Positions 1 to 64,000 of a stretch of DNA of 64,000 nucleotides are shown here, one piece after another. The notes beneath the pieces were generated by a model. It saw only the letters and a list, made by a program, of their open reading frames with translations. It was not told the DNA's origin and did no database searches. Both the position numbers and the translations under genes were made by a program. The stretch comes from an uncultured Flavobacteriaceae bacterium (lineage in GTDB: Bacteria > Bacteroidota > Bacteroidia > Flavobacteriales > Flavobacteriaceae). Numbering within the stretch: position 1 is the first letter of the stretch; each line of letters opens with the position of its first letter. The DNA lies in contig CANKUU010000002.1 in assembly GCA_947486785.1 (NCBI GenBank), positions 62,001 to 126,000 on the forward strand, given 5' to 3'.

Positions 1-1046
1 TCAGTTTTGGCATCTGCGGCATCAATATTCATCTTTTTCCCCTTTGCAGCCTGCCAAATTGCCGTATCGCGAATTTTAGTCATTTGCTGAATCTTTTTCT
101 TTTCAAACGGATAATTATCAGGGCCAAAGGGGTCATAACGTCTTCCCCATGCATGTACGCCATTCGGCAGCTTAATATCATTATGCCAAAACCAGTTTTT
201 TTCTTTTACTGCGGCTAAAACAAGATCGTGATGTACTGCGGCTTTCCATTCTTTTTTGCCGAAAATTGCATCCGCTAAAAACTTGGCAAATTTCTGATAA
301 CCCAAATCATTTAACTGAAACCCGTCTGCCGTTAAATTTTCTTCATTAGCACCATACCATGTATTACTTGCGGTAAAAGCATCCACAAAAAACACACTAT
401 CTTTTACCGCCACTTCTCGCATGGCATCTGTATAGCGTTGCAAATTTAAATTTATCTGTTTTCCATCGGGCAGATCCATTTTATTGGATAAATCTTCGAA
501 GGCTATAGGTGAAATCAGTACCAGTTGCGGTGTATTTCTATTATTATATTTTTGACTTTTAGTATGCTGTATAAACGCATGCAATTCGTCTTTATAGTTT
601 TGTAAACCTGCCTTACCATCGAAAGCTTCATTATATCCAAAAAAGGCTAAAATTACATCTGCTTTTAACTTCGAAAGCCATTCATCCTCTGATGGAAAAT
701 GACCCGTACTGCCCGATGGATTGGCTAGTTCTGATTGAAATTTTTCTGCACCCGGAAAAGCCCATGGAGACTCTCTGGAAGAATGTGGACGAAAACCCGG
801 CGTATTTCCTGGGTCTGCCATATTTCTAATAAACAACGAACTATCTGGATATCGCAATTGCATTTCTGTTTCAAAATGCCCAAAGTTGAGCATGCGAGAA
901 GCTAAATTGTTTCCGATTAAAACAATGTGCTCATTTTTGTGAATGGGTAAAAAATTGGTCTCTTTTTTACTACAACTACTACCGACACCAAAAACAATTA
1001 ATAAAATACTTATCTTAAACGCTATAGTATTGGTTTTAAATTTCAT
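1..1046 (-). CDS. SGNH-like N-terminal region of a PVC-type lipoprotein, 3'-truncated by window edge
   Basis: The frame is open from the ATG at 1044-1046 to the window edge, giving 348 residues without a stop, so the C-terminus is missing. The N-terminus is a lipoprotein signal with lipobox GSSC. The rest resembles the SGNH hydrolase-like segment found at the N-terminus of large PVC-type haem-binding (CxxCH) proteins: IVLIGNNLASRM, then FGHFE, RNMADPGNTPG and ILAFFGYNEAF in the family order. In that family the segment is followed by a propeller and/or a cytochrome domain, which cannot be checked here. It is the last visible gene of the minus-strand sugar operon, 23 bp after the Gfo/Idh gene. 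Such proteins often accompany ThuA and Gfo/Idh genes in Bacteroidota. The family assignment is from motif order only; substrate is unknown. Confidence 0.7.
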   Translation of the reverse strand, partial: MKFKTNTIAFKISILLIVFGVGSSCSKKETNFLPIHKNEHIVLIGNNLASRMLNFGHFETEMQLRYPDSSLFIRNMADPGNTPGFRPHSSRESPWAFPGAEKFQSELANPSGSTGHFPSEDEWLSKLKADVILAFFGYNEAFDGKAGLQNYKDELHAFIQHTKSQKYNNRNTPQLVLISPIAFEDLSNKMDLPDGKQINLNLQRYTDAMREVAVKDSVFFVDAFTASNTWYGANEENLTADGFQLNDLGYQKFAKFLADAIFGKKEWKAAVHHDLVLAAVKEKNWFWHNDIKLPNGVHAWGRRYDPFGPDNYPFEKKKIQQMTKIRDTAIWQAAKGKKMNIDAADAKT

Positions 1047-1069
1047 AGGGTTTTATTTTTAAAACATAT

Positions 1070-2044
1070 TTACACATGCAACTGAACATGAATACCATGT
1101 TTAACAGATGTTTCGTAAGCCTCTATTAATTTCTGGCAGGTAATGGCATCCTTTAAGCTAGAAAGCGGAGCATCGCCTAACCGAACTACTCGATTTATAA
1201 AATACCTAGCCGTATTTTTAATAGACTCGTGGTAATTTTGATAGGTTTGCGAATGTGCCCCATTGCTATCATTGATCACAAAATCTCTATAACTGTATCG
1301 TGTACTTCCTTTTGTTCCTATCACTTTAATCATACAGCTCCATGGGTCACCAGCATGGTCATCGTTTGCAAAACTAGCACATAGGTGACTTAGGGTACCA
1401 TTCGTCATTTTAACATTGGCCATGGTAATATTTTCTTGTGGCGCTATCGTGCTATCGGTTGTGTGCATCATACAAGAAACTGTTTTCGGATCTCCTGCTA
1501 AATATAACATCGTATAACTATGATGCGTTAATATTTGCCGAATTACACCAGGGTACCGCACGCGTATTTCGTTGGCATGGTGAATATTGTAAAGCATATA
1601 AAACTGTACAATTTTACCTAATTTTCCTGCTAAAATCATCTCTTTGGTACGTTCAATAGCGGGTTCATAAATATAATTATGAACAGGCATGCATTTCACG
1701 CCTGCTTTTTCAACTGCAGCCTTCATTTTTTCTAGCTCTGCAATAGAAGCCGCCGCTGGTTTTTCAACTAAAATATGTTTTCCTGCTGCTGCTGCTTTTA
1801 AAGTATACTCACAATGCGTTTGCATATTGGTAAGCACAAAAACAGCATCTACTTTTGGATCTTTCAGCATTTCATCTACTGAACTATATACATGGCAGCC
1901 ATATCGTAATGCCTTAGAGGCGCCTTTGCCATGGGTTCGATTCCAAAGACCTACTAATTCGGCCCCGGGTAATGCATTAATAGCTTCTGCGTGTAAATCT
2001 GCAATATCGCCAGCGCCTATAAATGCTATTCCTATTGTTTTCAT
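1070..2044 (-). CDS. Gfo/Idh/MocA family oxidoreductase
   Basis: 324 residues. An N-terminal Rossmann fold is visible (AFIGAGDIADLHAEA near residue 7), followed by the family motif EKPAAAS near residue 94, whose lysine is the usual catalytic or cofactor-contacting residue. The C-terminal half is the mixed alpha/beta substrate domain with HH pairs (NIHHANE, LTHHSY). Members oxidise or reduce sugar hydroxyl groups using NAD(P). There is no signal peptide, so it is cytosolic. It lies 22 bp downstream of the epimerase gene and 23 bp upstream of the SGNH lipoprotein, consistent with one transcript. It is shorter and quite different from the second Gfo/Idh protein in the operon (4326-5477), so the pair probably acts on different intermediates. 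Substrate not recognisable. Confidence 0.85.
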   Translation of the reverse strand: MKTIGIAFIGAGDIADLHAEAINALPGAELVGLWNRTHGKGASKALRYGCHVYSSVDEMLKDPKVDAVFVLTNMQTHCEYTLKAAAAGKHILVEKPAAASIAELEKMKAAVEKAGVKCMPVHNYIYEPAIERTKEMILAGKLGKIVQFYMLYNIHHANEIRVRYPGVIRQILTHHSYTMLYLAGDPKTVSCMMHTTDSTIAPQENITMANVKMTNGTLSHLCASFANDDHAGDPWSCMIKVIGTKGSTRYSYRDFVINDSNGAHSQTYQNYHESIKNTARYFINRVVRLGDAPLSSLKDAITCQKLIEAYETSVKHGIHVQLHV

Positions 2045-2066
2045 ATCAACTGTTTCAATTCACGTA

Positions 2067-3086
2067 TTAAGAAGACTGTGATGAATAGGCTAGCTTGCCT
2101 GCTTCTGCCATGACTTTAAATGCTAAAAGAGATTTTTTAATTCCATCTGCAATAGGTGTCATTGGCAAATCTCTAAAATTTGCCTCTATTTTTTGATGAT
2201 CTAAATCATATACAAAAAGATTTGGCGGGGCATGCTCAGCAATTGAAGCTAAAGAGTAATCGCCCCAGCCCAATGCTATTGCCTGTTGATCTACTAGATT
2301 CAAAAAATCAGTAATCGCAATGGTTTCACCTTTGATATTAAAGGCGCTAAAACCAGTAAAGGGTTGCAGCGTAACCGCTGAAAATTGAGCGCCAACGTCT
2401 TCTACGAAATGATAGTTTTCTCTGCCCTGATATGGCATTACAAACGGAATCTGCTTTCCTAAAACGGTTCCCATAGCAATCGCCTTTATCGCATTTGTAG
2501 GGGCAGAGGTCTTGCCTTTATCTCTTCCTTTTCCATAAGTTGTATTAAGTCTTAAACAAACTGTAGCAATTTTGGTTTTGTCGTAAAACAGACGAGCTAA
2601 ATGCTCTCCTGCTAATTTCCAAATACCATAATGATTGGGAGGGGCTAAGAGCACCTCTTCTTTAATACTTTTTTGCGGATACATAGCACGCATACCGTAT
2701 ACAGCAGCAGAACTAGCAAAAACAAATTTTTTAAGTTTAGGAAGCTTTTCAGCAGCATCAAATAAGGCCATCGTTCCCCCCGTATTAATTTCCATCCCTC
2801 CGATGTGATCTATTGCACAATCGGGACTTTGATATGCCCCCAAATGAATAATATGCGTTGGATTTACGTTTTTAAGCACCTGATGAATTTTATCATAATT
2901 AGAAATATCTAAGGTGATAAATTCTAAACGCTTGTCAAGGCCATCACCCAACCATAGCTTCAGGGGTTCTTTATTTGTAGTACGTGTAGCAACAACAATC
3001 TTTTCAACCGCTGAAGATTGCAATAGTTTGTAAATGGTTACCGATCCAATACAACCCGTGCCGCCCGTAATAAAAATTTTATGCAT
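2067..3086 (-). CDS. NAD-dependent epimerase/dehydratase (extended SDR)
   Basis: 339 residues. The Rossmann signature FITGGTGCIGSVT is at the extreme N-terminus. SSAAVYG supplies the catalytic Ser region, and YGIWKLAGE is the YxxxK pair of extended short-chain dehydrogenases. The family acts on nucleotide sugars or free sugar acids such as uronates (epimerases, dehydratases, uronate dehydrogenases). Its neighbours are Gfo/Idh dehydrogenases and an alcohol dehydrogenase rather than nucleotide-sugar biosynthesis genes, so a catabolic sugar dehydrogenase or epimerase is more likely than a cell-wall role; that is inference. It is separated by 40 bp from the upstream alcohol dehydrogenase gene and is probably co-transcribed. 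Confidence 0.82.
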   Translation of the reverse strand: MHKIFITGGTGCIGSVTIYKLLQSSAVEKIVVATRTTNKEPLKLWLGDGLDKRLEFITLDISNYDKIHQVLKNVNPTHIIHLGAYQSPDCAIDHIGGMEINTGGTMALFDAAEKLPKLKKFVFASSAAVYGMRAMYPQKSIKEEVLLAPPNHYGIWKLAGEHLARLFYDKTKIATVCLRLNTTYGKGRDKGKTSAPTNAIKAIAMGTVLGKQIPFVMPYQGRENYHFVEDVGAQFSAVTLQPFTGFSAFNIKGETIAITDFLNLVDQQAIALGWGDYSLASIAEHAPPNLFVYDLDHQKIEANFRDLPMTPIADGIKKSLLAFKVMAEAGKLAYSSQSS

Positions 3087-3126
3087 ATAATAGTTCTAAA
3101 ATAATTTTGTGAAGTGCATAAAAGCA

Positions 3127-4239
3127 CTAATTCATTTTTACAACAGCTTTCATATTTTTAGCTGTTATCGAATCTTCAAAGGCCTGGGTAAGCTCATTAA
3201 AATTATACTGATCTGTATAATGCTCGGCCGGAAAAACACCTGTAAGCATCAATTTCATTGCTACCAAATAATCTGTTCTACAAGAGCCCATAGAGCCTTT
3301 GATGTTTAATGAAGTGCGGGTTAAATGAGTCGCATTAATAGCGACATCTTGCCCGTAAGTTGCAATAACACAAATATCTCCTTCGGGTCGCACTACACCA
3401 ATTGCTTCTGTTAATACATCGGCAACGCCAGAACACTCAATAAGCAGATCTACCTTAGCTTGTTGACCAAAAGCAACACCGTTAGCATCAAATACCCCTG
3501 CTTTTAGTTGTTGCCTTAGTGTGTTTTCGGGTGATACTTCTAGGGTGATAAAACCACGGTCTTTTGCCTTTTTTAAACGAATATTTCGATCTTGTGCAAT
3601 GCCCGTGACTGCAACTCGTGCACCAGCAGCTCGCGCCACCTCAGCAGACATTAAACCTATAATACCACAACCAGTAACCACTACATCTTGACCTGGTTTT
3701 ATATTGCATTTAGTATAAAGTGCATTCGTAATTATTGAAAGCGGCTCTACAAGCGCACCTTGCACAGGCGAAAGCCCATCTAATAGGTGTACCACGCGAT
3801 CAGATTCTAAAACCACTCGCTGCCCGAAACCTCCATTTCTATGAAAACCAATAATTTCTTTTTCGGCACAAAGATTCCATTTAGACACACTACATGCCGG
3901 ACACGCTTCTTTTTGGCAACCCAACATAGCTAAGGGGGTAAAAATATCTCCCACTTTTACATCTCCATGATCACCTGGACCTAATTCTAGAACCTCTGCA
4001 CTAAATTCATGACCAATAATTCTTGGGCGCTCTACCCAATCAAAATTTGCCTTACCTATTGCAGCACTAGTATCAGAACCACAAATACCCGTATAAAGTG
4101 TTTTTGCAAGAATTTCACCCTCTTTTAGTTGGGGTATTTCTATAGGTACTACTGCGGTATTGTTCGTGACAGAAACTCCTGAATTTGGATAAATTCTTTC
4201 CTTTTTTTGAAGACAAAAGCCATGTATTTTTTTAGTCAT
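3127..4239 (-). CDS. Zinc-dependent alcohol/polyol dehydrogenase (MDR family)
   Basis: 370 residues. The catalytic zinc region GICGSDTSAA and GHEFSAEV are both present. A structural-zinc cysteine lobe (CQKEACPACSVSKWNLC) and the coenzyme motif VVTGCGIIGLMSAE are also visible. These are the parts of medium-chain dehydrogenases such as sorbitol or threonine dehydrogenases, which oxidise a secondary alcohol with NAD(P). It sits in the middle of the six-gene minus-strand sugar operon, between the second Gfo/Idh gene (86 bp upstream) and the epimerase (40 bp downstream). The likely substrate is a sugar or polyol hydroxyl. Exact specificity cannot be read from sequence. A cytosolic protein is expected, as no signal peptide is seen. 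Confidence 0.85.
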   Translation of the reverse strand: MTKKIHGFCLQKKERIYPNSGVSVTNNTAVVPIEIPQLKEGEILAKTLYTGICGSDTSAAIGKANFDWVERPRIIGHEFSAEVLELGPGDHGDVKVGDIFTPLAMLGCQKEACPACSVSKWNLCAEKEIIGFHRNGGFGQRVVLESDRVVHLLDGLSPVQGALVEPLSIITNALYTKCNIKPGQDVVVTGCGIIGLMSAEVARAAGARVAVTGIAQDRNIRLKKAKDRGFITLEVSPENTLRQQLKAGVFDANGVAFGQQAKVDLLIECSGVADVLTEAIGVVRPEGDICVIATYGQDVAINATHLTRTSLNIKGSMGSCRTDYLVAMKLMLTGVFPAEHYTDQYNFNELTQAFEDSITAKNMKAVVKMN

Positions 4240-4325
4240 TGGTATCTTTAAATATAAACTCAGAACCTTATTTTGTTAGTTTTTTAAACTTAAAAGCTTG
4301 GTAGTGCTCACGGGCAGCACTCTAG

Positions 4326-5477
4326 TTACCATTCTACATGGGTGTTTTTCCAACTTTTTGATTTTGCAGATTCTAAAACTGCTTCACATACTTTTTGAGT
4401 TTGATGCGCTTCTTTAAAAGTAGGAGAACAGGGTTTACCTTCTTCTAAATTTTTAAAAAAATCGGCCACTTGATGCACAAAACTATGCTCATATCCGATA
4501 GATAAACCAGGCACCCACCATTTATCCATATAAGGTTGATCGCCATCGGTTACATGAATAGATCGCCATCCTCTTTCAATAGATGCATCACGATGATCAA
4601 AATACGCTAATCGAGATAAATCATGTAAATTCCATTTTATAGAAGCGTGCTCGCCATTAATTTCAAATGTAAATAAGGCTTTATGTCCGCGAGCATAACG
4701 AGTTGATTCAAATAAGCCTAAAGAGCCATTCTCAAAATGACAATGAAAAAGACATGCGTCATCAATACCTACCTGCTGCTTTTCTCCTGTAGCGGTATGT
4801 ACTCGTTCTTTAATAAAAGTTTCAGTCATTGCAGACACATCTTTTATACCACCATTCAACCACATGGCGGTATCAATACAATGGGCTAATAAGTCTCCTG
4901 TAACCCCAGAACCTGCTGCATCATTATCTAAGCGCCAGAGCCCTTCACCTCCTTGGGGTAATTCTGGACTAATCGTCCAATCTTGTAAAAAATTAGACCT
5001 AAAATGAAAAATTTTACCCAATTTGTTACTGTCGATCAACTGTTTTGCAAGTGTTACGGCTGGTATTCTTCGATAATTAAAATATACTGTATTGGGCACG
5101 CCTGCTTTTTCAATAGCATCAACCATTGGCTGCGCCTCCGCAACACTTCGCGCCAAAGGCTTTTCACAAAGCACCATTTTACCCGCTTGAGCTGCGGCAA
5201 TGGCAATTTCTGCATGCATATTATTTGGAGTACAAATATCAATTGCATCTATATCATCACGTTCTACCAATTTGCGCCAATCTGTTTCTACTGAAGCATA
5301 TCCCCATTGGTCTGCAAAGGCCTTAACGCGCTCTTCATTACGAGCGCAAACTGCCTGTAATTTTGGTATAAACTTTAATTCTGGAAAAAAATCTCCCACT
5401 CTTTTGTAAGCATTAGTATGCGTACGCCCCATAAAACCATAGCCTACTAAACCAATTCTAATTTCTTTTTTGCTCAT
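4326..5477 (-). CDS. Gfo/Idh/MocA family oxidoreductase
   Basis: 383 residues. The N-terminal nucleotide-binding motif [15 protein letters not shown] is followed by [13 protein letters not shown], the EKP signature. The C-terminal domain has the long insertions of inositol-2-dehydrogenase or glucose-fructose-oxidoreductase-like enzymes, and [14 protein letters not shown] matches the conserved DxxxHxxD-type catalytic helix of the family. It should catalyse NAD(P)-dependent oxidation of a ring hydroxyl. It lies 44 bp downstream of the TIM-barrel isomerase gene; the two form a typical oxidoreductase-isomerase pair as in inositol-like pathways, although no iol gene set is present. It is the longer of two family members in this operon. 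Confidence 0.87.
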
Positions 5478-5521
5478 TGTATTACTCTTATAACAGGGTT
5501 CACAAACACCACTAAATTTAC

Positions 5522-6571
5522 TTATTCCGCTTCATACCAGCCATGTTTATCACGCACCTTAACCATTGCACCTAGTACATCATTCCAAGTTTTTGCTTGC
5601 ATCATTACTTCATTAGAAAACATACAACCATCCCAACAAATATGTCTCATCTTTTTGGTTAAAATTCCATTTTCATCGCGCAACCAATGCCCAGCATCTA
5701 CTGCAATATCTAATTTTCCGTTTGGATCGGTAGCTAGGCAATGTCTTCCTGTTTTATCATGCGAACCTGCGCCGAAAACTGTTCCGTCATTTTGTGCTAC
5801 ATGAAAATCTATTGTCCAAGGGCGTAATGCAGCTGTTAAGTTTTTTAAACCTTCGGTTAAACTTGCCCTGTCTTCCCAAACGAAATCTTTTGGTAATATT
5901 CGTTCATCTTCTTTATTGTATCCTAGTAAATAAAGTAAGGTGTGCGCCATATCTGCCTGAAAGCCAATATTGGGCCTATCTACCGCCTCTAAGGTATTAA
6001 GCATAGTTTTCCAACCATGCATCCCACCCCAACAAATTTCACCCTCTGCTGCCAGCAATTCTCCATAGTCTGCAGCTACATCACAAGCTTCTCTAAATGT
6101 TTGTGCAATTAGCTTCGTATTACCTACTTCATCTTTCGCCCAAGATTCAGGATCAATAGAAGAATCTATGCGCACCACACCGTTTGGCCGAATACCAAGT
6201 TTGCGCAGTGTATTGCCAATTTTACAGGCTTTTCTAACTTGGCCTACAAACTGTTTACGTTCCGCTGCGGTACCCATTGCTGATCCGCCGCCCGTACCTG
6301 CCCAAATTGGTGCGACCAGACTGCCTATTTCTAAATCTTTGGCAGCCGCTTTCTCGGCCATTCGCTTAATGGCATCATCAGAAGCATTAATATCTAGATG
6401 CGGATCGGCTACAAAAAGATCGAAACCATCGAATTTTACACCATCTACCTCGGCGTTTGCCGTAAGTTCAATCATCGTGTCAATATCAATTGGCGGCTCA
6501 GAATCAGGTCCTTTTCCTACCACCCCGGGCCACGAGGCGTTATGCAGTTTTGGATAATTGTTTGGTTGCAT
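5522..6571 (-). CDS. Sugar phosphate isomerase/epimerase (TIM barrel)
   Basis: 349 residues of the AP-endonuclease-2-like TIM-barrel family. Likely metal ligands are in [15 protein letters not shown] and IDFHVAQND, spaced as in xylose-isomerase-like epimerases. It is longer than the second family member in the cluster (8257-9096, 279 residues). As first gene of the minus-strand run it starts 270 bp from the divergently transcribed MFS gene, so the shared intergenic region probably holds both promoters. The family isomerises or epimerises keto sugars, including inosose-type and 3-keto sugars; the substrate here is unknown. Cytosolic. Confidence 0.83.
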
Positions 6572-6841
6572 ATGCTCTAATTTTTTAATTACGTTTTTTT
6601 TAAGTGCTTACTCGGGGGGTGGAATACTAAATAGTAGCTAACTATCCCTCTAATTTAATTAAAAATCAGGTATATGATGCTATATTTTCAACTGGTTTCA
6701 CAAAAACACTGCTTTTTTGTTATAAACCAATAACTGAGTTAAAAATAATTATGATAATAACAAAAAAGTAAGTAAACTTATAGGCTATAAATACGCCACA
6801 ACGAAAAAACATCCAATCAACATAATACAATAACTAAACTT

Positions 6842-8182
6842 ATGAAATCAAATTTGTCCACAGAATCAAATGCAAATAGACTGTTTTATGGTAGCTGTTT
6901 TGCGCTAATTACTACTGCTTTTTCATTTGCAATAGCAGCAGGTATTTTAGATCAGCTTAAAACTGAATTAGAATTAACTGCTAGCCAAACAGGTCTTATC
7001 GGATCTATGTGGTTTTTAGGTTTTCCGATCTCTATGGTTATTGGAGGGCTTATTTATCATAAAATAGGAGGAAAAAATATTATGCAATTTGCGTTTTTCG
7101 CTCATGCTATTGGTATTTTATTACTCATATTTTCTGGCAGCTATTATGTGCTATTGATTGCAAATTTACTGATAGGTTTAGGAAACGGATGCACAGAAGC
7201 AGCTTGTAATCCTATGATTGCAGATGCCTACCAAGGTACTCGAATGAGTAAAATGTTAAATCGATTTCATATGTGGTTTCCTGCGGGAATAGCCCTTGGA
7301 AGCTTACTCTCTGGTTTTATGACGGACATGGATATCACCGGACAAAGTCAAGTTTGGCTACTATTAATTCCGACCTTTATTTATGCCTATTTATTTTTTG
7401 GTCAATCTTGGCCCAAAGCAAAATTTCAAGAAGCGGCAACCCTCAGCGGCAATTTTAAAGGAATGGCAACACCCATTTTCCTCTTCATAGCAGTCTGTAT
7501 GTCTTTAACGGCAATATCGGAGTTCGGACCAAACCAATGGGTAAGTTTAATTCTTGCTAAGAGTGGTGCAGAACCCACCCTAATATTAGCCTTAACTGCT
7601 GGTTTAATGGCCTTTGCAAGATTTTTTGGGGGTGATATGGTAAAAAGATTTGACCAAACTGGTGTTCTTTTAGGTTCTGCAATTTTAGCTACCATTGGTA
7701 TTTATCTTTTTAGTACCCAAACGGGAGCAATGGCGTATGTAGCGGCTATTATTTTTGCCTTAGGAATTGCCTATTTTTGGCCAAATATGATTGGTTTAGT
7801 TGCTACCAAAGTGCCTAAAAGTGGGGCTTTAGGAATGTCAATAATTGGCGCCATAGGTATGTTCTCTTCTTCCATTTTTCAACGCATAATTGGTGGATGG
7901 ATTGATACCGATATTAACGATAAAGCAAATGCTTTATTAAACATTTCAGGTGAAACCTTTAACGAAGCAAAAAAGGTATTTGATAGCGGCGAAAATTTAA
8001 ATGAAGCGGCCACCATGTTAAATGTATCAGAAACAGATTTATCGAACACCATAGATCAAGTAATCTTAGAATCTGGGCAGCAGACCTTAGAGACCATGAC
8101 TATTTTTCCTGCACTGTTAATTGTACTTTTTACTGCTTTATATTTTTGGATGAAAAAAGAGAAACAAGAAGCCGTTGCCTAA
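6842..8182 (+). CDS. MFS transporter, probable sugar importer
   Basis: 446 residues with about 12 hydrophobic spans. An MFS-like GGLIYHKIGGKN loop follows the second span, and a GNGCTEAACNP motif lies in the middle of the N-terminal half. A hydrophilic stretch of about 65 residues (about 355-420, with DTDINDKANALLN) lies between spans 11 and 12, which is unusual for simple sugar porters but seen in Bacteroidota members. It is the first plus-strand gene, divergent from the oxidoreductase operon, and is followed by a TIM-barrel isomerase and a ThuA protein. The context indicates it imports the sugar or sugar derivative processed by these enzymes across the inner membrane. Confidence 0.82.
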   Translation: MKSNLSTESNANRLFYGSCFALITTAFSFAIAAGILDQLKTELELTASQTGLIGSMWFLGFPISMVIGGLIYHKIGGKNIMQFAFFAHAIGILLLIFSGSYYVLLIANLLIGLGNGCTEAACNPMIADAYQGTRMSKMLNRFHMWFPAGIALGSLLSGFMTDMDITGQSQVWLLLIPTFIYAYLFFGQSWPKAKFQEAATLSGNFKGMATPIFLFIAVCMSLTAISEFGPNQWVSLILAKSGAEPTLILALTAGLMAFARFFGGDMVKRFDQTGVLLGSAILATIGIYLFSTQTGAMAYVAAIIFALGIAYFWPNMIGLVATKVPKSGALGMSIIGAIGMFSSSIFQRIIGGWIDTDINDKANALLNISGETFNEAKKVFDSGENLNEAATMLNVSETDLSNTIDQVILESGQQTLETMTIFPALLIVLFTALYFWMKKEKQEAVA

Positions 8183-8256
8183 GGTAAATACTTGAAGAAT
8201 ACATTTTATTTTTTGTACTAGTCTTAATTATAAGTAATTCTAAACTAAGTTTTAAT

Positions 8257-9096
8257 ATGAAAATTGGAATGAACATGCTCCTTTGGACGAACCATGTTAC
8301 CGAGCAGCATTACCCCATAATAGACACACTTAAAACTGTTGGGTATGATGGTATAGAGTTATACATGGGTGATGGTAACATTTCACACTACGCTAACTTA
8401 GGAAGGCATTTAAAATCTTTAAATTTAGGCGTAACCACCGTAACAGGCTTAGCACCTGAAGAAAATATTTCAAGTGCAGACGCCTCTATTCAACAAGCAG
8501 GTCTTAATCGATTAAAATGGGCCATAGATAATGCAGAAGCTTTAGGTGCAGAAATTATTTGCGGCCCTTTACACTCTAGTTTCGCTTATTTTACCCGACA
8601 GCCCCCAACACCAGATGAGCGTAAAAGAAGTGCTGAAGTACTACGAAAAGCATCAGAATATGCTGCACAAGCGAAAGTAACCTTATGCCCAGAAGCTTTA
8701 AATCGTTTTGAGTGTTATTTATACAATACCATGGCCGACCTTAAAACCTTAGTTGAGACGGTTGATCATCCGAATTTAAAAGCTATGTACGATACGCATC
8801 ATAGCAATATTGAAGAAAAAAACCAGGCCGAAGCAATACGTAAAATTGCCCCTGTTTTAAAACACTTTCATATAAGTGAAAATGATAGAGGAACGCCGGG
8901 TAGTGGGCAAGTCCAATGGAATGATGTTTTTACGGCACTCACAGAAATAGAATATAACGGCTGGCTTACCATTGAAGCGTTTAGTACTGTTATTCCAGAA
9001 TTTGCAAATGCAATAAATGTTTGGCGCGATTATTCGCCATCAAAAGAGATCTATACCAAAGGATATGAATTTATAAAAAATAGGATTGGTCGTTAA
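8257..9096 (+). CDS. Sugar phosphate isomerase/epimerase, hydroxypyruvate isomerase-like
   Basis: 279 residues, the usual size for the compact TIM-barrel epimerases. The motifs GYDGIELYMGD near the start, CPEALNRFE and YDTHHSNIEE in the middle and HFHISENDRGTPG in the C-terminal half supply the Glu, Asp, His and Glu ligands of a divalent-metal ketose epimerase (as in tagatose or psicose 3-epimerases and IolI). It starts 74 bp after the MFS gene and ends 27 bp before the ThuA lipoprotein, so it is in the same transcript. Likely it interconverts the keto sugar made by the Gfo/Idh dehydrogenases; that is inference from context. Confidence 0.85.
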   Translation: MKIGMNMLLWTNHVTEQHYPIIDTLKTVGYDGIELYMGDGNISHYANLGRHLKSLNLGVTTVTGLAPEENISSADASIQQAGLNRLKWAIDNAEALGAEIICGPLHSSFAYFTRQPPTPDERKRSAEVLRKASEYAAQAKVTLCPEALNRFECYLYNTMADLKTLVETVDHPNLKAMYDTHHSNIEEKNQAEAIRKIAPVLKHFHISENDRGTPGSGQVQWNDVFTALTEIEYNGWLTIEAFSTVIPEFANAINVWRDYSPSKEIYTKGYEFIKNRIGR

Positions 9097-9123
9097 GCGT
9101 TACCCCTATGTAAAAATGGCATA

Positions 9124-10245
9124 ATGAAAACAATTATTTTTCCTTTTTTATTTTTAGTACTATTTGCCTGTAAAGAACAAAAATTAAAAAAAACAACAGA
9201 AACAGTGACCAAAGAAGTAAAAACACCTGAAGAATGGCTCGTTTTTAACGGAAGTACTACTCATGCGAAACATATTGTATTGATTTCTGGGGATGAAGAA
9301 TATCGCTCCGAAGAGGCGCTGCCACAACTAGCTAAAATTTTATCGGAGCACCACGGATTTAAATGCACGGTTCTTTTCGCTCAAAAGCCAAAAGAACCGG
9401 GCATTGTTAATGCAAATTATTTAGAGCATATACCAGGACTTGAAGCGCTAGACCATGCAGACATGATGGTTCTTTTTACTCGTTTTCGTGCCTTGCCTAA
9501 TGCGCAAATGAAGCATATTGACACCTATTTAAAAGCAGGCAAACCCCTGATAGGAATACGAACTGCTACCCATGCTTTTAATTTTGATAAAGAAACGAGT
9601 TCGAGCTATGCGCATTATGGTAATTATTATGAGGGGGATAAAACGGAATGGAAAGATGGTTTTGGACGTTTGGTTTTAGGTGAAAACTGGGTAAATCATC
9701 ACGGAAATCACAAACACCAAAGCACGCGAGGTATAATTGCTAAAGAAGCAGCAACACATCCTATTGCTCGTGGTATTGAAAGCGGAAGTATTTGGGGGCC
9801 TACGGATGTATATGGGGTTCGCTTACCACTCTCAGGTGATAGTAAAGCTATTGTTTTAGGGCAAGTTATTAATCGTGAAGGTCCATTTGATGAAGCTGAT
9901 GCGCTATTTGGCATGCGACCGACAGATACAGAAATGGCAACTGAAAATAACAGAGGAGAAAAGGTGAATGATCTATTAATGCCAATAGCATGGGCAAAAA
10001 GCTACCAATTACCTGAAGGCAAGAAAGGAAAAGCATTTACTTCGACGATTGGGGCTGCAACCGACTTGTTAAATGAAGGAGTACGCCGACTCTTAGTAAA
10101 CGGAATTTATTGGGCTATGAACTTAGAGGTGCCAGAAAAAGCCAATGTTAACTTAGTAGGCGACTATAAACCCTCTGCCTATGGCTTTAAAAAAGAAGAA
10201 TATTGGACAAAAAAACAATTAAAAATTAATGAATTAGCCAATTAG
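9124..10245 (+). CDS. ThuA domain-containing lipoprotein
   Basis: 373 residues. A lipoprotein signal ends in lipobox LFAC with the lipidated Cys at 16. The rest is a ThuA/trehalose-utilisation-like fold related to class I glutamine amidotransferases: IVLISGDEEYRSEEALPQL, MMVLFTRFRALP and GIRTATHAF are typical. ThuA proteins accompany oxidoreductases that make 3-keto sugars; their reaction is not settled in general. Lipidation puts this protein in the envelope, unlike the cytosolic enzymes next door. It ends 43 bp before the end of the convergent FabG-like gene. Confidence 0.85.
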   Translation: MKTIIFPFLFLVLFACKEQKLKKTTETVTKEVKTPEEWLVFNGSTTHAKHIVLISGDEEYRSEEALPQLAKILSEHHGFKCTVLFAQKPKEPGIVNANYLEHIPGLEALDHADMMVLFTRFRALPNAQMKHIDTYLKAGKPLIGIRTATHAFNFDKETSSSYAHYGNYYEGDKTEWKDGFGRLVLGENWVNHHGNHKHQSTRGIIAKEAATHPIARGIESGSIWGPTDVYGVRLPLSGDSKAIVLGQVINREGPFDEADALFGMRPTDTEMATENNRGEKVNDLLMPIAWAKSYQLPEGKKGKAFTSTIGAATDLLNEGVRRLLVNGIYWAMNLEVPEKANVNLVGDYKPSAYGFKKEEYWTKKQLKINELAN

Positions 10246-10287
10246 CTACCAGCTTTAACGCAAGCCATACCACCATCACTTAAGACA

Positions 10288-11031
10288 TTAAACTGGCATT
10301 GCCCCACCGTTCGCATGCAGGGTGTGGCCGCTTATAAAACCTGCTTCTTTTGAGGCTAAAAACAAATAAGCATAGCCCATATCTTCAGGAGTGCCTATAC
10401 GTTTTACAGGAATCATGGCGATCGCTTTGGTTACCACCTCATCGGGCATCGTGTCTGTCATTTCAGATTTAATAAAACCTGGTGCAACAGCATTTACTGT
10501 AATATTATATTTGCCCACTTCTTTACATAAAGCGTGTGTAAAACCAACTATAGCGGCCTTACTTGCCGAATAATTGGTTTGTCCGAATGCGCCTGCAAAA
10601 GCATTAATTGATGATGCAGATATTATTCTACCATAATTCGCCTTTTTCATATGCGGTATTACGGCTCTTGCAGTAATATATAGCGAATCTACATTAACAC
10701 GCATCACCTCATCCCACTCTTTCCGAGTCATCTTTAGGATAGAACGATCGCGAACAATACCTGCATTGTTTATGAGAATATCAATTTTTTTGTATTCAGC
10801 AATAATGCTTGCAACCGCAGCAGTTACCTCCTCTTGCTGGGTGACATCTACTTTTTGAAAAAAAATGGTTCCTCCCGCAGCTTTAATTCTTTCGGCTGTA
10901 GCCTCACCATCAGGCATTACATCCCAAAGTGCAACAACTGCCCCTTCTTTACAAAAAACTTCACAAACCCCTTCGCCAATACCTTGGGCACCGCCGGTAA
11001 CAATTACGACTTGTTTTTCTAATCTTTTCAT
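10288..11031 (-). CDS. Short-chain dehydrogenase/reductase, FabG-like
   Basis: 247 residues, the standard classical-SDR length. TGGAQGIGEGV is the TGxxxGxG cofactor motif, NNAGIVRD the NNAG motif, SSINAF holds the catalytic Ser, and YSASKAAIVGF gives the YxxxK pair. Motifs are those of 3-oxoacyl-ACP or acetoacetyl-CoA reductases, and a C-terminal SGHTLHANGG segment fits as well. Many sugar dehydrogenases share all of these, so the substrate is open. It is 21 bp downstream of the TesB-like thioesterase and may work with it on an acyl substrate, or belong to the sugar set. Confidence 0.8.
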   Translation of the reverse strand: MKRLEKQVVIVTGGAQGIGEGVCEVFCKEGAVVALWDVMPDGEATAERIKAAGGTIFFQKVDVTQQEEVTAAVASIIAEYKKIDILINNAGIVRDRSILKMTRKEWDEVMRVNVDSLYITARAVIPHMKKANYGRIISASSINAFAGAFGQTNYSASKAAIVGFTHALCKEVGKYNITVNAVAPGFIKSEMTDTMPDEVVTKAIAMIPVKRIGTPEDMGYAYLFLASKEAGFISGHTLHANGGAMPV

Positions 11032-11052
11032 ACTTTATCACTATGTATTTAA

Positions 11053-11907
11053 TTACTGTCGCATTAAGCCTTCTTGAGCTACCGATGCCACTAAAACGCC
11101 TTCTTTATTAAAGATACTACCTCTTGCGAAACCTCTAGAATTAGAGGCACTTGGACTATCCATTGCATAAAGTAACCAGTCACTAAAATCTACATTGCGA
11201 TGAAACCAAATCGCATGATCTAAACTAGCATAAAAAGTATCGCTTTTATTTAACACCTCACGATGTGGTAAGCTAGCTGTGTTTAATAAATTATAATCGG
11301 ACATATAGGCTAATATTTGCTGCTGCATGGGCAAATCTGCAACCACAGGTTCAACCGTACGCACCCAAATGGTATTAAAAGGAGGGCCATTTTTAGATAA
11401 CTTTGTTGCTATTTTTTCAACCGTTTTAAAACTAAAAACCTCAGGCAAAACCGCTTTTAGTCTGCGGTAGATACCAGGGTCTAAGTCTTTTAATGTTTCT
11501 ATCTGTTCTAAGCTGGTAGACAAGCATTCTGGATCTACCATATTAGGCATCCTAATTTGATGATCAACCCCCTCTTGCTTTAATTGAAACGATGCTGCCA
11601 TATTAAAAATAGTACGCTCGTTTTGTTTTGCTATCACCCGACGTGTGGTAAAACTGCCTCCATTTCTTAAAGTGTCTACCTCATAGGTTATTGGAATATT
11701 AAGATCGCCCCCTAAAATAAAATAGCCATGCATAGAATGTGCTATACGATCTTTTGGTACGGTTTGGTAAGCTGCGTGTAGCGATTGCGCAAGTACTTGA
11801 CCTCCAAAAACACGCCCCCAAGGAGCCTTAAAATTTTGTCCGATAAACACCTGATCGTCAATTTTTTCTAAGGTTAGCAGACGAATAAGTTCTGATATGG
11901 TTTTCAT
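11053..11907 (-). CDS. tesB: Acyl-CoA thioesterase II (TesB family)
   Basis: 284 residues, normal for TesB. The double hot-dog architecture is recognisable: FIGQNFKAPWGRVFGGQVLAQSL near residue 20, the HSMHGYFILGGD segment of the first hot dog, and SLDHAIWFHR and FARGSIFNKEGVLVAS in the second. TesB hydrolyses medium and long-chain acyl-CoA to fatty acid and CoA. It is cytosolic. It sits between the sulfatase (50 bp upstream) and the FabG-like reductase (21 bp downstream), an unexpected place for fatty-acid genes among sugar genes. Family call is firm; physiological role is not. Confidence 0.88.
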   Translation of the reverse strand: MKTISELIRLLTLEKIDDQVFIGQNFKAPWGRVFGGQVLAQSLHAAYQTVPKDRIAHSMHGYFILGGDLNIPITYEVDTLRNGGSFTTRRVIAKQNERTIFNMAASFQLKQEGVDHQIRMPNMVDPECLSTSLEQIETLKDLDPGIYRRLKAVLPEVFSFKTVEKIATKLSKNGPPFNTIWVRTVEPVVADLPMQQQILAYMSDYNLLNTASLPHREVLNKSDTFYASLDHAIWFHRNVDFSDWLLYAMDSPSASNSRGFARGSIFNKEGVLVASVAQEGLMRQ

Positions 11908-11956
11908 TATCCTAGTCGATATTATGTATCAGTGTAGTAACGCTACGCTATTTTGT

Positions 11957-13489
11957 TTAGCCTTTATCTTCTCTAAGTCTTTTAAAAGCCTGTTTCATTT
12001 CCTCAAGTTTTGCTGTATTGCTGGTCGCAAGATTATGTTTCTGTTGCACATCATCTTTTAGGTTATAAAGCTGATACGCTGTATCGTTACCCAACTCAAT
12101 AGCTACCTGCGTACTAACTGCAGGGCCCTTATAGGGTGGTATCATAACCCAATCGCCTTTGCGAAGAAGCGTTTTAGAAGAGGCTTCGAGCACTATTTCA
12201 TCGCGACCCTTATCACTTTTACCCAAAAGTACATCTAAGAGATTTTCACTATCTCTAGTTTTTTGATCGCTACCCACTAGTGCAGCAAGCGAAGCATACA
12301 AATCTAATTGAGAAACAAGGGCGTCACTAGTGCCGGGCGCAATAGTTTCTTTCCAATAACAAATAAACGGCACTCTTGTGCCCGCATCAAAAAGGCTATA
12401 TTTTCCTCCTCTTAATACTCCTGCTGGTTTATGGTTTCCTAATTTTTCTACCGCGTCATCTTTATAACCATCGTTAACTACTGGTCCGTTATCGCTTGAG
12501 AAGATAATCAGCGTATTCTCCAATAGGCCCTCTGCGGCTAAGGTCTTTATAAATTCACCCACCATCCAATCTGCTTCTACAATAACATCTCCTCTTGGCC
12601 CCATACCTGATTTGCCAACAAACCTAGGATGTGGGGTACGAGGCACATGAGGTTGCTGCAAGGCATAATACAAGAAAAAAGGTGCTTCTTTGTGTGTTTT
12701 TACGTAGTGCTTTGCTTCTGCAAAGAAATAGTCTGCCATATCTTCATCTACCCATTTGGCAGCCTCACCACCTTTCACAAACCCGATTCTTGAAATACCA
12801 TTTACAATGCTATTCGCATGACCATGATCCCACTTCATTTTTAATAGCTCTGGACTATCGTACCCCGTTGGTTCGCCCTCAAAATTTTTATCATACCGAA
12901 CCTCAATTGGGTCGTTTGGGTCTAAATTTACTACATGTCCATTTTTTATATACACGGTTGGCACCCTATCTTGTGTTGCTGCTAAAATAGTACTGAAATC
13001 AAAACCTATTTCGTTTGGACCGGGACTAATTTTTGTGTTCCAATTAACATTACCAGTACCGAGCCCTAAATGCCATTTACCCACTATACCCGTGGTATAA
13101 CCTTGTTTTTTAAGCATTTTTGGCAACGTGGTTTGTGCCGTATCTATAATTAAAGGAGCGGTGCCTGGTAATATTTTGGCTTCTTTATTTCTCCAAGGGT
13201 ATACCCCTGTTAACAAGGCATATCTACTTGGTGTGCAGGTCGCTGAAGACGCATAGCCATTTGTAAAACGGAGGCCACCATTTGCTAGTTGATCTAAATT
13301 AGGTGTTTTTAAAGCAGTTGCCCCATAGGCGCCTAATTCGCCATACCCTAAATCATCTGCATAAATGATGACAATGTTTGGTTTGTTTATTTCTTTTACG
13401 GCTGCTTTGGCACTAGTATCTTCTTTACATGCCATTAAAGACATCAGTAACAATACTACTGAGTATTTTAAAATATATGTGATTTTCAT
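11957..13489 (-). CDS. Sulfatase (arylsulfatase family S1), lipoprotein
   Basis: 510 residues. A lipoprotein signal has its Cys at 21 (LMSLMACKED). IIYADDLGYGELGAYG at 41-55 carries metal ligands Asp45 and Asp46. CTPSRYALLTG starts at Cys85, the residue converted to formylglycine in type I sulfatases (CxPxR motif). GKWHLG, FFLYYALQQPHVPR and IIFSSDNGP are the other expected blocks. The enzyme would remove sulfate esters from an algal polysaccharide or oligosaccharide at the cell surface or in the periplasm. No formylglycine-generating enzyme is seen in the window. First gene of a three-gene minus-strand run; the upstream region runs into the repeat at 13530. Confidence 0.92.
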   Translation of the reverse strand: MKITYILKYSVVLLLMSLMACKEDTSAKAAVKEINKPNIVIIYADDLGYGELGAYGATALKTPNLDQLANGGLRFTNGYASSATCTPSRYALLTGVYPWRNKEAKILPGTAPLIIDTAQTTLPKMLKKQGYTTGIVGKWHLGLGTGNVNWNTKISPGPNEIGFDFSTILAATQDRVPTVYIKNGHVVNLDPNDPIEVRYDKNFEGEPTGYDSPELLKMKWDHGHANSIVNGISRIGFVKGGEAAKWVDEDMADYFFAEAKHYVKTHKEAPFFLYYALQQPHVPRTPHPRFVGKSGMGPRGDVIVEADWMVGEFIKTLAAEGLLENTLIIFSSDNGPVVNDGYKDDAVEKLGNHKPAGVLRGGKYSLFDAGTRVPFICYWKETIAPGTSDALVSQLDLYASLAALVGSDQKTRDSENLLDVLLGKSDKGRDEIVLEASSKTLLRKGDWVMIPPYKGPAVSTQVAIELGNDTAYQLYNLKDDVQQKHNLATSNTAKLEEMKQAFKRLREDKG

Positions 13490-13529
13490 AATCGTTTACC
13501 TTCTGATGATAGTTTTGGTTTAGCTCCTC

Positions 13530-13704
13530 TTCAAAGCTACTTATTTATTGAGTTGTTTTGCGCTCTTTTACCGAATTTTATACCTATCGGATACTACTGC
13601 AAAACCAAGAACAAAAAAAGCTTTGTTTTAAAAACAAAAAAAATTGAACCTAAATACATAGATTGGATTTTACTTTTTTGCTCTCCCCTCTTGGGCTCGA
13701 ACCA
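13530..13704. repeat. 175-bp direct repeat copy A, ending in a tRNA-Asn 3' fragment
   Basis: This segment recurs at 15452-15625 in the same orientation with scattered mismatches. Both copies begin TTCAAAGCTACTTATTTATT and end in GGGCTCGAACCA, the T-arm end of tRNA-Asn. Copy A is the more degenerate one (the terminator stem next to the tRNA end is mismatched). The two copies flank the DUF2779/DUF4268 unit exactly. Confidence 0.85.
13681..13704 (-). pseudogene. tRNA-Asn 3'-end fragment (distal attachment-site remnant)
   Basis: The minus strand of this stretch matches the acceptor and T-arm end of the intact tRNA-Asn at 28246-28319 with one or two changes, then similarity stops. It lies within repeat copy A. 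Same orientation as the full gene, as expected of an attachment-site duplicate left by integration at the tRNA 3' end. Confidence 0.65.
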
Positions 13705-13785
13705 CGGAAGGTAACTTCTTTATATCCAATCTTTTGTCAACTTGTCAATTTAATGGGTATCCGAATCGTATGCCTTTTTTAATTA

Positions 13786-15264
13786 TTATTTTATTAAACT
13801 ATGTAAAAATTTGTAAATCTCAACCATGGCGAATGTATCTAACTCACAATAGTCTAATAATTTTTTTCTTGCCAGTTTAATGTCTTCTTTAAATTCTTTA
13901 ACCAACACCATTCTGCCCCATGCGTCCATTGCACTGGTTCCATTATTTATATCCAATTCGGAATAGGACAGATCAGGGACTACTACCGGTAACACTTTCT
14001 TTATAGAGCTAGATCCATGAAATCTATAATCGATGTAATCCTTTTTAAAAATAGTCTCTAAATCAAACATATGCTCATTAATGTACGTGAGATAATTAGT
14101 AAACTGTGGCAACCATCCTATTAAGTCTTTATTTCTGCCTATTTCAAAACTTGCGTGCCACGATACAAATGTTCCTGTGCTTCCTGTAAAGTCTTGCATG
14201 GCGCCGAGCATACCTATTGGCATCTGCATTGTATCTAATAAATATTCAAAATGCGTTAGCGTATTGTCTTCTGTTAGTGTGTGAATAGATACTTGAAAGG
14301 TTAGATGTTTATGTGGACTTAAACCATCCAATCTTGGAATAGCGCTTGCATAGGTCTCATAATCTATAAAATGTAATGGAAACTTTAATTTATCTAACGC
14401 TCTTTTAATATTAGACTGATGGATTATAGGTTGCTCTAGTTTTACAGATGCTACTTGGGTTTGCTGATTTACATTTAACTCAAAATCTTGCGGCATATCA
14501 ATAATTGCTAATTGCTCATTATCTACTAATAAACCTATTTTTTTTGCTGAAATACGACCTATTTCATAAACACTATATTCTGGTATCGTGGTATTAAAAT
14601 ACCCGAAGGCATCACAATGATTAGACCTTGTTTTGTGTTTACAAGAACATACGGTCTCATTAATAACTTCTTTGTTAATAAAATTTGATGCCGAATTAAT
14701 AAGATTAACTACACTTGAATAAATACTATCTACAGCTTCTGTAACTTCTGTAATTTCTAATAACTCATTAGCTACAATAGCACCTTGTTTAATGTATTCT
14801 TTATTTAGGTGAATAATAGACATTTTAGAAACTACATAACCACATTCTGTAAGTACATATTTCTGAAAACAGGCATCCTCTATATGCCGATGCTTTCTAT
14901 CTTTTTTTATTGAGGTAGAAGATTTTACTTCATAGATATGCCACGTACCATCTGCTAACTGCTCTAATATATCTATACGTGCAAATATGTTTTTATTGGT
15001 GCTAAATGATGGCTGAAAGTAAACACTATGCGCATCTGTTAAAGCGTTTTGAGTTTCTTTAGGACTGCCATATTCTGGTAAATCTAAAGCATTGGCAAAT
15101 ACTAGTTTTGCATAGGCTTCAACCTCATAACCTTCTTTAATTAATTTTTCTGCAAATAATGAAAACTCACCTTTAGGGTATACGTGTGGTTTATTTTTTA
15201 ATAACCATATAGATTCTGGACAATCTAAATAATACTTAAAGTCTGTTTTGGTGAGTTGGTGCAT
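13786..15264 (-). CDS. DUF2779 protein: RecB/Cas4-like Fe-S nuclease fused to a DEDD exonuclease-like domain
   Basis: 492 residues. The N-terminal half looks like a RecB/Cas4-like PD-(D/E)xK nuclease: Asp98, then IYEVKSST with Glu112 and Lys114. Cys15 near the N-terminus plus Cys206, Cys208 and Cys217 could hold an Fe-S cluster as in Cas4 and AddB; this is inferred from spacing. The C-terminal half resembles an RNase H-fold DEDD exonuclease: FIDYETY (Asp301, Glu303), SWHASFEIGR (about 368-377) and DYCELDT (471-477). This is the layout of DUF2779 proteins, whose function is not established. It starts directly after the stop of the DUF4268 fragment (0 bp), so the two were an operon. It lies between two copies of a tRNA-associated repeat, indicating an accessory, transferred origin. 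DNA or RNA processing or defence is possible but unproven. Confidence 0.75.
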   Translation of the reverse strand: MHQLTKTDFKYYLDCPESIWLLKNKPHVYPKGEFSLFAEKLIKEGYEVEAYAKLVFANALDLPEYGSPKETQNALTDAHSVYFQPSFSTNKNIFARIDILEQLADGTWHIYEVKSSTSIKKDRKHRHIEDACFQKYVLTECGYVVSKMSIIHLNKEYIKQGAIVANELLEITEVTEAVDSIYSSVVNLINSASNFINKEVINETVCSCKHKTRSNHCDAFGYFNTTIPEYSVYEIGRISAKKIGLLVDNEQLAIIDMPQDFELNVNQQTQVASVKLEQPIIHQSNIKRALDKLKFPLHFIDYETYASAIPRLDGLSPHKHLTFQVSIHTLTEDNTLTHFEYLLDTMQMPIGMLGAMQDFTGSTGTFVSWHASFEIGRNKDLIGWLPQFTNYLTYINEHMFDLETIFKKDYIDYRFHGSSSIKKVLPVVVPDLSYSELDINNGTSAMDAWGRMVLVKEFKEDIKLARKKLLDYCELDTFAMVEIYKFLHSLIK

Positions 15265-15456
15265 TTATTTCAATTTTTTAATTGCTGGTTGTAATGCTGC
15301 TTCAAAGTTTGGCAAGTATTCAATTAAAAATTGACTCATTTTATCCCAATCAGCCTTATCAAATAAATTAACACCTGTTAGCTCATACTTAATGCGACTC
15401 ATTTTATGTTCTGCCAATTCTTCCCATTCCAAATGGTTTACCGAAATCATTTTCAA
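15265..15456 (-). pseudogene. 3' fragment of a DUF4268-like gene, truncated by the repeat
   Basis: The reading frame is 63 residues if begun at TTG 15454-15456, or 61 from ATG 15448-15450. The residues resemble the C-terminal end of DUF4268 proteins (WEELAEHKMSRI, then a DW..M helix and LPNFEAALQPAIKKL). The 5' boundary coincides within a few bases with the start of direct repeat copy B (15452), and an in-frame TAA lies just inside the repeat, so the N-terminal part was lost at the recombination junction. It abuts the DUF2779 start with no gap. Expression is uncertain. Confidence 0.6.
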
Positions 15457-15625
15457 AGCTACTTATTTATTGAGTTGTTTTTGCGCTCTTTTACCGAATT
15501 TTATACCTATCCGATACTACTGCAAAACCATGAACAAAAAAGGATTTGGCTTAAAAACAAAAAAAATCCAACCTAAATACATAGATTGGATTTCGCTTTT
15601 TGCTCCCCCTCTTGGGCTCGAACCA
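15452..15625. repeat. Direct repeat copy B
   Basis: Second copy of the 175-bp repeat at 13530-13704, same orientation, differing by scattered single bases and small indels by eye. It includes a tRNA-proximal hairpin (15564-15593) and runs into the longer tRNA-Asn fragment. With copy A it delimits a unit of about 1.9 kb. Confidence 0.85.
15564..15593 (-). terminator. Former tRNA-Asn terminator (hairpin)
   Basis: Arms AAATCCAA and TTGGATTT with a 14-nt loop, and an A-run on the low-coordinate side that reads as a U-run on the minus strand. It lies directly downstream of the tRNA-Asn fragment in minus orientation, where the ancestral tRNA terminator would be. Confidence 0.6.
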
Positions 15626-15646
15626 AGAACCCTCTGATTAACAGTC
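15603..15646 (-). pseudogene. tRNA-Asn 3' half (attachment-site duplicate)
   Basis: 44 bases match the 3' part of the intact tRNA-Asn (28246-28289) with a single mismatch, covering acceptor, T-arm, variable loop and anticodon loop, then diverge abruptly at 15647. The orientation is the same as the intact gene. This is the structure left when an element integrates at the 3' end of a tRNA and carries a copy of that end. Confidence 0.85.
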
Positions 15647-16041
15647 GCAAATGAAGTGTTTTCATTTAGCACCAAATGACATCTTATAATGTGACAATCC
15701 ATATTTTATGATTTTTTATTCTGCATTTGGTTTTACAATTAGTACATTTAATAGCCCATTTGTTGTCTCTATGTTGTCTCCAAATCTATTACATATACTA
15801 AGGCTAAAGATTGTTCTTAAAAAAAAGTTATTGTCAGATGGAACATACATTGCACATCAACTCATCCAAAAAGTATTTTGTTCTTTTAGTGGTCACAAAG
15901 AAATCTTACTAAACCAACAAAAAACAAGTAGATTATAATTAATATTAAAAAGCAGTACCCGTTAAAATGAGGAATTTGAGCTATGCTTGAGATCGTAATT
16001 CGGTATTTACCGAAATAAATAAGGTATATTTTAAAGCAGTA
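15647..16041. other. Gene-free island end with short direct repeat
   Basis: No credible gene. At 15761-15782 there is a 22-bp block, beginning TGTTGTCTCTATG, which recurs 20/22 identical and in the same orientation at 28177-28198, just inside the other end of the island. It contains two GTTGTC hexamers about 11 bp apart. It could be a recombinase arm site or the relic of a lost integrase gene. Confidence 0.5.
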
Positions 16042-16413
16042 TTAATCTAAAAAATATTTTATCTTAAATAACAGATCCTCAGTTGAAAAAGGCTTAACAA
16101 TATAATCATCACAGCCTTTCTTATAGCCATCATTTTTGTCGCTGAGTTCGCCTTTAGCCGTTAAAAATATTATTTTAGTATCTCTTAAATTTTTATCTTT
16201 TCTAATAATACTAGAAAACTCGAAACCATCAATAAAAGGCATCATCACATCTAAAAGAATTAAATCAGGTTTAAATTTTTTAACCATAACCAAACCGTCT
16301 TTCCCATTATAAGATTTTTCAACCTCATAGTTATTTACTTTTAAAAGGCTCTCTAGGGCAAGTACAATAGATGATTCATCATCTACAATTAATATTTTTT
16401 TTAGCGTACTCAT
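16042..16413 (-). CDS. Response regulator, receiver domain only
   Basis: 123 residues, a complete CheY-like receiver and nothing more. Acidic pair Asp11/Asp12 (ILIVDDESS), phospho-acceptor Asp55 (LILLDVMMP), Thr85 and Lys107 (YIVKPFS) are all in place. There is no DNA-binding or enzymatic output domain. The start overlaps the end of the kinase gene by 4 bp, so the two are translationally coupled and are a cognate pair. Output must go through another protein or a phosphorelay; in the same island the only obvious DNA-binding protein is the ArsR regulator at 19389. Confidence 0.92.
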   Translation of the reverse strand: MSTLKKILIVDDESSIVLALESLLKVNNYEVEKSYNGKDGLVMVKKFKPDLILLDVMMPFIDGFEFSSIIRKDKNLRDTKIIFLTAKGELSDKNDGYKKGCDDYIVKPFSTEDLLFKIKYFLD

Positions 16414-19115
16414 AACGATTTGATTCTGGGTAAAGTTATTAAAAATTTAGTGTACTTTTTAAGTCTGCTTTCCACGGCAATGGTGCCGTTGTGTCTTTGT
16501 ATAATTTTACTAACAATAGAAAGACCTAAACCACTTCCTTTTGGTTTAGTTCTAAGTATTTCATCTTGTATTTGAACAAAGGTGTTGAATATTTTTTGAT
16601 GATTTTCTTTAGCAATTCCAATGCCATTGTCTTCAATAATAATTTGTATGTCTTCTTTATTTAAGAGGTATGTTATATGTATAAAATGATTATTTTTATT
16701 TGGGTCGTAAAATTTAATAGCGTTCGTAAAAATATTTATAAAGACGCGCTCTAAATGAGTGCTGTCTGCATAAACCAGAACCATTTCTTCTAAAGTTTCA
16801 TTCTTTATCAAAAGGTTTAATTTTTCTGCAATCGGGCTAACTGTTTTTATGGTATTACTAATAATTTGATCTATGTAACAATCTTGAAATTCCCAATCTA
16901 TATTACCAAGTTCTAATTGTTCATGTAATAAAGTGTCATCTATTAGATTGCTTAAACGTTCACTTTCTTGCACTATAGTTTTTAAAAATTCTGTGCTCTG
17001 TAGTTTATATTGATTGGGGTTTTTAAAAAGCATTTCAGAAAGCAAACGAATAGCTGTGATGGGTGTGCGTAACTCATGTGAAATAGTTAGTATAAACTCA
17101 TCTTTAAGATTGTCTATTTCTTTTAATTTTTTGTTTGTTAGAACTAATGATTTTTGAATCTCAACCAATTCTTCAGATTTAATTTCTAATTGCTTGCTAT
17201 AGCTTATTGCTTCTTTAGTTTCCTCTAAAATTTTAACTAGCTCATTTCTACTTAACGGTTCTTCATTCAAAAGTTTTGAAATAACAATTCTAGCGGAAAT
17301 ATTTCCAATATAATCTGATAATATATTTTCCATATAATCAATAAACCCAATATCAACAATATCATAATTTTTATAGGTTTTATCGTATTTTTTAATAGCT
17401 CTATTTGTAGTTTCCGCACCTAAAAATTTAATAATAAGCTCATATAGTTGATTGAATTGTATTTGATTGTATTTGTTCCTGAATCGATTACTATCAAAAT
17501 CATCCATTAATGTTATAAACTTGTTGGCTTGTTGTAATTCAATACCCTTAGGAAGTGTTGCTAAGGAGCCTAATACATAAAAAATAAGATTAAAACCGAT
17601 ACTCCAGAAAAAGCCATGCGAAATTTTATTCAAACCCTCTAAACCAAGAAAAGCATATGGTTTTAATGCTGAATAACCAAAAAGCCCTTCTGAAAGAATA
17701 GCCATGTCTCCAATAAGTCCACTGCTAATAAATGTTGGATAGAGTAAGGTAAAATACCAAATTATAAAACCAACAACTAACCCAGCTACTGTTCCATTTT
17801 TATTAGCGGTTTTCCAAAACATTCCACCAAAAAAGGACGGTGCTAGTTGCACTATGCCCACAAATGAAATAAGGCCTATTTCCACTAATATATAATCATC
17901 ACCAATGATAAGCATATATATATAAGCAGAAAAAAGAACTATGGGAATACTTATCCGTTTACAGAATAGTATGAATTTTTGAATTTTTGACGTTTTAAAA
18001 CCTTTAAGTCTTCCTACTACAATTGGTATAATAATGTTATTGGACAGCATGGTAGAAACGGCAATAGTTTCAACAATAATCATTCCTGTTGCGGCAGCAA
18101 AACCACCTAAGAAAACTAAAGTAGCTAAAAGATTATTGCCTGTTTGCATTGGAAAATGCAACAAATATATATCAGGACTAAAGGTAGAATCCAAAAAAAA
18201 TAATTTCCCCGCAATAGCTATTGGTACAACAAATAAAGTAATAGCAAACAAGTATAATGGAAATATCCAAGATGCAGTCTTAACATGGTTTTCATCTTTA
18301 TTCTCTAGCGCAATTAAGTGAAATTGTCTCGGCAGTAATATAAACACTAAAAATGATAATAAAATAAGCATTAGCCAATCCCAGTAACCACCTTCTAAAC
18401 TTTGTTCAATATCGTTTATAGCGGATAGCATATTCTGCTCTGCTGCTTGGCTGAATATATCTTCAAAGCCATTAAAAATAAAAAATATAACGTAAAAGGA
18501 AACAGTTAGAAAAGCAATGAGTTTAAAAATTGCCTCAAAAGCAATAACTGCAACCATACCCTCATTGCGTTGTATAGTACTTTGATTTCTTGTACCAAAT
18601 AAAATAATAAACACAGACATTAAACCAACTACTACTAAAGCAGTTTCGTTAGATATAGCGCCCTCTGTGGTGTTTCGTATTAAAATATTAAATGTGGTAG
18701 AAATGGCTCTTAATTGTATAGATATATACGGAATCATAAATAAAAAAATCATGACTGTAATAAGATTGCCTAAAAACTTATCCTTACCATAGCGAGTAGC
18801 TATAAAATCTGAAATACTGCTAATTTTTTCTCTTTTACAGATTTTAATAATTTTCTTAAAAAGTAAAACCCATAATGGGCAAAGCATTATGGGCCCTAAA
18901 TAGGTTGCTAAAAAACTGATGCCAGCAGTTGATGCTTTACCAACACTACCATAAAAGGTCCATGCGGTGCAATAAGTAGTTAATGAAAGTGCATAAATTA
19001 ACGGGGTATTGATAATGCTTTTTGTAGCTGACTTTTTATCCCCGTAATAGGCTATCCAGAACAAGAGCGCTAGATAAGCTAAACAAATTAATATAATTAC
19101 CCATACAGGTATCAT
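16410..19115 (-). CDS. Sodium:solute symporter-histidine kinase fusion (CbrA/CrbS-like)
   Basis: 901 residues. Roughly residues 1-520 are a sodium:solute symporter-type membrane domain with about a dozen spans (YGSVGKAST, FIATRYGKD, LLPRQFHLIAL). A linker and coiled-coil region follow. HisKA has phospho-acceptor His680 (ISHELRTPITA), and the HATPase has NIFTNAIKF, EDNGIGIAKE and GSGLGLSIV. Known kinases of this layout (CbrA, CrbS) respond to carbon-source status. Fused symporter domains may transport or just sense the ligand. It ends in a 4-bp overlap with the receiver gene and begins in a 4-bp ATGA overlap with the small membrane protein gene upstream. In this island it probably senses the organic acid handled by the TRAP system; that is inference. 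Confidence 0.9.
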   Translation of the reverse strand: MIPVWVIILICLAYLALLFWIAYYGDKKSATKSIINTPLIYALSLTTYCTAWTFYGSVGKASTAGISFLATYLGPIMLCPLWVLLFKKIIKICKREKISSISDFIATRYGKDKFLGNLITVMIFLFMIPYISIQLRAISTTFNILIRNTTEGAISNETALVVVGLMSVFIILFGTRNQSTIQRNEGMVAVIAFEAIFKLIAFLTVSFYVIFFIFNGFEDIFSQAAEQNMLSAINDIEQSLEGGYWDWLMLILLSFLVFILLPRQFHLIALENKDENHVKTASWIFPLYLFAITLFVVPIAIAGKLFFLDSTFSPDIYLLHFPMQTGNNLLATLVFLGGFAAATGMIIVETIAVSTMLSNNIIIPIVVGRLKGFKTSKIQKFILFCKRISIPIVLFSAYIYMLIIGDDYILVEIGLISFVGIVQLAPSFFGGMFWKTANKNGTVAGLVVGFIIWYFTLLYPTFISSGLIGDMAILSEGLFGYSALKPYAFLGLEGLNKISHGFFWSIGFNLIFYVLGSLATLPKGIELQQANKFITLMDDFDSNRFRNKYNQIQFNQLYELIIKFLGAETTNRAIKKYDKTYKNYDIVDIGFIDYMENILSDYIGNISARIVISKLLNEEPLSRNELVKILEETKEAISYSKQLEIKSEELVEIQKSLVLTNKKLKEIDNLKDEFILTISHELRTPITAIRLLSEMLFKNPNQYKLQSTEFLKTIVQESERLSNLIDDTLLHEQLELGNIDWEFQDCYIDQIISNTIKTVSPIAEKLNLLIKNETLEEMVLVYADSTHLERVFINIFTNAIKFYDPNKNNHFIHITYLLNKEDIQIIIEDNGIGIAKENHQKIFNTFVQIQDEILRTKPKGSGLGLSIVSKIIQRHNGTIAVESRLKKYTKFLITLPRIKSL

Positions 19116-19306
19116 TTATTAATTTTTATAATTACAAATCTTAATGTGATAACAAGAAGTAACCAAACCGAATAGAAGTATACATAGCTCAATGGTATTG
19201 TGTTAAGAATAAACTTAGCATCTATTATACCTATAAGAGGAAAATTAAATAATAGAAAAATAAGGATAGTAATTATAATTAACCAAGATTTACTTAAGCG
19301 TTTCAT
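19112..19306 (-). CDS. Small two-span membrane protein, kinase operon leader gene
   Basis: 64 residues with two hydrophobic spans (about 8-27 and 43-60) and a basic N-terminus. It resembles in size and topology the small subunits that precede sodium:solute symporters (DUF3311/YhdT-like), but I cannot assign it firmly. The ATGA overlap with the kinase start shows tight coupling, suggesting it is an accessory subunit of the symporter-like sensor domain. It faces the ArsR gene across an 82-bp divergent promoter region. Confidence 0.7.
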   Translation of the reverse strand: MKRLSKSWLIIITILIFLLFNFPLIGIIDAKFILNTIPLSYVYFYSVWLLLVITLRFVIIKINK

Positions 19307-19357
19307 AGTTTCAAATATAACCTAAAATCTAAACTTATTTAAATAGTTATATTTAAG

Positions 19358-19371
19358 TATATTTGAATATA
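19358..19371. promoter_or_regulatory. Promoter -7 box with palindrome in front of the ArsR gene
   Basis: TATATTTG at 19358-19365 fits the Bacteroidota -7 consensus TAnnTTTG, and it lies inside the perfect inverted repeat TATATT-TG-AATATA. A repressor bound here would block the promoter, so autoregulation by the ArsR protein is plausible. The start codon is 24 bp after the box. Confidence 0.45.
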
Positions 19372-19388
19372 CCAATATTAGATGTTAA

Positions 19389-19682
19389 ATGAGCAATACT
19401 ACACCATTTAGAGTGCTGGATAAAAGTGCAGAAATTTTAAAAGTGATGGCTCATCCTGTGCGTTTAGCTATTATTGAAATTTTAATCATAGAAGAACAAC
19501 TCTCAGTTACAGAAATTTATCAAAAACTAGATATAGAGCAATCTGTTATTTCTTATCATCTTAAAAATATGCGCTTAGTAAACTTGGTAGTCTCTACTAG
19601 AAAAGGAACTAAAGTGTTCTACAGAGTGGAGTTAAAAGAAGTAAAAGCGATTTTTAAGAAAATAATTCTCTTAGGTAATTAA
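19389..19682 (+). CDS. ArsR-family transcriptional regulator
   Basis: 97 residues forming one winged helix-turn-helix: AHPVRLAIIEIL, LSVTEIYQKLDIEQSVISYHLKNMRLVNLV as recognition region, then the beta wing STRKGTKVFYRV. There is no cysteine anywhere in the protein, so it cannot be a thiol-metal or persulfide sensor of the usual ArsR kind. It is divergent from the symporter-kinase operon and precedes the porin-TRAP genes by 244 bp. Likely it controls one or both flanking operons. Regulated ligand unknown. Confidence 0.85.
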   Translation: MSNTTPFRVLDKSAEILKVMAHPVRLAIIEILIIEEQLSVTEIYQKLDIEQSVISYHLKNMRLVNLVVSTRKGTKVFYRVELKEVKAIFKKIILLGN

Positions 19683-19853
19683 GGTTTTTCTACCCTAAGC
19701 TTATAACTAACATTCTTTACATTGTTATCTATGGCAAAGCCATGTAAATGGTTGTTTATCTAAACTAATGCACCATTATCAATCTCATAAAACAGGTGCC
19801 TTTATTCTGTTAATATAGCAACGCGAGAAGAATAATTTATGAAAATTATATCT

Positions 19854-19877
19854 AAATATGTAAATATTCACATATTT
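19854..19877. promoter_or_regulatory. Inverted repeat before the porin-TRAP operon (candidate ArsR operator)
   Basis: Perfect 8-bp arms AAATATGT and ACATATTT separated by 8 bp, ending 49 bp before the porin start codon. The spacer carries ATATTC and continues into A, giving ATATTCA, the reverse complement of TGAATAT found in the palindrome ahead of the ArsR gene. The shared half-site suggests one regulator for both promoters. Confidence 0.4.
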
Positions 19878-19926
19878 ATATATATATTAGACAAAATTAT
19901 TACTAACTAACTAACTTTATTTTATT

Positions 19927-21228
19927 ATGAAAAAAAGAAACATATTACCGTTAGTTTTTTTGTTGACTATAGTATTTAACCTTTCTACAAATGCGCAAGA
20001 AGACCAAAAAAAAGAGGAAAAAAAACCTTTAACCTTCAAACCTTTAAAATTTAATATTACTGAAGATGGCTCTCAATGGGTTAGATTTATTCTTTGGAAT
20101 CAAGTGCAACTAAATTCAAACAATTTAAGCGGGGATGCTAATTTTAACGTTAAACCAAATATTAGGCGATCTCGTTTATTGGTTTTAGGTCAAGTCACAA
20201 ACAAAATTTTCACCTATATCCATATGGGTGTGAATAATATAAATAGTGGTAGACTAGGTCAAATAGACGGTAGTGACCCAACACAGTTCTTTCTTCATGA
20301 TGCCGCGGTAGACTACAAATTTTCTGAGGCATTAAGTATTGGTGGAGGTCTGCATTACTGGAATGGTTTGGCAAGACTTTCTAGTTGGGCTGGGTTAACA
20401 TCATTAACGTATGATATTCCAAATCCGTTAGTATTTGTTCCAGGAATCGGTGGTACAGATCAATTTGCAAGACACGTTGGTATTTATGCAAAGGGAAAAC
20501 TTGGTAAGTTCGAATATCGTGTTGCTGTTAACGACCCTAGTTTAACAGGTTTTAGAGAAACTCCCACAAATATTTCTGAAAATAATTCTGTTTATGGCGC
20601 TTGGAACTTTCACGACAAGGGAAGAACAATTCTTGAAGGAAACCTAAAGTATAATTTTATCGGTTCTGAAAGCAATTTACTGCCCTATGTAGTAGGTACT
20701 TACCTAGGCAAGAAAAAAACATTATCTGCAAGTGTAGGTTTTTTTAGTCATGCCAACAGTACGCTTAGTTTGATAAACGATGCAAATCCAATTTTAGAAA
20801 CTGATGATGCAGCAACAATAGCTTCAAAAACAAATACAGGAAACACTAATCATTTTTCTTTTGATGTAAATTATGACACACCATTAGGTACTAACGGAGG
20901 AGCACTAACGGCTTACGGTGCGTACATAAATTACGATTATGGAGAAAATGGCGGTGGACCTGCAGGCGCAACCGGAAACGCCTTGTATGCTCATTTGGGG
21001 TATTTAATTCCAAAAACTAAGATACAACCATACATTGCATATCAAAATAGAGATTGGGATGACAGCACAGTTTTAGGCTCTCAACGAGGAGGAACAACAA
21101 CAAACCTAGGTTTAAACTATTATATTTCTGGTCATAATTTAAAACTAACATTAGAATACGTAAAAAGTAAATTTGATGTAGGTGCAGACAATAGTCAATT
21201 GCGTTTTCAAGCACATATTTTCTTGTAG
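19927..21228 (+). CDS. Outer-membrane porin, phosphate-selective-porin-like
   Basis: 433 residues. A classical signal peptide ends at STNAQE near residue 24. The remainder alternates polar and aromatic residues as in a beta barrel and ends in a terminal strand LRFQAHIFL with a hydrophobic C-terminus. Blocks such as RRSRLLVLGQVTNKI and the DYKFSEALSIGGGLHYWNG segment recall porin O/P-like proteins of Bacteroidota. As first gene of the TRAP operon (62 bp before dctQ) it likely gives the small organic acid passage through the outer membrane. The porin class is from overall pattern; substrate is inferred from neighbours. Confidence 0.7.
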   Translation: MKKRNILPLVFLLTIVFNLSTNAQEDQKKEEKKPLTFKPLKFNITEDGSQWVRFILWNQVQLNSNNLSGDANFNVKPNIRRSRLLVLGQVTNKIFTYIHMGVNNINSGRLGQIDGSDPTQFFLHDAAVDYKFSEALSIGGGLHYWNGLARLSSWAGLTSLTYDIPNPLVFVPGIGGTDQFARHVGIYAKGKLGKFEYRVAVNDPSLTGFRETPTNISENNSVYGAWNFHDKGRTILEGNLKYNFIGSESNLLPYVVGTYLGKKKTLSASVGFFSHANSTLSLINDANPILETDDAATIASKTNTGNTNHFSFDVNYDTPLGTNGGALTAYGAYINYDYGENGGGPAGATGNALYAHLGYLIPKTKIQPYIAYQNRDWDDSTVLGSQRGGTTTNLGLNYYISGHNLKLTLEYVKSKFDVGADNSQLRFQAHIFL

Positions 21229-21290
21229 TAGTTTGTGCTTAACAACTTTAACACATAAATTTAAATCTCATTTTCTTAAAACTTTGTTAT

Positions 21291-21794
21291 ATGGAGAAAC
21301 TAATAAAAACAATGAATAATATCACCGAAAAAGTAGGTGAAATATCAAGCTGGCTAGCTGTTTTTATGGTGGTTATCATAAGCTTAGATGTTATTATTCG
21401 CTATTTATTCCAATTCACTTTTATTTGGATTGTGGAGCTTGAGATATACTTGTTTGGATTTATGTTCTTATTGGGTTCTGGCTATGCATTAAAACATGAA
21501 AAGCATGTGCGCGTAGATGTGTTTTATAGTAAGATGACTAACAAGAATAAGGCATTTATAGATCTATTTGGAGGTTTGTTTTACATGGTGCCGTGGTGCT
21601 GGGTAGTTATGTCTGGTTCATGGAAATATGCATATTCTTCCTTATTAATGGGAGAGAGTTCTCCGCAGCCAGGTGGTTTACCAGCATTATATATTTTAAA
21701 ATTTGCCATATTCTTAGGGTTTTCTCTATTGCTATTTCAAGGAATTGCGCAACTACTTAATTCGGTAAATATTTTATTAAAAAAGAAAGTTTAG
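21291..21794 (+). CDS. dctQ: TRAP transporter small permease subunit
   Basis: 167 residues with four hydrophobic spans. The DctQ signature is visible: LDVIIRYLFQFTFIWIVELE, FMFLLGSGYALKHEKHVRVDVF, then a C-terminal pair of spans. It forms the membrane complex with the large permease encoded 1 bp downstream (stop at 21794, next start at 21796). Normal length for the family. Confidence 0.93.
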   Translation: MEKLIKTMNNITEKVGEISSWLAVFMVVIISLDVIIRYLFQFTFIWIVELEIYLFGFMFLLGSGYALKHEKHVRVDVFYSKMTNKNKAFIDLFGGLFYMVPWCWVVMSGSWKYAYSSLLMGESSPQPGGLPALYILKFAIFLGFSLLLFQGIAQLLNSVNILLKKKV

Positions 21795-21795
21795 C

Positions 21796-23142
21796 ATGGA
21801 AATTTTAGCAATCGTATTATTTTTAGTCATCTTTATTTTAATCCTTAAAGGATATCCAGTAGCATTAACTCTAGGAGGAATCTCCATAATATTTGCTTTA
21901 TGCATTAGCATTTTCGCTCCAGAATATTTTTCGATGTCAACTTTTAATATTCTTCCATCACGTATCATGGGCGTTATTAATAATTACGTTTTAATGGCGG
22001 TTCCATTGTTTATATTCATGGGAATAATGCTTGAAAAATCTGGTCTGGCAGAGAGTCTTTTAGAAACCATGGCGATGATGTTCGGTACTGTTCGCGGTGG
22101 TTTAGCCATATCTGTGGTTATCGTAGGAGCATTATTAGCTGCTTCTACAGGTATTGTAGGTGCAACCGTGGTTACCATGGGTTTAATTAGTCTACCTACA
22201 ATGCTCAAACGCGGTTATAAAACCGAACTTGCCACGGGCGTCATTGCCTCAGCGGGTACCTTAGGCCAAATTATTCCGCCATCCATTGTCTTGGTGCTGT
22301 TGGCAGATACTATAAACAGCTCATCAAAAGGAGCTGAATCTGTAGATGTTGGTGCCTTATTTTCAGCAGCATTAATCCCTGGACTGGTTTTGGTGGCTTG
22401 TTACATACTGTATATTTTGATTATTTCTTATATCAGGAAAGATGATGCACCTGCAATTCCTAAAGAAGAAATAATAGCATTTAGGGGAGATAATTTTACT
22501 TCTAAAATCATAAAGGTACTCGTACTTCCTGTGCTATTAATTGTTCTTGTATTGGGGTCTATTTTTACAGGAATTGCCTCACCAACAGAGGCTTCTGCAA
22601 TAGGTGCATTAGGTGCGACCATACTTACAATTATACAAAAGAAATTCAGTTTAGCAATCTTAAAGAAAGTGGCTCAGGAAACTATGAAGCTAACCACAAT
22701 GGTATTCTTCATTTTACTTGGTGCTACTACATTTACTCTTGTTTTCAGGAGCTTAGGAGGAGACCATTATTTACAGGAATTAATTCTATCCTCACAACTA
22801 ACTCCGCTCATGTTTCTATTGCTAGTTATGGTTGTCATATTTATTGCAGGTTTTTTTATTGATTTTATTGAAATAATTTTCATAATCATTCCTGTAGTTA
22901 CCCCAGTATTTAATGCCTTTGATATGAATATGCTATGGGTAGGTATTTTGATAGCACTAAACTTGCAAACCTCCTTTCTAACACCTCCTTTTGGTTTTGC
23001 GCTATTCTATTTAAAGGGGGTGGCTCCTCCTGAAGTGAAAACAAGCCATATTTATAAAGGTATCGTGCCTTTTATTTTAATTCAACTAATCATTGTGGGA
23101 ATGGTAACTTTCTTTCCAGAGATTATTTTCCTACTTAAATAA
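21796..23142 (+). CDS. dctM: TRAP transporter large permease subunit
   Basis: 448 residues, slightly longer than a minimal DctM. About a dozen spans, with typical blocks GYPVALTLGGISIIFAL, VPLFIFMGIMLEKSG, GIVGATVVTMGLISLPTML, GTLGQIIPPSIVLVLLAD and LTPPFGFALFYLKG. This is the sodium-coupled translocating subunit. It is encoded between dctQ and the binding-protein gene (22 bp downstream), giving a complete three-part TRAP system. Confidence 0.95.
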   Translation: MEILAIVLFLVIFILILKGYPVALTLGGISIIFALCISIFAPEYFSMSTFNILPSRIMGVINNYVLMAVPLFIFMGIMLEKSGLAESLLETMAMMFGTVRGGLAISVVIVGALLAASTGIVGATVVTMGLISLPTMLKRGYKTELATGVIASAGTLGQIIPPSIVLVLLADTINSSSKGAESVDVGALFSAALIPGLVLVACYILYILIISYIRKDDAPAIPKEEIIAFRGDNFTSKIIKVLVLPVLLIVLVLGSIFTGIASPTEASAIGALGATILTIIQKKFSLAILKKVAQETMKLTTMVFFILLGATTFTLVFRSLGGDHYLQELILSSQLTPLMFLLLVMVVIFIAGFFIDFIEIIFIIIPVVTPVFNAFDMNMLWVGILIALNLQTSFLTPPFGFALFYLKGVAPPEVKTSHIYKGIVPFILIQLIIVGMVTFFPEIIFLLK

Positions 23143-23164
23143 TCATAATTTAAATTAATTCAAA

Positions 23165-24277
23165 ATGAAAAAAAATAATTTATTTAAGACAATCACAGCA
23201 GTTCTAACACTAATGTTGGTAGTGGTATCATGTAATGAAAAAGATGCAAAAACATCAAATACCTCAGCAGCTGCTGCTGAAAAAAAAGTTTATAATTGGC
23301 AAATGACAACAACATGGCCTCCTAATTTCCCAGTTGTTGGTGAAGTAGCTAATAAGTATGCCGAATGGGTAGAGGAGATGTCAAATGGGCAATTAAAAAT
23401 AAAAGTTTATGGTGGTGGTGAATTGGTTCCATCTTTAGAAGCTTTTGATGCTGTATCTAACGGAACCATAGAAATGGGTTCAGGCGCATCTTATTATTGG
23501 GCAGGAAAAACTCCAGCAGCACAGTTTTTTGCAGCAGTACCCTTTGGTATGAATAGTCAACAACTTACTTCTTGGCTAGAAACAGGTGGAGGCTTAGAAT
23601 TATGGAGAAAAACATACGCTAAATTTAATCTTGTTCCCTTTATGGGAGGTAACTCAGGCGTTCAAATGGGCGGTTGGTTTAACAAAGAGATTAAATCTGT
23701 GTCCGATTTAAAAGGTTTAAAAATGCGTTTGCCAGGTATTGGTGGTAAGGTATTACAAAAAGCAGGCGGTGCTGCCGTTCTTGTTGCTGCTGGAGAGATT
23801 TACACAAGCATGGAGCGTGGTGTAATTGATGCTACAGAATGGATAGGTCCTTATCATGATTATAAAATGGGCTTTAATAAAGTAGCAAAATACTATTATA
23901 CACCAGGATGGCATGAGCCAGGTACGCAATTTGAGTTTTTTGTGAACAAAGAAAAGTACGATGATTTACCAAAACATTTACAAGCTATTTTAGAAGCTGC
24001 TTCAAAAAGAGCACAAGTATGGGTATTATCAGAATTTGATAGGCAGAACGGGATTTTCTTAGATAAGTTGGTAAAAGAGGAAGGAGTAGAAGTGCGTGAA
24101 TTTTCTAAAGAAACCTTAGATATTCTAAGGGGCTATACTGATGAAGCTTTACGAGAAATGATTGGTGACGATGCCTTGTCTAAAGAGGTTTATGAAAGTT
24201 ATTCAAAATTTCAAAACCGTGTTTCCAAGTGGTCTAAAGTAACAGAGCAGGCTTATTACAATAAAATTCAGAAATAA
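23165..24277 (+). CDS. TRAP substrate-binding lipoprotein, TakP-like (2-oxoacid/pyruvate class)
   Basis: 370 residues. Unlike Gram-negative soluble DctP proteins, this one has a lipobox (VVSC, Cys23), so it is tethered to a membrane. The mature part carries MTTTWPPNFP, FDAVSNGTIEMG, RLPGIGGKVLQKAGG, AGEIYTSMERGVIDATEW and IGPYHDYKMGF. These blocks match the TakP-type binding proteins that take pyruvate and other 2-oxoacids. The neighbouring phosphoenolpyruvate synthase supports pyruvate as a ligand. The subfamily call is from motif memory and would need a structure-based alignment of the carboxylate-binding Arg and Trp positions. Confidence 0.85.
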   Translation: MKKNNLFKTITAVLTLMLVVVSCNEKDAKTSNTSAAAAEKKVYNWQMTTTWPPNFPVVGEVANKYAEWVEEMSNGQLKIKVYGGGELVPSLEAFDAVSNGTIEMGSGASYYWAGKTPAAQFFAAVPFGMNSQQLTSWLETGGGLELWRKTYAKFNLVPFMGGNSGVQMGGWFNKEIKSVSDLKGLKMRLPGIGGKVLQKAGGAAVLVAAGEIYTSMERGVIDATEWIGPYHDYKMGFNKVAKYYYTPGWHEPGTQFEFFVNKEKYDDLPKHLQAILEAASKRAQVWVLSEFDRQNGIFLDKLVKEEGVEVREFSKETLDILRGYTDEALREMIGDDALSKEVYESYSKFQNRVSKWSKVTEQAYYNKIQK

Positions 24278-24321
24278 TACGATAAGTATTTCAATTTTTA
24301 GTTTAGTTAATTTGTCTATGG

Positions 24322-24344
24322 GGGTTGATTTTTATAATTAACCC
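24322..24344 (+). terminator. Stem-loop between the TRAP genes and osmC
   Basis: GGGTTGATT and AATTAACCC form a 9-bp stem (one GU pair) with a 5-nt loop, 45 bp after the TRAP binding-protein stop. There is no following U-run, so it may be an attenuator or an mRNA-stabilising hairpin rather than a full terminator. Confidence 0.4.
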
Positions 24345-24446
24345 TCATATTTATAGGTGTTACAGTAAACACATCATCTTTTTCATACGAAAATCTATAC
24401 TTATTATTTTAAAGGCTAAACCCATCTGTAATAATAACATTCTATC

Positions 24447-24890
24447 ATGAAAAATATTAGCATTGCACTAAATCAATATTCTTCTTTGGTAATGCAATTA
24501 GAAAATGAAGATGAAAATATATTGGTTGGCAGATCCAACAACAGTCTATATTCTTCAAAAGGACTTGTAGGAGGCGAGTATTTACTGGTAGGTATTGGTG
24601 GTTGTTTTTCTAGCGCCTTACTGTCTGCTGCTCAATCTAGCAACATCAAGATAATTGGCCTTAAAGTTGAAGTTACCGCTAAAATTTCGGTATCTCTTAA
24701 GAGGTTGAATAAAATTAATTTAACTATTTCTTATGGCTATTGTAGCTCACCGAATGAATTTGAGAAATTATTAAAAGTGGCAGAAAAAGGCTGTATATCA
24801 ATCAACACATTAAAACATAAACCACTTATTAGTATCAAATCTACTACCCCAAAAATTGAAAAACCAGTAATATCAATTCCCACTACTTAA
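24447..24890 (+). CDS. OsmC family protein
   Basis: 147 residues. The two redox-active cysteines of OsmC/Ohr proteins are present: Cys53 in LVGIGGCFSSALLSAA and Cys116 in VAEKGCISIN. Length is normal. OsmC proteins reduce organic hydroperoxides in the cytosol; other members have unknown substrates. It lies 20 bp upstream of the phosphoenolpyruvate synthase gene and 169 bp after the TRAP genes, with a stem-loop between, so it is probably co-transcribed with ppsA. Why an OsmC protein belongs to a 2-oxoacid cassette is unclear. Confidence 0.85.
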   Translation: MKNISIALNQYSSLVMQLENEDENILVGRSNNSLYSSKGLVGGEYLLVGIGGCFSSALLSAAQSSNIKIIGLKVEVTAKISVSLKRLNKINLTISYGYCSSPNEFEKLLKVAEKGCISINTLKHKPLISIKSTTPKIEKPVISIPTT

Positions 24891-24910
24891 TATATTTATT
24901 AAACAGACCA

Positions 24911-27346
24911 ATGAAAAAGCAGAAAATTTTCATACGTGAATTATCAGATTTAACACTAGGAGATTTGCCTCATGTAGGAGGTAAAAACGCCTCCTTAGGT
25001 GAAATGATACAAAATCTTTCTTCTCGGAACGTAAATGTTCCAAATGGTTTTGCAGTTACTGTAGATGCCTTTGATGAATTTATCTCAGAGAACAATCTTA
25101 AGAATAGAATTGCAGAGGAATTAAACGATTTAGATGTAACGGACATAATTAAGCTACGTAAAGCAGGTTCTCAAGTTCGAAAATTAATATCTAACGGTAA
25201 ATTCCCAATTATTGTTGAAAAGGAGATACTTAAATCGTATTATAAACTATCGGAAAACTATGACCAAGAAGCTACCGATGTAGCTGTGCGTTCATCGGCG
25301 ACTGCTGAAGATTTGCCCGATGCTTCTTTTGCAGGGCAACAATCAAGCTATCTAAATATTCGTGGAGGGGAAATGATTTTGACCGCTATTAGAAGCTGTT
25401 TTGCTTCACTCTACACCGATCGCGCAATATCTTATAGATCTTCAAAAGGTTTTGATCATTTTTTAGTAAAATTATCTGTATGCGTTCAAAAAATGGTTCG
25501 TTCTGACCTAGGAGTATCTGGTGTTGCATTCTCTTTAGACACGGAGAGCGGGTTTAAGGATATTGTACTTATTAACGGTGCCTATGGTCTCGGAGAATTA
25601 GTTGTTGGTGGTGAAATTTCACCAGACGAGTTCCTCGTATTTAAGCCTACGCTAAAAAAAGGGTTCCAATCTATTATCGATAAAAAACTTGGTAATAAAA
25701 CTCATAAAATGGTTTACGGAAATAAACCATTTGAAACAGTTAAAAAAGTACCTCTCGATAAGAAAAGACAACAACAATTTTGTTTAAGTGATGAACAAAT
25801 TATTCAACTATCTGAATGGGTTCAAAAAATTGAAGAATATTATGCCTCTCTGCGGGGGTCTTGGTGTCCAATGGATATAGAGTGGGCAGTTGATGGACTA
25901 TCAAACGAGCTCTACATTGTTCAAGCAAGACCAGAGACTATCCACTCTCAGCAAGAGGAACAAGATACGGTAAAAGAATATCATATTGAGGAATCAGAAA
26001 AGTTGGTAGAGAAGCTTCTACTTGAAGGCGTTGCCGTTGGCGATAAGATAGGTGCCGGACGTGTGCGAAAAATATTAACTCTTGATGGTCGTGACGGTAG
26101 CTCCGATGAAACTGATTTTAAAGAAGGAGAAGTACTAGTTACCGAAATGACAGATCCAGATTGGGAGCCACTAATGAAAAAAGCTTCTGCTGTTATTACA
26201 GAAAAAGGAGGAAGAACGTGCCATGCGGCTATTGTGGCGCGTGAAATTGGAGTACCCGCCATTGTAGGGGCAATGCATGCAACAACGCACCTAGAAAATG
26301 GTCAAGAAATTTCTGTTAGCTGCGCAGAAGGTAGCACAGGAAAAATATATGATGGAATTATAAAGTATAATTTAAAAGAAACGTTATACACAGATTTTCC
26401 AAAAACAGAAACTCCGGTGATGATGAATATAGGTTCTCCCGAATTAGCTTTTCAATATAGAAAAATTCCCAATTCAGGAGTTGGGCTGGCAAGAGAGGAG
26501 TTTATTATCAACAATCATATAAAAGTACATCCACTTGCCTTACTAAATCATCGAAAGTTAAATGACTTAGAATTGTCTAAAAGCATTGAAAAACTGATAA
26601 GGGGTTATGAATCTGAGGAATCTTATTTTATAAATAAACTTGCACAAGGCATAGCTAAAATCGCCGCTTCGTTTTATCCAAAAAAGGTTATAACCAGACT
26701 CTCTGATTTTAAAACTAATGAGTACTATAATCTTCTTGGTGGAAAATACTTTGAACCAAAAGAAGAAAACCCTATGATCGGGTGGCGAGGTGCTTCAAGA
26801 TACTATTCAGATGTCTTTAAAGAAGCTTTTGTACTCGAGTGTAAAGCTTTGGTTAAGGTTAGGGAAGAATTTGGATTAATAAATACAACGATAATGGTTC
26901 CATTTTGTAGAACACCGGAAGAGCTTAAAAAGGTTTTGAGCATCATGAAAGAAAACGGTCTTCATAGAGGCGAAAAAGGTCTTGAAATATATTTGATGGC
27001 TGAATTACCCTCGAATGTATTGTTAGCTGACCAATTTGCACCTTTAATTGACGGGTTTTCCATAGGATCTAATGATTTAACACAATTAACTTTAGGTCTT
27101 GATAGAGATTCAAGTTTAGTTGCCAGTTTATATGATGAAAGAAATCAGGCCGTAAAAAAAATGATTAAAATGTTGATAACCACAGCTAAAAAACATAAGG
27201 TTAAAGTAGGTATTTGTGGGCAAGGTCCTTCAGATTTTCCTGATTTTTCTCAATTTCTAGTAGAAGAAGGTATTGATACAATATCCGTTACTCCAGATTC
27301 AATGTTAAAAACTTTAAAAGTTATAAAAGCTATTGAATCAAACTAA
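24911..27346 (+). CDS. ppsA: Phosphoenolpyruvate synthase
   Basis: 811 residues, full length for PpsA. The N-terminal ATP-grasp domain has GGKNASLGEM and RSSATAEDLPDASFAGQQ. The central phosphohistidine domain is GGRTCHAAIVAREIGVPAIVG. The C-terminal TIM barrel carries the family blocks IGWRGASRYY, MVPFCRTPEEL, GSNDLTQLTLGLDRD and the catalytic-Cys segment GICGQGPSD. It converts pyruvate plus ATP to phosphoenolpyruvate, AMP and phosphate, the entry into gluconeogenesis. It follows osmC by 20 bp and ends the island operon. With the TakP-type importer it makes a direct uptake-to-PEP route. Confidence 0.95.
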   Translation: MKKQKIFIRELSDLTLGDLPHVGGKNASLGEMIQNLSSRNVNVPNGFAVTVDAFDEFISENNLKNRIAEELNDLDVTDIIKLRKAGSQVRKLISNGKFPIIVEKEILKSYYKLSENYDQEATDVAVRSSATAEDLPDASFAGQQSSYLNIRGGEMILTAIRSCFASLYTDRAISYRSSKGFDHFLVKLSVCVQKMVRSDLGVSGVAFSLDTESGFKDIVLINGAYGLGELVVGGEISPDEFLVFKPTLKKGFQSIIDKKLGNKTHKMVYGNKPFETVKKVPLDKKRQQQFCLSDEQIIQLSEWVQKIEEYYASLRGSWCPMDIEWAVDGLSNELYIVQARPETIHSQQEEQDTVKEYHIEESEKLVEKLLLEGVAVGDKIGAGRVRKILTLDGRDGSSDETDFKEGEVLVTEMTDPDWEPLMKKASAVITEKGGRTCHAAIVAREIGVPAIVGAMHATTHLENGQEISVSCAEGSTGKIYDGIIKYNLKETLYTDFPKTETPVMMNIGSPELAFQYRKIPNSGVGLAREEFIINNHIKVHPLALLNHRKLNDLELSKSIEKLIRGYESEESYFINKLAQGIAKIAASFYPKKVITRLSDFKTNEYYNLLGGKYFEPKEENPMIGWRGASRYYSDVFKEAFVLECKALVKVREEFGLINTTIMVPFCRTPEELKKVLSIMKENGLHRGEKGLEIYLMAELPSNVLLADQFAPLIDGFSIGSNDLTQLTLGLDRDSSLVASLYDERNQAVKKMIKMLITTAKKHKVKVGICGQGPSDFPDFSQFLVEEGIDTISVTPDSMLKTLKVIKAIESN

Positions 27347-27394
27347 GTTATGCACGGCTTAAAAATAAATACTAACTAGTTTTTATCCTTAAAA

Positions 27395-27424
27395 AATCTC
27401 CTTTGCTTTGCATTGGAGGTTTTA
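27395..27424 (+). terminator. Terminator after ppsA
   Basis: Stem AATCTCC/GGAGGTT, with an inner TGC/GCA pair, followed by TTTT; 48 bp after the ppsA stop. Good candidate for the end of the porin-TRAP-ppsA transcript. Confidence 0.55.
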
Positions 27425-28208
27425 GAGGAAATTATAATTAGAAATGATTCGATAACTAATCTTAAAAAGTGTAAAACATTGTCACAAAAGTTTAAATAAA
27501 GGTGTTTTACATTAAGTGTAACAAATACAAAAATACCTCCCTTATTTACACTTTCAATTGACACAAAAGACTTCATTTTAGCTAGAAGCCCCCAAATCTT
27601 AACAAAACTTAAAAGCGCGCGGATCTTGTTTCGATTTTATAGCATTCTGGCAGATAAGCGTAAATAAGAATCGAACGTTTCTGGACTGTTTATTTTTTGA
27701 GATTTCTCTGATTACGATTTTCTGAGCTGCTGGAAGCCCGTTGACCAGTCTGCAAAAATTCGTTACCTCGTCATCATCAAAACCAAAAAAGTCAGTATCG
27801 ATTATGGACAGGGAAAAATGCAGGAACGAGAAGCCCTAAACATTGGTTTTGAATAGTTCTTTAGATTTAAACCAGGTAATCCCTATTCATATAGCTAGAG
27901 CGAACAATAACGGATCAAATAGATAGCTAACTACGATTTGAACTAAAGAATAAGTAGCTCGAGAAATGACGTAGTAAATCGTTAAAGGTACTATGCCAAA
28001 AAGAAAGATAATAACAAAAGAAAGTCGGTTCGTAGATCGGGTGCCATTTTTCAACCATTACAGCCTAAACTCTTTCATACTTTAGCAGCGCCAAACGCCT
28101 ACTATTGCTGCTAATCGTTCCATTTTATCAAGATAGCGATAAATGAAATTAAAAGAAAAAAATAGGATTGATTAAATGTTGTCTCTATGTCGTCCCCACT
28201 AAAAAAAA
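27425..28208. other. About 0.8 kb of decayed sequence at the tRNA-proximal end of the island
   Basis: No intact gene is convincing. One stretch (27701-27856, plus) reads as protein without a start. The 22-bp direct repeat shared with 15761-15782 is at 28177-28198. This is where an integrase gene would be expected in a tRNA-borne element, but I find no recombinase motif. Confidence 0.5.
27701..27856 (+). pseudogene. Orphan 3' coding fragment, unrecognised
   Basis: 51 open codons between two stops with protein-like composition (DYDFLSCWKPVDQSAKI, then KTKKVSIDYGQGKMQERE), ending at TAG 27854-27856. No start codon precedes it in frame; the sequence before it looks frameshifted. I do not recognise the family. 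Confidence 0.3.
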
Positions 28209-28232
28209 AGCCACTCAATTTCTTGAATGGCT
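28209..28232 (-). terminator. Terminator of tRNA-Asn
   Basis: Hairpin with arms AGCCACTCAA and TTGAATGGCT (one mismatch) and a TTTC loop. The A-run at 28201-28209 becomes a U-run on the minus strand. It lies 13 bp beyond the tRNA 3' end. It differs from the hairpin at 15564-15593, so the element replaced the original downstream sequence. Confidence 0.7.
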
Positions 28233-28245
28233 TGTCTCTGTTAAG

Positions 28246-28319
28246 CTCCCCCTCTTGGGCTCGAACCAAGGACCCTCTGATTAACAGTCAGATGCTCTAA
28301 CCAACTGAGCTAAGGAGGA
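28246..28319 (-). tRNA. tRNA-Asn (GUU)
   Basis: 74 nt cloverleaf on the minus strand: acceptor TCCTCCT pairs with AGGGGGA, followed by discriminator G and no encoded CCA. The D-arm is AGCTCAGTTGGTTAGAGC, the anticodon loop CTGTTAA carries GTT (28283-28285), and the T-arm has GGTTCGAGCCC. It is intact and preceded by a consensus promoter. Its 3' half is duplicated at 15603-15646 and in part at 13681-13704, marking it as an integration site. Confidence 0.97.
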
Positions 28320-28349
28320 AAAACTCACTTTCTATACTGAAAGCGGGTG

Positions 28350-28380
28350 CAAATATAATTGTTTTTTAAAATATCACAAA
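28350..28380 (-). promoter_or_regulatory. Consensus Bacteroidota promoter for tRNA-Asn
   Basis: On the minus strand, TTTG (28377-28380) is followed after exactly 19 bp by TATATTTG (28350-28357), matching TTTG-N19-TAnnTTTG. The mature tRNA starts 31 bp downstream of the -7 box. Confidence 0.75.
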
Positions 28381-28421
28381 TAAATAAAGGGTGATTTACA
28401 ACAATTTTTATCATATTTTTT

Positions 28422-29744
28422 TTAGTTGATAAATTTCTTCAAGATATTCCAGATATCATTACCAAAGACTACAGCCATTAAGCCCATAACGATTACAAAG
28501 CCCACAATTTGCCCTCGTTCTAAAACTTTCTCACTAGGTGGTCTACCAGATATTATTTCGTACAACAAAAACATCACATGCCCACCATCAAGTGCAGGAA
28601 TAGGTAATAAGTTTACAAATGCTAACCAAATAGAAAAATAAGCAAGAAAACCCCAAAAGAAATCCCAGTCCCATGCGGTTGGCATCATTTCAACAATACC
28701 TATTGGCCCTTTTACTTGTTTATAGCCTTCGGTAGTTCGGTTAAAAATAATTTTAAACTGTCGCACTTGATCGGTAAGCACTTTTATCGTTTTGCTAAAA
28801 CCGGCAGGTATGGCGGCAAATAAACCATACCTATCTGTTACTCTTAAATCGGCAACGCTTGGGTATATACCCGCTTTCTTTTCATCTGATAGTTTAAGAT
28901 TAATGCGCTTTATACTGCCATTTCGCTCTACTTCTAAGTTAATAGTTTCATGAGGATCAAAACCCTGCATAATCGCAATAAAATCGCTGTAATAGGTAAC
29001 TTCTTTACCATTTACCGATTTAATTAAATCACCCGATTGAATACCCGCCTTTTCTGCCCCCGAATTTGGCTGCGTTTTTTCAACAATTGGACGCATACGA
29101 TACGACAAGAAATTGGCACCTTTATTGGCTAAAAAATCTTTCTTGCCTTCGTCTGCAATTTTAATGGTTACTTTTCTACCATCTCTATCAACCGTAATTT
29201 CATCTCCGAAAAGTATGTCTTTTGCAGCATCAGAAAATTTTACCGACTTTTCGCCGTCAATTGCTAAAATTTTATCTCCTGTTTGTAAACCCAGTTTTTG
29301 ACCCACTGAATCTACCAAAATACCATATTTTAAGCTATCTGCAGGTATATAGGTGTCGCCGTTACTAAAAAGAAGTGCTGCATAAATAAGCCAGGCCAGT
29401 AAGAAATTTACCGTTACACCACCCATCATAATAATTAAACGTTGCCAGGCAGGTTTGCTTCTAAATTCCCAAGGTTCGGGGTCTTTACTCATTTGCTCGG
29501 TATCCATACTCTCGTCAATCATACCAGAAATTTTGACGTACCCTCCTAAAGGCAACCAACCTATGCCCCACTCTGTTTCGCCTATCTGCTTTTTAAAAAG
29601 TGAAAACTTCCAATCAAAAAAGAGGTAGAATTTCTCTACTCTGGTTTTAAACCATTTTGCAGGCAGATAATGACCAAATTCATGTAAAATAACAAGAATG
29701 GAAATTATGAGAACAAAAGTTAATATTTGAATAATTAATTCCAT
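28422..29744 (-). CDS. rseP: RIP zinc metalloprotease RseP (site-2 protease)
   Basis: 440 residues. The intramembrane zinc site HEFGH is at 21-25 and the distal LPIPALDGGH motif is in the C-terminal membrane part (LDGG coordinates the zinc with Asp). A PDZ-containing periplasmic region in the middle has PNSGAEKAGIQSGDLI and an earlier partial repeat (GQKLGLQTGDKIL). Four membrane spans are expected. It cleaves membrane-bound anti-sigma or signal proteins after a site-1 cut. The minus-strand TACTTTTG at 29770-29777 is a possible -7 box upstream of the start. Confidence 0.95.
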   Translation of the reverse strand: MELIIQILTFVLIISILVILHEFGHYLPAKWFKTRVEKFYLFFDWKFSLFKKQIGETEWGIGWLPLGGYVKISGMIDESMDTEQMSKDPEPWEFRSKPAWQRLIIMMGGVTVNFLLAWLIYAALLFSNGDTYIPADSLKYGILVDSVGQKLGLQTGDKILAIDGEKSVKFSDAAKDILFGDEITVDRDGRKVTIKIADEGKKDFLANKGANFLSYRMRPIVEKTQPNSGAEKAGIQSGDLIKSVNGKEVTYYSDFIAIMQGFDPHETINLEVERNGSIKRINLKLSDEKKAGIYPSVADLRVTDRYGLFAAIPAGFSKTIKVLTDQVRQFKIIFNRTTEGYKQVKGPIGIVEMMPTAWDWDFFWGFLAYFSIWLAFVNLLPIPALDGGHVMFLLYEIISGRPPSEKVLERGQIVGFVIVMGLMAVVFGNDIWNILKKFIN

Positions 29745-29913
29745 AATCGAATGATATAATTAAAGCGGACAAAAGTACAGCTTTAGAAGGTCTTATAAAA
29801 AAAACTATTAAAAGCCGTCTAATTTTAACCCTTATTTAGGGTATTTTTAAGGTTTAGTTCTTTTTTAGAGGCTATTTTTTTGATATTTCCACCGCCATAA
29901 TACGTAAGTACTG

Positions 29914-29944
29914 TTTGAAAGCTCTTTTTACTGCAGTATCTTTG
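29914..29944 (+). promoter_or_regulatory. Consensus promoter for the SCO gene
   Basis: TTTG at 29914-29917, exactly 19 bp, then TATCTTTG at 29937-29944. The ATG is at 29955, only 10 bp beyond the -7 box, so the transcript should have a leader of only a few bases. Confidence 0.7.
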
Positions 29945-29954
29945 AAAAAAAAAT

Positions 29955-30629
29955 ATGCGGTCATTTTTTAATCAATTTAAACTCTTTGGCATAACGCTCT
30001 TATGCCTATCAGCTGTAATTATCTATTTGTTTTACAATGCCCTTACCCCCCAAAAAAGACTTCCTATTTATCAGCCCTCTATGGTGAACCAAGATTTGGT
30101 GAGCGAAGATATACGTTACGTAAAAAAATATCATACGATTGCAGACTTCGCTTTACTTAACCAAAACGGCGAGGTGGTTACTCAAGCAAATTATGAGGGT
30201 AAAATTTATATTGCCGACTTCTTTTTTACCACCTGCCCAAGTATTTGCCCCATTATGACCAAAAATATGCTTGCTATTCAAAACAAATTAAAGGGTGATG
30301 ATGTTCTTTTATTATCGCACTCGGTAACGCCAGAAATTGATTCGGTTGCCCAATTAAAAAAATATGCCGTGGCAAAAGGTGTAGATGATTCTCGATGGAA
30401 TTTAGTGACGGGTGATAAAAAACAGATTTATGAGCTGGCCAGAAAATCTTATTTGGCGGTAAAAACCGATGGCGATGGTGGCCCTTATGACATGATACAT
30501 ACCGAAAATTTTATTCTGGTAGATAAAAAAAGACGCATAAGGGGTTTTTATGATGGTACTAAAACCGCAGATATTGAAAAATTATTTAAAGATATAGAGA
30601 TCTTAAGACAATTAGAGAAGCAGACCTAA
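29955..30629 (+). CDS. SCO1/SenC family protein
   Basis: 224 residues. An N-terminal membrane anchor lies at about 10-29. The thioredoxin-like domain carries CPSICP with Cys94 and Cys98, and the copper-ligand His182 in MIHTENFILVD. SCO proteins deliver copper to, or reduce the thiols of, the CuA site of cytochrome c oxidase. A single gene, divergent from rseP, with a perfect consensus promoter immediately upstream. No oxidase gene is in the window. Confidence 0.92.
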   Translation: MRSFFNQFKLFGITLLCLSAVIIYLFYNALTPQKRLPIYQPSMVNQDLVSEDIRYVKKYHTIADFALLNQNGEVVTQANYEGKIYIADFFFTTCPSICPIMTKNMLAIQNKLKGDDVLLLSHSVTPEIDSVAQLKKYAVAKGVDDSRWNLVTGDKKQIYELARKSYLAVKTDGDGGPYDMIHTENFILVDKKRRIRGFYDGTKTADIEKLFKDIEILRQLEKQT

Positions 30630-30856
30630 GCGTACTACTTAAAATCGACTTGGGCTTAAACCTAACTAAATTATCAAAGCACTACATTTCTATTTTGTAT
30701 TTTAAAACACTACAAAGAAGCTTAGCATCGGGTAGTTATTCTAAATTAACAAATAGCTCATGTGTTTATTTAAATCATCATCTCGCTTGCCGTATACCCT
30801 ATTTTTTTTGTTGAATAAAATATAAAATAATAGCTTAAAAATTCAGCTTTTTCTGT

Positions 30857-30864
30857 TACTTTTG
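30857..30864 (+). promoter_or_regulatory. Possible -7 box for the feo operon
   Basis: TACTTTTG fits TAnnTTTG and lies 31 bp before the feoA start. No good TTTG occurs 19 bp upstream, so the promoter may need an activator. Confidence 0.35.
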
Positions 30865-30895
30865 TGCTCTTACTTATAATCAATCTAAATAAAAA

Positions 30896-31141
30896 TTGAA
30901 TATAACCGTAGCAGATTTACAACGTGGGCAAAAAGGTATCATCGTCGAATTTTCGAGTACAATGTTACCTATTAAGCTGTTAGAGTTAGGTTGCCTGCCT
31001 GGCAATATCGTAGAACTAGTGCAAGTAGCCCCTTTAAACGACCCCATATACATTAATGTAAACGGCTCTCATATTGCGATACGTAGAGAAATGGCGCTTA
31101 AAATTGACTTAAACCTCATACTAGATACTGATATCGAATGA
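30896..31141 (+). CDS. feoA: FeoA domain protein
   Basis: 81 residues beginning at TTG 30896-30898; no earlier in-frame ATG fits and the first residues align with the start of FeoA. The SH3-like fold motifs are GQKGIIVEF, LLELGCLPGNIVELVQ and the last strand HIAIRREMALKI. FeoA supports the FeoB ferrous iron transporter. Its stop overlaps the feoB start by 4 bp (ATGA), so they are translationally coupled. Confidence 0.9.
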   Translation: MNITVADLQRGQKGIIVEFSSTMLPIKLLELGCLPGNIVELVQVAPLNDPIYINVNGSHIAIRREMALKIDLNLILDTDIE

Positions 31142-33375
31142 GCAAGCAAATTAATGTAGCCCTTATAGGAAACCCAAATACGGGTAAAACATCAGTTTTT
31201 AATGCCCTAACCGGTCTAAATCAAAAAGTAGGTAACTACCCTGGTATTACTGTTGAAAAAAAACAAGGCATTTGTAAACTACCTCGTGGGGTTAAAGCTC
31301 ATATTTTAGATTTACCGGGCACCTATAGTTTAAATACAACTTCTTTAGATGAGAGTGTTGCCGTTGAATTATTATTAAATAAGAACGACAAAAACCACCC
31401 CGATGTAGCTTTAGTAATTACTGATGTAGAAAATTTAAAGCGCAATTTACTTTTATTTACCCAAATAAAAGATCTGAGAATACCGACCATTTTAGTTATA
31501 AATATGGCCGACAGAATGTCTAAAACCGGTATTTCACTTGATATTAATGCTTTAGAAGCTAAATTAGACACTAAAATTGCCCTTGTTAGCACCAGAAAAA
31601 ATACGGGTATTGCGCACTTAAAAGAGCTAATTACCGATTATAAAAATCTTTCAGAAAAGCCCAATATAGCTATTTCGGTTATTGACCCTAATTATTTTGA
31701 AGAGTTACGCAATACCTTTCCTAACCAAGACTTATATAAATTATGGCTAGTGATCACACAAGATGTGAACTTTATGCCTATTGAAAAGTCGACTATTAAA
31801 GACCCCTCTTCTTTTTCTACAAAATCAGAATCAGAGCTGAAGCGCTTACAACAAAAAGAAACTATTTTAAGATATAAGTTTATTAATAGTATTTTAAAGG
31901 AAACCTATAAAAAAGATAGAAATGCCGCTACAGGTTTAAGGGCGAATATAGACAAAGTGCTTACGCACAAAGTTTTTGGATATATAATTTTCTTTGTCAT
32001 ATTACTTACTATTTTTCAGGCGATTTACGAGTGGAGCAAAATACCACAAGACTATATTGACCAGTTTTTTGCTTTTTCGGGTAATTGGATAAAGCAGTCT
32101 TTACCCGCTGGCGCTTTTACTGATTTAATTGCTGAAGGTATTTTACCCGGTATTAGCGGTATCATTATTTTTATTCCGCAAATTGCTTTTCTATTTTTTT
32201 TTATAGCCCTACTCGAAGAAACTGGCTATATGAGCCGTGTTGTTTTCTTAATGGATAGGCTTATGCGTCCTTTTGGACTAAGTGGTAAAAGTATTGTGCC
32301 TCTCATTTCAGGTACCGCCTGTGCTATACCCGCAGTTATGGCTACCCGTACAATCGAAAATTGGAAAGAACGACTGATTACCATTCTTGTAACTCCGTTC
32401 ACCACCTGCTCAGCAAGACTGCCCGTTTATTTAATTATTATTTCGCTAATCATACCTAACGGAACTTTTATTGGTTTAAGCTACCAAGCCCTAACCTTAA
32501 TGTTTTTGTATTTAATTGGCTTTGGCATGTCGATATTTTCTGCAATGATTCTAAATCGAATTCTTAAAATAAAAAGTAAGTCTTTCTTTGTTGTAGAAAT
32601 GCCCAGTTACAAGCTTCCCCTTATTAAAAATGTCTCGTACACCGTATGGGAAAAAACCAAAAGTTTTGTTTTTGGCGCCGGAAAAATAATCTTAGCTATT
32701 TCTATTATTCTTTGGTTCTTAGGATCAAACGGTATTTCAAATAATTTTAAAAATGCCGAAGAAATTGTTTCAAATAGAATTGCAAAAAATGGATTGTCAA
32801 ACTTTAATAAAGCTACTATTAAAGCAGATATAAGGGCCTATAAAATGGCTTTAAAAGATAGCGTTCTAAAAAAAGTATATGCGATTAACACCAACGATAT
32901 AAAAGACTCGCTTCATCAAAAAAAGCAAGCGCTATTTGTTACTGCTAGTAATCAAGAAATTGCCAGCTTTAAATTAGAAAATTCGTTTATAGGATACGCT
33001 GGTAAAGCTATTGAACCTATTGTACAGCCATTAGGTTATGATTGGAAAATTGGTATTGCTGTGCTTACCTCTTTTGCCGCTCGTGAGGTTTTTGTAGGTA
33101 CGTTAGCCACCATCTATAGTGTAGGAAACGATGAAGAAGACACCATCGCAAATAGAATGGCAGCAGAAGTAAACCATAAAACCAACAAGCCCCTATTTAA
33201 TTTGGCTTCGGGTATTTCACTATTACTTTTTTATGCTTTTGCAATGCAATGTATGAGCACCCTTGCAGTAGTTAAACGTGAAACCAATTCTTGGAAATGG
33301 CCCATTGCTCAATTGGCATTTATGAGTGTTTTTGCTTATATTGTAGCCTTAATAGCCTATCAAACCCTTAAATAA
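31138..33375 (+). CDS. feoB: Ferrous iron transporter FeoB
   Basis: 745 residues. The N-terminal G domain has GNPNTGKTS (G1), DLPGTYSL (G3) and NMAD (G4). The membrane part has two Gate domains with SGTACAIPAVMATRTI and TTCSARLPVYLI in the first and FAAREVFVGTL in the second. It moves Fe2+ across the inner membrane. It is preceded by feoA (4-bp overlap) and followed 2 bp later by a small Cys-rich membrane protein gene, a typical Bacteroidota Feo operon. Confidence 0.96.
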   Translation: MSKQINVALIGNPNTGKTSVFNALTGLNQKVGNYPGITVEKKQGICKLPRGVKAHILDLPGTYSLNTTSLDESVAVELLLNKNDKNHPDVALVITDVENLKRNLLLFTQIKDLRIPTILVINMADRMSKTGISLDINALEAKLDTKIALVSTRKNTGIAHLKELITDYKNLSEKPNIAISVIDPNYFEELRNTFPNQDLYKLWLVITQDVNFMPIEKSTIKDPSSFSTKSESELKRLQQKETILRYKFINSILKETYKKDRNAATGLRANIDKVLTHKVFGYIIFFVILLTIFQAIYEWSKIPQDYIDQFFAFSGNWIKQSLPAGAFTDLIAEGILPGISGIIIFIPQIAFLFFFIALLEETGYMSRVVFLMDRLMRPFGLSGKSIVPLISGTACAIPAVMATRTIENWKERLITILVTPFTTCSARLPVYLIIISLIIPNGTFIGLSYQALTLMFLYLIGFGMSIFSAMILNRILKIKSKSFFVVEMPSYKLPLIKNVSYTVWEKTKSFVFGAGKIILAISIILWFLGSNGISNNFKNAEEIVSNRIAKNGLSNFNKATIKADIRAYKMALKDSVLKKVYAINTNDIKDSLHQKKQALFVTASNQEIASFKLENSFIGYAGKAIEPIVQPLGYDWKIGIAVLTSFAAREVFVGTLATIYSVGNDEEDTIANRMAAEVNHKTNKPLFNLASGISLLLFYAFAMQCMSTLAVVKRETNSWKWPIAQLAFMSVFAYIVALIAYQTLK

Positions 33376-33377
33376 TT

Positions 33378-33527
33378 GTGGAAATTTTTCAAACGGTTTT
33401 AATGTATATTACCCTTGCCATAGCCGTTAGTTATATGGTAAAGAAATTTTTGTTGCCAAAAAGGCTTTTTACTTCTAAAAAAACAAAAACTAAAGCATGT
33501 GGGCAAAATGATTGTGGGTGTCATTAA
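33378..33527 (+). CDS. FeoB-associated Cys-rich membrane protein
   Basis: A 49-residue gene starting at GTG 33378-33380, 2 bp after the feoB stop. One N-terminal transmembrane span (about 4-20) is followed by a Lys-rich stretch and a C-terminal CGQNDCGCH motif. Small proteins with this layout after feoB are annotated as FeoB-associated Cys-rich membrane proteins and may bind Fe2+ or an Fe-S cluster, taking the place of FeoC. Too short for common ORF cut-offs. Confidence 0.82.
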   Translation: MEIFQTVLMYITLAIAVSYMVKKFLLPKRLFTSKKTKTKACGQNDCGCH

Positions 33528-33760
33528 TACGCCATATTCCTTTTTGTAATACCCTATTTTTTTTCTTGTAACAATTTGCAGCCTTAAACGTCTTTGAAAT
33601 AGAATAAGGAATACGAGGCGTATCAACTTTAAGTACTATTTGTTTTTAGCTGGCATTTCGTTAAATAAATAATAAATCGGTATTAATAAAATCAAAAAAG
33701 GGAGCTTATGTTTCAATGCTATTCCGTTTTTTGTTTAAATAATCTTTTTCACTTTTAAAT

Positions 33761-35287
33761 ATGTCAAAAACAACTACACTTTTTTTAACTCTACTAGTAC
33801 TGCATCTTTCAGGTTATTCACAATCATTAACCGCAGTTATTGTTGACTCTGCCACGCAAAAACCCATACCCTATGTTACCGTACAACTAAAAAACAAAGG
33901 TATTATCACCAATGAAGAGGGCCGCTTTACCTTTCAACTGAACAAGGCTATTACACCTACAGACTCGCTTTTTATTTCTTGTATTGGTTACGCATCCATT
34001 AAAAAACCTATTGAAAAATTTACAGAAAATACTATTTATTTAAGCGCAAAAGCCATAGAATTAAACCCAGTTATTGTTTCTAACAAGACGTTCTCTGCAG
34101 AAGAAATTATAGAGAAAACAGTAGCAAATATTAATGCAAACTATAATTTAGGACTAACCAAAAAACGCCTTTTTTACAGAGAAACTTACGGTAATAGAAC
34201 CTTAAAATCTGACTATACCATAAAAAAATCTACCATACCCGAATTTAATACCTCTTTCTTTGATGAACTCATTAGAAAAGCTCCTAAAAGCAATATAGGC
34301 TATATAGAAATACTCGCAGATTACTACGGAAGCTTAAAAGAGGATGAGCAAAAAATTGAGCTTATAAAAGCTTCTGAACTGTACGACAAAAGCTTAGAAT
34401 TTAAATTCGAAGATCTTGAAGATAAATTTAACAGTATTATTAAAAAACACGTAAAAAGAGATTCTTACTTTAAAGTTAAATCAGGATTATTTGGTAAAAA
34501 ATTAGACGGTAACCCCTTAGATTCAGAGGTTGACTCTACAGATGTGGCAGCTTTAAACCAAAGACTAGAGGAAGAAAAGAAAGATAAAGAAGAACGTAAA
34601 AAATATTTTTCTAAGGGCCGAAAAGAAGAACTTAACAAAATTTATACAAATATTCCAATTAACGAGGATAGTGACTATAACGTACTGCATAAACCAAACC
34701 GATATGAATTTAAAATAAATGAATTTACCTACCTAGGGGATGATGCCGTTTATGTAATTAGTTTTAAACCCAAACGCTCAGAAAAATTTAAAGGAAAATT
34801 ATATATTAATGCCGATGATTTTGCATTAATTCGAATGGATTTTGAAAATGTAAAACCCGTATCGAGTTTTAGTTTACTTGGCATTTCTGATAAACAGTAT
34901 TTAGAAAAAGGAAGGTATATTTTTACCAAAGGAGATGATGAAAAATATGCCTTAAGCTATAGCGATGTTTCAAACGCCTCTCGCTTTGGATTTAAAAGAC
35001 CTTTGAAAATTATAGAACTTAACAAGGTGGTAAAGGGCCGAAATAAACAAAACGAACTAGCCATAGACATAGATGCTGCTTTTGGCTATCACCAGCGCCA
35101 CGAAGTAGTCGTTTTTAACAAAAATAGTTTGTCTACAACGGCTTATGATGATCTTAAAGAAAATAATAATGTGCTGCCTACCTACATGCCAGCCTATAGT
35201 CCAGAATTTTGGAAGGGGTATGATATTATAGAACCCAATAAGGCTATTAAAGCCTTTACTTCTATTGATACGCCTACAACAGACTAA
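33761..35287 (+). CDS. Carboxypeptidase-regulatory-like domain protein, envelope
   Basis: 508 residues. A signal peptide ends at GYSQS near residue 20. A CarboxypepD_reg-like beta-sandwich at about 22-95 (VIVDSATQKPIPYVTVQLK, GIITNEEGRFTFQL) is followed by a long charged region with a KEEE/KKDKEERKK helix and a C-terminal beta-rich part. The type is common in Bacteroidota surface proteins linked to TonB-dependent systems, but this one has no plug or barrel. Function unknown. It stands alone, 234 bp after the feo operon. Confidence 0.65.
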   Translation: MSKTTTLFLTLLVLHLSGYSQSLTAVIVDSATQKPIPYVTVQLKNKGIITNEEGRFTFQLNKAITPTDSLFISCIGYASIKKPIEKFTENTIYLSAKAIELNPVIVSNKTFSAEEIIEKTVANINANYNLGLTKKRLFYRETYGNRTLKSDYTIKKSTIPEFNTSFFDELIRKAPKSNIGYIEILADYYGSLKEDEQKIELIKASELYDKSLEFKFEDLEDKFNSIIKKHVKRDSYFKVKSGLFGKKLDGNPLDSEVDSTDVAALNQRLEEEKKDKEERKKYFSKGRKEELNKIYTNIPINEDSDYNVLHKPNRYEFKINEFTYLGDDAVYVISFKPKRSEKFKGKLYINADDFALIRMDFENVKPVSSFSLLGISDKQYLEKGRYIFTKGDDEKYALSYSDVSNASRFGFKRPLKIIELNKVVKGRNKQNELAIDIDAAFGYHQRHEVVVFNKNSLSTTAYDDLKENNNVLPTYMPAYSPEFWKGYDIIEPNKAIKAFTSIDTPTTD

Positions 35288-35427
35288 TACCGTAGCTATT
35301 GCCGTTACTTTATTTGAAAAATACTATCGCATTAATTTAAATTGATGCGATTTTTTTATGCCCTAGTGTAACCTTTTGTACATTACTGACTATATAGACA
35401 TAAAGACCCACTAAAAAACATTCTCTT

Positions 35428-35949
35428 TTGCAAAAAGTAACAGACGAGAAATTAATGCAACAAGCTAAAAACGGAAATTTAGACGTACTTAAAATTCTGT
35501 TTGAAAGACACCATTTGCATGTATTTAATTTTTTACTAAAAATGTGCGGCGATCGCATGTTAAGTGAAGATATAACGCAAGATGTATTTTATAAGGTAAT
35601 GAAATATCGCGACACCTATAATAACGGCAAATTTGTTTCTTGGTTATTTACCATAGCCAGAAATTGCCTAAACACACATTTTAGAAGAGGGCCTAAAGAA
35701 CATGAGCCTATAGAAACGGTAGCTCAAAAACAACTAGTAAACGATGAACAACAAACCGACTATTCTGATTTGCACCTAGCCTTACAACAACTAAGTGCCT
35801 CTGATAGAGAGCTTATTATTTTAAACCGGTTTCAAGAAATAAAATATAACGAATTAGCAGAAATTGTTGGTAGTACCCCAGGTGCTGTTAAAACCAAAAT
35901 TAGTAGAGCGCTTCAAAAACTAAAAACCATTTATTTTAAAAACGTATAA
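35428..35949 (+). CDS. ECF RNA polymerase sigma factor
   Basis: 173 residues if started at TTG 35428-35430; an internal ATG at residue 10 is the alternative. Region 2 is visible in LFERHHLHVFNFLLKM to DITQDVFYKVMKYRDTY, and region 4 in LSASDRELIILNRFQEIKYNELAEI with the recognition helix VGSTPGAVKTKISRALQKL. It ends 1 bp before the anti-sigma gene. The gene order sigma, zinc-binding anti-sigma, two DUF4097 proteins suggests an envelope stress regulon that includes its own operon. Confidence 0.92.
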   Translation: MQKVTDEKLMQQAKNGNLDVLKILFERHHLHVFNFLLKMCGDRMLSEDITQDVFYKVMKYRDTYNNGKFVSWLFTIARNCLNTHFRRGPKEHEPIETVAQKQLVNDEQQTDYSDLHLALQQLSASDRELIILNRFQEIKYNELAEIVGSTPGAVKTKISRALQKLKTIYFKNV

Positions 35950-35950
35950 G

Positions 35951-36748
35951 ATGGAAAAAAATCACGTTAAAACTCTTTTGCCCGATTATCTTGATAATAC
36001 ATTAAGCGAAAGTGAAAAAAATAAGGTAGCGGCCCATATTGCCTCTTGCGCCTCATGCAAAAATGCCTTAACAGAACTAAGTACTTTATTAAATCATATT
36101 AAAGACGAACCCTTAGTAGCAGCATCTGAACAGTTGCGAACTAATTTCTTTGAACAGTTAGAAACTGAAAAACAAAACTCTTCTAAAGTTGTTTCTTTAG
36201 ATAACAGAACTGATAAAAAAACAAAGAATTGGACCCCTTTTCTTTTAAAAATAGCTGCTAGTATTGCCTTGCTATTTGTGGGCTACTTTTTTGGGCAGCA
36301 ACAACAAGTAAATCGGTTAGATAAAGAAATAGCACAACTTAACCATGAAACTTTAGCACTAAAACAAACTGCTGTACTATCTTTAATTGGCAATAAATCT
36401 GCTAGTAAACGCATTCAAGGCGTACAATACATTGAAGAATTATCTGCACCAAACGAAGCCATTGTGGCAGCCATCGCTGATCGCATGCTGCATGATGAAA
36501 ATACGAACGTGAGAAGAACAGCTGTTGAGGTGCTTAGTGAATTTACGGTATCTGAAAGCGTAAAAAATAGCTTTATTCAAGCACTACAAACAGAACAAGA
36601 CCCCGGTATTCAAATTACTATCATTCATCTCTTAGGTAAAATACAAGAAAAAAATGCAATCGCTCCTATGCAACAAATGCTAGATAAAGAGAATACCAAA
36701 TCTTATGTAAAAGAAGAACTGAAATCAATTATATCCACTATCATTTAA
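35951..36748 (+). CDS. Membrane anti-sigma factor with zf-HC2 domain and periplasmic HEAT repeats
   Basis: 265 residues. The N-terminal zinc-binding anti-sigma domain has His29, Cys33 and Cys36 (AAHIASCASC). One transmembrane span lies at about 97-114. A short coiled coil (about 118-140) follows, and then HEAT-like helical repeats (VRRTAVEVLSEF, PGIQITIIHLLGKI) fill the rest. Most zf-HC2 anti-sigmas have short or featureless periplasmic tails, so the HEAT part is unusual and probably senses a protein ligand. Cognate to the ECF sigma gene 1 bp upstream; rseP at 28422 could carry out its intramembrane cleavage. Confidence 0.85.
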   Translation: MEKNHVKTLLPDYLDNTLSESEKNKVAAHIASCASCKNALTELSTLLNHIKDEPLVAASEQLRTNFFEQLETEKQNSSKVVSLDNRTDKKTKNWTPFLLKIAASIALLFVGYFFGQQQQVNRLDKEIAQLNHETLALKQTAVLSLIGNKSASKRIQGVQYIEELSAPNEAIVAAIADRMLHDENTNVRRTAVEVLSEFTVSESVKNSFIQALQTEQDPGIQITIIHLLGKIQEKNAIAPMQQMLDKENTKSYVKEELKSIISTII

Positions 36749-36767
36749 ACATCAAAAAACAACAATC

Positions 36768-37535
36768 ATGAAAAAATTAATCATTTTAAGTATCGTTTTC
36801 GCTTTTAGCAGCTTTTTACAGGCACAAGAATACAAACATTCTTTAAGTGGAATTGACTGGGTAAAAATAGAATCTAGAGCCGTCATTAAAATTAAAACGC
36901 ATTCATCAAATGAGTTGCTTATTGAAACAAAAGAAAAGTACAAAACTCCAGAACGTGCAAAAGGGCTTAAACTTGTGGGTGAAAATGGTACTGATAATAC
37001 CGACGTTGGCTTTTACGTTATCACAGAAGGCAATAATTTAATTGTTAGAAACTTAAAAAAAGGACATAGCCACCATGGTGATGCAATTCTATATCTACCC
37101 GCAAACCAAAACATATCGGTAACCTCTACCGGCACCTCAAGTGCAGATATCTTTATATCGGGTTTTAAAGGAGAAATAGAGGCCGAATCAGAACTAAATG
37201 GCGATATTACAATAAACGATATTAGCGGCCCAGTTACTGCCAACGCGTTAAACGGAGATATCGAAATTAGTTTTTCTAAAGTAAATCAAACTTCGCCAAT
37301 AACTATATATGCCACCAATGGCGCTGTAGACGTAAAACTACCGAGCAGCACGCCAGCAGAACTTTCTATAGGTACCATAAATGGTGAAATATATACCAAT
37401 TTTGACCTAAATTCTCCTAAAAAAGGTGGCTTAAAACCATTTTCTACTCAAAAAATAAAACAGTCGATTAATGGCGGTGGAGTACCATTAAATTTAAAAA
37501 CTACGAACGGTAACATCTATTTAAGAAAACAATAA
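36768..37535 (+). CDS. DUF4097-type adhesin-like secreted protein
   Basis: 255 residues. A signal peptide ends at LQAQEY near residue 20. The mature part is made of short beta repeats rich in NGDI/NGEI-type turns (ELNGDITINDI, ALNGDIEIS, TINGEIYTN, TTNGNIYLRKQ), the parallel beta-helix pattern of DUF4097 proteins. The exported location follows from the signal. It comes 19 bp after the anti-sigma gene and is presumably a target of the same sigma factor. Role unknown; structural relatives are envelope-stress proteins. Confidence 0.78.
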   Translation: MKKLIILSIVFAFSSFLQAQEYKHSLSGIDWVKIESRAVIKIKTHSSNELLIETKEKYKTPERAKGLKLVGENGTDNTDVGFYVITEGNNLIVRNLKKGHSHHGDAILYLPANQNISVTSTGTSSADIFISGFKGEIEAESELNGDITINDISGPVTANALNGDIEISFSKVNQTSPITIYATNGAVDVKLPSSTPAELSIGTINGEIYTNFDLNSPKKGGLKPFSTQKIKQSINGGGVPLNLKTTNGNIYLRKQ

Positions 37536-37540
37536 AAAAT

Positions 37541-37587
37541 TCATCAATCAAAAAAAATCATCAATCAAAAAATCATCAATCAAAAAA
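37541..37587 (+). repeat. Three tandem ATCATCAATCAAAAA units in a 5' leader
   Basis: Three near-identical 15-17-bp units end 9 bp before the ATG of the second DUF4097 gene. Almost the same unit is tandemly repeated before another gene at 45572-45612. It is A-rich and free of G, like an unstructured translation-enhancing leader, and could change copy number by slippage. Confidence 0.7.
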
Positions 37588-37596
37588 CGAATCGTC

Positions 37597-38307
37597 ATGA
37601 AAAATTTACAAATTACCATACTGCTAAGTTGTTTATGCTTTGCGGTAAATGCTCAAAAAATAATAGAAAAAAATATCGCTTACAACAATCAAACTATTGA
37701 TTTAGATGTTGCATTTGCCTCTGAAATTACCGTAAATACTTGGAACAAGAATGAGGTGTATTTTAAAGCTATTATAAGCACAAAAAAGAAAAAATACTTA
37801 GACCTATACCAGCTAAAGGTGATAGAAACAAAAAACCTCATCGCTTTTACTTCTGATACTGATGCCATTTTTAAAGCCAAAAGAAAAGATTTAAAATATC
37901 AAAACAACATAAAAGGCCACTATGTTAATACTGATGATGACTATGAGTTTAATTATATACTCTATGTTCCTAAAAATTCAAAATTTAAAATTAGTAGCAT
38001 TAATGGCAACCTAAAGTCTGAGCGTATTGAGGGTAATTTTGAAGCCGACCTAATTAATGGCGATATTGAAATTGAAAAGTATGCCGGAGACCTCGAGCTA
38101 AATACTATTAACGGAGAAATTGATCTTAAAATGATTGATGCACATTTGGTTGCCGAAACCATTCACGGTGATATTTATGCAGATGAAAACCTAAAATTTA
38201 CTGTAAATAATCGCACGGTAGGACAAAAAATATCAGGCACTACCGGAAAGGGTTCAAATATATTGTATTTAAACACAATCAATGGCAATATGTATTTTAG
38301 GGAGTAA
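37597..38307 (+). CDS. DUF4097-type adhesin-like secreted protein (second copy)
   Basis: 236 residues. A signal peptide ends at FAVNAQK near residue 19. It repeats the SINGNLKSERIEGNF, LINGDIEIEKYAGDL, TINGEIDLK and TIHGDIYADE pattern of a beta helix, ending TINGNMYFRE, very like the end of its upstream neighbour (TTNGNIYLRKQ). The two genes look like diverged paralogues. Separated by the tandem leader repeat at 37541-37587, last gene of the sigma-factor operon. Confidence 0.78.
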   Translation: MKNLQITILLSCLCFAVNAQKIIEKNIAYNNQTIDLDVAFASEITVNTWNKNEVYFKAIISTKKKKYLDLYQLKVIETKNLIAFTSDTDAIFKAKRKDLKYQNNIKGHYVNTDDDYEFNYILYVPKNSKFKISSINGNLKSERIEGNFEADLINGDIEIEKYAGDLELNTINGEIDLKMIDAHLVAETIHGDIYADENLKFTVNNRTVGQKISGTTGKGSNILYLNTINGNMYFRE

Positions 38308-38487
38308 TAAAAAATGAATACGCATCTTTGATATAAACTCTATTTCAATCGTTTAAAATTTATACATTAAAAGACACGACATTACCTTTAATTTCTTCAT
38401 AATAAAGTGTGATACTGTATTTTAAATTTAAACCCTAAACACCTCATTTTCGAATAAATAATATAGCTTGCGCCTTTAAAGTAAACT

Positions 38488-38730
38488 ATGGAGTGGTATA
38501 AAATTATTGGGTGGCTTGGTGCTTTATTGTTCATAGCAGCGTATGTATTACTAACGCTAAAAAAAATATCAGCGGCAAAACCCTTTTATCACATTTTAAA
38601 TATTTTAGGGGCAGTATGCCTAATCATAAATGCCTCTAAAATAAATGACTTTCCTAATATTTTGGTGAATAGCATTTGGACCATTATTGGCCTATATGCG
38701 CTACTTCAATTTTTCTTCATTAGAAAGTAA
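38488..38730 (+). CDS. Small integral membrane protein (CBU_0592-like)
   Basis: 80 residues with three hydrophobic segments: residues 5-23, 33-50 and 58-77. The WLGALLFIAAYVLL and LNILGAVCLIINA pattern resembles the CBU_0592 domain family of unknown function. The end overlaps by 30 bp the end of the convergent TetR gene, so the two transcripts are antisense to each other at their 3' ends. Confidence 0.65.
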   Translation: MEWYKIIGWLGALLFIAAYVLLTLKKISAAKPFYHILNILGAVCLIINASKINDFPNILVNSIWTIIGLYALLQFFFIRK

Positions 38731-39339
38731 AACTGTAGTATCATTAAAAGAGAGTAATTGGGTAGTATACTTAATATAAATGGCCACCTGCTTATCATAA
38801 TCGGGACCAGATTGCTTAAAAGTACCCAAATAATAATACGAACCATCTACCAGAGCAAAAATCACTTCGGTAACCTCATCAATATTCTTATTCAATATCA
38901 ATCCGTGCGCATAAGCTTCATGTAGTTTTTGTCGTAAAACTCCGTGTAAAGACTCTAAGTAATCTTTAAAACTCTTATTAAAATCTGCATTACGATAAAT
39001 TAAAGCATAGCAACTGTAAAAAACGCCATCATCAAAATACTTATTCCATTTTCGAGAAAAAAGAGTCTCAATAAAATGTCGTAATTTTTTTTCTGAATCC
39101 ATCGACCCATACTCCTTACTAGCCACAATATTAAGATGTTGTTCGAGTATAAATTCATTCAGCCCCTTTAAAAGTTCGTCTTTTGTTTTAAAATAATGCA
39201 TCACAAGACCATTACTAATATTCATTTTACGAGCAACTTTCGCTATCGAAGTATTTTCTAACCCTATCTCTTTTGCTATTGCATAAAATGCCTTAACAAT
39301 TTCTTTACGTCGAATATTACCTAAGCTCTTTCTTCCCAT
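38701..39339 (-). CDS. TetR-family transcriptional regulator
   Basis: 212 residues. The N-terminal helix-turn-helix is KIARK-type: KAFYAIAKEIGLENTSIAKVARKMNIS, then NGLVMHYFKTKDELL. The C-terminal ligand domain has the size of fatty-acid, choline or drug-sensing members (BetI-like). Divergent from the phosphodiesterase-SusCD operon with 127 bp between starts, in which lies a clear palindrome. It is likely a repressor of that operon and of itself. Ligand unknown. Confidence 0.88.
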   Translation of the reverse strand: MGRKSLGNIRRKEIVKAFYAIAKEIGLENTSIAKVARKMNISNGLVMHYFKTKDELLKGLNEFILEQHLNIVASKEYGSMDSEKKLRHFIETLFSRKWNKYFDDGVFYSCYALIYRNADFNKSFKDYLESLHGVLRQKLHEAYAHGLILNKNIDEVTEVIFALVDGSYYYLGTFKQSGPDYDKQVAIYIKYTTQLLSFNDTTVLLSNEEKLK

Positions 39340-39402
39340 TTTTCAAAGATTAAAAAAAAAAGATTTTCTACGACAAGTTAACATTAAATTAAAGATTTAT
39401 TA

Positions 39403-39420
39403 ATTGAACGATCATTCAAT
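39403..39420. promoter_or_regulatory. Palindromic TetR operator
   Basis: ATTGAACGATCATTCAAT, an 18-bp palindrome broken at one symmetric pair, of the GAACGATCnTTC type bound by TetR/AcrR proteins. It is followed 16 bp later by TACTTTTG (39437-39444), a -7 box for the 39467 gene, so a bound repressor would cover the upstream promoter element. Confidence 0.65.
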
Positions 39421-39466
39421 CTATTAGAGAAGCATATACTTTTGACGCCATAAAACAGAACCAATT

Positions 39467-40747
39467 ATGAAAACTAAAAATATGTTTTTGAACAATACAC
39501 TGCTAGTACTGCTAGGCATGGTCATTTCTCAAACTTCATTTGGAAACACGGTACAACAACACAATGATAGTACCCCAAAAAAGAAAGTAGTCTTTATTCT
39601 TGTAGATGGGATAGCTGCTGATATGCTTGAAAAAGCAAAAACCCCTAATTTGGATGCTATTGCTACCGTAGGACACTATTCAAAAGCCTATGTAGGAGGT
39701 AAAAAAGCAAGGTATTCTGAAACACCTACAATTTCAGCCGTAGGTTACAATAGTATGCTTACTGGCACTTGGGTAAATAAACATAATGTATGGGGCAATA
39801 GTATAAAGAATCCTAATTACAACTACCCTACTATTTTCCGAATTTTAAAAGACAATCACCCCAAAAAGCAAACAGCCATTTTTTCTACATGGCTAGATAA
39901 CCGTACTAAACTTATCGGTGAAAATCTTGAAGCAACAGATCATATTAAAATGGATTATGCCTTTGACGGATTTGAACTTGATACCATTAACTTTCCGCAT
40001 GACAAACAACGACAGTACATTAAAAATATAGATGAAAAAGTAGCACAGGAAGCTGCCCGCTATATTAAAGAAGAAGGGCCCGACCTTTCGTGGGTATACC
40101 TAGAATTTTCAGATGATATGGGCCATGGTTTTGGTGACAGTCCACAACTCTACAACGCCATTGAATTTGAAGATGCGCTAGTAGGCAAAATATGGAAAGC
40201 TGTTTTAGAAAGAGAAAAAACCTTCAACGAAGAGTGGTTGGTCATTATCACCACCGATCACGGTAGATCATCAGAAGACGGTAAAGGTCATGGAGGACAA
40301 TCAGACCGAGAAAGAAGCACTTGGATTGTTACCAACGCCAAAAACACAAACACCTATTTTAAAACACAAACACCAGCCATCATTGACATCATGCCTACCA
40401 TACAACGCTTTATGCATTTAAACATCCCTACACATGTTGGTTATGAAATAGATGGCATTCCATTCATTGGCAAAGTAGACGTTGCCAATTTAGAGGCTAC
40501 TAAAACTCCAAACAAGCAGCTAAAACTCCGTTGGAAATGTCTCTCAAATCCAACAAAAAAAGCTACTGTTTTTATCTCACCCACAAACAATCACGCCAAA
40601 GGAGGTGTAGATAAGTACATTGCTGTAGGAGAAGTTACCACAGGTGATGAAGAATTTATAGTTCCAACAGTTCCAAAATCAAATCTTTATAAAATTGTAC
40701 TTAAAGCACCAAACAACACTATAAATACATGGATGTTAAAAAACTAA
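39467..40747 (+). CDS. Alkaline phosphatase superfamily protein (nucleotide pyrophosphatase/phosphodiesterase-like)
   Basis: 426 residues. A signal peptide ends near FGNT (residue 27). The metal and nucleophile regions are visible: FILVDGIAADML holds the first Asp, ETPTISAVGYNSMLTG the nucleophilic Thr, LEFSDDMGHGFG and TTDHGRSSEDGKGHGG the remaining Asp and His ligands. This is the layout of type I phosphodiesterase/NPP enzymes acting on phosphate esters or diesters outside the cytoplasm. It is the first gene of an operon with a SusC and SusD pair (28 bp to SusC), an unusual partner that suggests the imported ligand is phosphorylated or a phosphodiester. Confidence 0.83.
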   Translation: MKTKNMFLNNTLLVLLGMVISQTSFGNTVQQHNDSTPKKKVVFILVDGIAADMLEKAKTPNLDAIATVGHYSKAYVGGKKARYSETPTISAVGYNSMLTGTWVNKHNVWGNSIKNPNYNYPTIFRILKDNHPKKQTAIFSTWLDNRTKLIGENLEATDHIKMDYAFDGFELDTINFPHDKQRQYIKNIDEKVAQEAARYIKEEGPDLSWVYLEFSDDMGHGFGDSPQLYNAIEFEDALVGKIWKAVLEREKTFNEEWLVIITTDHGRSSEDGKGHGGQSDRERSTWIVTNAKNTNTYFKTQTPAIIDIMPTIQRFMHLNIPTHVGYEIDGIPFIGKVDVANLEATKTPNKQLKLRWKCLSNPTKKATVFISPTNNHAKGGVDKYIAVGEVTTGDEEFIVPTVPKSNLYKIVLKAPNNTINTWMLKN

Positions 40748-40775
40748 AAATCAACAAAACAAAACAACAGAAAAA

Positions 40776-43700
40776 ATGAAAGTAATAATTAATTTCTTTG
40801 TACTCTATCTGGTAGTATTTACCACCTATTCACAAGAAACCATTTCAGGTATGGTGCAAGACAATACAGGTGTTCCTTTGGCTGGTGTAACCGTTTTAAT
40901 AGAAAACACCACACAAGGAACCGCTACCGATTTTGATGGTAATTTCACCATTGAAGCTCAAAAAGGAGACAACATAGTATTCTCATATATTGGTTTTAAG
41001 ACCGCGCGTATTGCCATTACCAACCAAAAGACCATCAACCTAACCATGGTTGAAGATTCTGAACAATTGAGTGAGGTGGTAGTTACCGCTCTGGGGATTA
41101 AAAAAGAAAAGAAAGCCTTGGGCTACGCATCACAGGAGGTGGCCGGTAATCTACTAGAAAAAACAAAAGAACCCACGGTTTTTGGAAATCTCACGGGTAG
41201 AGTCGCAGGCTTAGAGGTAAACAATTCTACCGACCTTTTTCAAGATCCTAAAATTGTATTGAGAGGAAGAACAAACAAAACCCTAATCGTCATTGACGGT
41301 ATTCCTGTTGATGGTAGTGAATCTGGTAATACAGATTATTTTAAGGTATTGGGTGATGATGTAGCACAGGTAAACGTATTAAAAGGCACCACTGCTTCGG
41401 CACTTTATGGCGCAAGAGGAAGAAACGGTGCTATCATGATTACCACTAAAAAAGGAAAGAGTGGAAAAATAAATGTAGCGTTGAACGTTTCTACCATGTA
41501 TCAGCCCTCATTTATTAGATCTCCAAAAGTTCAAACTGTTTACGGCAACGGAAATCAAGGTAACTATGCCTATATTGATGGCTCTGGATCTGGAACAGAA
41601 GGTGGCGGATGGATTTGGGGACCAAGAGTAGACCAAGAAGATCCTAGTACCCCCAGCGGTCTTTTTGAAACAACCCAGTACAATAGCCCTACTGATCCTG
41701 TTACTGGTGAACTTATCCCTATACCCTTTACCTCTCGCGGAAAGGATAATATTAAAAACTTTTTCCGTACCGGATACATACGATCAGTTAATGCAAGTGC
41801 AGACTGGGGTTCTGACAAAAGCACTTTTAGAGTATCGCTATCAAACGTGTACCAACAAGGTATTGTACCCAATACAGACCTAAATAATGTTTCTTTTTCG
41901 CTGGCTGGCTCTATGAAACCTGCCGATAACGTAAACATAAGCGGATCAATGACCTACAACAAGCAGTTTACTGAAAATTTTCCTGAAATTGGCTATGGGC
42001 CAACCAACTACCTATATAACCTTGTACTTTGGACAGGGGTAGATGTTGATGTACGTGATTTAAAAAACTACTGGCGTGAAGGGCAAGAAGGGGTTCAACA
42101 AAGACACTTTAATATATCATATTACAACAACCCCTATTTTCAAGCATACGAGTATCAAAGAGGATACGATAAGGATAATATTTACGGAAACCTCAGCCTT
42201 GCTTATGAGCTTGTACCCAACTTAACCCTCAAAGCCCGTAGTGGTATTAATGTGTGGAGTCTTTACCGAACCTTTAAAGAACCCAAAAGTTATATCGGCT
42301 ATGGTTCAAAATCACAAGGTAATTTTGAACAACAAGATGCCAACCTATTTGATATTACTTCAGATTTAGGGCTCCGATATGAAGCTAAATTTTCTGAGAA
42401 TTTTAGCTTAGAAACTGAAGTAGCTTATGCCCACTACTTTAAAAAGCAAATTTATAATTCTATCAGTACCGATGGCTTAACCATACCTGGTTTTTACAAT
42501 GTTTCTAACAATTTAGGTAGCACCTTGTTTGGCGAAAACAGAGAAGAAAAATCTGCTATTCAAAGTTTCTATGCCTATGCAGATCTTAACTTTTACAATA
42601 CTTTTTATTTATCTTTAACAGGAAGAAATGATAAAATATCAGCTCTTCCAAACGGAAACAACTCCTATTTTTATCCCTCAATATCAGGCTCTTTAATTGT
42701 ATCTGAATTGTTTTCAAAACCCAGCTGGCTCACCTTTGCTAAACTTCGTGGAGGTTTTAGCCAAGTGAGAGATGGTAATTATAATGACAATTCAAACGGT
42801 CCTTACTCATTACTACAGGCCTATGGAAGTGGAACTATTTGGAATGGCGTACCGTCTAGTAGTGCATTAAATGTACTTATTAACCCCAATGTAAGAACAG
42901 AAATAGATAATACGTGGGAGATTGGTGCCGATTTGCGTTTCTTTAATAATCGCTTAGGGATTGATTTAGCCTACTACAATAGACTCACAGAAGATACTAT
43001 ATTAAGAGTACCTGCTTCAGACGCTTCGGGTTATGCTTTTCGTTTAGAAAACGGGGGATCTACCAGAACCAAAGGTATAGAAGCCATTATTAATGCTACT
43101 CCATTAAAATCAGAAACTTTTGAATGGAATACTAGCCTTAATTTATCGCACTATAGAGACTACCAAGTAAGCATTTTTGGTGATGCCGAGCGCACCAAAA
43201 ATTACGTACGTGTAGGTGAACGTACAGATCAAATCTGGGACAATGTATATCAAACCAATAGTGAAGGTGAAGTGGTCTATGAAAATGGTTTTCCTGTATT
43301 TGATCCTTTCAAACGTTTTATTGGTCATGCAGCGCCAGATCTAATTTACGGCCTTAGCAATACGTTTAAGTACAAAAACTTCTCACTTTCCCTACTTTTT
43401 GATGGTAGATTGGGTGGTTATATGTATTCCATTACCAATCAAAAAATGTGGTGGGGCGGCAAGCATCCAGGCACTGTCAATCAGTTTAGAACCGATGCTA
43501 ACAATGGCGAAAGCACCTATGTTGGCAATGGTGTTGTTGTTACTGGTGGTACGGTAACCTATGATGTAAACGGAAACATTACCAGCGATACTCGTACCTA
43601 CGCACCTAATACCGAGGCTATTAATTATATTACTTATAACCAAACTACCTCTGATCGCCAAAACCATAATTATCATTACTATGTTCGTGATTATATTAAA

Positions 43701-43898
43701 TTACGTGAAGTGACACTTACCTATAACTTTGGTAAAGCAACCTTAGACAGATTGCCCTTTTCTGATGCAAGCCTCTCTTTTGTAGGCAGAAACCTTTGGC
43801 TTTCTTCTACTCTAGAAAATGTAGATCCTGAATTTAACGATAACCTACAAGCACCTGCAACAAGAAGCCTTGGGTTAAACCTTAATTTAAAATTTTAA
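40776..43898 (+). CDS. SusC/RagA family TonB-dependent outer-membrane transporter
   Basis: 1040 residues. A short signal peptide is followed by the carboxypeptidase-like N-terminal domain (ISGMVQDNTGVPLAGVTVLI, TDFDGNFTIEA) and the SusC linker VVVTALGIKKEKKALGYA. The plug domain has RGRTNKTLIVIDGIPVDG and LKGTTASALYGARGRNGAIMITTKKG, then a 22-strand barrel ends in LNLNLKF. It forms a lidded transporter with the SusD lipoprotein encoded 10 bp downstream. Co-encoded with a phosphodiesterase rather than glycosidases, so the substrate may not be a glycan. Confidence 0.95.
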   Translation: MKVIINFFVLYLVVFTTYSQETISGMVQDNTGVPLAGVTVLIENTTQGTATDFDGNFTIEAQKGDNIVFSYIGFKTARIAITNQKTINLTMVEDSEQLSEVVVTALGIKKEKKALGYASQEVAGNLLEKTKEPTVFGNLTGRVAGLEVNNSTDLFQDPKIVLRGRTNKTLIVIDGIPVDGSESGNTDYFKVLGDDVAQVNVLKGTTASALYGARGRNGAIMITTKKGKSGKINVALNVSTMYQPSFIRSPKVQTVYGNGNQGNYAYIDGSGSGTEGGGWIWGPRVDQEDPSTPSGLFETTQYNSPTDPVTGELIPIPFTSRGKDNIKNFFRTGYIRSVNASADWGSDKSTFRVSLSNVYQQGIVPNTDLNNVSFSLAGSMKPADNVNISGSMTYNKQFTENFPEIGYGPTNYLYNLVLWTGVDVDVRDLKNYWREGQEGVQQRHFNISYYNNPYFQAYEYQRGYDKDNIYGNLSLAYELVPNLTLKARSGINVWSLYRTFKEPKSYIGYGSKSQGNFEQQDANLFDITSDLGLRYEAKFSENFSLETEVAYAHYFKKQIYNSISTDGLTIPGFYNVSNNLGSTLFGENREEKSAIQSFYAYADLNFYNTFYLSLTGRNDKISALPNGNNSYFYPSISGSLIVSELFSKPSWLTFAKLRGGFSQVRDGNYNDNSNGPYSLLQAYGSGTIWNGVPSSSALNVLINPNVRTEIDNTWEIGADLRFFNNRLGIDLAYYNRLTEDTILRVPASDASGYAFRLENGGSTRTKGIEAIINATPLKSETFEWNTSLNLSHYRDYQVSIFGDAERTKNYVRVGERTDQIWDNVYQTNSEGEVVYENGFPVFDPFKRFIGHAAPDLIYGLSNTFKYKNFSLSLLFDGRLGGYMYSITNQKMWWGGKHPGTVNQFRTDANNGESTYVGNGVVVTGGTVTYDVNGNITSDTRTYAPNTEAINYITYNQTTSDRQNHNYHYYVRDYIKLREVTLTYNFGKATLDRLPFSDASLSFVGRNLWLSSTLENVDPEFNDNLQAPATRSLGLNLNLKF

Positions 43899-43908
43899 AA
43901 GCAACACT

Positions 43909-45378
43909 ATGAAAATCTATAGCATAAAACCCCTAGTGATTTTACTAACGATACTGTTGGTAGGCTGTTCTGATATTGATGCATTACAAGATGACCCAAA
44001 CCGTACTGTAAATGCCAATCCGGAATTACTTTTTACACACCTACAGATAAAGGCCTTTAGCAGCAATGTAAGCCTAAGTGCTGCCCTTGCCAACAGACAA
44101 CTTACTAATGTTGATGGCGCTAGTCAATACCAATACTACACCTGGCAACGAGGTAATTTTAATGCTTATGACAACCTCAAACAAGCCAATGAAATGACTA
44201 AAGAGGCCAACAGAACTAATCAAGATGTATATCGCATCTTGGCCAATTTCTTCAAATCTTATTTCATTGTTGAAATAAGTCAGCAATTTGGTGATGTACC
44301 TTATACTGAAGCTGCTAAGCTAACAGAAGGCATTAACCAACCCGTATATGATACCCAGGAAAGTATCTATTTGCAAGTTTTAGAAGATTTAAAAATGGCA
44401 TCTACAGAATTAGCTGCAACTAATGAAACCATTTCCGGTGATATTATTTATGGAGGTGATAAATTAAAATGGCGTAAACTCATAAATTCATATGCACTAC
44501 GGGTTCTTATGAGCCTGTCTACAAAAGAAGGGCAATCAACAATTGATGTAGCAGAGCGGTTTGGCGCTATTGTTAATAATCCTTCCCAATTCCCCATATT
44601 TGAATCTAATGAAGACGCTGGGTTTATTAATTATGTTGATACCGATAAAAACCGGTATCCTTTAAACAGAAACAACAGTCTTCAAACCGCCTATTATATG
44701 GAGAAAACATTTGTAGATAAATTAATAAACTTAAGAGACCCTCGCTTATTTGCTTTTGCAGAACGTACGCCTAACGGTGTAGCAAATGGCTTGGCAGAAG
44801 ATGATTTTAATGCCTATGGTGGACTCTTAGGAAGTGCCCCTTTTAGCGACTTGGCAGTGCCCGCAACAGAAGGTAATGCATCTCGTATCAAACCCCGATA
44901 TTATGAAGACCCCATTAATGAACAAGGGGTACTCATGGGCTATGCAGAGTTGCAATTTATTCTGGCAGAAGCAGCAGAACGTGGGTGGATTTCTGGAGAT
45001 GTAGCCCCATTTTACGAAGCAGGCATCACCGCATCAATGAACTATTATGGTATTGAAGACGAAGCAAGCATCAATACGTACCTTAATCACACAGGTGTAA
45101 AACTAACTGGCGCAAATACCATTGCGCAAATCATGACGCAAAAGCACATTGCCCTATTCTTAAACACAGGGTGGCATATTTTCTATGAGCAAAGACGTAC
45201 TGGTTTCCCTGTTTACGATACTTCAGGTGGTGGTACCGGCAATGGCGGAAGAATTCCGAAACGTTTTATGTATCCTGAATCTGAAATAAACAATAATAAT
45301 ACAAATCTGGAAGCTGCAATTTCTAGACAATATTCTGCAGGCGATGATGTAAACGCTACTATGTGGTTAATTAATTAA
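43909..45378 (+). CDS. SusD/RagB family surface lipoprotein
   Basis: 489 residues. Lipobox LLVGCSDI puts the lipidated Cys at 20. The helical TPR scaffold and the conserved YDTQESIYLQVLEDLKMA and YAELQFILAEAAERGW segments are typical of the SusD-like superfamily (SusD/RagB of the shorter type). It binds ligand at the cell surface and closes over the SusC partner encoded 10 bp upstream. End of the phosphodiesterase-SusCD operon. Confidence 0.92.
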   Translation: MKIYSIKPLVILLTILLVGCSDIDALQDDPNRTVNANPELLFTHLQIKAFSSNVSLSAALANRQLTNVDGASQYQYYTWQRGNFNAYDNLKQANEMTKEANRTNQDVYRILANFFKSYFIVEISQQFGDVPYTEAAKLTEGINQPVYDTQESIYLQVLEDLKMASTELAATNETISGDIIYGGDKLKWRKLINSYALRVLMSLSTKEGQSTIDVAERFGAIVNNPSQFPIFESNEDAGFINYVDTDKNRYPLNRNNSLQTAYYMEKTFVDKLINLRDPRLFAFAERTPNGVANGLAEDDFNAYGGLLGSAPFSDLAVPATEGNASRIKPRYYEDPINEQGVLMGYAELQFILAEAAERGWISGDVAPFYEAGITASMNYYGIEDEASINTYLNHTGVKLTGANTIAQIMTQKHIALFLNTGWHIFYEQRRTGFPVYDTSGGGTGNGGRIPKRFMYPESEINNNNTNLEAAISRQYSAGDDVNATMWLIN

Positions 45379-45571
45379 ACTCACTTTATGTAATCAACTA
45401 TAGCCCTGCAAATAAAATGGGTTTCAAAATAATGTGATTTGGGTTAGTACTTTTAGGTACTAGCCCTTTTTTTATGCATCATTTTCATCTGTAGCAGCCC
45501 TAAATCGATGTAAAAAAACAAAATTTTAAAAAAATGTAACATTTCTCGTTTTTCTGCGTCTTTATTCTGTT

Positions 45572-45612
45572 ACATCAATCAAAATCATCAATCAAAATTA
45601 TCAATCAAAATC
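45572..45612 (+). repeat. Three tandem ATCATCAATCAAA units in a 5' leader
   Basis: Three 13-bp units (one with an A-to-T variant, ATTATCAATCAAA) run straight into the ATG of the DUF5916 gene. The unit is nearly the same as that at 37541-37587, though the two genes that follow are unrelated. Confidence 0.75.
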
Positions 45613-48264
45613 ATGAAAACCTTTTTACTTACCGTTTGTGTTATTTTCATAACACAAACGGTACTTTTATCGCAAGATTCTACCGACGTTGTAGTGCAAC
45701 GGTCGTACACCACAAAATTTTTAGGCCAGCAAAAAGCTCCGACTATTGATGGATTGCTGAATGACCCAGCTTGGAACATTGTTGCATGGGAAAGTGATTT
45801 TATAGAGAGCCGACCCGACGAGAATACGGCACCAGATCATCAAACTAAATTTAAAATTATTTATGATCAAAAATTCTTATATGTTGGTATTAGGGCTTTT
45901 GATAGCGAACCCGAAAAAATAGAAATGCGCTTATCTAGGCGCGATGGCTTTAAAGGCGACTGGGTAGGTTTATTTATTGACAGCTACCATGACAAGCGCT
46001 CTGCTTTTGGCTTTATTACTACTGCTGCTGGGGTAAAAGCAGATCTTTTTTCATCGGAAAACGGTGCAAATGAAGATGAAAACTGGAATCCGATTTGGTA
46101 TACTAAATCGAATGCTGATGCTGAGGGGTATACGGTAGAAATGAAAATACCGCTTAGTCAATTAAAATTTGGAAAATCTGGAGATCAAGTATGGGGGCTT
46201 CAAGTGATGCGTCACTATTTTAGAAAAGAAGAGCGCTCTTTTTGGCAGCGAATAAAACAAGATACGCCCGGCTTTGTTAGCGAATTTGGCTTGCTAAAAG
46301 GTCTAATAAATTTAGAACCCCAAAAACAACTTGAAATACAGCCCTATACTGTTGCTAAACTAAAAACCTATGAAGCTGAAATAGATAATCCGTTTCGCGA
46401 TGGTAGCGATAGCGATATTAATGTAGGTCTTGATGCTAAAATAGGGGTAACTAACGACTTAACTTTAGATTTAACCGTAAACCCCGATTTTGGTCAAGTA
46501 GAAGCCGACCCATCGGCAATTGCTTTAGATGGCTTTCAAATATTTTTTCGTGAACAGCGTCCGTTTTTTGTAGAAAATAAGAACATATTCGATTATCAAT
46601 TGTCTAACTCAGAGGCAGGTAACACCTTTGGTTCTGACAACCTTTTCTACTCAAGACGCATTGGGCGAAGTCCGCAAGGATACCCAAATACCGAAGATGG
46701 TGCGTTTGTAGATCAACCTGAAAATACGCCAATTTTGGGCGCAGCAAAATTTAGTGGCAAAACCAAAGATGGCTGGTCTATTGGTGTTTTAGAAAGTGTT
46801 ACCGCAAAAAAATATGCTACTATCGCCACTAATAACCAGCGAAGAAGAGAGCTTGTAGAACCGCTTACCAATTATTTTGTAAGTCGGGTACAAAAAGATT
46901 TAAATGATAGTAACACCTTTATTGGCGGCATATTTACAGCAACCAGCCGCGATCAACTTACGCCCGAACTAAACTTTTTACATCACTCTGCTTTTACCGG
47001 TGGTTTTGATCTTAAACACCAATGGCATGAGCGTGATTGGTATGTTGGTGGCAATATAGTTTTTAGTCGTGTAAACGGTAGCAAAGAAGCAATTACAAAC
47101 ACACAACAATCAATTACCCATCTCTTTCAGCGCGAAGGTGCTAGTTATCTTTCTGTGGATGAAAATAGAACCTCATTAACCGGTACAGGTGGAAATTTAC
47201 AGCTCGGAAAAATAGGAAATGGTCATTGGAAATTTGAAACAGGTGCCACTTGGCGTTCACCAGAACTAGAGTTAAACGATGTTGGTTTTCAACGACAAGC
47301 AGATGATATACGACACTATACCTGGGTAGGCTATCAAACACTAAAACCAAACAATACCTTTAGAAGGGTGGGTATTAATTATAACCATTGGGCCGTTTGG
47401 GATTTTGGCGGCAACAACAATAGCATTCGCTTAAATGCTAATAGCTGGCAAAACTGGGACAATAACTGGTTTACCAATCTTGGATTTAATTATGAGCCGC
47501 TAAAATATTCAAATTTTGCACTTCGCGGAGGGCCAAGATTACGAATGGCACCAGAAATAGGCTTTTTTAATGGCTATAATACCGATAGAAGAAAAAAAGT
47601 ACGCTTTAGTGCTTTTCATAGAGGCAATAAAGGTTCTGATGATTCTTATAGCTCCTATTCGGTTGATTTTGGAGTTACCTATCAACCCATTAACGCACTA
47701 AGTGTTACTGTAAACCCGGCATACAGCATCAATAAAAACAAATTACAGTATATTGATAATATTGTTACTAATGATGATACTACCTACCTTAACGGTACTT
47801 TAGATCAGCGTACTTTAAGCCTGTCATTACGCCTAAATTATACCATTAACCCCAACCTTACCATACAATATTGGGGGCAACCTTTTATTTCTCGCGGGCG
47901 TTATACCGATTTTAAAGAAGTAATTAACCCTGTAGCGGCAAATTTTAACGATCGTATTTTATCGTATTCTGAGGCCCAAATATCTTTTGCTGATGAGGCC
48001 TATGCGATAGATAAAAATTTAAACGGAGTGGCCGATTTTAGTTTCAATAATCCTGATTTTTCATTTGTACAGTTTAGATCTAATCTTGTGGTACGGTGGG
48101 AATATATACCGGGTTCAGAAATATTTTTAGTCTGGTCGCAAGATTTAGCACAATCTGGAAACCCTAAAAATGACTTATTTAATGATTTAAGCGGTACTAT
48201 TTTTAACAATGAAAAACCTCAAAATATATTTTTAATTAAAGCCACCTATCGCTTTGTATTTTAA
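45613..48264 (+). CDS. DUF5916 outer-membrane protein with CBM9-like N-terminal domain
   Basis: 883 residues. A signal peptide ends at LLSQDS near residue 21. At about 38-215 a CBM9-like beta sandwich is recognisable (APTIDGLLNDPAWN, FKIIYDQKFLYVGIRAFDSEPE, YTVEMKIPLSQLKFG). The rest is a long beta-barrel-like DUF5916 region (NPDFGQVEADPSAIALDGFQ, FFREQRPFFVENKNIF are hallmark blocks) ending in KATYRFVF with a terminal aromatic. Function not established; often near proteases or nutrient genes. Expressed from its own leader with tandem repeats. Confidence 0.88.
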   Translation: MKTFLLTVCVIFITQTVLLSQDSTDVVVQRSYTTKFLGQQKAPTIDGLLNDPAWNIVAWESDFIESRPDENTAPDHQTKFKIIYDQKFLYVGIRAFDSEPEKIEMRLSRRDGFKGDWVGLFIDSYHDKRSAFGFITTAAGVKADLFSSENGANEDENWNPIWYTKSNADAEGYTVEMKIPLSQLKFGKSGDQVWGLQVMRHYFRKEERSFWQRIKQDTPGFVSEFGLLKGLINLEPQKQLEIQPYTVAKLKTYEAEIDNPFRDGSDSDINVGLDAKIGVTNDLTLDLTVNPDFGQVEADPSAIALDGFQIFFREQRPFFVENKNIFDYQLSNSEAGNTFGSDNLFYSRRIGRSPQGYPNTEDGAFVDQPENTPILGAAKFSGKTKDGWSIGVLESVTAKKYATIATNNQRRRELVEPLTNYFVSRVQKDLNDSNTFIGGIFTATSRDQLTPELNFLHHSAFTGGFDLKHQWHERDWYVGGNIVFSRVNGSKEAITNTQQSITHLFQREGASYLSVDENRTSLTGTGGNLQLGKIGNGHWKFETGATWRSPELELNDVGFQRQADDIRHYTWVGYQTLKPNNTFRRVGINYNHWAVWDFGGNNNSIRLNANSWQNWDNNWFTNLGFNYEPLKYSNFALRGGPRLRMAPEIGFFNGYNTDRRKKVRFSAFHRGNKGSDDSYSSYSVDFGVTYQPINALSVTVNPAYSINKNKLQYIDNIVTNDDTTYLNGTLDQRTLSLSLRLNYTINPNLTIQYWGQPFISRGRYTDFKEVINPVAANFNDRILSYSEAQISFADEAYAIDKNLNGVADFSFNNPDFSFVQFRSNLVVRWEYIPGSEIFLVWSQDLAQSGNPKNDLFNDLSGTIFNNEKPQNIFLIKATYRFVF

Positions 48265-48412
48265 TTTTAAAATAGGGGGTAACAAAACACGAACACCCTA
48301 AGGTTTGGCCGAGTTGCCTACTTTGTAGCTTTAGGCCCTATATAACCAACAGCTTATAACTGGCGGCCAAAAAGTGAACAGCAGCAATCGTAAAAATGAA
48401 TTCTATTTCGTT

Positions 48413-49471
48413 TTAACTAAGCGCTTCTTTCTCAAAAACATGTAAATTGTGTTTAACATCTTTTATATATAATTTATTACCTGCCATTTTTGGTGGGTGG
48501 TTAATATTTAAGCGATTTCCTTTTTTCACTTCTTCGTCTGATATTACGCAATGTAACCACACGGTTTTGCGTAATTTATAATCATAAATACCTGCCCAAC
48601 GTATTTGAGATTCGCCTTGTTTTACCCCTAAATAAGTGAAATAATCACCTTGTAAAAGGGTTTGCCTTATGCCGAATTGGCCTATGCCATTTGGCTCTAA
48701 CTCTTTGTATTGGTAGCTTTCATCAACGGAAAGTGTTTTTGTGTTTATTTTATAATAATGAAAACTACTCATACAATGTATATGTGAATCATTTGGGTTT
48801 AGATATACCCAGCCCAGCCCGTGAGTGCATTCATACCCGTGTATTTGTTCTTCTTCACTTCTAGTAAACACTTTTGTTAATTCGCCTGTGTTGATATTTA
48901 TTGCCACTAAGCGCCCTCCATCGGTCGTTAGCCATACATTACCGTGCGCGACACCTATTATTTTCTCTAAAGTATCAGGGGTGTTGGCATCCCAATATAC
49001 GGGGGCTAATTGCGAAAAGGCAAACTGCCACAAGGGGGTGCCGGTTTCCGATACTCGTGATATTGATATTTTGGGGAAGGGATGGGTTAAAAATAAACCG
49101 TTGTGGATGAAAATTTTTTTATTGATTGGTTGGGTAAAAAGATTTTCTTTTTTAATGTGGTCGTATAGGTTGTAATCCTTGATATATTTTCCATTCTCTT
49201 TTTTTAATAACCTGGTTACTACATATCTTCCCTCTATACCTATTGCATTTTTTATGAGTTCAGGTTTTTTATCTAATATAGCACCTTGTCCAGAAGAATC
49301 CCACAAAAATAATTTTCCTTGCAAATTCATAGGGTAACAAGTGCTGTTGAAAAAGGACGGTATTTCTTTCCCTTCAATAAATATTTGACCATTCGTAGTA
49401 GTATAGGATAAATCATCATTGATTATTGTAAAACTAAATACGTTATTTATAGTGTTTATTCTTTTGTACAT
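48413..49471 (-). CDS. Hypothetical protein, probable beta-propeller (PQQ/WD40-like)
   Basis: 352 residues, no signal peptide, no cysteine motif. Several repeat-like blades can be seen (GQIFIEGKEIPSF, NVWLTTDGGRLVAININTGELTKVF, HCMSSFHYYKINTKTLSVDE, NKLYIKDVKHNLHVFEK), the pattern of PQQ-like or WD40-like propellers. I do not recognise the family. It is 1 bp downstream of a short orphan ORF and near gene remnants, the kind of neighbourhood seen around immunity genes of decayed polymorphic toxin loci, but there is no direct evidence for that. Confidence 0.55.
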   Translation of the reverse strand: MYKRINTINNVFSFTIINDDLSYTTTNGQIFIEGKEIPSFFNSTCYPMNLQGKLFLWDSSGQGAILDKKPELIKNAIGIEGRYVVTRLLKKENGKYIKDYNLYDHIKKENLFTQPINKKIFIHNGLFLTHPFPKISISRVSETGTPLWQFAFSQLAPVYWDANTPDTLEKIIGVAHGNVWLTTDGGRLVAININTGELTKVFTRSEEEQIHGYECTHGLGWVYLNPNDSHIHCMSSFHYYKINTKTLSVDESYQYKELEPNGIGQFGIRQTLLQGDYFTYLGVKQGESQIRWAGIYDYKLRKTVWLHCVISDEEVKKGNRLNINHPPKMAGNKLYIKDVKHNLHVFEKEALS

Positions 49472-49472
49472 C

Positions 49473-49688
49473 TTACTGTGAAAGTTTTAAAATATTCATG
49501 ATTGGGTTTTGAAGTAAATCGCCATTTTTACATAATGTTTCTAATTCAAAATAATCTTCTATCTTCGAATCAATAAACAATTGTCTATTCGCATTAAAAA
49601 CCCCTTCCGGATCTCTCCCAATAGCCGTTTGCACCACCAAGTTAACGACTTCTCCAATTTTTAGAATCATAGTAACGAGGTATTTCAT
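49473..49688 (-). CDS. Short hypothetical ORF, possibly a truncated gene
   Basis: 71 residues (hydrophobic first third, then ELETLCKNGDLLQNPI). It ends 1 bp before the propeller-like gene, suggesting coupling. No family recognised. Because the region upstream (49793-50099) is clearly decayed, this may be the C-terminal remainder or a small intact partner of its neighbour. Confidence 0.45.
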   Translation of the reverse strand: MKYLVTMILKIGEVVNLVVQTAIGRDPEGVFNANRQLFIDSKIEDYFELETLCKNGDLLQNPIMNILKLSQ

Positions 49689-49792
49689 TCAGCTCTCCAA
49701 AAACATTGGAAGCAAATCTCCTTATTTTGAACCCTGTTGTATTTATATTGCTGTAATCGATTCACTACCAAAATACTTGTTTCTATTTATCA

Positions 49793-50099
49793 TTAATGCT
49801 TCAAAAGTTCTACTACCCTAGTAGCGCTTGCCCTTTGTTTTCTCATTTGTTTAAGAAAATCATTAAACCCAGCTGTATTTTTTAAATGCACAACGAAGCT
49901 ATCTAAACCATCCAATACTTCATACATCTGTTCTAATGTTAACACAAGCTTTGATTCTTGCTCTAGCTTCTGCCCCTCAATTCTCGATATAGTCTAATAT
50001 GTTTAAAGGCCAATGTGCATTAGGCATCACTTATCTCACTGCTATAAAGATGTTAATGGCATTAGCCCTTTGATTTCTCGCTAAACCTGTACCCCTTTT
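49793..50099 (-). pseudogene. Decayed gene remnants, at least two reading-frame pieces
   Basis: Minus strand. Piece 1 (49793-49993) has 66 open codons ending at TAA, with EGQKLEQESKLVLTLEQMYE and the end RKQRASATRVVELLKH. Just upstream another frame gives MPNAHWPLNILDYIE, so one frameshift separates them. Piece 2 ends at 50031 with TGLARNQRANAINIFIAVR. Both C-terminal ends share R-[KN]-Q-R-A-[SN]-A, which suggests tandem paralogues. No start is left for either. Family unrecognised. Confidence 0.5.
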
Positions 50100-50158
50100 T
50101 CAAGGATCAATCAAATCAGGTTTCTTACCTAATAATTTTACTATATAAACAGTAGATC

Positions 50159-50559
50159 ACCCCTAACATTAACCCAAGAGGGCTACACTATATTTCTTAT
50201 AAAAGACCAAAGTAAAAGCACCCAAGCTATGACCAAAATTATACCTCCTAAAGGGGTAATAGGACCTAAAAACCGCATTTTCTTGCCGCTAGACGCACTT
50301 AAAGTTAAGCCATAAATACTAAAGGAGAAAAGAAACGTGCCAAATACAAAGCAGTACATCATATACTGCTCTAAAACCGTACTAAAATTTAAATTAAAAC
50401 CAAGAACTAGTAGCACAAGCGCATGATACATTTGGTATTTTACCCCCGTTTCAAAGCTATTTAATTGCTCTTGAGAAAAAGACTTTTTTAACACGTGCGC
50501 ACCGAAAGCACCAAAAATTACGGCCAAAGCACCGTAGAGCGCACCCATGCATTGTGCGA
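50159..50559. repeat. 401-bp direct repeat, copy 1 (contains DUF423 gene)
   Basis: Identical to 57669-58069 except for 5 single-base differences, no indels. The two copies are direct and 7510 bp apart, flanking the second SusCD operon. Both outer junctions are sharp: sequences differ from the first base beyond the repeat on each side. Confidence 0.95.
50183..50548 (-). CDS. DUF423 membrane protein, copy 1 (5'-shortened)
   Basis: 121 residues, a small protein with about four hydrophobic spans: GALYGALAVIFGAFGAHVLKK at the N-terminus is the DUF423 signature (YgdD family, function unknown). Compared with the copy at 57693-58079 it has 2 residue differences and lacks the first 7 codons, because the repeat ends 11 bp upstream of its ATG and the native start is lost. 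Likely still translatable from the internal ATG, but the promoter is gone. Confidence 0.85.
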   Translation of the reverse strand: MGALYGALAVIFGAFGAHVLKKSFSQEQLNSFETGVKYQMYHALVLLVLGFNLNFSTVLEQYMMYCFVFGTFLFSFSIYGLTLSASSGKKMRFLGPITPLGGIILVIAWVLLLWSFIRNIV

Positions 50560-50842
50560 GAAGAACCCTATTTTTTGTTTAAAAAATTTGGAACATCGAA
50601 AGTTATTGTATCGTTTCGCAAAAAAAGAAATAACTTTTTTAATCCTATATCATCATCTTAATCTCACTCATTCTACTCTTTTTTCCCAAAAAAAACCTTC
50701 TTGTGATACAGATTTTAACAAAAAAAGTAGTAGTTTCAATAAAAATTAAGCTTTTATTAACATAATAAACAAAACATGAAGAAAAACAACCCTTAATCTA
50801 ATAAACGAAATTAAACTCAATCAAAACTTATACTCGCAACGT

Positions 50843-53800
50843 ATGAAAAAAAACTCAAAATACGGGGTATCCATTTCAGCTGTCCCGCAAGTCGATCTCA
50901 AAACTATATTATTAGTCTTCACGGCACTCCTCTTTCTAAATCAGGGGTTTGCATTTTCAACATTAAAAAATTCACTTACCACAATTAAATCAGTTTATCA
51001 AACTACTATTTCGGGTACCGTAATCGATGAGGATGGTATTCCTCTGGCTGGTGCCACCATAGTAGAAGTAGGAACAACGAATGGCGTATCAACCGATTTC
51101 GATGGAAATTATTACATCACATCCACTAGCGATTCGCCTTCGCTCGAATTCTCATACATAGGGTATGCTTCACAAACAATAGCAGTAAATGGCCGAACTA
51201 CCATAAACATTACCATGGCAGAAAATGCTAGTGAACTTGATGAAGTTGTAGTTACTGCCCTAGGAATTAAAAAAGAATCAAAGGCATTAGGCTATTCTGT
51301 TACAAAAGTAGATACAGAGCGTATTCTAGCAAGTGGCGCACCAGTAAATGCGGTACAATCTTTATATGGTACGGCAGCCGGAGTGCAAGTAGCCTCTACT
51401 GCTTCAGGTCCTTCTGGGGGTTTTAAAATTAATATTCGTAATGCTATTTCTTTTGACGAAAACTCAACTACCCGACCCTTAATTGTTGTTGACGGAATTC
51501 CCATTTTTGATGAGAATTCTAAAGTTACGTACAACGACAGAAACGGAAGAGACAATGGTACTGGAATTAATGATATTAACCCAGGTGATATTGCTTCAAT
51601 GGAAATATTAAAAGGAGCTAAAGCATCTGTTCTTTATGGAAGCGAAGGAGCTAACGGTGTAATATTAATTACTACAAAAAGCGGATCAAGAAGTAAAGGT
51701 TTAGGAATTTCCGCCTCATTAACCACCTCACTTGAACAAGCTGCCTTTACCGCGGACATACAAGACCAATATGGCTCTGGGCGTAGCCCAAGCATCTCTG
51801 CCAATGATGACCAAGGCTATTTTATTAATGATGCGGGTGAACGTGCATTAGATGTTTCAGGAACGGCTTTTGGTCCAAAATTTGACCCCAACGTTCAACT
51901 ACGCTGGTGGGACGGATCGTTACGACCTTGGCAGGCCACTCGTAGAGATGTATACGATCAGCTATTCAAGACAGGTTTTCAACAAACGGCCAATGTAGCA
52001 GTAAGTTCTGGAGGCGAAAGAGGTTCTGTTCGTTTTGGATATACTAATATGAACTACAATCCTATTATCAGAGGAGCTAAATACACCAAAAACACCTTTA
52101 GCATTAATGCTTCTTATGATTTAAACGATTATATTTCTGTGAAATATGTAAGCAATTATTTTTTATCTAATAATCTTAATTCGGCCTACGCTGGGTCTTT
52201 TGATTCACAAGGATCAAGAACAGGTTTAGGAGCGTATTCAAGAGACATTGATGTAGACCTTTTGCGAAGTGTTTTGGTAACCGAAAATGGATATAACTAT
52301 TTTCAAAATGAAGATCGAAGAAGAGATTTTATTTCGGCTGGTAGAGGGGCCATAGTAGGCTCTCTTTGGGACTGGACACAAAACGAATCTGATTTTGATA
52401 GAATTCACGGCATTCAGTCTTTAACTTTTAATTTAAAATTTAGCGATATTTTTAGTGCCACTTTAGTTGGTGGTATAGACAATACAACAGAAAGAAATGT
52501 TTTTAAAGGAAAATTACAAGACCCTAGCTTAATAGGACCAAATAGCGGTTCTGTTTTCAGGGATGAAAATCGTATTATACGAAGAAGTTATACACAAGCA
52601 ACTTTTAATTTTGATACCAATTTCAAAGATTTGGGTTTTTCTGGTTTCGCAGGTGCTGTATATAGAGATAATCGATTTGAGGTTAAAGGCGCTGAAAAAA
52701 TTGGAGGTTTTGTTATACCTAACTTCTTTTCGTTTTCTAATCTTCCTTCTGGCGTTAACCCTACAGCAATTGTAGATAATGGTAGAGATGTACTTTATGG
52801 TCTAATGGGCTCTATGCAACTTGATTGGAAGGGGCAAGTTTATATTGAAGCTCAGGCACGCCAAGATTGGTCATCCATTTTACCTCCTAATAACAATACT
52901 TATTTCTACCCTGGGGTAAGTGCCACTTGGATTGCTTCTAGCTCATTAAACTTACCAAAAGCCGTAAAATTCTTAAAACTAAGAACTTCTTGGGCTGATG
53001 TAGGTAGACCAGGACCACTCTATTTTAGTAACGTAAATTTAGGCGTTTCACAATCTGGAAACGGTTTTATTCTTTCGCCTCCTGATGATCTTCCTCCGAT
53101 TGACGCTGAATTTGTTCCTAATTTAAAGCCAGAACGTAAACGCGAATTTGAAGTAGGACTAGAAGGCTATTTCTTTGAAAATCAAAGACTAGGAATAGAT
53201 TTATCTGTATATCATGCAAATACCTATGATCAGATTATGAAAATTACAGCTCCTCCAGGACTTGGTGTTCGAAATGTGCGAATTAATGCAGGAGATGTAG
53301 CAAATACAGGTTGGGAATTAGCATTAAAAACTAAGCCTATTTTTAGCGAAGATTTTCAATGGAATCTAAACATGACCTTTGCCTCAAGCAAAACCAAAGT
53401 AATAAGGCTTGATGACGAACTTACTTCACTTTCCCTGTTTAGTGGTAACGGACTTAATGTAGTAGCTGAAGTAGGAGGAGAATACGGTCAAATTATACAG
53501 CAACAAGGTTGGCAAAACTATATCAATCCATCCGATGATAACGACCCTAACAATGGTAAGCGAATTGTTGATCGAAATGGGCAACGATATAGCTACTCAA
53601 GGCAAAGCAATAAATTGGTTGGAAAACTTTTACCCGATCTTACTGGAGGTATCTTCAACAAGTTCAACTATAAAAATTTCAGTTTAACCGCTAATATTGA
53701 CTATTCGTTTGGAGCAACCTTTATCAATGAAGCCGAGGCCTATTTGTTGGCATCTGGTACTTTAAAAGAGAGCTTACAGTATAGAGACGCTGCAAATGGC

Positions 53801-54244
53801 GGTTTGCCATACCACTTAAATGATGAGGGTGCTAAAATTGCAGGTGCCAATCCAAACAACGGAGCAACTTTTAATGACGGCGTATTATTAGATGGAGTAT
53901 ATGCTGATGGAACGCCGAATACGCAAATTTCTTCCGCACAAGACTATTATTCAGCTTCGTATTTTTCAAATGGCTTTTTTCCCGAAGATCGTCTGTTCAA
54001 AAGTGATTATGTAGCGTTACGAAATGTATCTATAGATTATAGAATTCCTGAATTTTCAAAACAAATAGGATTGCACGATATCGTGGTTTCCTTATTTGCA
54101 AACAATCTTGCATACCTTTATAAAGCTGCCCCTAATACCATTCCTGAATCGGCAAACGGTACAGGATGGTCTGATGGCGCTTTCGGTTCAACCGCTTTGC
54201 CTTCTCAAAGATCTTTTGGTCTGTCGGTAAAAGCCAAATTATAA
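50843..54244 (+). CDS. SusC/RagA family TonB-dependent outer-membrane transporter
   Basis: 1133 residues. An unusually long N-terminus (about 55 residues, hydrophobic stretch TILLVFTALLFLNQGFAFS) precedes the carboxypeptidase-like domain (ISGTVIDEDGIPLAGATIVE, TDFDGNYYI). VVVTALGIKKESKALGYSV leads into the plug (RPLIVVDGIPIFDE, LKGAKASVLYGSEGANGVILITTKSG) and the barrel ends SFGLSVKAKL. With the SusD-like lipoprotein 17 bp downstream it forms a complete importer. It lies inside the DUF423-flanked insertion. No enzyme genes accompany it, so the substrate cannot be guessed. Confidence 0.94.
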   Translation: MKKNSKYGVSISAVPQVDLKTILLVFTALLFLNQGFAFSTLKNSLTTIKSVYQTTISGTVIDEDGIPLAGATIVEVGTTNGVSTDFDGNYYITSTSDSPSLEFSYIGYASQTIAVNGRTTINITMAENASELDEVVVTALGIKKESKALGYSVTKVDTERILASGAPVNAVQSLYGTAAGVQVASTASGPSGGFKINIRNAISFDENSTTRPLIVVDGIPIFDENSKVTYNDRNGRDNGTGINDINPGDIASMEILKGAKASVLYGSEGANGVILITTKSGSRSKGLGISASLTTSLEQAAFTADIQDQYGSGRSPSISANDDQGYFINDAGERALDVSGTAFGPKFDPNVQLRWWDGSLRPWQATRRDVYDQLFKTGFQQTANVAVSSGGERGSVRFGYTNMNYNPIIRGAKYTKNTFSINASYDLNDYISVKYVSNYFLSNNLNSAYAGSFDSQGSRTGLGAYSRDIDVDLLRSVLVTENGYNYFQNEDRRRDFISAGRGAIVGSLWDWTQNESDFDRIHGIQSLTFNLKFSDIFSATLVGGIDNTTERNVFKGKLQDPSLIGPNSGSVFRDENRIIRRSYTQATFNFDTNFKDLGFSGFAGAVYRDNRFEVKGAEKIGGFVIPNFFSFSNLPSGVNPTAIVDNGRDVLYGLMGSMQLDWKGQVYIEAQARQDWSSILPPNNNTYFYPGVSATWIASSSLNLPKAVKFLKLRTSWADVGRPGPLYFSNVNLGVSQSGNGFILSPPDDLPPIDAEFVPNLKPERKREFEVGLEGYFFENQRLGIDLSVYHANTYDQIMKITAPPGLGVRNVRINAGDVANTGWELALKTKPIFSEDFQWNLNMTFASSKTKVIRLDDELTSLSLFSGNGLNVVAEVGGEYGQIIQQQGWQNYINPSDDNDPNNGKRIVDRNGQRYSYSRQSNKLVGKLLPDLTGGIFNKFNYKNFSLTANIDYSFGATFINEAEAYLLASGTLKESLQYRDAANGGLPYHLNDEGAKIAGANPNNGATFNDGVLLDGVYADGTPNTQISSAQDYYSASYFSNGFFPEDRLFKSDYVALRNVSIDYRIPEFSKQIGLHDIVVSLFANNLAYLYKAAPNTIPESANGTGWSDGAFGSTALPSQRSFGLSVKAKL

Positions 54245-54261
54245 TTTTAAAAAATAGTACT

Positions 54262-56253
54262 ATGAAAAATTTATGTATTAAATTCACTTTATCGTGCTTG
54301 ATACTATTAAGTACAATAGGTTGTCAAGACCAATTAGAAGAATTGTATCAAGACCCTGACGGCTTTTCTAAAAGCCAAGCAGATGACGCTGGTGTAAGTA
54401 TTATAGCAGGTTATTTCACCTCACAGCTAACGCGTGGCTTCTTGCTACGTGGAGACTATGCTTCGCACTACCATCAGCTCAGAAGTGGTTCACGAGTTAT
54501 GGGAACTGGTGTTCAATTATATTTCACCTCAAATACACAAGGTGTTCCCTACACTCTAAGAGATGTAGAGAATGATTGGGGTTCAAATGGTTTTAACCAA
54601 TCGGTTTTTAATAATTTAAATAGCCCATGGATTAAACAAGTACTTTGGGGACAAAAAGAATTCAACAAAATTCCAGAGGCAGAACGCACTCAGCTCGATG
54701 TACTATTCATGAGACTATTACATGTTTTAAAAGCCTATGCCTATCAACGTGGAATAGATGGTTATGATGAAGTACCCTATTTTCCAACAGGTTCTGCAGG
54801 TGCCCTTGAAGGAGAAAAAGCAGAATTTTTAGGACAAGAACAAATATACCCTATCATCATAGAAGAATTAGGAGAAATAGAAACCTTTCTTTCCACGGTT
54901 GAATTAAATGCAACTGAACAAACAATATTTCAAAATCAAGATGTAATTTTTAATGGAAGTTTATTGCAGTGGCGAAAGTACATTAACTCGCTTCGTTTAC
55001 GTTGGGCCATGACAGTAAGTGAACAATTACCTGAACTTACTACAGCAACAGTTAATGATCTAATTGATAAGCCACTCTTTACGGAGGCTTCAGATGTTGC
55101 AGGTTTGGCTGATATTGCTATAGTTGAACCAAATCGTTTACAAGTTGAACTCGGTATCACTAGAGCATTTAGAGAACGTGGTGATGAAAGTAGAGCTCCA
55201 AAACGTTATTTAGAAGATGTAATGCATTGCATTCCCACAGAAAAGAGTATCGTAATAAATGGCGAAACCCTACTTTATTTCGACGGTGACAATTCAGAAG
55301 AAGGCTTAGAAAACGGTACTGTTGATCCACGAGTTGCGTATCTATTCTCAAAAGATATTATGGGCAGATACATTGGAGCAGAGACTGGTTTCGATAATGG
55401 TAATGACCCTAATAGCTACCTCAATAAAACAATGAGGGCTTATTATATCAACCATCCCATTATGACCGATTTAAGCGTAACTGAAATTTCTTTTGGTACA
55501 GACGCAAATGAACAGGTTATAAGACTAGACGAAGAAGCTGCAGCTGATCTTTCTAAGCGAGAAGAATTTTTATTGAATGCATTTAGAGATTATATTGGTA
55601 ATTATAGAGACACCAATTATACCATAGGTACAGACAACAACCTAATTTCAGAATTTAATACTAGACCACAATACAACTTTGATCTTAGATATCCTACCTT
55701 ACATGCCGTTGAAACTGAACTTTCCTTGGCAGAGGCTGCGGTAAGGGGTTTTGGAGATCCTGGTTCGGCACGTGATCACTACGCAAAGGCCATTGAACTA
55801 TCTTGTAAATACTGGTACGCCATAAATGTAGAAAATAGCTATTCTAAACAAACGGTGCCTTCTTTCCCAAGCACTATGGATCAATCAAGAATTGACCGAG
55901 ATAAGCCAAGAAAAGAGTATAATGCCATGGCTTATGCTGAATTTGAAGCACAACGTTTTGATGGATTATCTGACCAAGAAAAAGTGAGGTCTATTTTTAA
56001 TCAATTACAGCTACATTATAATATGTTTAATTTTGAAACGCCATGGACAGCAGCACGTCGATTAGTGAAATATCTTGGCGACAACCCTGGTTCACCCTAT
56101 GAAATTTTTCAATGGAAAGAGCGATTTCTTTACAACCCTAGCATTCAAGCAACAGACCCTGAAGCATGGGCACGCTTAAGCCAGCATGACGACCCTAATT
56201 TACCCTTATGGTTTACAGGCCGTACCGCAAAATGGAAAAACGTATTAGAATAA
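54262..56253 (+). CDS. SusD/RagB-like surface lipoprotein (large form)
   Basis: 663 residues, larger than the usual 480-600. Lipobox ILLSTIGCQDQ places the lipidated Cys near 21. The SusD-like segments include QWRKYINSLRLRWAMT, YPTLHAVETELSLAEAAVRGFG and ARDHYAKAIELSCKYW. It is the binding partner of the SusC transporter encoded 17 bp upstream. A small lipoprotein follows after 19 bp. Confidence 0.9.
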   Translation: MKNLCIKFTLSCLILLSTIGCQDQLEELYQDPDGFSKSQADDAGVSIIAGYFTSQLTRGFLLRGDYASHYHQLRSGSRVMGTGVQLYFTSNTQGVPYTLRDVENDWGSNGFNQSVFNNLNSPWIKQVLWGQKEFNKIPEAERTQLDVLFMRLLHVLKAYAYQRGIDGYDEVPYFPTGSAGALEGEKAEFLGQEQIYPIIIEELGEIETFLSTVELNATEQTIFQNQDVIFNGSLLQWRKYINSLRLRWAMTVSEQLPELTTATVNDLIDKPLFTEASDVAGLADIAIVEPNRLQVELGITRAFRERGDESRAPKRYLEDVMHCIPTEKSIVINGETLLYFDGDNSEEGLENGTVDPRVAYLFSKDIMGRYIGAETGFDNGNDPNSYLNKTMRAYYINHPIMTDLSVTEISFGTDANEQVIRLDEEAAADLSKREEFLLNAFRDYIGNYRDTNYTIGTDNNLISEFNTRPQYNFDLRYPTLHAVETELSLAEAAVRGFGDPGSARDHYAKAIELSCKYWYAINVENSYSKQTVPSFPSTMDQSRIDRDKPRKEYNAMAYAEFEAQRFDGLSDQEKVRSIFNQLQLHYNMFNFETPWTAARRLVKYLGDNPGSPYEIFQWKERFLYNPSIQATDPEAWARLSQHDDPNLPLWFTGRTAKWKNVLE

Positions 56254-56272
56254 ACAATATTAAAATTACAAT

Positions 56273-56614
56273 ATGAAAAGAATATCTTTTTTAATCATCT
56301 CACTTATTATAATGGCATCTTGCAGTAAAGATGACCAAGGTTCAATTTTTGGAACAGCAAGTGCAGATAATGAGAATGTACTATCGGGAATTACCGTAAA
56401 ATTATATACTGAAGACACCACCTTAATTTCAACAACTACCACAGATGCAGAAGGAAATTTCTCCTTCTCTGGACTTGAATCTGGCAATTATTTTATTGGT
56501 GCTACAATCACCATAGAACAAGAAATATGGGATACAGGAAACACCCCTCAAATTCTATATGTAGGAGATGAAATTGCTAAGGAGGTTGCTTTAACATTAA
56601 CAAAAAAAGAATGA
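56273..56614 (+). CDS. Small lipoprotein with SdrD-B/carboxypeptidase-regulatory-like fold
   Basis: 113 residues. Lipobox MASCSKDD near residue 17 (Cys). The mature part is a single beta sandwich: GTASADNENVLSGITVKLYTEDTT, TDAEGNFSFSGLESGNYFIGATI. Third gene of the SusCD operon, 19 bp after SusD. It is likely an accessory surface lipoprotein of the complex (SusE/F position, but unrelated in sequence). Confidence 0.75.
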   Translation: MKRISFLIISLIIMASCSKDDQGSIFGTASADNENVLSGITVKLYTEDTTLISTTTTDAEGNFSFSGLESGNYFIGATITIEQEIWDTGNTPQILYVGDEIAKEVALTLTKKE

Positions 56615-56748
56615 ATATCATCAAGCCAAGGTTTTGGAAAGTTTCCAAACCTTGGCTTAATTTTTAATTTTCAATACTAAAAGGAAAAAGCCATAATTAG
56701 ATAGTATACGTATCTCTATAGACTACCAATAACCTAACACACTTCTCA

Positions 56749-57110
56749 TCATAAAAACAGCTGTTCTTTAAGCATCTTGCCATCTTTAACTTGGTACACC
56801 CCAATTACGAATCTTGTAGAACGCTGCCCCGATGCTTTATCCGTAGTATCCATTTCAAAACGCACAAAAAATCCCATTACCTGCAACAATTGGTGTTGAT
56901 ACCTTACTTCTGTGAAATTCAAACTTAGCGCTCCACCATTCTCCTTTTTTTAAATACCCATAGAAACATTCTACATAATCTCCTTCGCTTTTGCCGTCAT
57001 TTTCAATACTACTGATTTTAGGAATGTATAAGTCTTGATATGGCTTTTTAAAATCTGCCGCCTTATACCAGACCTCTAATTGTATTGCAATTTCTTATGT
57101 CTTCATCTGT
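56749..57110 (-). pseudogene. Frameshifted gene remnant, NTF2/SnoaL-like in appearance
   Basis: Minus strand. Consecutive frames give AIQLEVWYKAADFKKPYQD, GDYVECFYGYLKKGEWWSAKF and, after a frame change, FVRFEMDTTDKASGQRSTRF and the end GKMLKEQLFL at TGA 56749-56751. At least two frameshifts are needed. The charged, aromatic pattern looks like a small alpha+beta ligand-binding fold, but the family is a guess. Confidence 0.5.
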
Positions 57111-57239
57111 AAATCGTATTTTAATTACCCCATTAACCACTTCAAAACAAAGTTTTCTCTTAGTTTTTAATACAATTGTGGATATAGCAAATAAGCACTG
57201 ATTAGAAATAAATTAAAGCATAAAAAAGGTTTAAATAAC

Positions 57240-57560
57240 AACAAATTGTAATAGTACCTGTTTCTAACAGCGCAACCATATTAATAATACCATCATCAAA
57301 AGCTAGCGGTAGAGGCTGGTCATTAACCGTAGATAGAAGTTAAATAACCTACTGTTATCGCTCAAAAGGAACCTCAATGACCAAATTGGCATCTACATAA
57401 ATGCGCCGTATACAGCGCTACGTTCATATAGTCATCCGAAGAAGCAATCTTCTCTACGCGGAAAGTTAGGGTACATGTGCTGCAACGAAAAAGGGAAAAC
57501 TTACAAAAACAACAAAGATAAACGGTTTGATTTTTTTGAATACTGTTTAATACATAGGCA
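57240..57560 (-). pseudogene. Remnant of a secreted-protein gene
   Basis: Minus strand. One frame reads a signal-peptide-like FKKIKPFIFVVFVSF then stops; the next frame continues FRVEKIASSDDYMNVALYT, and a third gives VNDQPLPLAFDDGIINMVAL. The pieces read as one exported protein broken by several frameshifts (possibly DUF2141-like). It is not functional. Confidence 0.4.
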
Positions 57561-57668
57561 TCAACCCTTGACTAATTTTGAGCAATAAATTTAAATAAAC
57601 TCTCAAAAAAGGTCGAGCATCTACAACTACTCTAAGCCCAGTAATTTTGATGTGTAAGTAACAATAAC

Positions 57669-58069
57669 ACCCCTAACATTAACCCAAGAGGGCTACACTA
57701 TATTTCTTATAAAAGACCAAAGTAAAAGCACCCAAGCTATGACCAAAATTATACCTCCTAAAGGGGTAATAGGACCTAAAAACCGCATTTTCTTGCCGCT
57801 AGACGCACTTAAAGTTAAGCCATAGATACTAAAGGAGAAAAGAAACGTGCCAAATACAAAGCAGTACATCATATACTGCTCTAAAACCGAACTAAAATTT
57901 AAATTAAAACCAAGAATTAGTAGCACAAGCGCATGATACATTTGGTATTTTACCCCCGTTTCAAAGCTATTTAATTGCTCTTGAGAAAAAGACTTTTTTA
58001 ACACGTGCGCACCAAAAGCACCAAAAATTACGGCCAAAGCCCCGTAGAGCGCACCCATGCATTGTGCGA
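57669..58069. repeat. 401-bp direct repeat, copy 2
   Basis: Partner of 50159-50559 (5 mismatches). This copy is probably the original, since the DUF423 gene keeps its native 5' end and its neighbour at 58158. Confidence 0.95.
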
Positions 58070-58079
58070 ATAATATCAT
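57693..58079 (-). CDS. DUF423 membrane protein, copy 2 (full length)
   Basis: 128 residues beginning MILFAQCMGALYGALA, with about four spans and the DUF423 pattern (GAFGAHVLKK, YHALVLLILGF, PITPLGGIILVIAWVLL). The family is widespread and of unknown function, sometimes annotated YgdD. The start at 58077-58079 is chosen because it gives the complete first span, and it is absent from copy 1. It lies 78 bp downstream of the anchored protein at 58158-58607, possibly one transcript. Confidence 0.9.
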   Translation of the reverse strand: MILFAQCMGALYGALAVIFGAFGAHVLKKSFSQEQLNSFETGVKYQMYHALVLLILGFNLNFSSVLEQYMMYCFVFGTFLFSFSIYGLTLSASSGKKMRFLGPITPLGGIILVIAWVLLLWSFIRNIV

Positions 58080-58157
58080 TTACTTGTTTTAAATCAAATA
58101 TAGTTTTTAGCCCGCAATAAATTACGCAGAATGAGAAGAAAGAGCGGCATTAAAATA

Positions 58158-58607
58158 TTATTTTTCGGAAGTAGTTTTACCTTTTAATTCTTTTTTTTCT
58201 AGAAATAATTGATACAATTCTAGTGTTTCTAAAGAATCTTTTAAATTTAAATAAAGTTGCGATTCGTCTTTATTTTTTAAATAAATCTTCTGTTGTTCAA
58301 AATTATCTACAAAAACATACACTTTTTTATCTGTTAAGCTGTCTTTAAACTCTTGATAGACCCCTTTACCCTTTTCAAAGGCAGAAAAACCGTTTAGGCG
58401 CATCATGGGCGGTATTCGGTCTACTAACCCCACCTCATCAAGCTCATCAAACTTTAAATCGTGATAATAGATGCCCGATAAAATGGTCATTTTATCTTGC
58501 TCTATGCGCAGCCAGTTTTTATAATGTGCCGCAAATGCACAAAAACAAACCAGCACAGTAAGTACAATTAAAATATTTAAAAACCAATGTGATTTCTTTG
58601 CTGCCAT
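58158..58607 (-). CDS. Membrane-anchored hypothetical protein
   Basis: 149 residues. An N-terminal span at about 9-28 is followed by an extracytoplasmic domain with helices and strands (HYKNWLRIEQDKMTILSGIYYHDLKFDELDEV) and a charged end KKELKGKTTSEK. No catalytic motif is recognisable. Located upstream of the full-length DUF423 gene on the same strand. Confidence 0.65.
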   Translation of the reverse strand: MAAKKSHWFLNILIVLTVLVCFCAFAAHYKNWLRIEQDKMTILSGIYYHDLKFDELDEVGLVDRIPPMMRLNGFSAFEKGKGVYQEFKDSLTDKKVYVFVDNFEQQKIYLKNKDESQLYLNLKDSLETLELYQLFLEKKELKGKTTSEK

Positions 58608-58983
58608 ATATCGCTTCGATTCTAAAAATTAAACTCAAAATTAGCAGATATAGTATATCGCAAAGATAATAAGCCTCCTATAACAGACCACACTTCGATA
58701 AAAGGCTAGGTAAAAAAACTAATACCTATGACGTTTGTGCAAATTACTACTAAAGATGACCTGCAGCCAAAATTTTAGTACATCGCATACGAAGCGGCAC
58801 AAGATAGCGCCCATGTAAGATAGCTTTTTAGTTAAAATGTAAAAAACATTAAAAGCTAAAGATGTATGGCAAGGGATATAAGAACCTATTTAGGCCTATT
58901 AAAACATTCGGATACGCACGAAGTTTCGCAAAACCATGCGTGTTTACCGTTTGAATCATATGCCCATATGAGTTGGTAAGTCG
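58608..58983. other. Gene-free stretch with possible hairpin
   Basis: No gene is convincing (only open frames below 40 codons). A long imperfect hairpin at about 58822-58857 with AGCTTTT and AAAAGCT arms, 127 bp beyond the stop of the first small peptide gene, may be its terminator. Confidence 0.4.
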
Positions 58984-59133
58984 TTAAAAAATAGCGCTAG
59001 TTAATAAAATTGAAACTTGAATAACCGTAAAAACGGCCAAGCCAATTAAAAAATTGTGGTAATTATTTGTTATCCTGTTAATTTCAGCGTTGTGTTTAAT
59101 TTGAATAAGTTCAAATCGTTTGGCGTTACTCAT
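58984..59133 (-). CDS. 49-residue single-span membrane peptide, paralogue 1
   Basis: ATG at 59131-59133, stop at 58984-58986, exactly 49 residues. The first 24 residues are polar and charged (MSNAKRFELIQIKHN, then AEINRITNNYH). Residues 27-48 form one hydrophobic span, LIGLAVFTVIQVSILLTSAIF ending the protein. It aligns without gaps with two other 49-residue frames at 59703 and 60698; the shared core is INxxYxNFLI then FTxIQxSILLTSAI. It is the most diverged of the three. Function unknown. Too short for usual cut-offs; length conservation and gap-free similarity across three loci argue that it is a real gene. Confidence 0.75.
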   Translation of the reverse strand: MSNAKRFELIQIKHNAEINRITNNYHNFLIGLAVFTVIQVSILLTSAIF

Positions 59134-59509
59134 TTGGGTGCGGTTTAGGTTTGGGTTACGTTAAATAATTTTAAAAATTTAGTTCTCTACCTTATTTATG
59201 TACTAAACAGGTTACTACGTCAACAAAAAAACAGCTGTCAAAAAAAATTAAACTCTTTGTAAGCTTATACTTAACGCTGGTAAAGATATATTATTACACG
59301 TTTAACAACAAAAAAATTCGATTAACAGCACTTTTTATTAAAAAAATTGTTAACAAGTGCCTGTTATTAACAATTAAGCGCCGATGATGGGTATAAAAAA
59401 TAGTTAAAGATTTAAAATCAAAACCTTACCTAAGCCTTATTTATTGGTGTATAAATTTAATATAGCTTGCTAGTAAGAAGAGCTAATTGGTTTAAAAATG
59501 TTATAAAAA

Positions 59510-59538
59510 AAATCGCTGAGGAATTTTCTCAGCGATTT
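59510..59538. terminator. Strong bidirectional terminator after small peptide gene 2
   Basis: Perfect 11-bp arms AAATCGCTGAG and CTCAGCGATTT around a 7-nt loop, A-run on one side and T-run on the other. It ends the minus-strand transcript of the 59703 gene, leaving a 3' leader-like tail of about 165 nt. Confidence 0.8.
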
Positions 59539-59702
59539 TTTATGCCTAAATCAAAGCAATACTTTTTGTAATATGACCTCTAAATATGGGGTATTTTTTG
59601 GATCTATATCATAAAAATATCGTGCGTATCATTTTTGATTATTTAAAATTATAGACGCTAACCTATAATGAAATCTAACTCCTTAATTACAATTAAGGTA
59701 AT

Positions 59703-59852
59703 TTAGTAAATAGCACTTGTAAGTAGGATTGATAGTTGTATGATTGTAAAGAAACCAATAAAAATTAAAAAGTTATTATACTGGTTTGTTATATTAATAA
59801 TGTCTTTATTATTTTCTAATTGAACAATGTGGGACTCTTTTTGCGTGTTCAT
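59703..59852 (-). CDS. 49-residue single-span membrane peptide, paralogue 2
   Basis: ATG at 59850-59852, stop at 59703-59705, 49 residues. N-terminal half MNTQKESHIVQLENNKDI, then ITNQYNNFLI and the span FIGFFTIIQLSILLTSAIY to the C-terminus. Compared with paralogue 3 it shares most residues and also its flanks: a block of upstream sequence ending CGAAATATT before the ATG, and a downstream block (ATTATAGACGCTAACCTAT) at almost the same distance from the stop (49 versus 50 bp). So a unit of about 0.4 kb was duplicated and both coding parts stayed open. A small tail-anchored or holin-like peptide is suggested; type I toxin is a hypothesis only. Confidence 0.8.
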   Translation of the reverse strand: MNTQKESHIVQLENNKDIINITNQYNNFLIFIGFFTIIQLSILLTSAIY

Positions 59853-60492
59853 AATATTTCGTTTCCGTTATTCATAGATAAAACAATCAACCGCTAAAAA
59901 TTCCTGAAATTATTGTGCTTTTTTTTTAAAAAATACGGGTTAAACTATGGGGATACTACTACTCTTTATAAGAACAAAAGCAAAGATGATATAGCTCGTA
60001 GGCAACCACTTACAAAACAAGCTATAGCCGTATGATTAATAAGACCAACTTCAATAAACCGCTGTAAACCGTACTTTAGATATATTTACCTTTGGTTTAA
60101 GCTGAAGCCAAAAAAAATATCATATTTACCATATAAATAACCCCTTGTTTTGCGAAAATTAGTAGATCTTCCATTTTTTACTCGCAAATTTTATTGAGAA
60201 AACTGCCCGGTTTTAGCAAAAGAACATAGCGCAAAGAAAATAATAATACCAATTTATATAAGCGTTCCTTATATACCAGCCTAATGATTGATTTCTGCAG
60301 CTCTTTAAAATGAGATCTAAATTGGTATTGTAACACTTCACTTGCAACCTATTTATCTGAAAATAAATGTTACCCTTAATACTCAGATATACCTTTTCTT
60401 AAAACAAGAACTATGTGCTATTTAAAAAAAGTTGTTGGCAACCAGTAGTTTGTTGCTCTAATAGCATAGAAATAGTAGTACCTACTAAACGC
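59853..60492. other. Gene-free spacer between the two duplicated peptide units
   Basis: About 640 bp without a credible coding frame. It holds the conserved 5' flank of the 59703 gene (59853-59925) and the inverted-repeat element at 60245-60329. Confidence 0.5.
60245..60329. repeat. 85-bp element with 12-bp perfect terminal inverted repeats
   Basis: AATACCAATTTA at 60245-60256 and TAAATTGGTATT at 60318-60329 are exact inverse copies bordering an 85-bp segment without a gene. This is the form of a miniature inverted-repeat or REP-like element; only one copy is seen in the window. Confidence 0.5.
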
Positions 60493-60495
60493 AAA

Positions 60496-60524
60496 AAATC
60501 GCTAAAGCTATACTTCAGCGATTT
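60496..60524. terminator. Terminator after small peptide gene 3
   Basis: Arms AAATCGCT and AGCGATTT with partly paired interior and A/T runs on both sides, the counterpart of 59510-59538, about 174 bp beyond the stop of the 60698 gene. Confidence 0.65.
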
Positions 60525-60697
60525 TTGATATCAAAATCAAATTAAATGGACTTTATTTTTGATGATATGACAACTAAATTTGGGCTTTTATTTGTCTTCT
60601 AGCAAAAATATGGTGGTGCCTGTGTTTTTTGATTCATAAAAATTATAGACGCTAACCTATATTGAAATCTAAACCTATAAAGAAGGACTAGAATACT

Positions 60698-60847
60698 TTA
60701 AAAAATAGCACTTGTAAGTAGGATTGATAGTTGTATGATTGTAAACGAACCAATAAAAATTAAAAAATTATTATAGTGGTTCTCTATTTTAACAATGTCT
60801 TTATTTGTTCTTAATTGAAAACTGTGGGACTCTTTATTGATTTTCAT
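60698..60847 (-). CDS. 49-residue single-span membrane peptide, paralogue 3
   Basis: ATG at 60845-60847, stop at 60698-60700, 49 residues. N-terminal half MKINKESHSFQLRTNKDI, then IENHYNNFLI and the span FIGSFTIIQLSILLTSAIF. The differences from paralogue 2 are concentrated in the polar half, while the last 19 residues differ at only 2 positions. That is a pattern of selection on the membrane part. Upstream and downstream flanks are conserved with paralogue 2. Transcribed alone from its own leader, it ends at the hairpin 60496-60524. Confidence 0.8.
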   Translation of the reverse strand: MKINKESHSFQLRTNKDIVKIENHYNNFLIFIGSFTIIQLSILLTSAIF

Positions 60848-61254
60848 AATATTTCGCTTTCACGTTACATCCATAAAACAATTAACAGATAAAAACTCCT
60901 GAAAAAAATATGCCTTTTTTTACAATAAACCATTTTTATCTCAAGTATTTAAATATCAAGTGTTTAAATGTAAAAAAAGACCATTTTTAAAGGTCAGTTT
61001 ATGCTTACAAAATCGCTTAAATTTATGCTGATTATCAGATAAAATACATCAAATAGCTACCAAATGTAGTACTAGCAAAATCAGACAAAATTTGAGTAAT
61101 TTTTACTAAAAAATATTAAAATCTTGAAAAAAAATACATCGGCACCAATTATCGCTACTAAAAAGCTGTAAAAAAGATTAAAAAACTTGTTGTATCGTTC
61201 GGTATACCAAGGCTAAAAAAGCTGTTTATCACCTAAAATTTAACCAAACTACGG
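60848..61254. other. Gene-free stretch, peptide leader and TonB-gene terminator
   Basis: Contains the conserved leader of the 60698 gene (to about 60925) and, at 60979-60995, the terminator-like hairpin for the downstream end of the receptor gene. Nothing else is seen. Confidence 0.5.
60979..60995 (-). terminator. Possible terminator of the TonB receptor gene
   Basis: GACC and GGTC arms with an AT loop; the adjoining A-run reads as U-run on the minus strand. 260 bp beyond the stop of the receptor gene. Confidence 0.4.
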
Positions 61255-63771
61255 CTAAAAGATATATTTAAATGATGCATTTGGAGTTATACGTAATGAG
61301 TTTTGCTCTACTTTCTTAATTTGATCCTCATCATCTAACCTATAAAAAGTATGTAAGGTATTTTTTCTATTGAGTACATTTAGTATCGACAAGCCTATTT
61401 CAACTTTTTTGTTTTTAGCAAAATTAAATTGATAGGTACTAGACAAATCTAAGCGCAGGTAATCTTCTTGCCTGCTGGTATTACTAGTATCAAAATTGAT
61501 GATGCCATTAATCACTTCTTGCCCTTCTACTGGCCTTGTAAAAGGTCTTCCTGTTCGCCAGTTTAATCCGGTAGCAAAAATTAGGTCGTTTAAAGAGTAA
61601 CTTGCGCCAAAAGTAACGGTATGGGTTACATCATAATTATTAGGAAATGCTTGCGCTAAAAGTTCTTTAAAAATATACTTGCTTCTAAGAAAAGAATAGC
61701 TGATCCAAGTATTGGTGTTTTTCCAGCGTTTTCGCGTTAGCACATCAATACCAATTGCATCATAAGATCCACTCGTCTTTGCAAATTCAAATTGATCTTG
61801 AAAACCTTGGCTCTGTGCCGTAATTCCGTTTACTCTTTTAAAATATGTTTCAGCATTTATCAACCATTTGTTTCTACTATAACTGAGCCCTAATGATGCT
61901 TGCTTACTTCTTATTACCGGAATAGTTTTATTGTCTGCTATTTGCCAGCGTCGTTTTTCTACACCTAAAAAGTCACTTTGAAAATTAATAATTTGCGAAA
62001 TATTCTGATGCTTAAACTCGCCAAGAGCTTCTACCTTAAAGTACTTTAAAAACTTATAGTTTAAACTAAATCGAGGTTCCCATATTTGGGTATTAAACTT
62101 ATCTAAATAGTTGTGTCGCAAACCTATATTTACAAACAGTAGTTTATTTAAAGCCCATTTAATTTCACTAAAAACACCATAGGTACGCAATACTTTACTT
62201 TCGTAAAAAAGGTATTGAGGTCGATCTACATCATCAAGATTATTTATTTGGGTTTCTACTAAATGGTACCCGTTAATCCAATGTACTTGAGGTGAAAGTT
62301 CTAAATCTCCTAAAAACTTAAAGCTAGTTTCTGAAACGGTATTCTTTTGTAAAAATCGCTGATTTTTAAGAATGTTCGCGTTAATACCCTTTAGCTGATA
62401 CTCACTTTCGTAAATAGAAAGTTCTGATCTAAATTTTTCAGACCAAGTTCTTTGATATTTTAAGCTTGCCGCAGTACTATTTTGGTTTAAACTACTTTCT
62501 TTAACTTCTTCTGCCCCATTAACCTCTTCTCTTTCGTTAAAGACCAAGGCGTTGGCGGTTTGAATAAAATTTAACTGAAATCTATCTTTATTAGAAGGTT
62601 GGTATAAGGCTCGAAAAGAAGCATCATAAAAGTCAAAATCAATTCCTGAATTAATGACATTAACTACATGATTTTCTATTTCGGTATTTTGAGCGATACG
62701 ATTAAAATATTCACCATACGTGGGGGTATCTATAAAATCGCTAATTGATTTTCGTGCTGCTACTTGTAATGAAGCTTTTTTACTAATGGGTACATCTACA
62801 AAACCATTAACATCCAAAAAATTTACCCCAATATTACCTTTTAACTTTTTATTGATAAATTTATCTGTAGTCATGGCTATTGTGCCCGAAACACCATCGG
62901 TTTCGGCAGCACTAGTTCCGTTTTTATAAAGCTCAACTTTTTGGGTAATATTAGAGTTATACATCGATATTAAACCAAAAAAATGACCCGATTGATACAT
63001 TTTAATGCCGTCCCAAGAAATCAAATTTTGATCATTACTACCTCCTCTAATATTAATATTTGAAACCGTTTCATCAATACTGTGTATGCCCGCAAAAGAT
63101 TGAACACCATGCAATACATCTTTGTCTATAAGACCAGGAAGTAAACGCATTTTATTTAATTTTAATTGAAACGCACCATTGTCTAATTTATCAACACCTT
63201 GGGTTAAATAGTCATAAACGACTATTTCAGATAATTGCTCGTAATTTGGGTCTAAATAAATTGCTTTACAATCGGCAGAAAGCTCAAAATTATTCGCTTG
63301 TCTTGAAAGTGTTTTGTGGCCGATATGTCGAATTCGGATGAGATCCTCATCAGAAGAAATAGCAATTTCAAAATAGCCTTCTTCGTTTGATATAACGCCT
63401 TTGTTGCCATTTTGTATGGTTACAAAAGGTAATACTTCTTTGGTATATCTATCTTTTATATAGCCGCAAAGTATCTTTTCTTTGTTTTTAATGGAGATGA
63501 TTTTATCAGAAATAAAGACAAAATCTAAGTTTGATTGCGCACCTAAATCTGAAACAATTTCTTTTATTGGTGCTGATCTAGTGCTATAGTTTACGGTAAC
63601 ACTATCTACTAAAGTTGAGGCATAATTAAACTGAACGCTATACTGAGCTTGCAATTCTGTTAACACATTTGATAAACGTTTTTTAACAGCATTACTTTCT
63701 TGAGCGAAGGTGCAATTACATATACATAGTAGTGTAATTGTGAGGAGCGGGACATTAAACTTCTTATTCAC
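61255..63771 (-). CDS. TonB-dependent receptor with STN domain (FecA-type signalling)
   Basis: 838 residues from GTG 63769-63771. A signal peptide (LLTITLLCICNCTFAQE) is followed by a secretin/TonB N-terminal (STN) domain at about 35-95 (LTELQAQYSVQFNYAS, IVSDLGAQSNLDFVF). A carboxypeptidase-like domain (YIKDRYTKEVLPFVTIQNG, GVISNEEGYFEIAI), a plug (NINIRGGSNDQNLISWDGIKMY) and a barrel ending ASFKYIF follow. The start overlaps the FecR-like gene by 8 bp, so the receptor is co-translated with an anti-sigma and belongs to a FecIR-type cell-surface signalling system. Confidence 0.88.
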   Translation of the reverse strand: MNKKFNVPLLTITLLCICNCTFAQESNAVKKRLSNVLTELQAQYSVQFNYASTLVDSVTVNYSTRSAPIKEIVSDLGAQSNLDFVFISDKIISIKNKEKILCGYIKDRYTKEVLPFVTIQNGNKGVISNEEGYFEIAISSDEDLIRIRHIGHKTLSRQANNFELSADCKAIYLDPNYEQLSEIVVYDYLTQGVDKLDNGAFQLKLNKMRLLPGLIDKDVLHGVQSFAGIHSIDETVSNINIRGGSNDQNLISWDGIKMYQSGHFFGLISMYNSNITQKVELYKNGTSAAETDGVSGTIAMTTDKFINKKLKGNIGVNFLDVNGFVDVPISKKASLQVAARKSISDFIDTPTYGEYFNRIAQNTEIENHVVNVINSGIDFDFYDASFRALYQPSNKDRFQLNFIQTANALVFNEREEVNGAEEVKESSLNQNSTAASLKYQRTWSEKFRSELSIYESEYQLKGINANILKNQRFLQKNTVSETSFKFLGDLELSPQVHWINGYHLVETQINNLDDVDRPQYLFYESKVLRTYGVFSEIKWALNKLLFVNIGLRHNYLDKFNTQIWEPRFSLNYKFLKYFKVEALGEFKHQNISQIINFQSDFLGVEKRRWQIADNKTIPVIRSKQASLGLSYSRNKWLINAETYFKRVNGITAQSQGFQDQFEFAKTSGSYDAIGIDVLTRKRWKNTNTWISYSFLRSKYIFKELLAQAFPNNYDVTHTVTFGASYSLNDLIFATGLNWRTGRPFTRPVEGQEVINGIINFDTSNTSRQEDYLRLDLSSTYQFNFAKNKKVEIGLSILNVLNRKNTLHTFYRLDDEDQIKKVEQNSLRITPNASFKYIF

Positions 63772-64000
63772 TCATACTCAAACGCACATTGTTTGAATTT
63801 ATTATCTCATAATTTATACCTAGTGGCTCAGATACTGCATTTAGGGCGTTTGCAAGGTTACCGTGTGTAAAAGCACCTGTAAATAACTGTTCGGTATTTA
63901 CCGATTCTGTAGTTATTTTTACGCCATATTGACGCTCTAACTCTTCAAATACCTCAGCAAGTGGGGTATGATCAAATGTACTTAAATTGTTTATCCATTC
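63764..64000 (-). CDS. FecR-type anti-sigma factor, 5' part outside the window
   Basis: 78 residues of the C-terminal end are visible, ending at TAA 63764-63766. WINNLSTFDHTPLAEVFEEL, YGVKITTESVNTEQLFTGAF and the NLANALNAVSEPLGINYEI end match the C-terminal DUF4974 part of Bacteroidota FecR proteins, which contacts the receptor STN domain. The 8-bp overlap with the receptor gene indicates coupling. The N-terminal cytosolic anti-sigma part lies outside the window. Confidence 0.85.
   Translation of the reverse strand, partial: EWINNLSTFDHTPLAEVFEELERQYGVKITTESVNTEQLFTGAFTHGNLANALNAVSEPLGINYEIINSNNVRLSMSE

What the first reader, a model, noticed from the sequence alone, without database searches (positions are those of the whole stretch)
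58984..60847. Family of three 49-residue single-span membrane peptides in an apparent gene desert
Three minus-strand frames (58984-59133, 59703-59852, 60698-60847) are each exactly 49 residues, start with ATG, and align without gaps. The shared pattern is INxxYxNFLI followed by FTxIQxSILLTSAI[FY] at the extreme C-terminus. In copies 2 and 3 the 5' leader, a 3' block about 50 bp past the stop, and a hairpin terminator about 170 bp past the stop are also conserved. The polar N-terminal halves vary while the membrane span is nearly fixed. The size, hydrophobicity, tandem copies and long structured UTRs recall type I toxins, holin-like or regulatory membrane peptides. None of these is shown, and I know of no described family with this ending.
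Basis: partly seen in the sequence, partly recalled or inferred. Interest (0 to 1): 0.78.

Follow-up and report, generated by a model that had tools for sequence, protein, structure and literature searches.

The report
Sigma-controlled 49-residue membrane peptides
Three tiny unannotated genes encode 49-residue inner-membrane peptides of a new family that sits beside, and carries the same switch-on signal as, a cell-surface sensing system of marine flavobacteria, so they are probably a new small-protein part of that signalling system rather than a toxin.

Summary
Three 49-codon ATG frames exist at the stated places, and related peptides (47-50 aa, one C-terminal membrane span, near-invariant mid-span Gln) occur in 14 other genomes of at least six flavobacterial genera. 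dN/dS of about 0.25 between close Cellulophaga orthologues shows they are real proteins.

The family belongs to an ECF sigma / FecR anti-sigma / TonB-receptor (TBDR) locus; window 61255-63771 is the receptor. In every other genome the peptide lies immediately 3' of the orthologous receptor. The 'conserved 5' leader' is a promoter, TCAGGA-N15-TTGTTNTA. This genome (3.57 Mb) has five exact sites: peptides c2 and c3, anti-sigma+TBDR, the divergent lipoprotein, and an M6 protease. The same promoter precedes anti-sigma and/or lipoprotein in most TBDR orthologues, including those without the peptide. A matrix trained only on loci outside the peptide clade ranks c3 and c2 first and second in the window. 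Peptide-positive receptors form one clade with no observed loss.

So these are almost certainly sigma-regulon small membrane proteins. Feedback on the anti-sigma/intramembrane-proteolysis step is my preferred but untested function. Toxin and holin readings are disfavoured.

The parts
60698..60847 (-). peptide copy c3, 49 aa, tail-anchored membrane peptide, ECF promoter present
59703..59852 (-). peptide copy c2, 49 aa, ECF promoter present
58984..59133 (-). peptide copy c1, 49 aa, diverged, no recognisable ECF promoter (matrix score -22.9)
60874..60902 (-). ECF-type promoter of c3: TCAGGAGTTTTTATCTGTTAATTGTTTTA, ATG 55 nt from its first base
   Evidence: score 27.9, best site of the window
59879..59907 (-). 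ECF-type promoter of c2: TCAGGAATTTTTAGCGGTTGATTGTTTTA, ATG 55 nt from its first base
   Evidence: score 22.4, second best site of the window
60493..60527 (-). intrinsic terminator downstream of c3 (approximate ends)
   Evidence: z -4.12
59504..59541 (-). intrinsic terminator downstream of c2 (approximate ends)
   Evidence: z -5.95
60556..60921 (-). duplicated unit (promoter + peptide + 3' UTR), copy 3
   Evidence: 80% identical to 59563-59926
59563..59926 (-). duplicated unit, copy 2
61255..63771 (-). TonB-dependent receptor/transducer with N-terminal FecR_C/STN-like signalling region, 838 aa; upstream on the contig beyond the window: FecR-type anti-sigma (L040 5765-6679) and ECF sigma (L040 6723-7247), then divergent lipoprotein (L040 7362-8453)

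Best explanation
The three frames are genes for small tail-anchored inner-membrane proteins of a cell-surface signalling (FecI/FecR/TonB-receptor-like) system. Supported by sequence evidence here: (1) they are translated-type genes under purifying selection; (2) they belong to a family that tracks one clade of a TonB receptor encoded with its own ECF sigma and FecR-type anti-sigma; (3) at least one copy per genome is preceded by the promoter that also precedes the anti-sigma/receptor and lipoprotein genes, so the locus's own ECF sigma very probably switches the peptide on when the receptor senses its ligand. Inferred: the ~27 N-terminal polar residues face the cytoplasm and one continuous helix anchors the C-terminus in the inner membrane; the mid-span Gln packs against another membrane helix. 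Inferred and less sure: the peptide feeds back on the signalling step in that membrane, by binding the anti-sigma's span or by occupying the site-2 protease (RseP) that cuts it, and so tunes or shuts off the response, as MgrB does for PhoQ. I put points 1-3 at about 0.92 and the feedback step, given these, at about 0.45-0.5; the stated confidence is for the whole sentence.
For: Coding: dN/dS 0.23-0.25 (G404 vs G438 a and b copies), dS saturated with dN 0.22-0.43 for G449/G450 and c1 vs c2/c3. Linkage: next to the orthologous receptor in G404, G438, G440, G432, G143, G384, G449, G450, G447 and in named loci of Pelagihabitans, Flagellimonas, Muricauda and others, with different genes on the far side. 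Promoter: same 29-mer upstream of peptide, anti-sigma and lipoprotein; exactly five exact sites in the 3.57-Mb genome, four of them in this locus; the same set in 8 relatives, with few background sites; fixed geometry, ATG 50-63 nt from the site's first base. Independent test: a matrix from 108 anti-sigma/lipoprotein sites outside the peptide clade puts c3 and c2 first and second in the 64-kb window (27.9, 22.4) against a maximum of 13.9 over 515,646 other positions. Phylogeny: all 12 peptide-positive receptors in one 14-tip clade; the two other tips are contigs that end before the receptor's 3' end; 0 of 70 outside. Structure: AlphaFold single helix 3-48, pLDDT about 88-96 from residue 21 on; mid-span Gln in 20 of 21 peptides. 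Function by analogy: a 47-aa peptide made under PhoP control that inhibits PhoQ (PMC2789325); RseP cuts FecR and 14 small membrane proteins (PMC8144685, PMC10470546).
Against: No expression data. No sequence similarity between the peptide and the anti-sigma, and no test of interaction was possible. Most receptors of this family have no such peptide (0 of 70 outside the clade), so the signalling system works without one. A response effector would have the same promoter and linkage. c1 and the other second copies lack the promoter.
Confidence: 0.45

Rival explanations
1. Same regulon, different job: the peptide is an output of the response, for instance an accessory subunit that stabilises or tunes an inner-membrane complex (TonB-ExbBD, a transporter for the imported ligand, or the secretion route of co-regulated proteins).
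For: Promoter and linkage fit equally well. Other regulon members look like outputs: M6 protease in this genome, stand-alone receiver protein in Croceitalea/Flagellimonas. Tandem amplification in three lineages fits a dosage-dependent subunit.
Against: No partner membrane complex is encoded at the locus; the gene is kept next to the receptor although its other neighbours change.
Confidence: 0.35
2. Type I toxin or other self-toxic membrane peptide (TisB/Hok-like), silenced by an antisense RNA.
For: Length, hydrophobicity, tandem copies; convergent orientation to the receptor gene in other genomes could give antisense pairing.
Against: In the window the peptides are co-directional with the receptor, so that antisense is not conserved; ATG lies only 10-28 nt after the modelled site, leaving no long structured 5' leader; 3' UTR unstructured apart from the terminator; no scattered distribution; no PADLOC match.
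Confidence: 0.07
3. Holin or other phage-derived lysis peptide.
For: Only size and a single span.
Against: No phage genes nearby, no IMG/VR relative, no PHROGs match.
Confidence: 0.01
4. The conserved unit acts as an RNA (sRNA under ECF control) and the frame is incidental.
For: Short transcript with its own promoter and terminator.
Against: Codon-position bias and dN/dS below 0.5 in close non-window pairs; UTRs are not conserved between genera while frame, length and mid-span Gln are; no Rfam match.
Confidence: 0.04
5. c1 only: a decaying copy, since it lacks the promoter.
For: Promoter matrix score -22.9 and no sigma-A -7/-33 match just upstream.
Against: Frame intact, length kept, synonymous sites saturated versus c2/c3 while 25 of 49 residues are kept; promoter-less second copies are also kept intact in three Cellulophaga species with low dN/dS.
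Confidence: 0.15

Closest known systems
FecI/FecR/FecA-type cell-surface signalling (ECF sigma, single-pass anti-sigma, TonB receptor with signalling domain)
   Same: Gene order sigma - anti-sigma - receptor, FecR and FecR_C domains, FecR_C/STN-like N-terminal region in the receptor, promoter shared by anti-sigma/receptor and other targets
   Different: No small membrane peptide is mentioned in the review read (PMC9249621: no hit for 'small protein'); extra divergent lipoprotein; the promoter lies between sigma and anti-sigma, so the sigma gene itself is not behind it
MgrB (47-aa PhoP-regulated inhibitor of PhoQ; PMC2789325)
   Same: Size, single span, inner membrane (inferred here), produced under control of the signalling system it is tied to
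   Different: No sequence relation found; partner here would be an anti-sigma or site-2 protease, not a histidine kinase; span at the extreme C-terminus; feedback not shown
E. coli small membrane proteins cut by RseP, incl. HokB (PMC10470546)
   Same: Single-span, about 50 residues, hence candidate site-2 protease substrates/competitors
   Different: No cleavage data; no homology; no evidence for toxicity
Type I toxins (TisB, Hok, Ldr class)
   Same: Small hydrophobic peptide, tandem copies
   Different: ECF promoter, receptor linkage, no conserved antisense arrangement

Membership tests
ECF-sigma regulon of a FecI/FecR/TBDR signalling locus | Locus encodes ECF sigma, FecR-type anti-sigma and a TonB receptor with a signalling domain | tested here: met
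   Sigma70_r2/r4, FecR, FecR_C, TonB barrel and plug domains; receptor N-terminal domain only weakly matched (FecR_C E 0.007)
ECF-sigma regulon of a FecI/FecR/TBDR signalling locus | Target gene carries the promoter motif shared by the other targets | tested here: met
   c2, c3 and 14 promoter-bearing relatives; c1 and four other second copies do not
ECF-sigma regulon of a FecI/FecR/TBDR signalling locus | Transcription depends on the sigma | not testable with these tools
   needs RNA-seq in a sigma mutant
MgrB-type feedback membrane peptides | Sequence membership in the MgrB (YobG) family | tested here: not met
   no Pfam match above 1e-2 and no NCBIfam match for the peptides tested
MgrB-type feedback membrane peptides | Regulated by and acting on the same signalling system | tested here: inconclusive
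   regulated-by part supported by promoter; acting-on part not testable
Type I toxin | Short hydrophobic peptide with a membrane span | tested here: met
Type I toxin | Conserved antisense RNA gene | tested here: inconclusive
   no sigma-A promoter with -33 and -7 boxes on the opposite strand of the peptide region in a simple scan; orientation to the receptor differs between genomes; RNA data needed
Type I toxin | Toxic when expressed | not testable with these tools
   needs induction assay
Holin | Phage lysis cassette or homology to phage holins | tested here: not met

The most novel reading that the evidence does not exclude
A dedicated, sigma-induced transmembrane peptide is an extra component of FecI/FecR-type transenvelope signalling in Bacteroidota, acting by helix-helix contact (conserved Gln) on the anti-sigma or on the site-2 protease. 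It would be a small-protein brake or gain control on regulated intramembrane proteolysis.
Probability: 0.35. Interest if true: 0.78.

Novelty: new variant of a known kind. Interest (0 to 1): 0.64.

Why it matters
Bacteroidota run many TonB-receptor/anti-sigma/ECF-sigma circuits whose promoters and targets are mostly unknown. Here sequence comparison gives a specific promoter for one widespread circuit, a short list of targets in one genome, and a new family of targets too small to be caught by the protein-family libraries searched. If the peptide acts on the anti-sigma or its protease, it would be a small-protein regulator of cell-surface signalling of a kind I know of no described example of, with laboratory-tractable hosts (Cellulophaga baltica, Flagellimonas). 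It also shows how a promoter can reveal the role of an orphan peptide.

Tried and rejected
Hits dropped as chance: G238 (frame antisense inside a ROK-family gene) and all other relatives with E > 3e-4 and partial matches or stops. No relatives in IMG/VR; no PLSDB match to the c2-c3 DNA; none in genome contigs with the three window copies alone. My first promoter pattern had one N too many (16-nt spacer): it found no site at this locus and only background (92 vs 76 control), which in hindsight is a negative control for spacing. Rfam gave only sub-threshold noise. Sigma-70 and terminator consensus scans are at shuffle level. Peptide versus anti-sigma profile comparison found nothing. PDB sequence search with the peptide profile: noise only. 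The AlphaFold model of the divergent lipoprotein has a C-terminal lipocalin-like beta-barrel (residues ~238-362, best Z 10.0, 88-91 residues, rmsd 2.4-2.5); it did not reveal the ligand. The random-window null is inflated because those loci contain true sites; one search replaces it. Paper searches found no description of such a peptide; the library holds open-access papers only.

Full report
1. Observation. The three minus-strand frames (58984-59133, 59703-59852, 60698-60847) are exactly 49 codons with ATG starts and align without gaps. c2 and c3 are a recent duplicate: 80% identical DNA over about 370 bp including both UTRs, each ending in a strong intrinsic terminator. c1 shares only the protein: 57-59% DNA identity, 51% protein identity, substitutions concentrated at third positions. 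No Pfam or NCBIfam family matches.

2. It is a real family. With growing models the family reached 21 copies in 15 genomes: this one, four Cellulophaga-genus genomes, G143, four genomes of the Croceitalea-like genus g195, Pelagihabitans pacificus, Flagellimonas meridianipacifica, a Muricauda MAG and two other Flavobacteriaceae. Length is 47-50 aa, one span from about residue 28 to the end, and a Gln at the middle of the span in 20 of 21. Close orthologues evolve under purifying selection: dN/dS 0.25 and 0.23 for G404 versus G438 copies a and b; G449/G450 have 64% identical protein with saturated synonymous sites. c2 versus c3 itself gives dN/dS 0.94 on few changes, so purifying selection is shown by the family, not by that pair. 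AlphaFold gives one continuous helix 3-48. Profiles find nothing in PHROGs, PADLOC, Pfam or PDB.

3. Context. Just upstream of the peptides in the window is an 838-aa TonB-dependent receptor with carboxypeptidase-like and N-terminal FecR_C/STN-like regions; on the contig beyond the window follow a FecR-type anti-sigma, an ECF sigma and a divergent lipoprotein. In all 14 other genomes the peptide is immediately 3' of, and convergent with, the orthologous receptor, with a different gene on its other side in each genus examined; in the window it is co-directional, 0.4 kb downstream. In a tree of 84 receptors all 12 peptide-positive ones fall in one clade (SH-aLRT 95 without the long-branched L202, 87 with it); the only two clade members scored negative (L182, L206) are contigs that stop before the receptor's 3' end, and none of the 70 outside has it (with contig ends). 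A family-wide search with the final model found strong hits only at this locus. One gain and no observed loss is the simplest history. Tandem amplification happened separately in this genome (3), in Cellulophaga (2) and in L175 (2).

4. Promoter. Alignment of peptide upstream regions from all genera showed TTTTTCAGGAGTTTTT-N-GTTGTTTTAT. The same element precedes the divergent lipoprotein and the anti-sigma gene. With the pattern TCAGGANNTTTN10TTGTTNTA the 3.57-Mb genome has exactly five perfect sites: c2, c3, anti-sigma(-receptor), lipoprotein, and an M6 metalloprotease gene; the one-mismatch sites I inspected point to no clear target and at least two lie in coding sequence. In eight relatives the same element sits before the peptide in each, and before anti-sigma and lipoprotein in most, with 0-2 control matches per genome. 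It lies before the anti-sigma in most of 30 receptor orthologues and before lipoprotein and/or anti-sigma in most of 80 named loci, including those without the peptide, so it is the older promoter of this sigma lineage and the peptide was added to the regulon. To avoid circularity I trained a matrix on 108 anti-sigma/lipoprotein sites outside the peptide clade: in the window, both strands, the two best positions are those of c3 (27.9) and c2 (22.4); the next, 13.9, equals the maximum over 515,646 null positions. First copies in all genomes score 19 to 37; the five second copies (c1, three Cellulophaga a copies, L175b) score -19 or less. The modelled site ends 10-28 nt before ATG, mostly 20. 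That this sigma itself reads the promoter is inferred from autoregulation-like placement and co-occurrence; it was not tested.

5. What it does. Supported here: real gene, membrane peptide, one locus, one regulon. Inferred: orientation N-in/C-out, and helix packing through the Gln. In FecR-type systems the anti-sigma is a single-pass protein cut in the membrane by RseP to activate the sigma (PMC9249621, PMC8144685), and E. coli RseP also cuts many small single-span proteins (PMC10470546). A sigma-induced tail-anchored peptide in the same membrane could bind the anti-sigma or compete for the protease, giving feedback, as MgrB does in PhoQ/PhoP (PMC2789325). I prefer this (whole statement 0.45), with a response-effector role as close rival (0.35). 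The window genome has an M50 RseP-type protease at 28422-29744, but so would most bacteria.

6. Holin: no phage context or homology. Type I toxin: the antisense geometry is not conserved, the 5' leader is short, and the distribution is tied to one receptor clade; toxicity itself is untested.

7. Novelty. The system is of a known kind (ECF/FecR/TonB-receptor signalling); the peptide is an undescribed component as far as the libraries and open-access papers searched show, hence 'new variant of a known kind'. Weak points: no expression data, function by analogy, L202 is a remote member (E 0.048; no Gln) accepted for its position and promoter, and L181's promoter has two mismatches.

Noticed in passing
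50148-50559 and 57660-58069: 412-bp direct repeat, 98% identical: a second, shorter copy of a DUF423 gene; the two copies bracket the SusC/SusD-like genes 50843-56614, as if that block had been inserted by recombination.
   Followed up: partly
L158, L144, L167 (Cellulophaga-genus genomes): The same ECF promoter, exact match, precedes a conserved basic 45-aa frame (MKPNKNLQFPHRG...FYWR) away from the locus in three species: perhaps a second small regulon protein.
   Followed up: partly
L174, L178, L183, L206: ECF promoter-like site before a 142-aa stand-alone receiver-domain protein near the lipoprotein gene in Croceitalea/Flagellimonas.
   Followed up: partly
L127 1501-1529 and 1588 onward (G000:C3:140386): Fifth exact ECF site of the genome drives a secreted M6-family metalloprotease (PF05547 1.9e-24), suggesting proteolysis as part of the response.
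   Followed up: partly
L040 7362-8453; L173 1780-2916 and others: Divergent lipoprotein family without Pfam match, occurring as about 356, 474 or 594 aa (steps of about 118 aa suggest repeats), with a lipocalin-like C-terminal barrel by AlphaFold.
   Followed up: partly
L234 (Winogradskyella bathintestinalis): Two motif-like sites (2 mismatches each) each precede a small soluble frame (57 and 45 aa) of similar sequence, at the place of the lipoprotein gene.
   Followed up: no
L086 9791-10423 (also G404, G440): A PycTM (Pycsar effector-like) membrane protein gene flanks the peptide pair in Cellulophaga.
   Followed up: no
13530-13704/15452-15625 and 15602-15646/28245-28289: Further short direct repeats in the window, 93% and 98% identical, not identified.
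   Followed up: no
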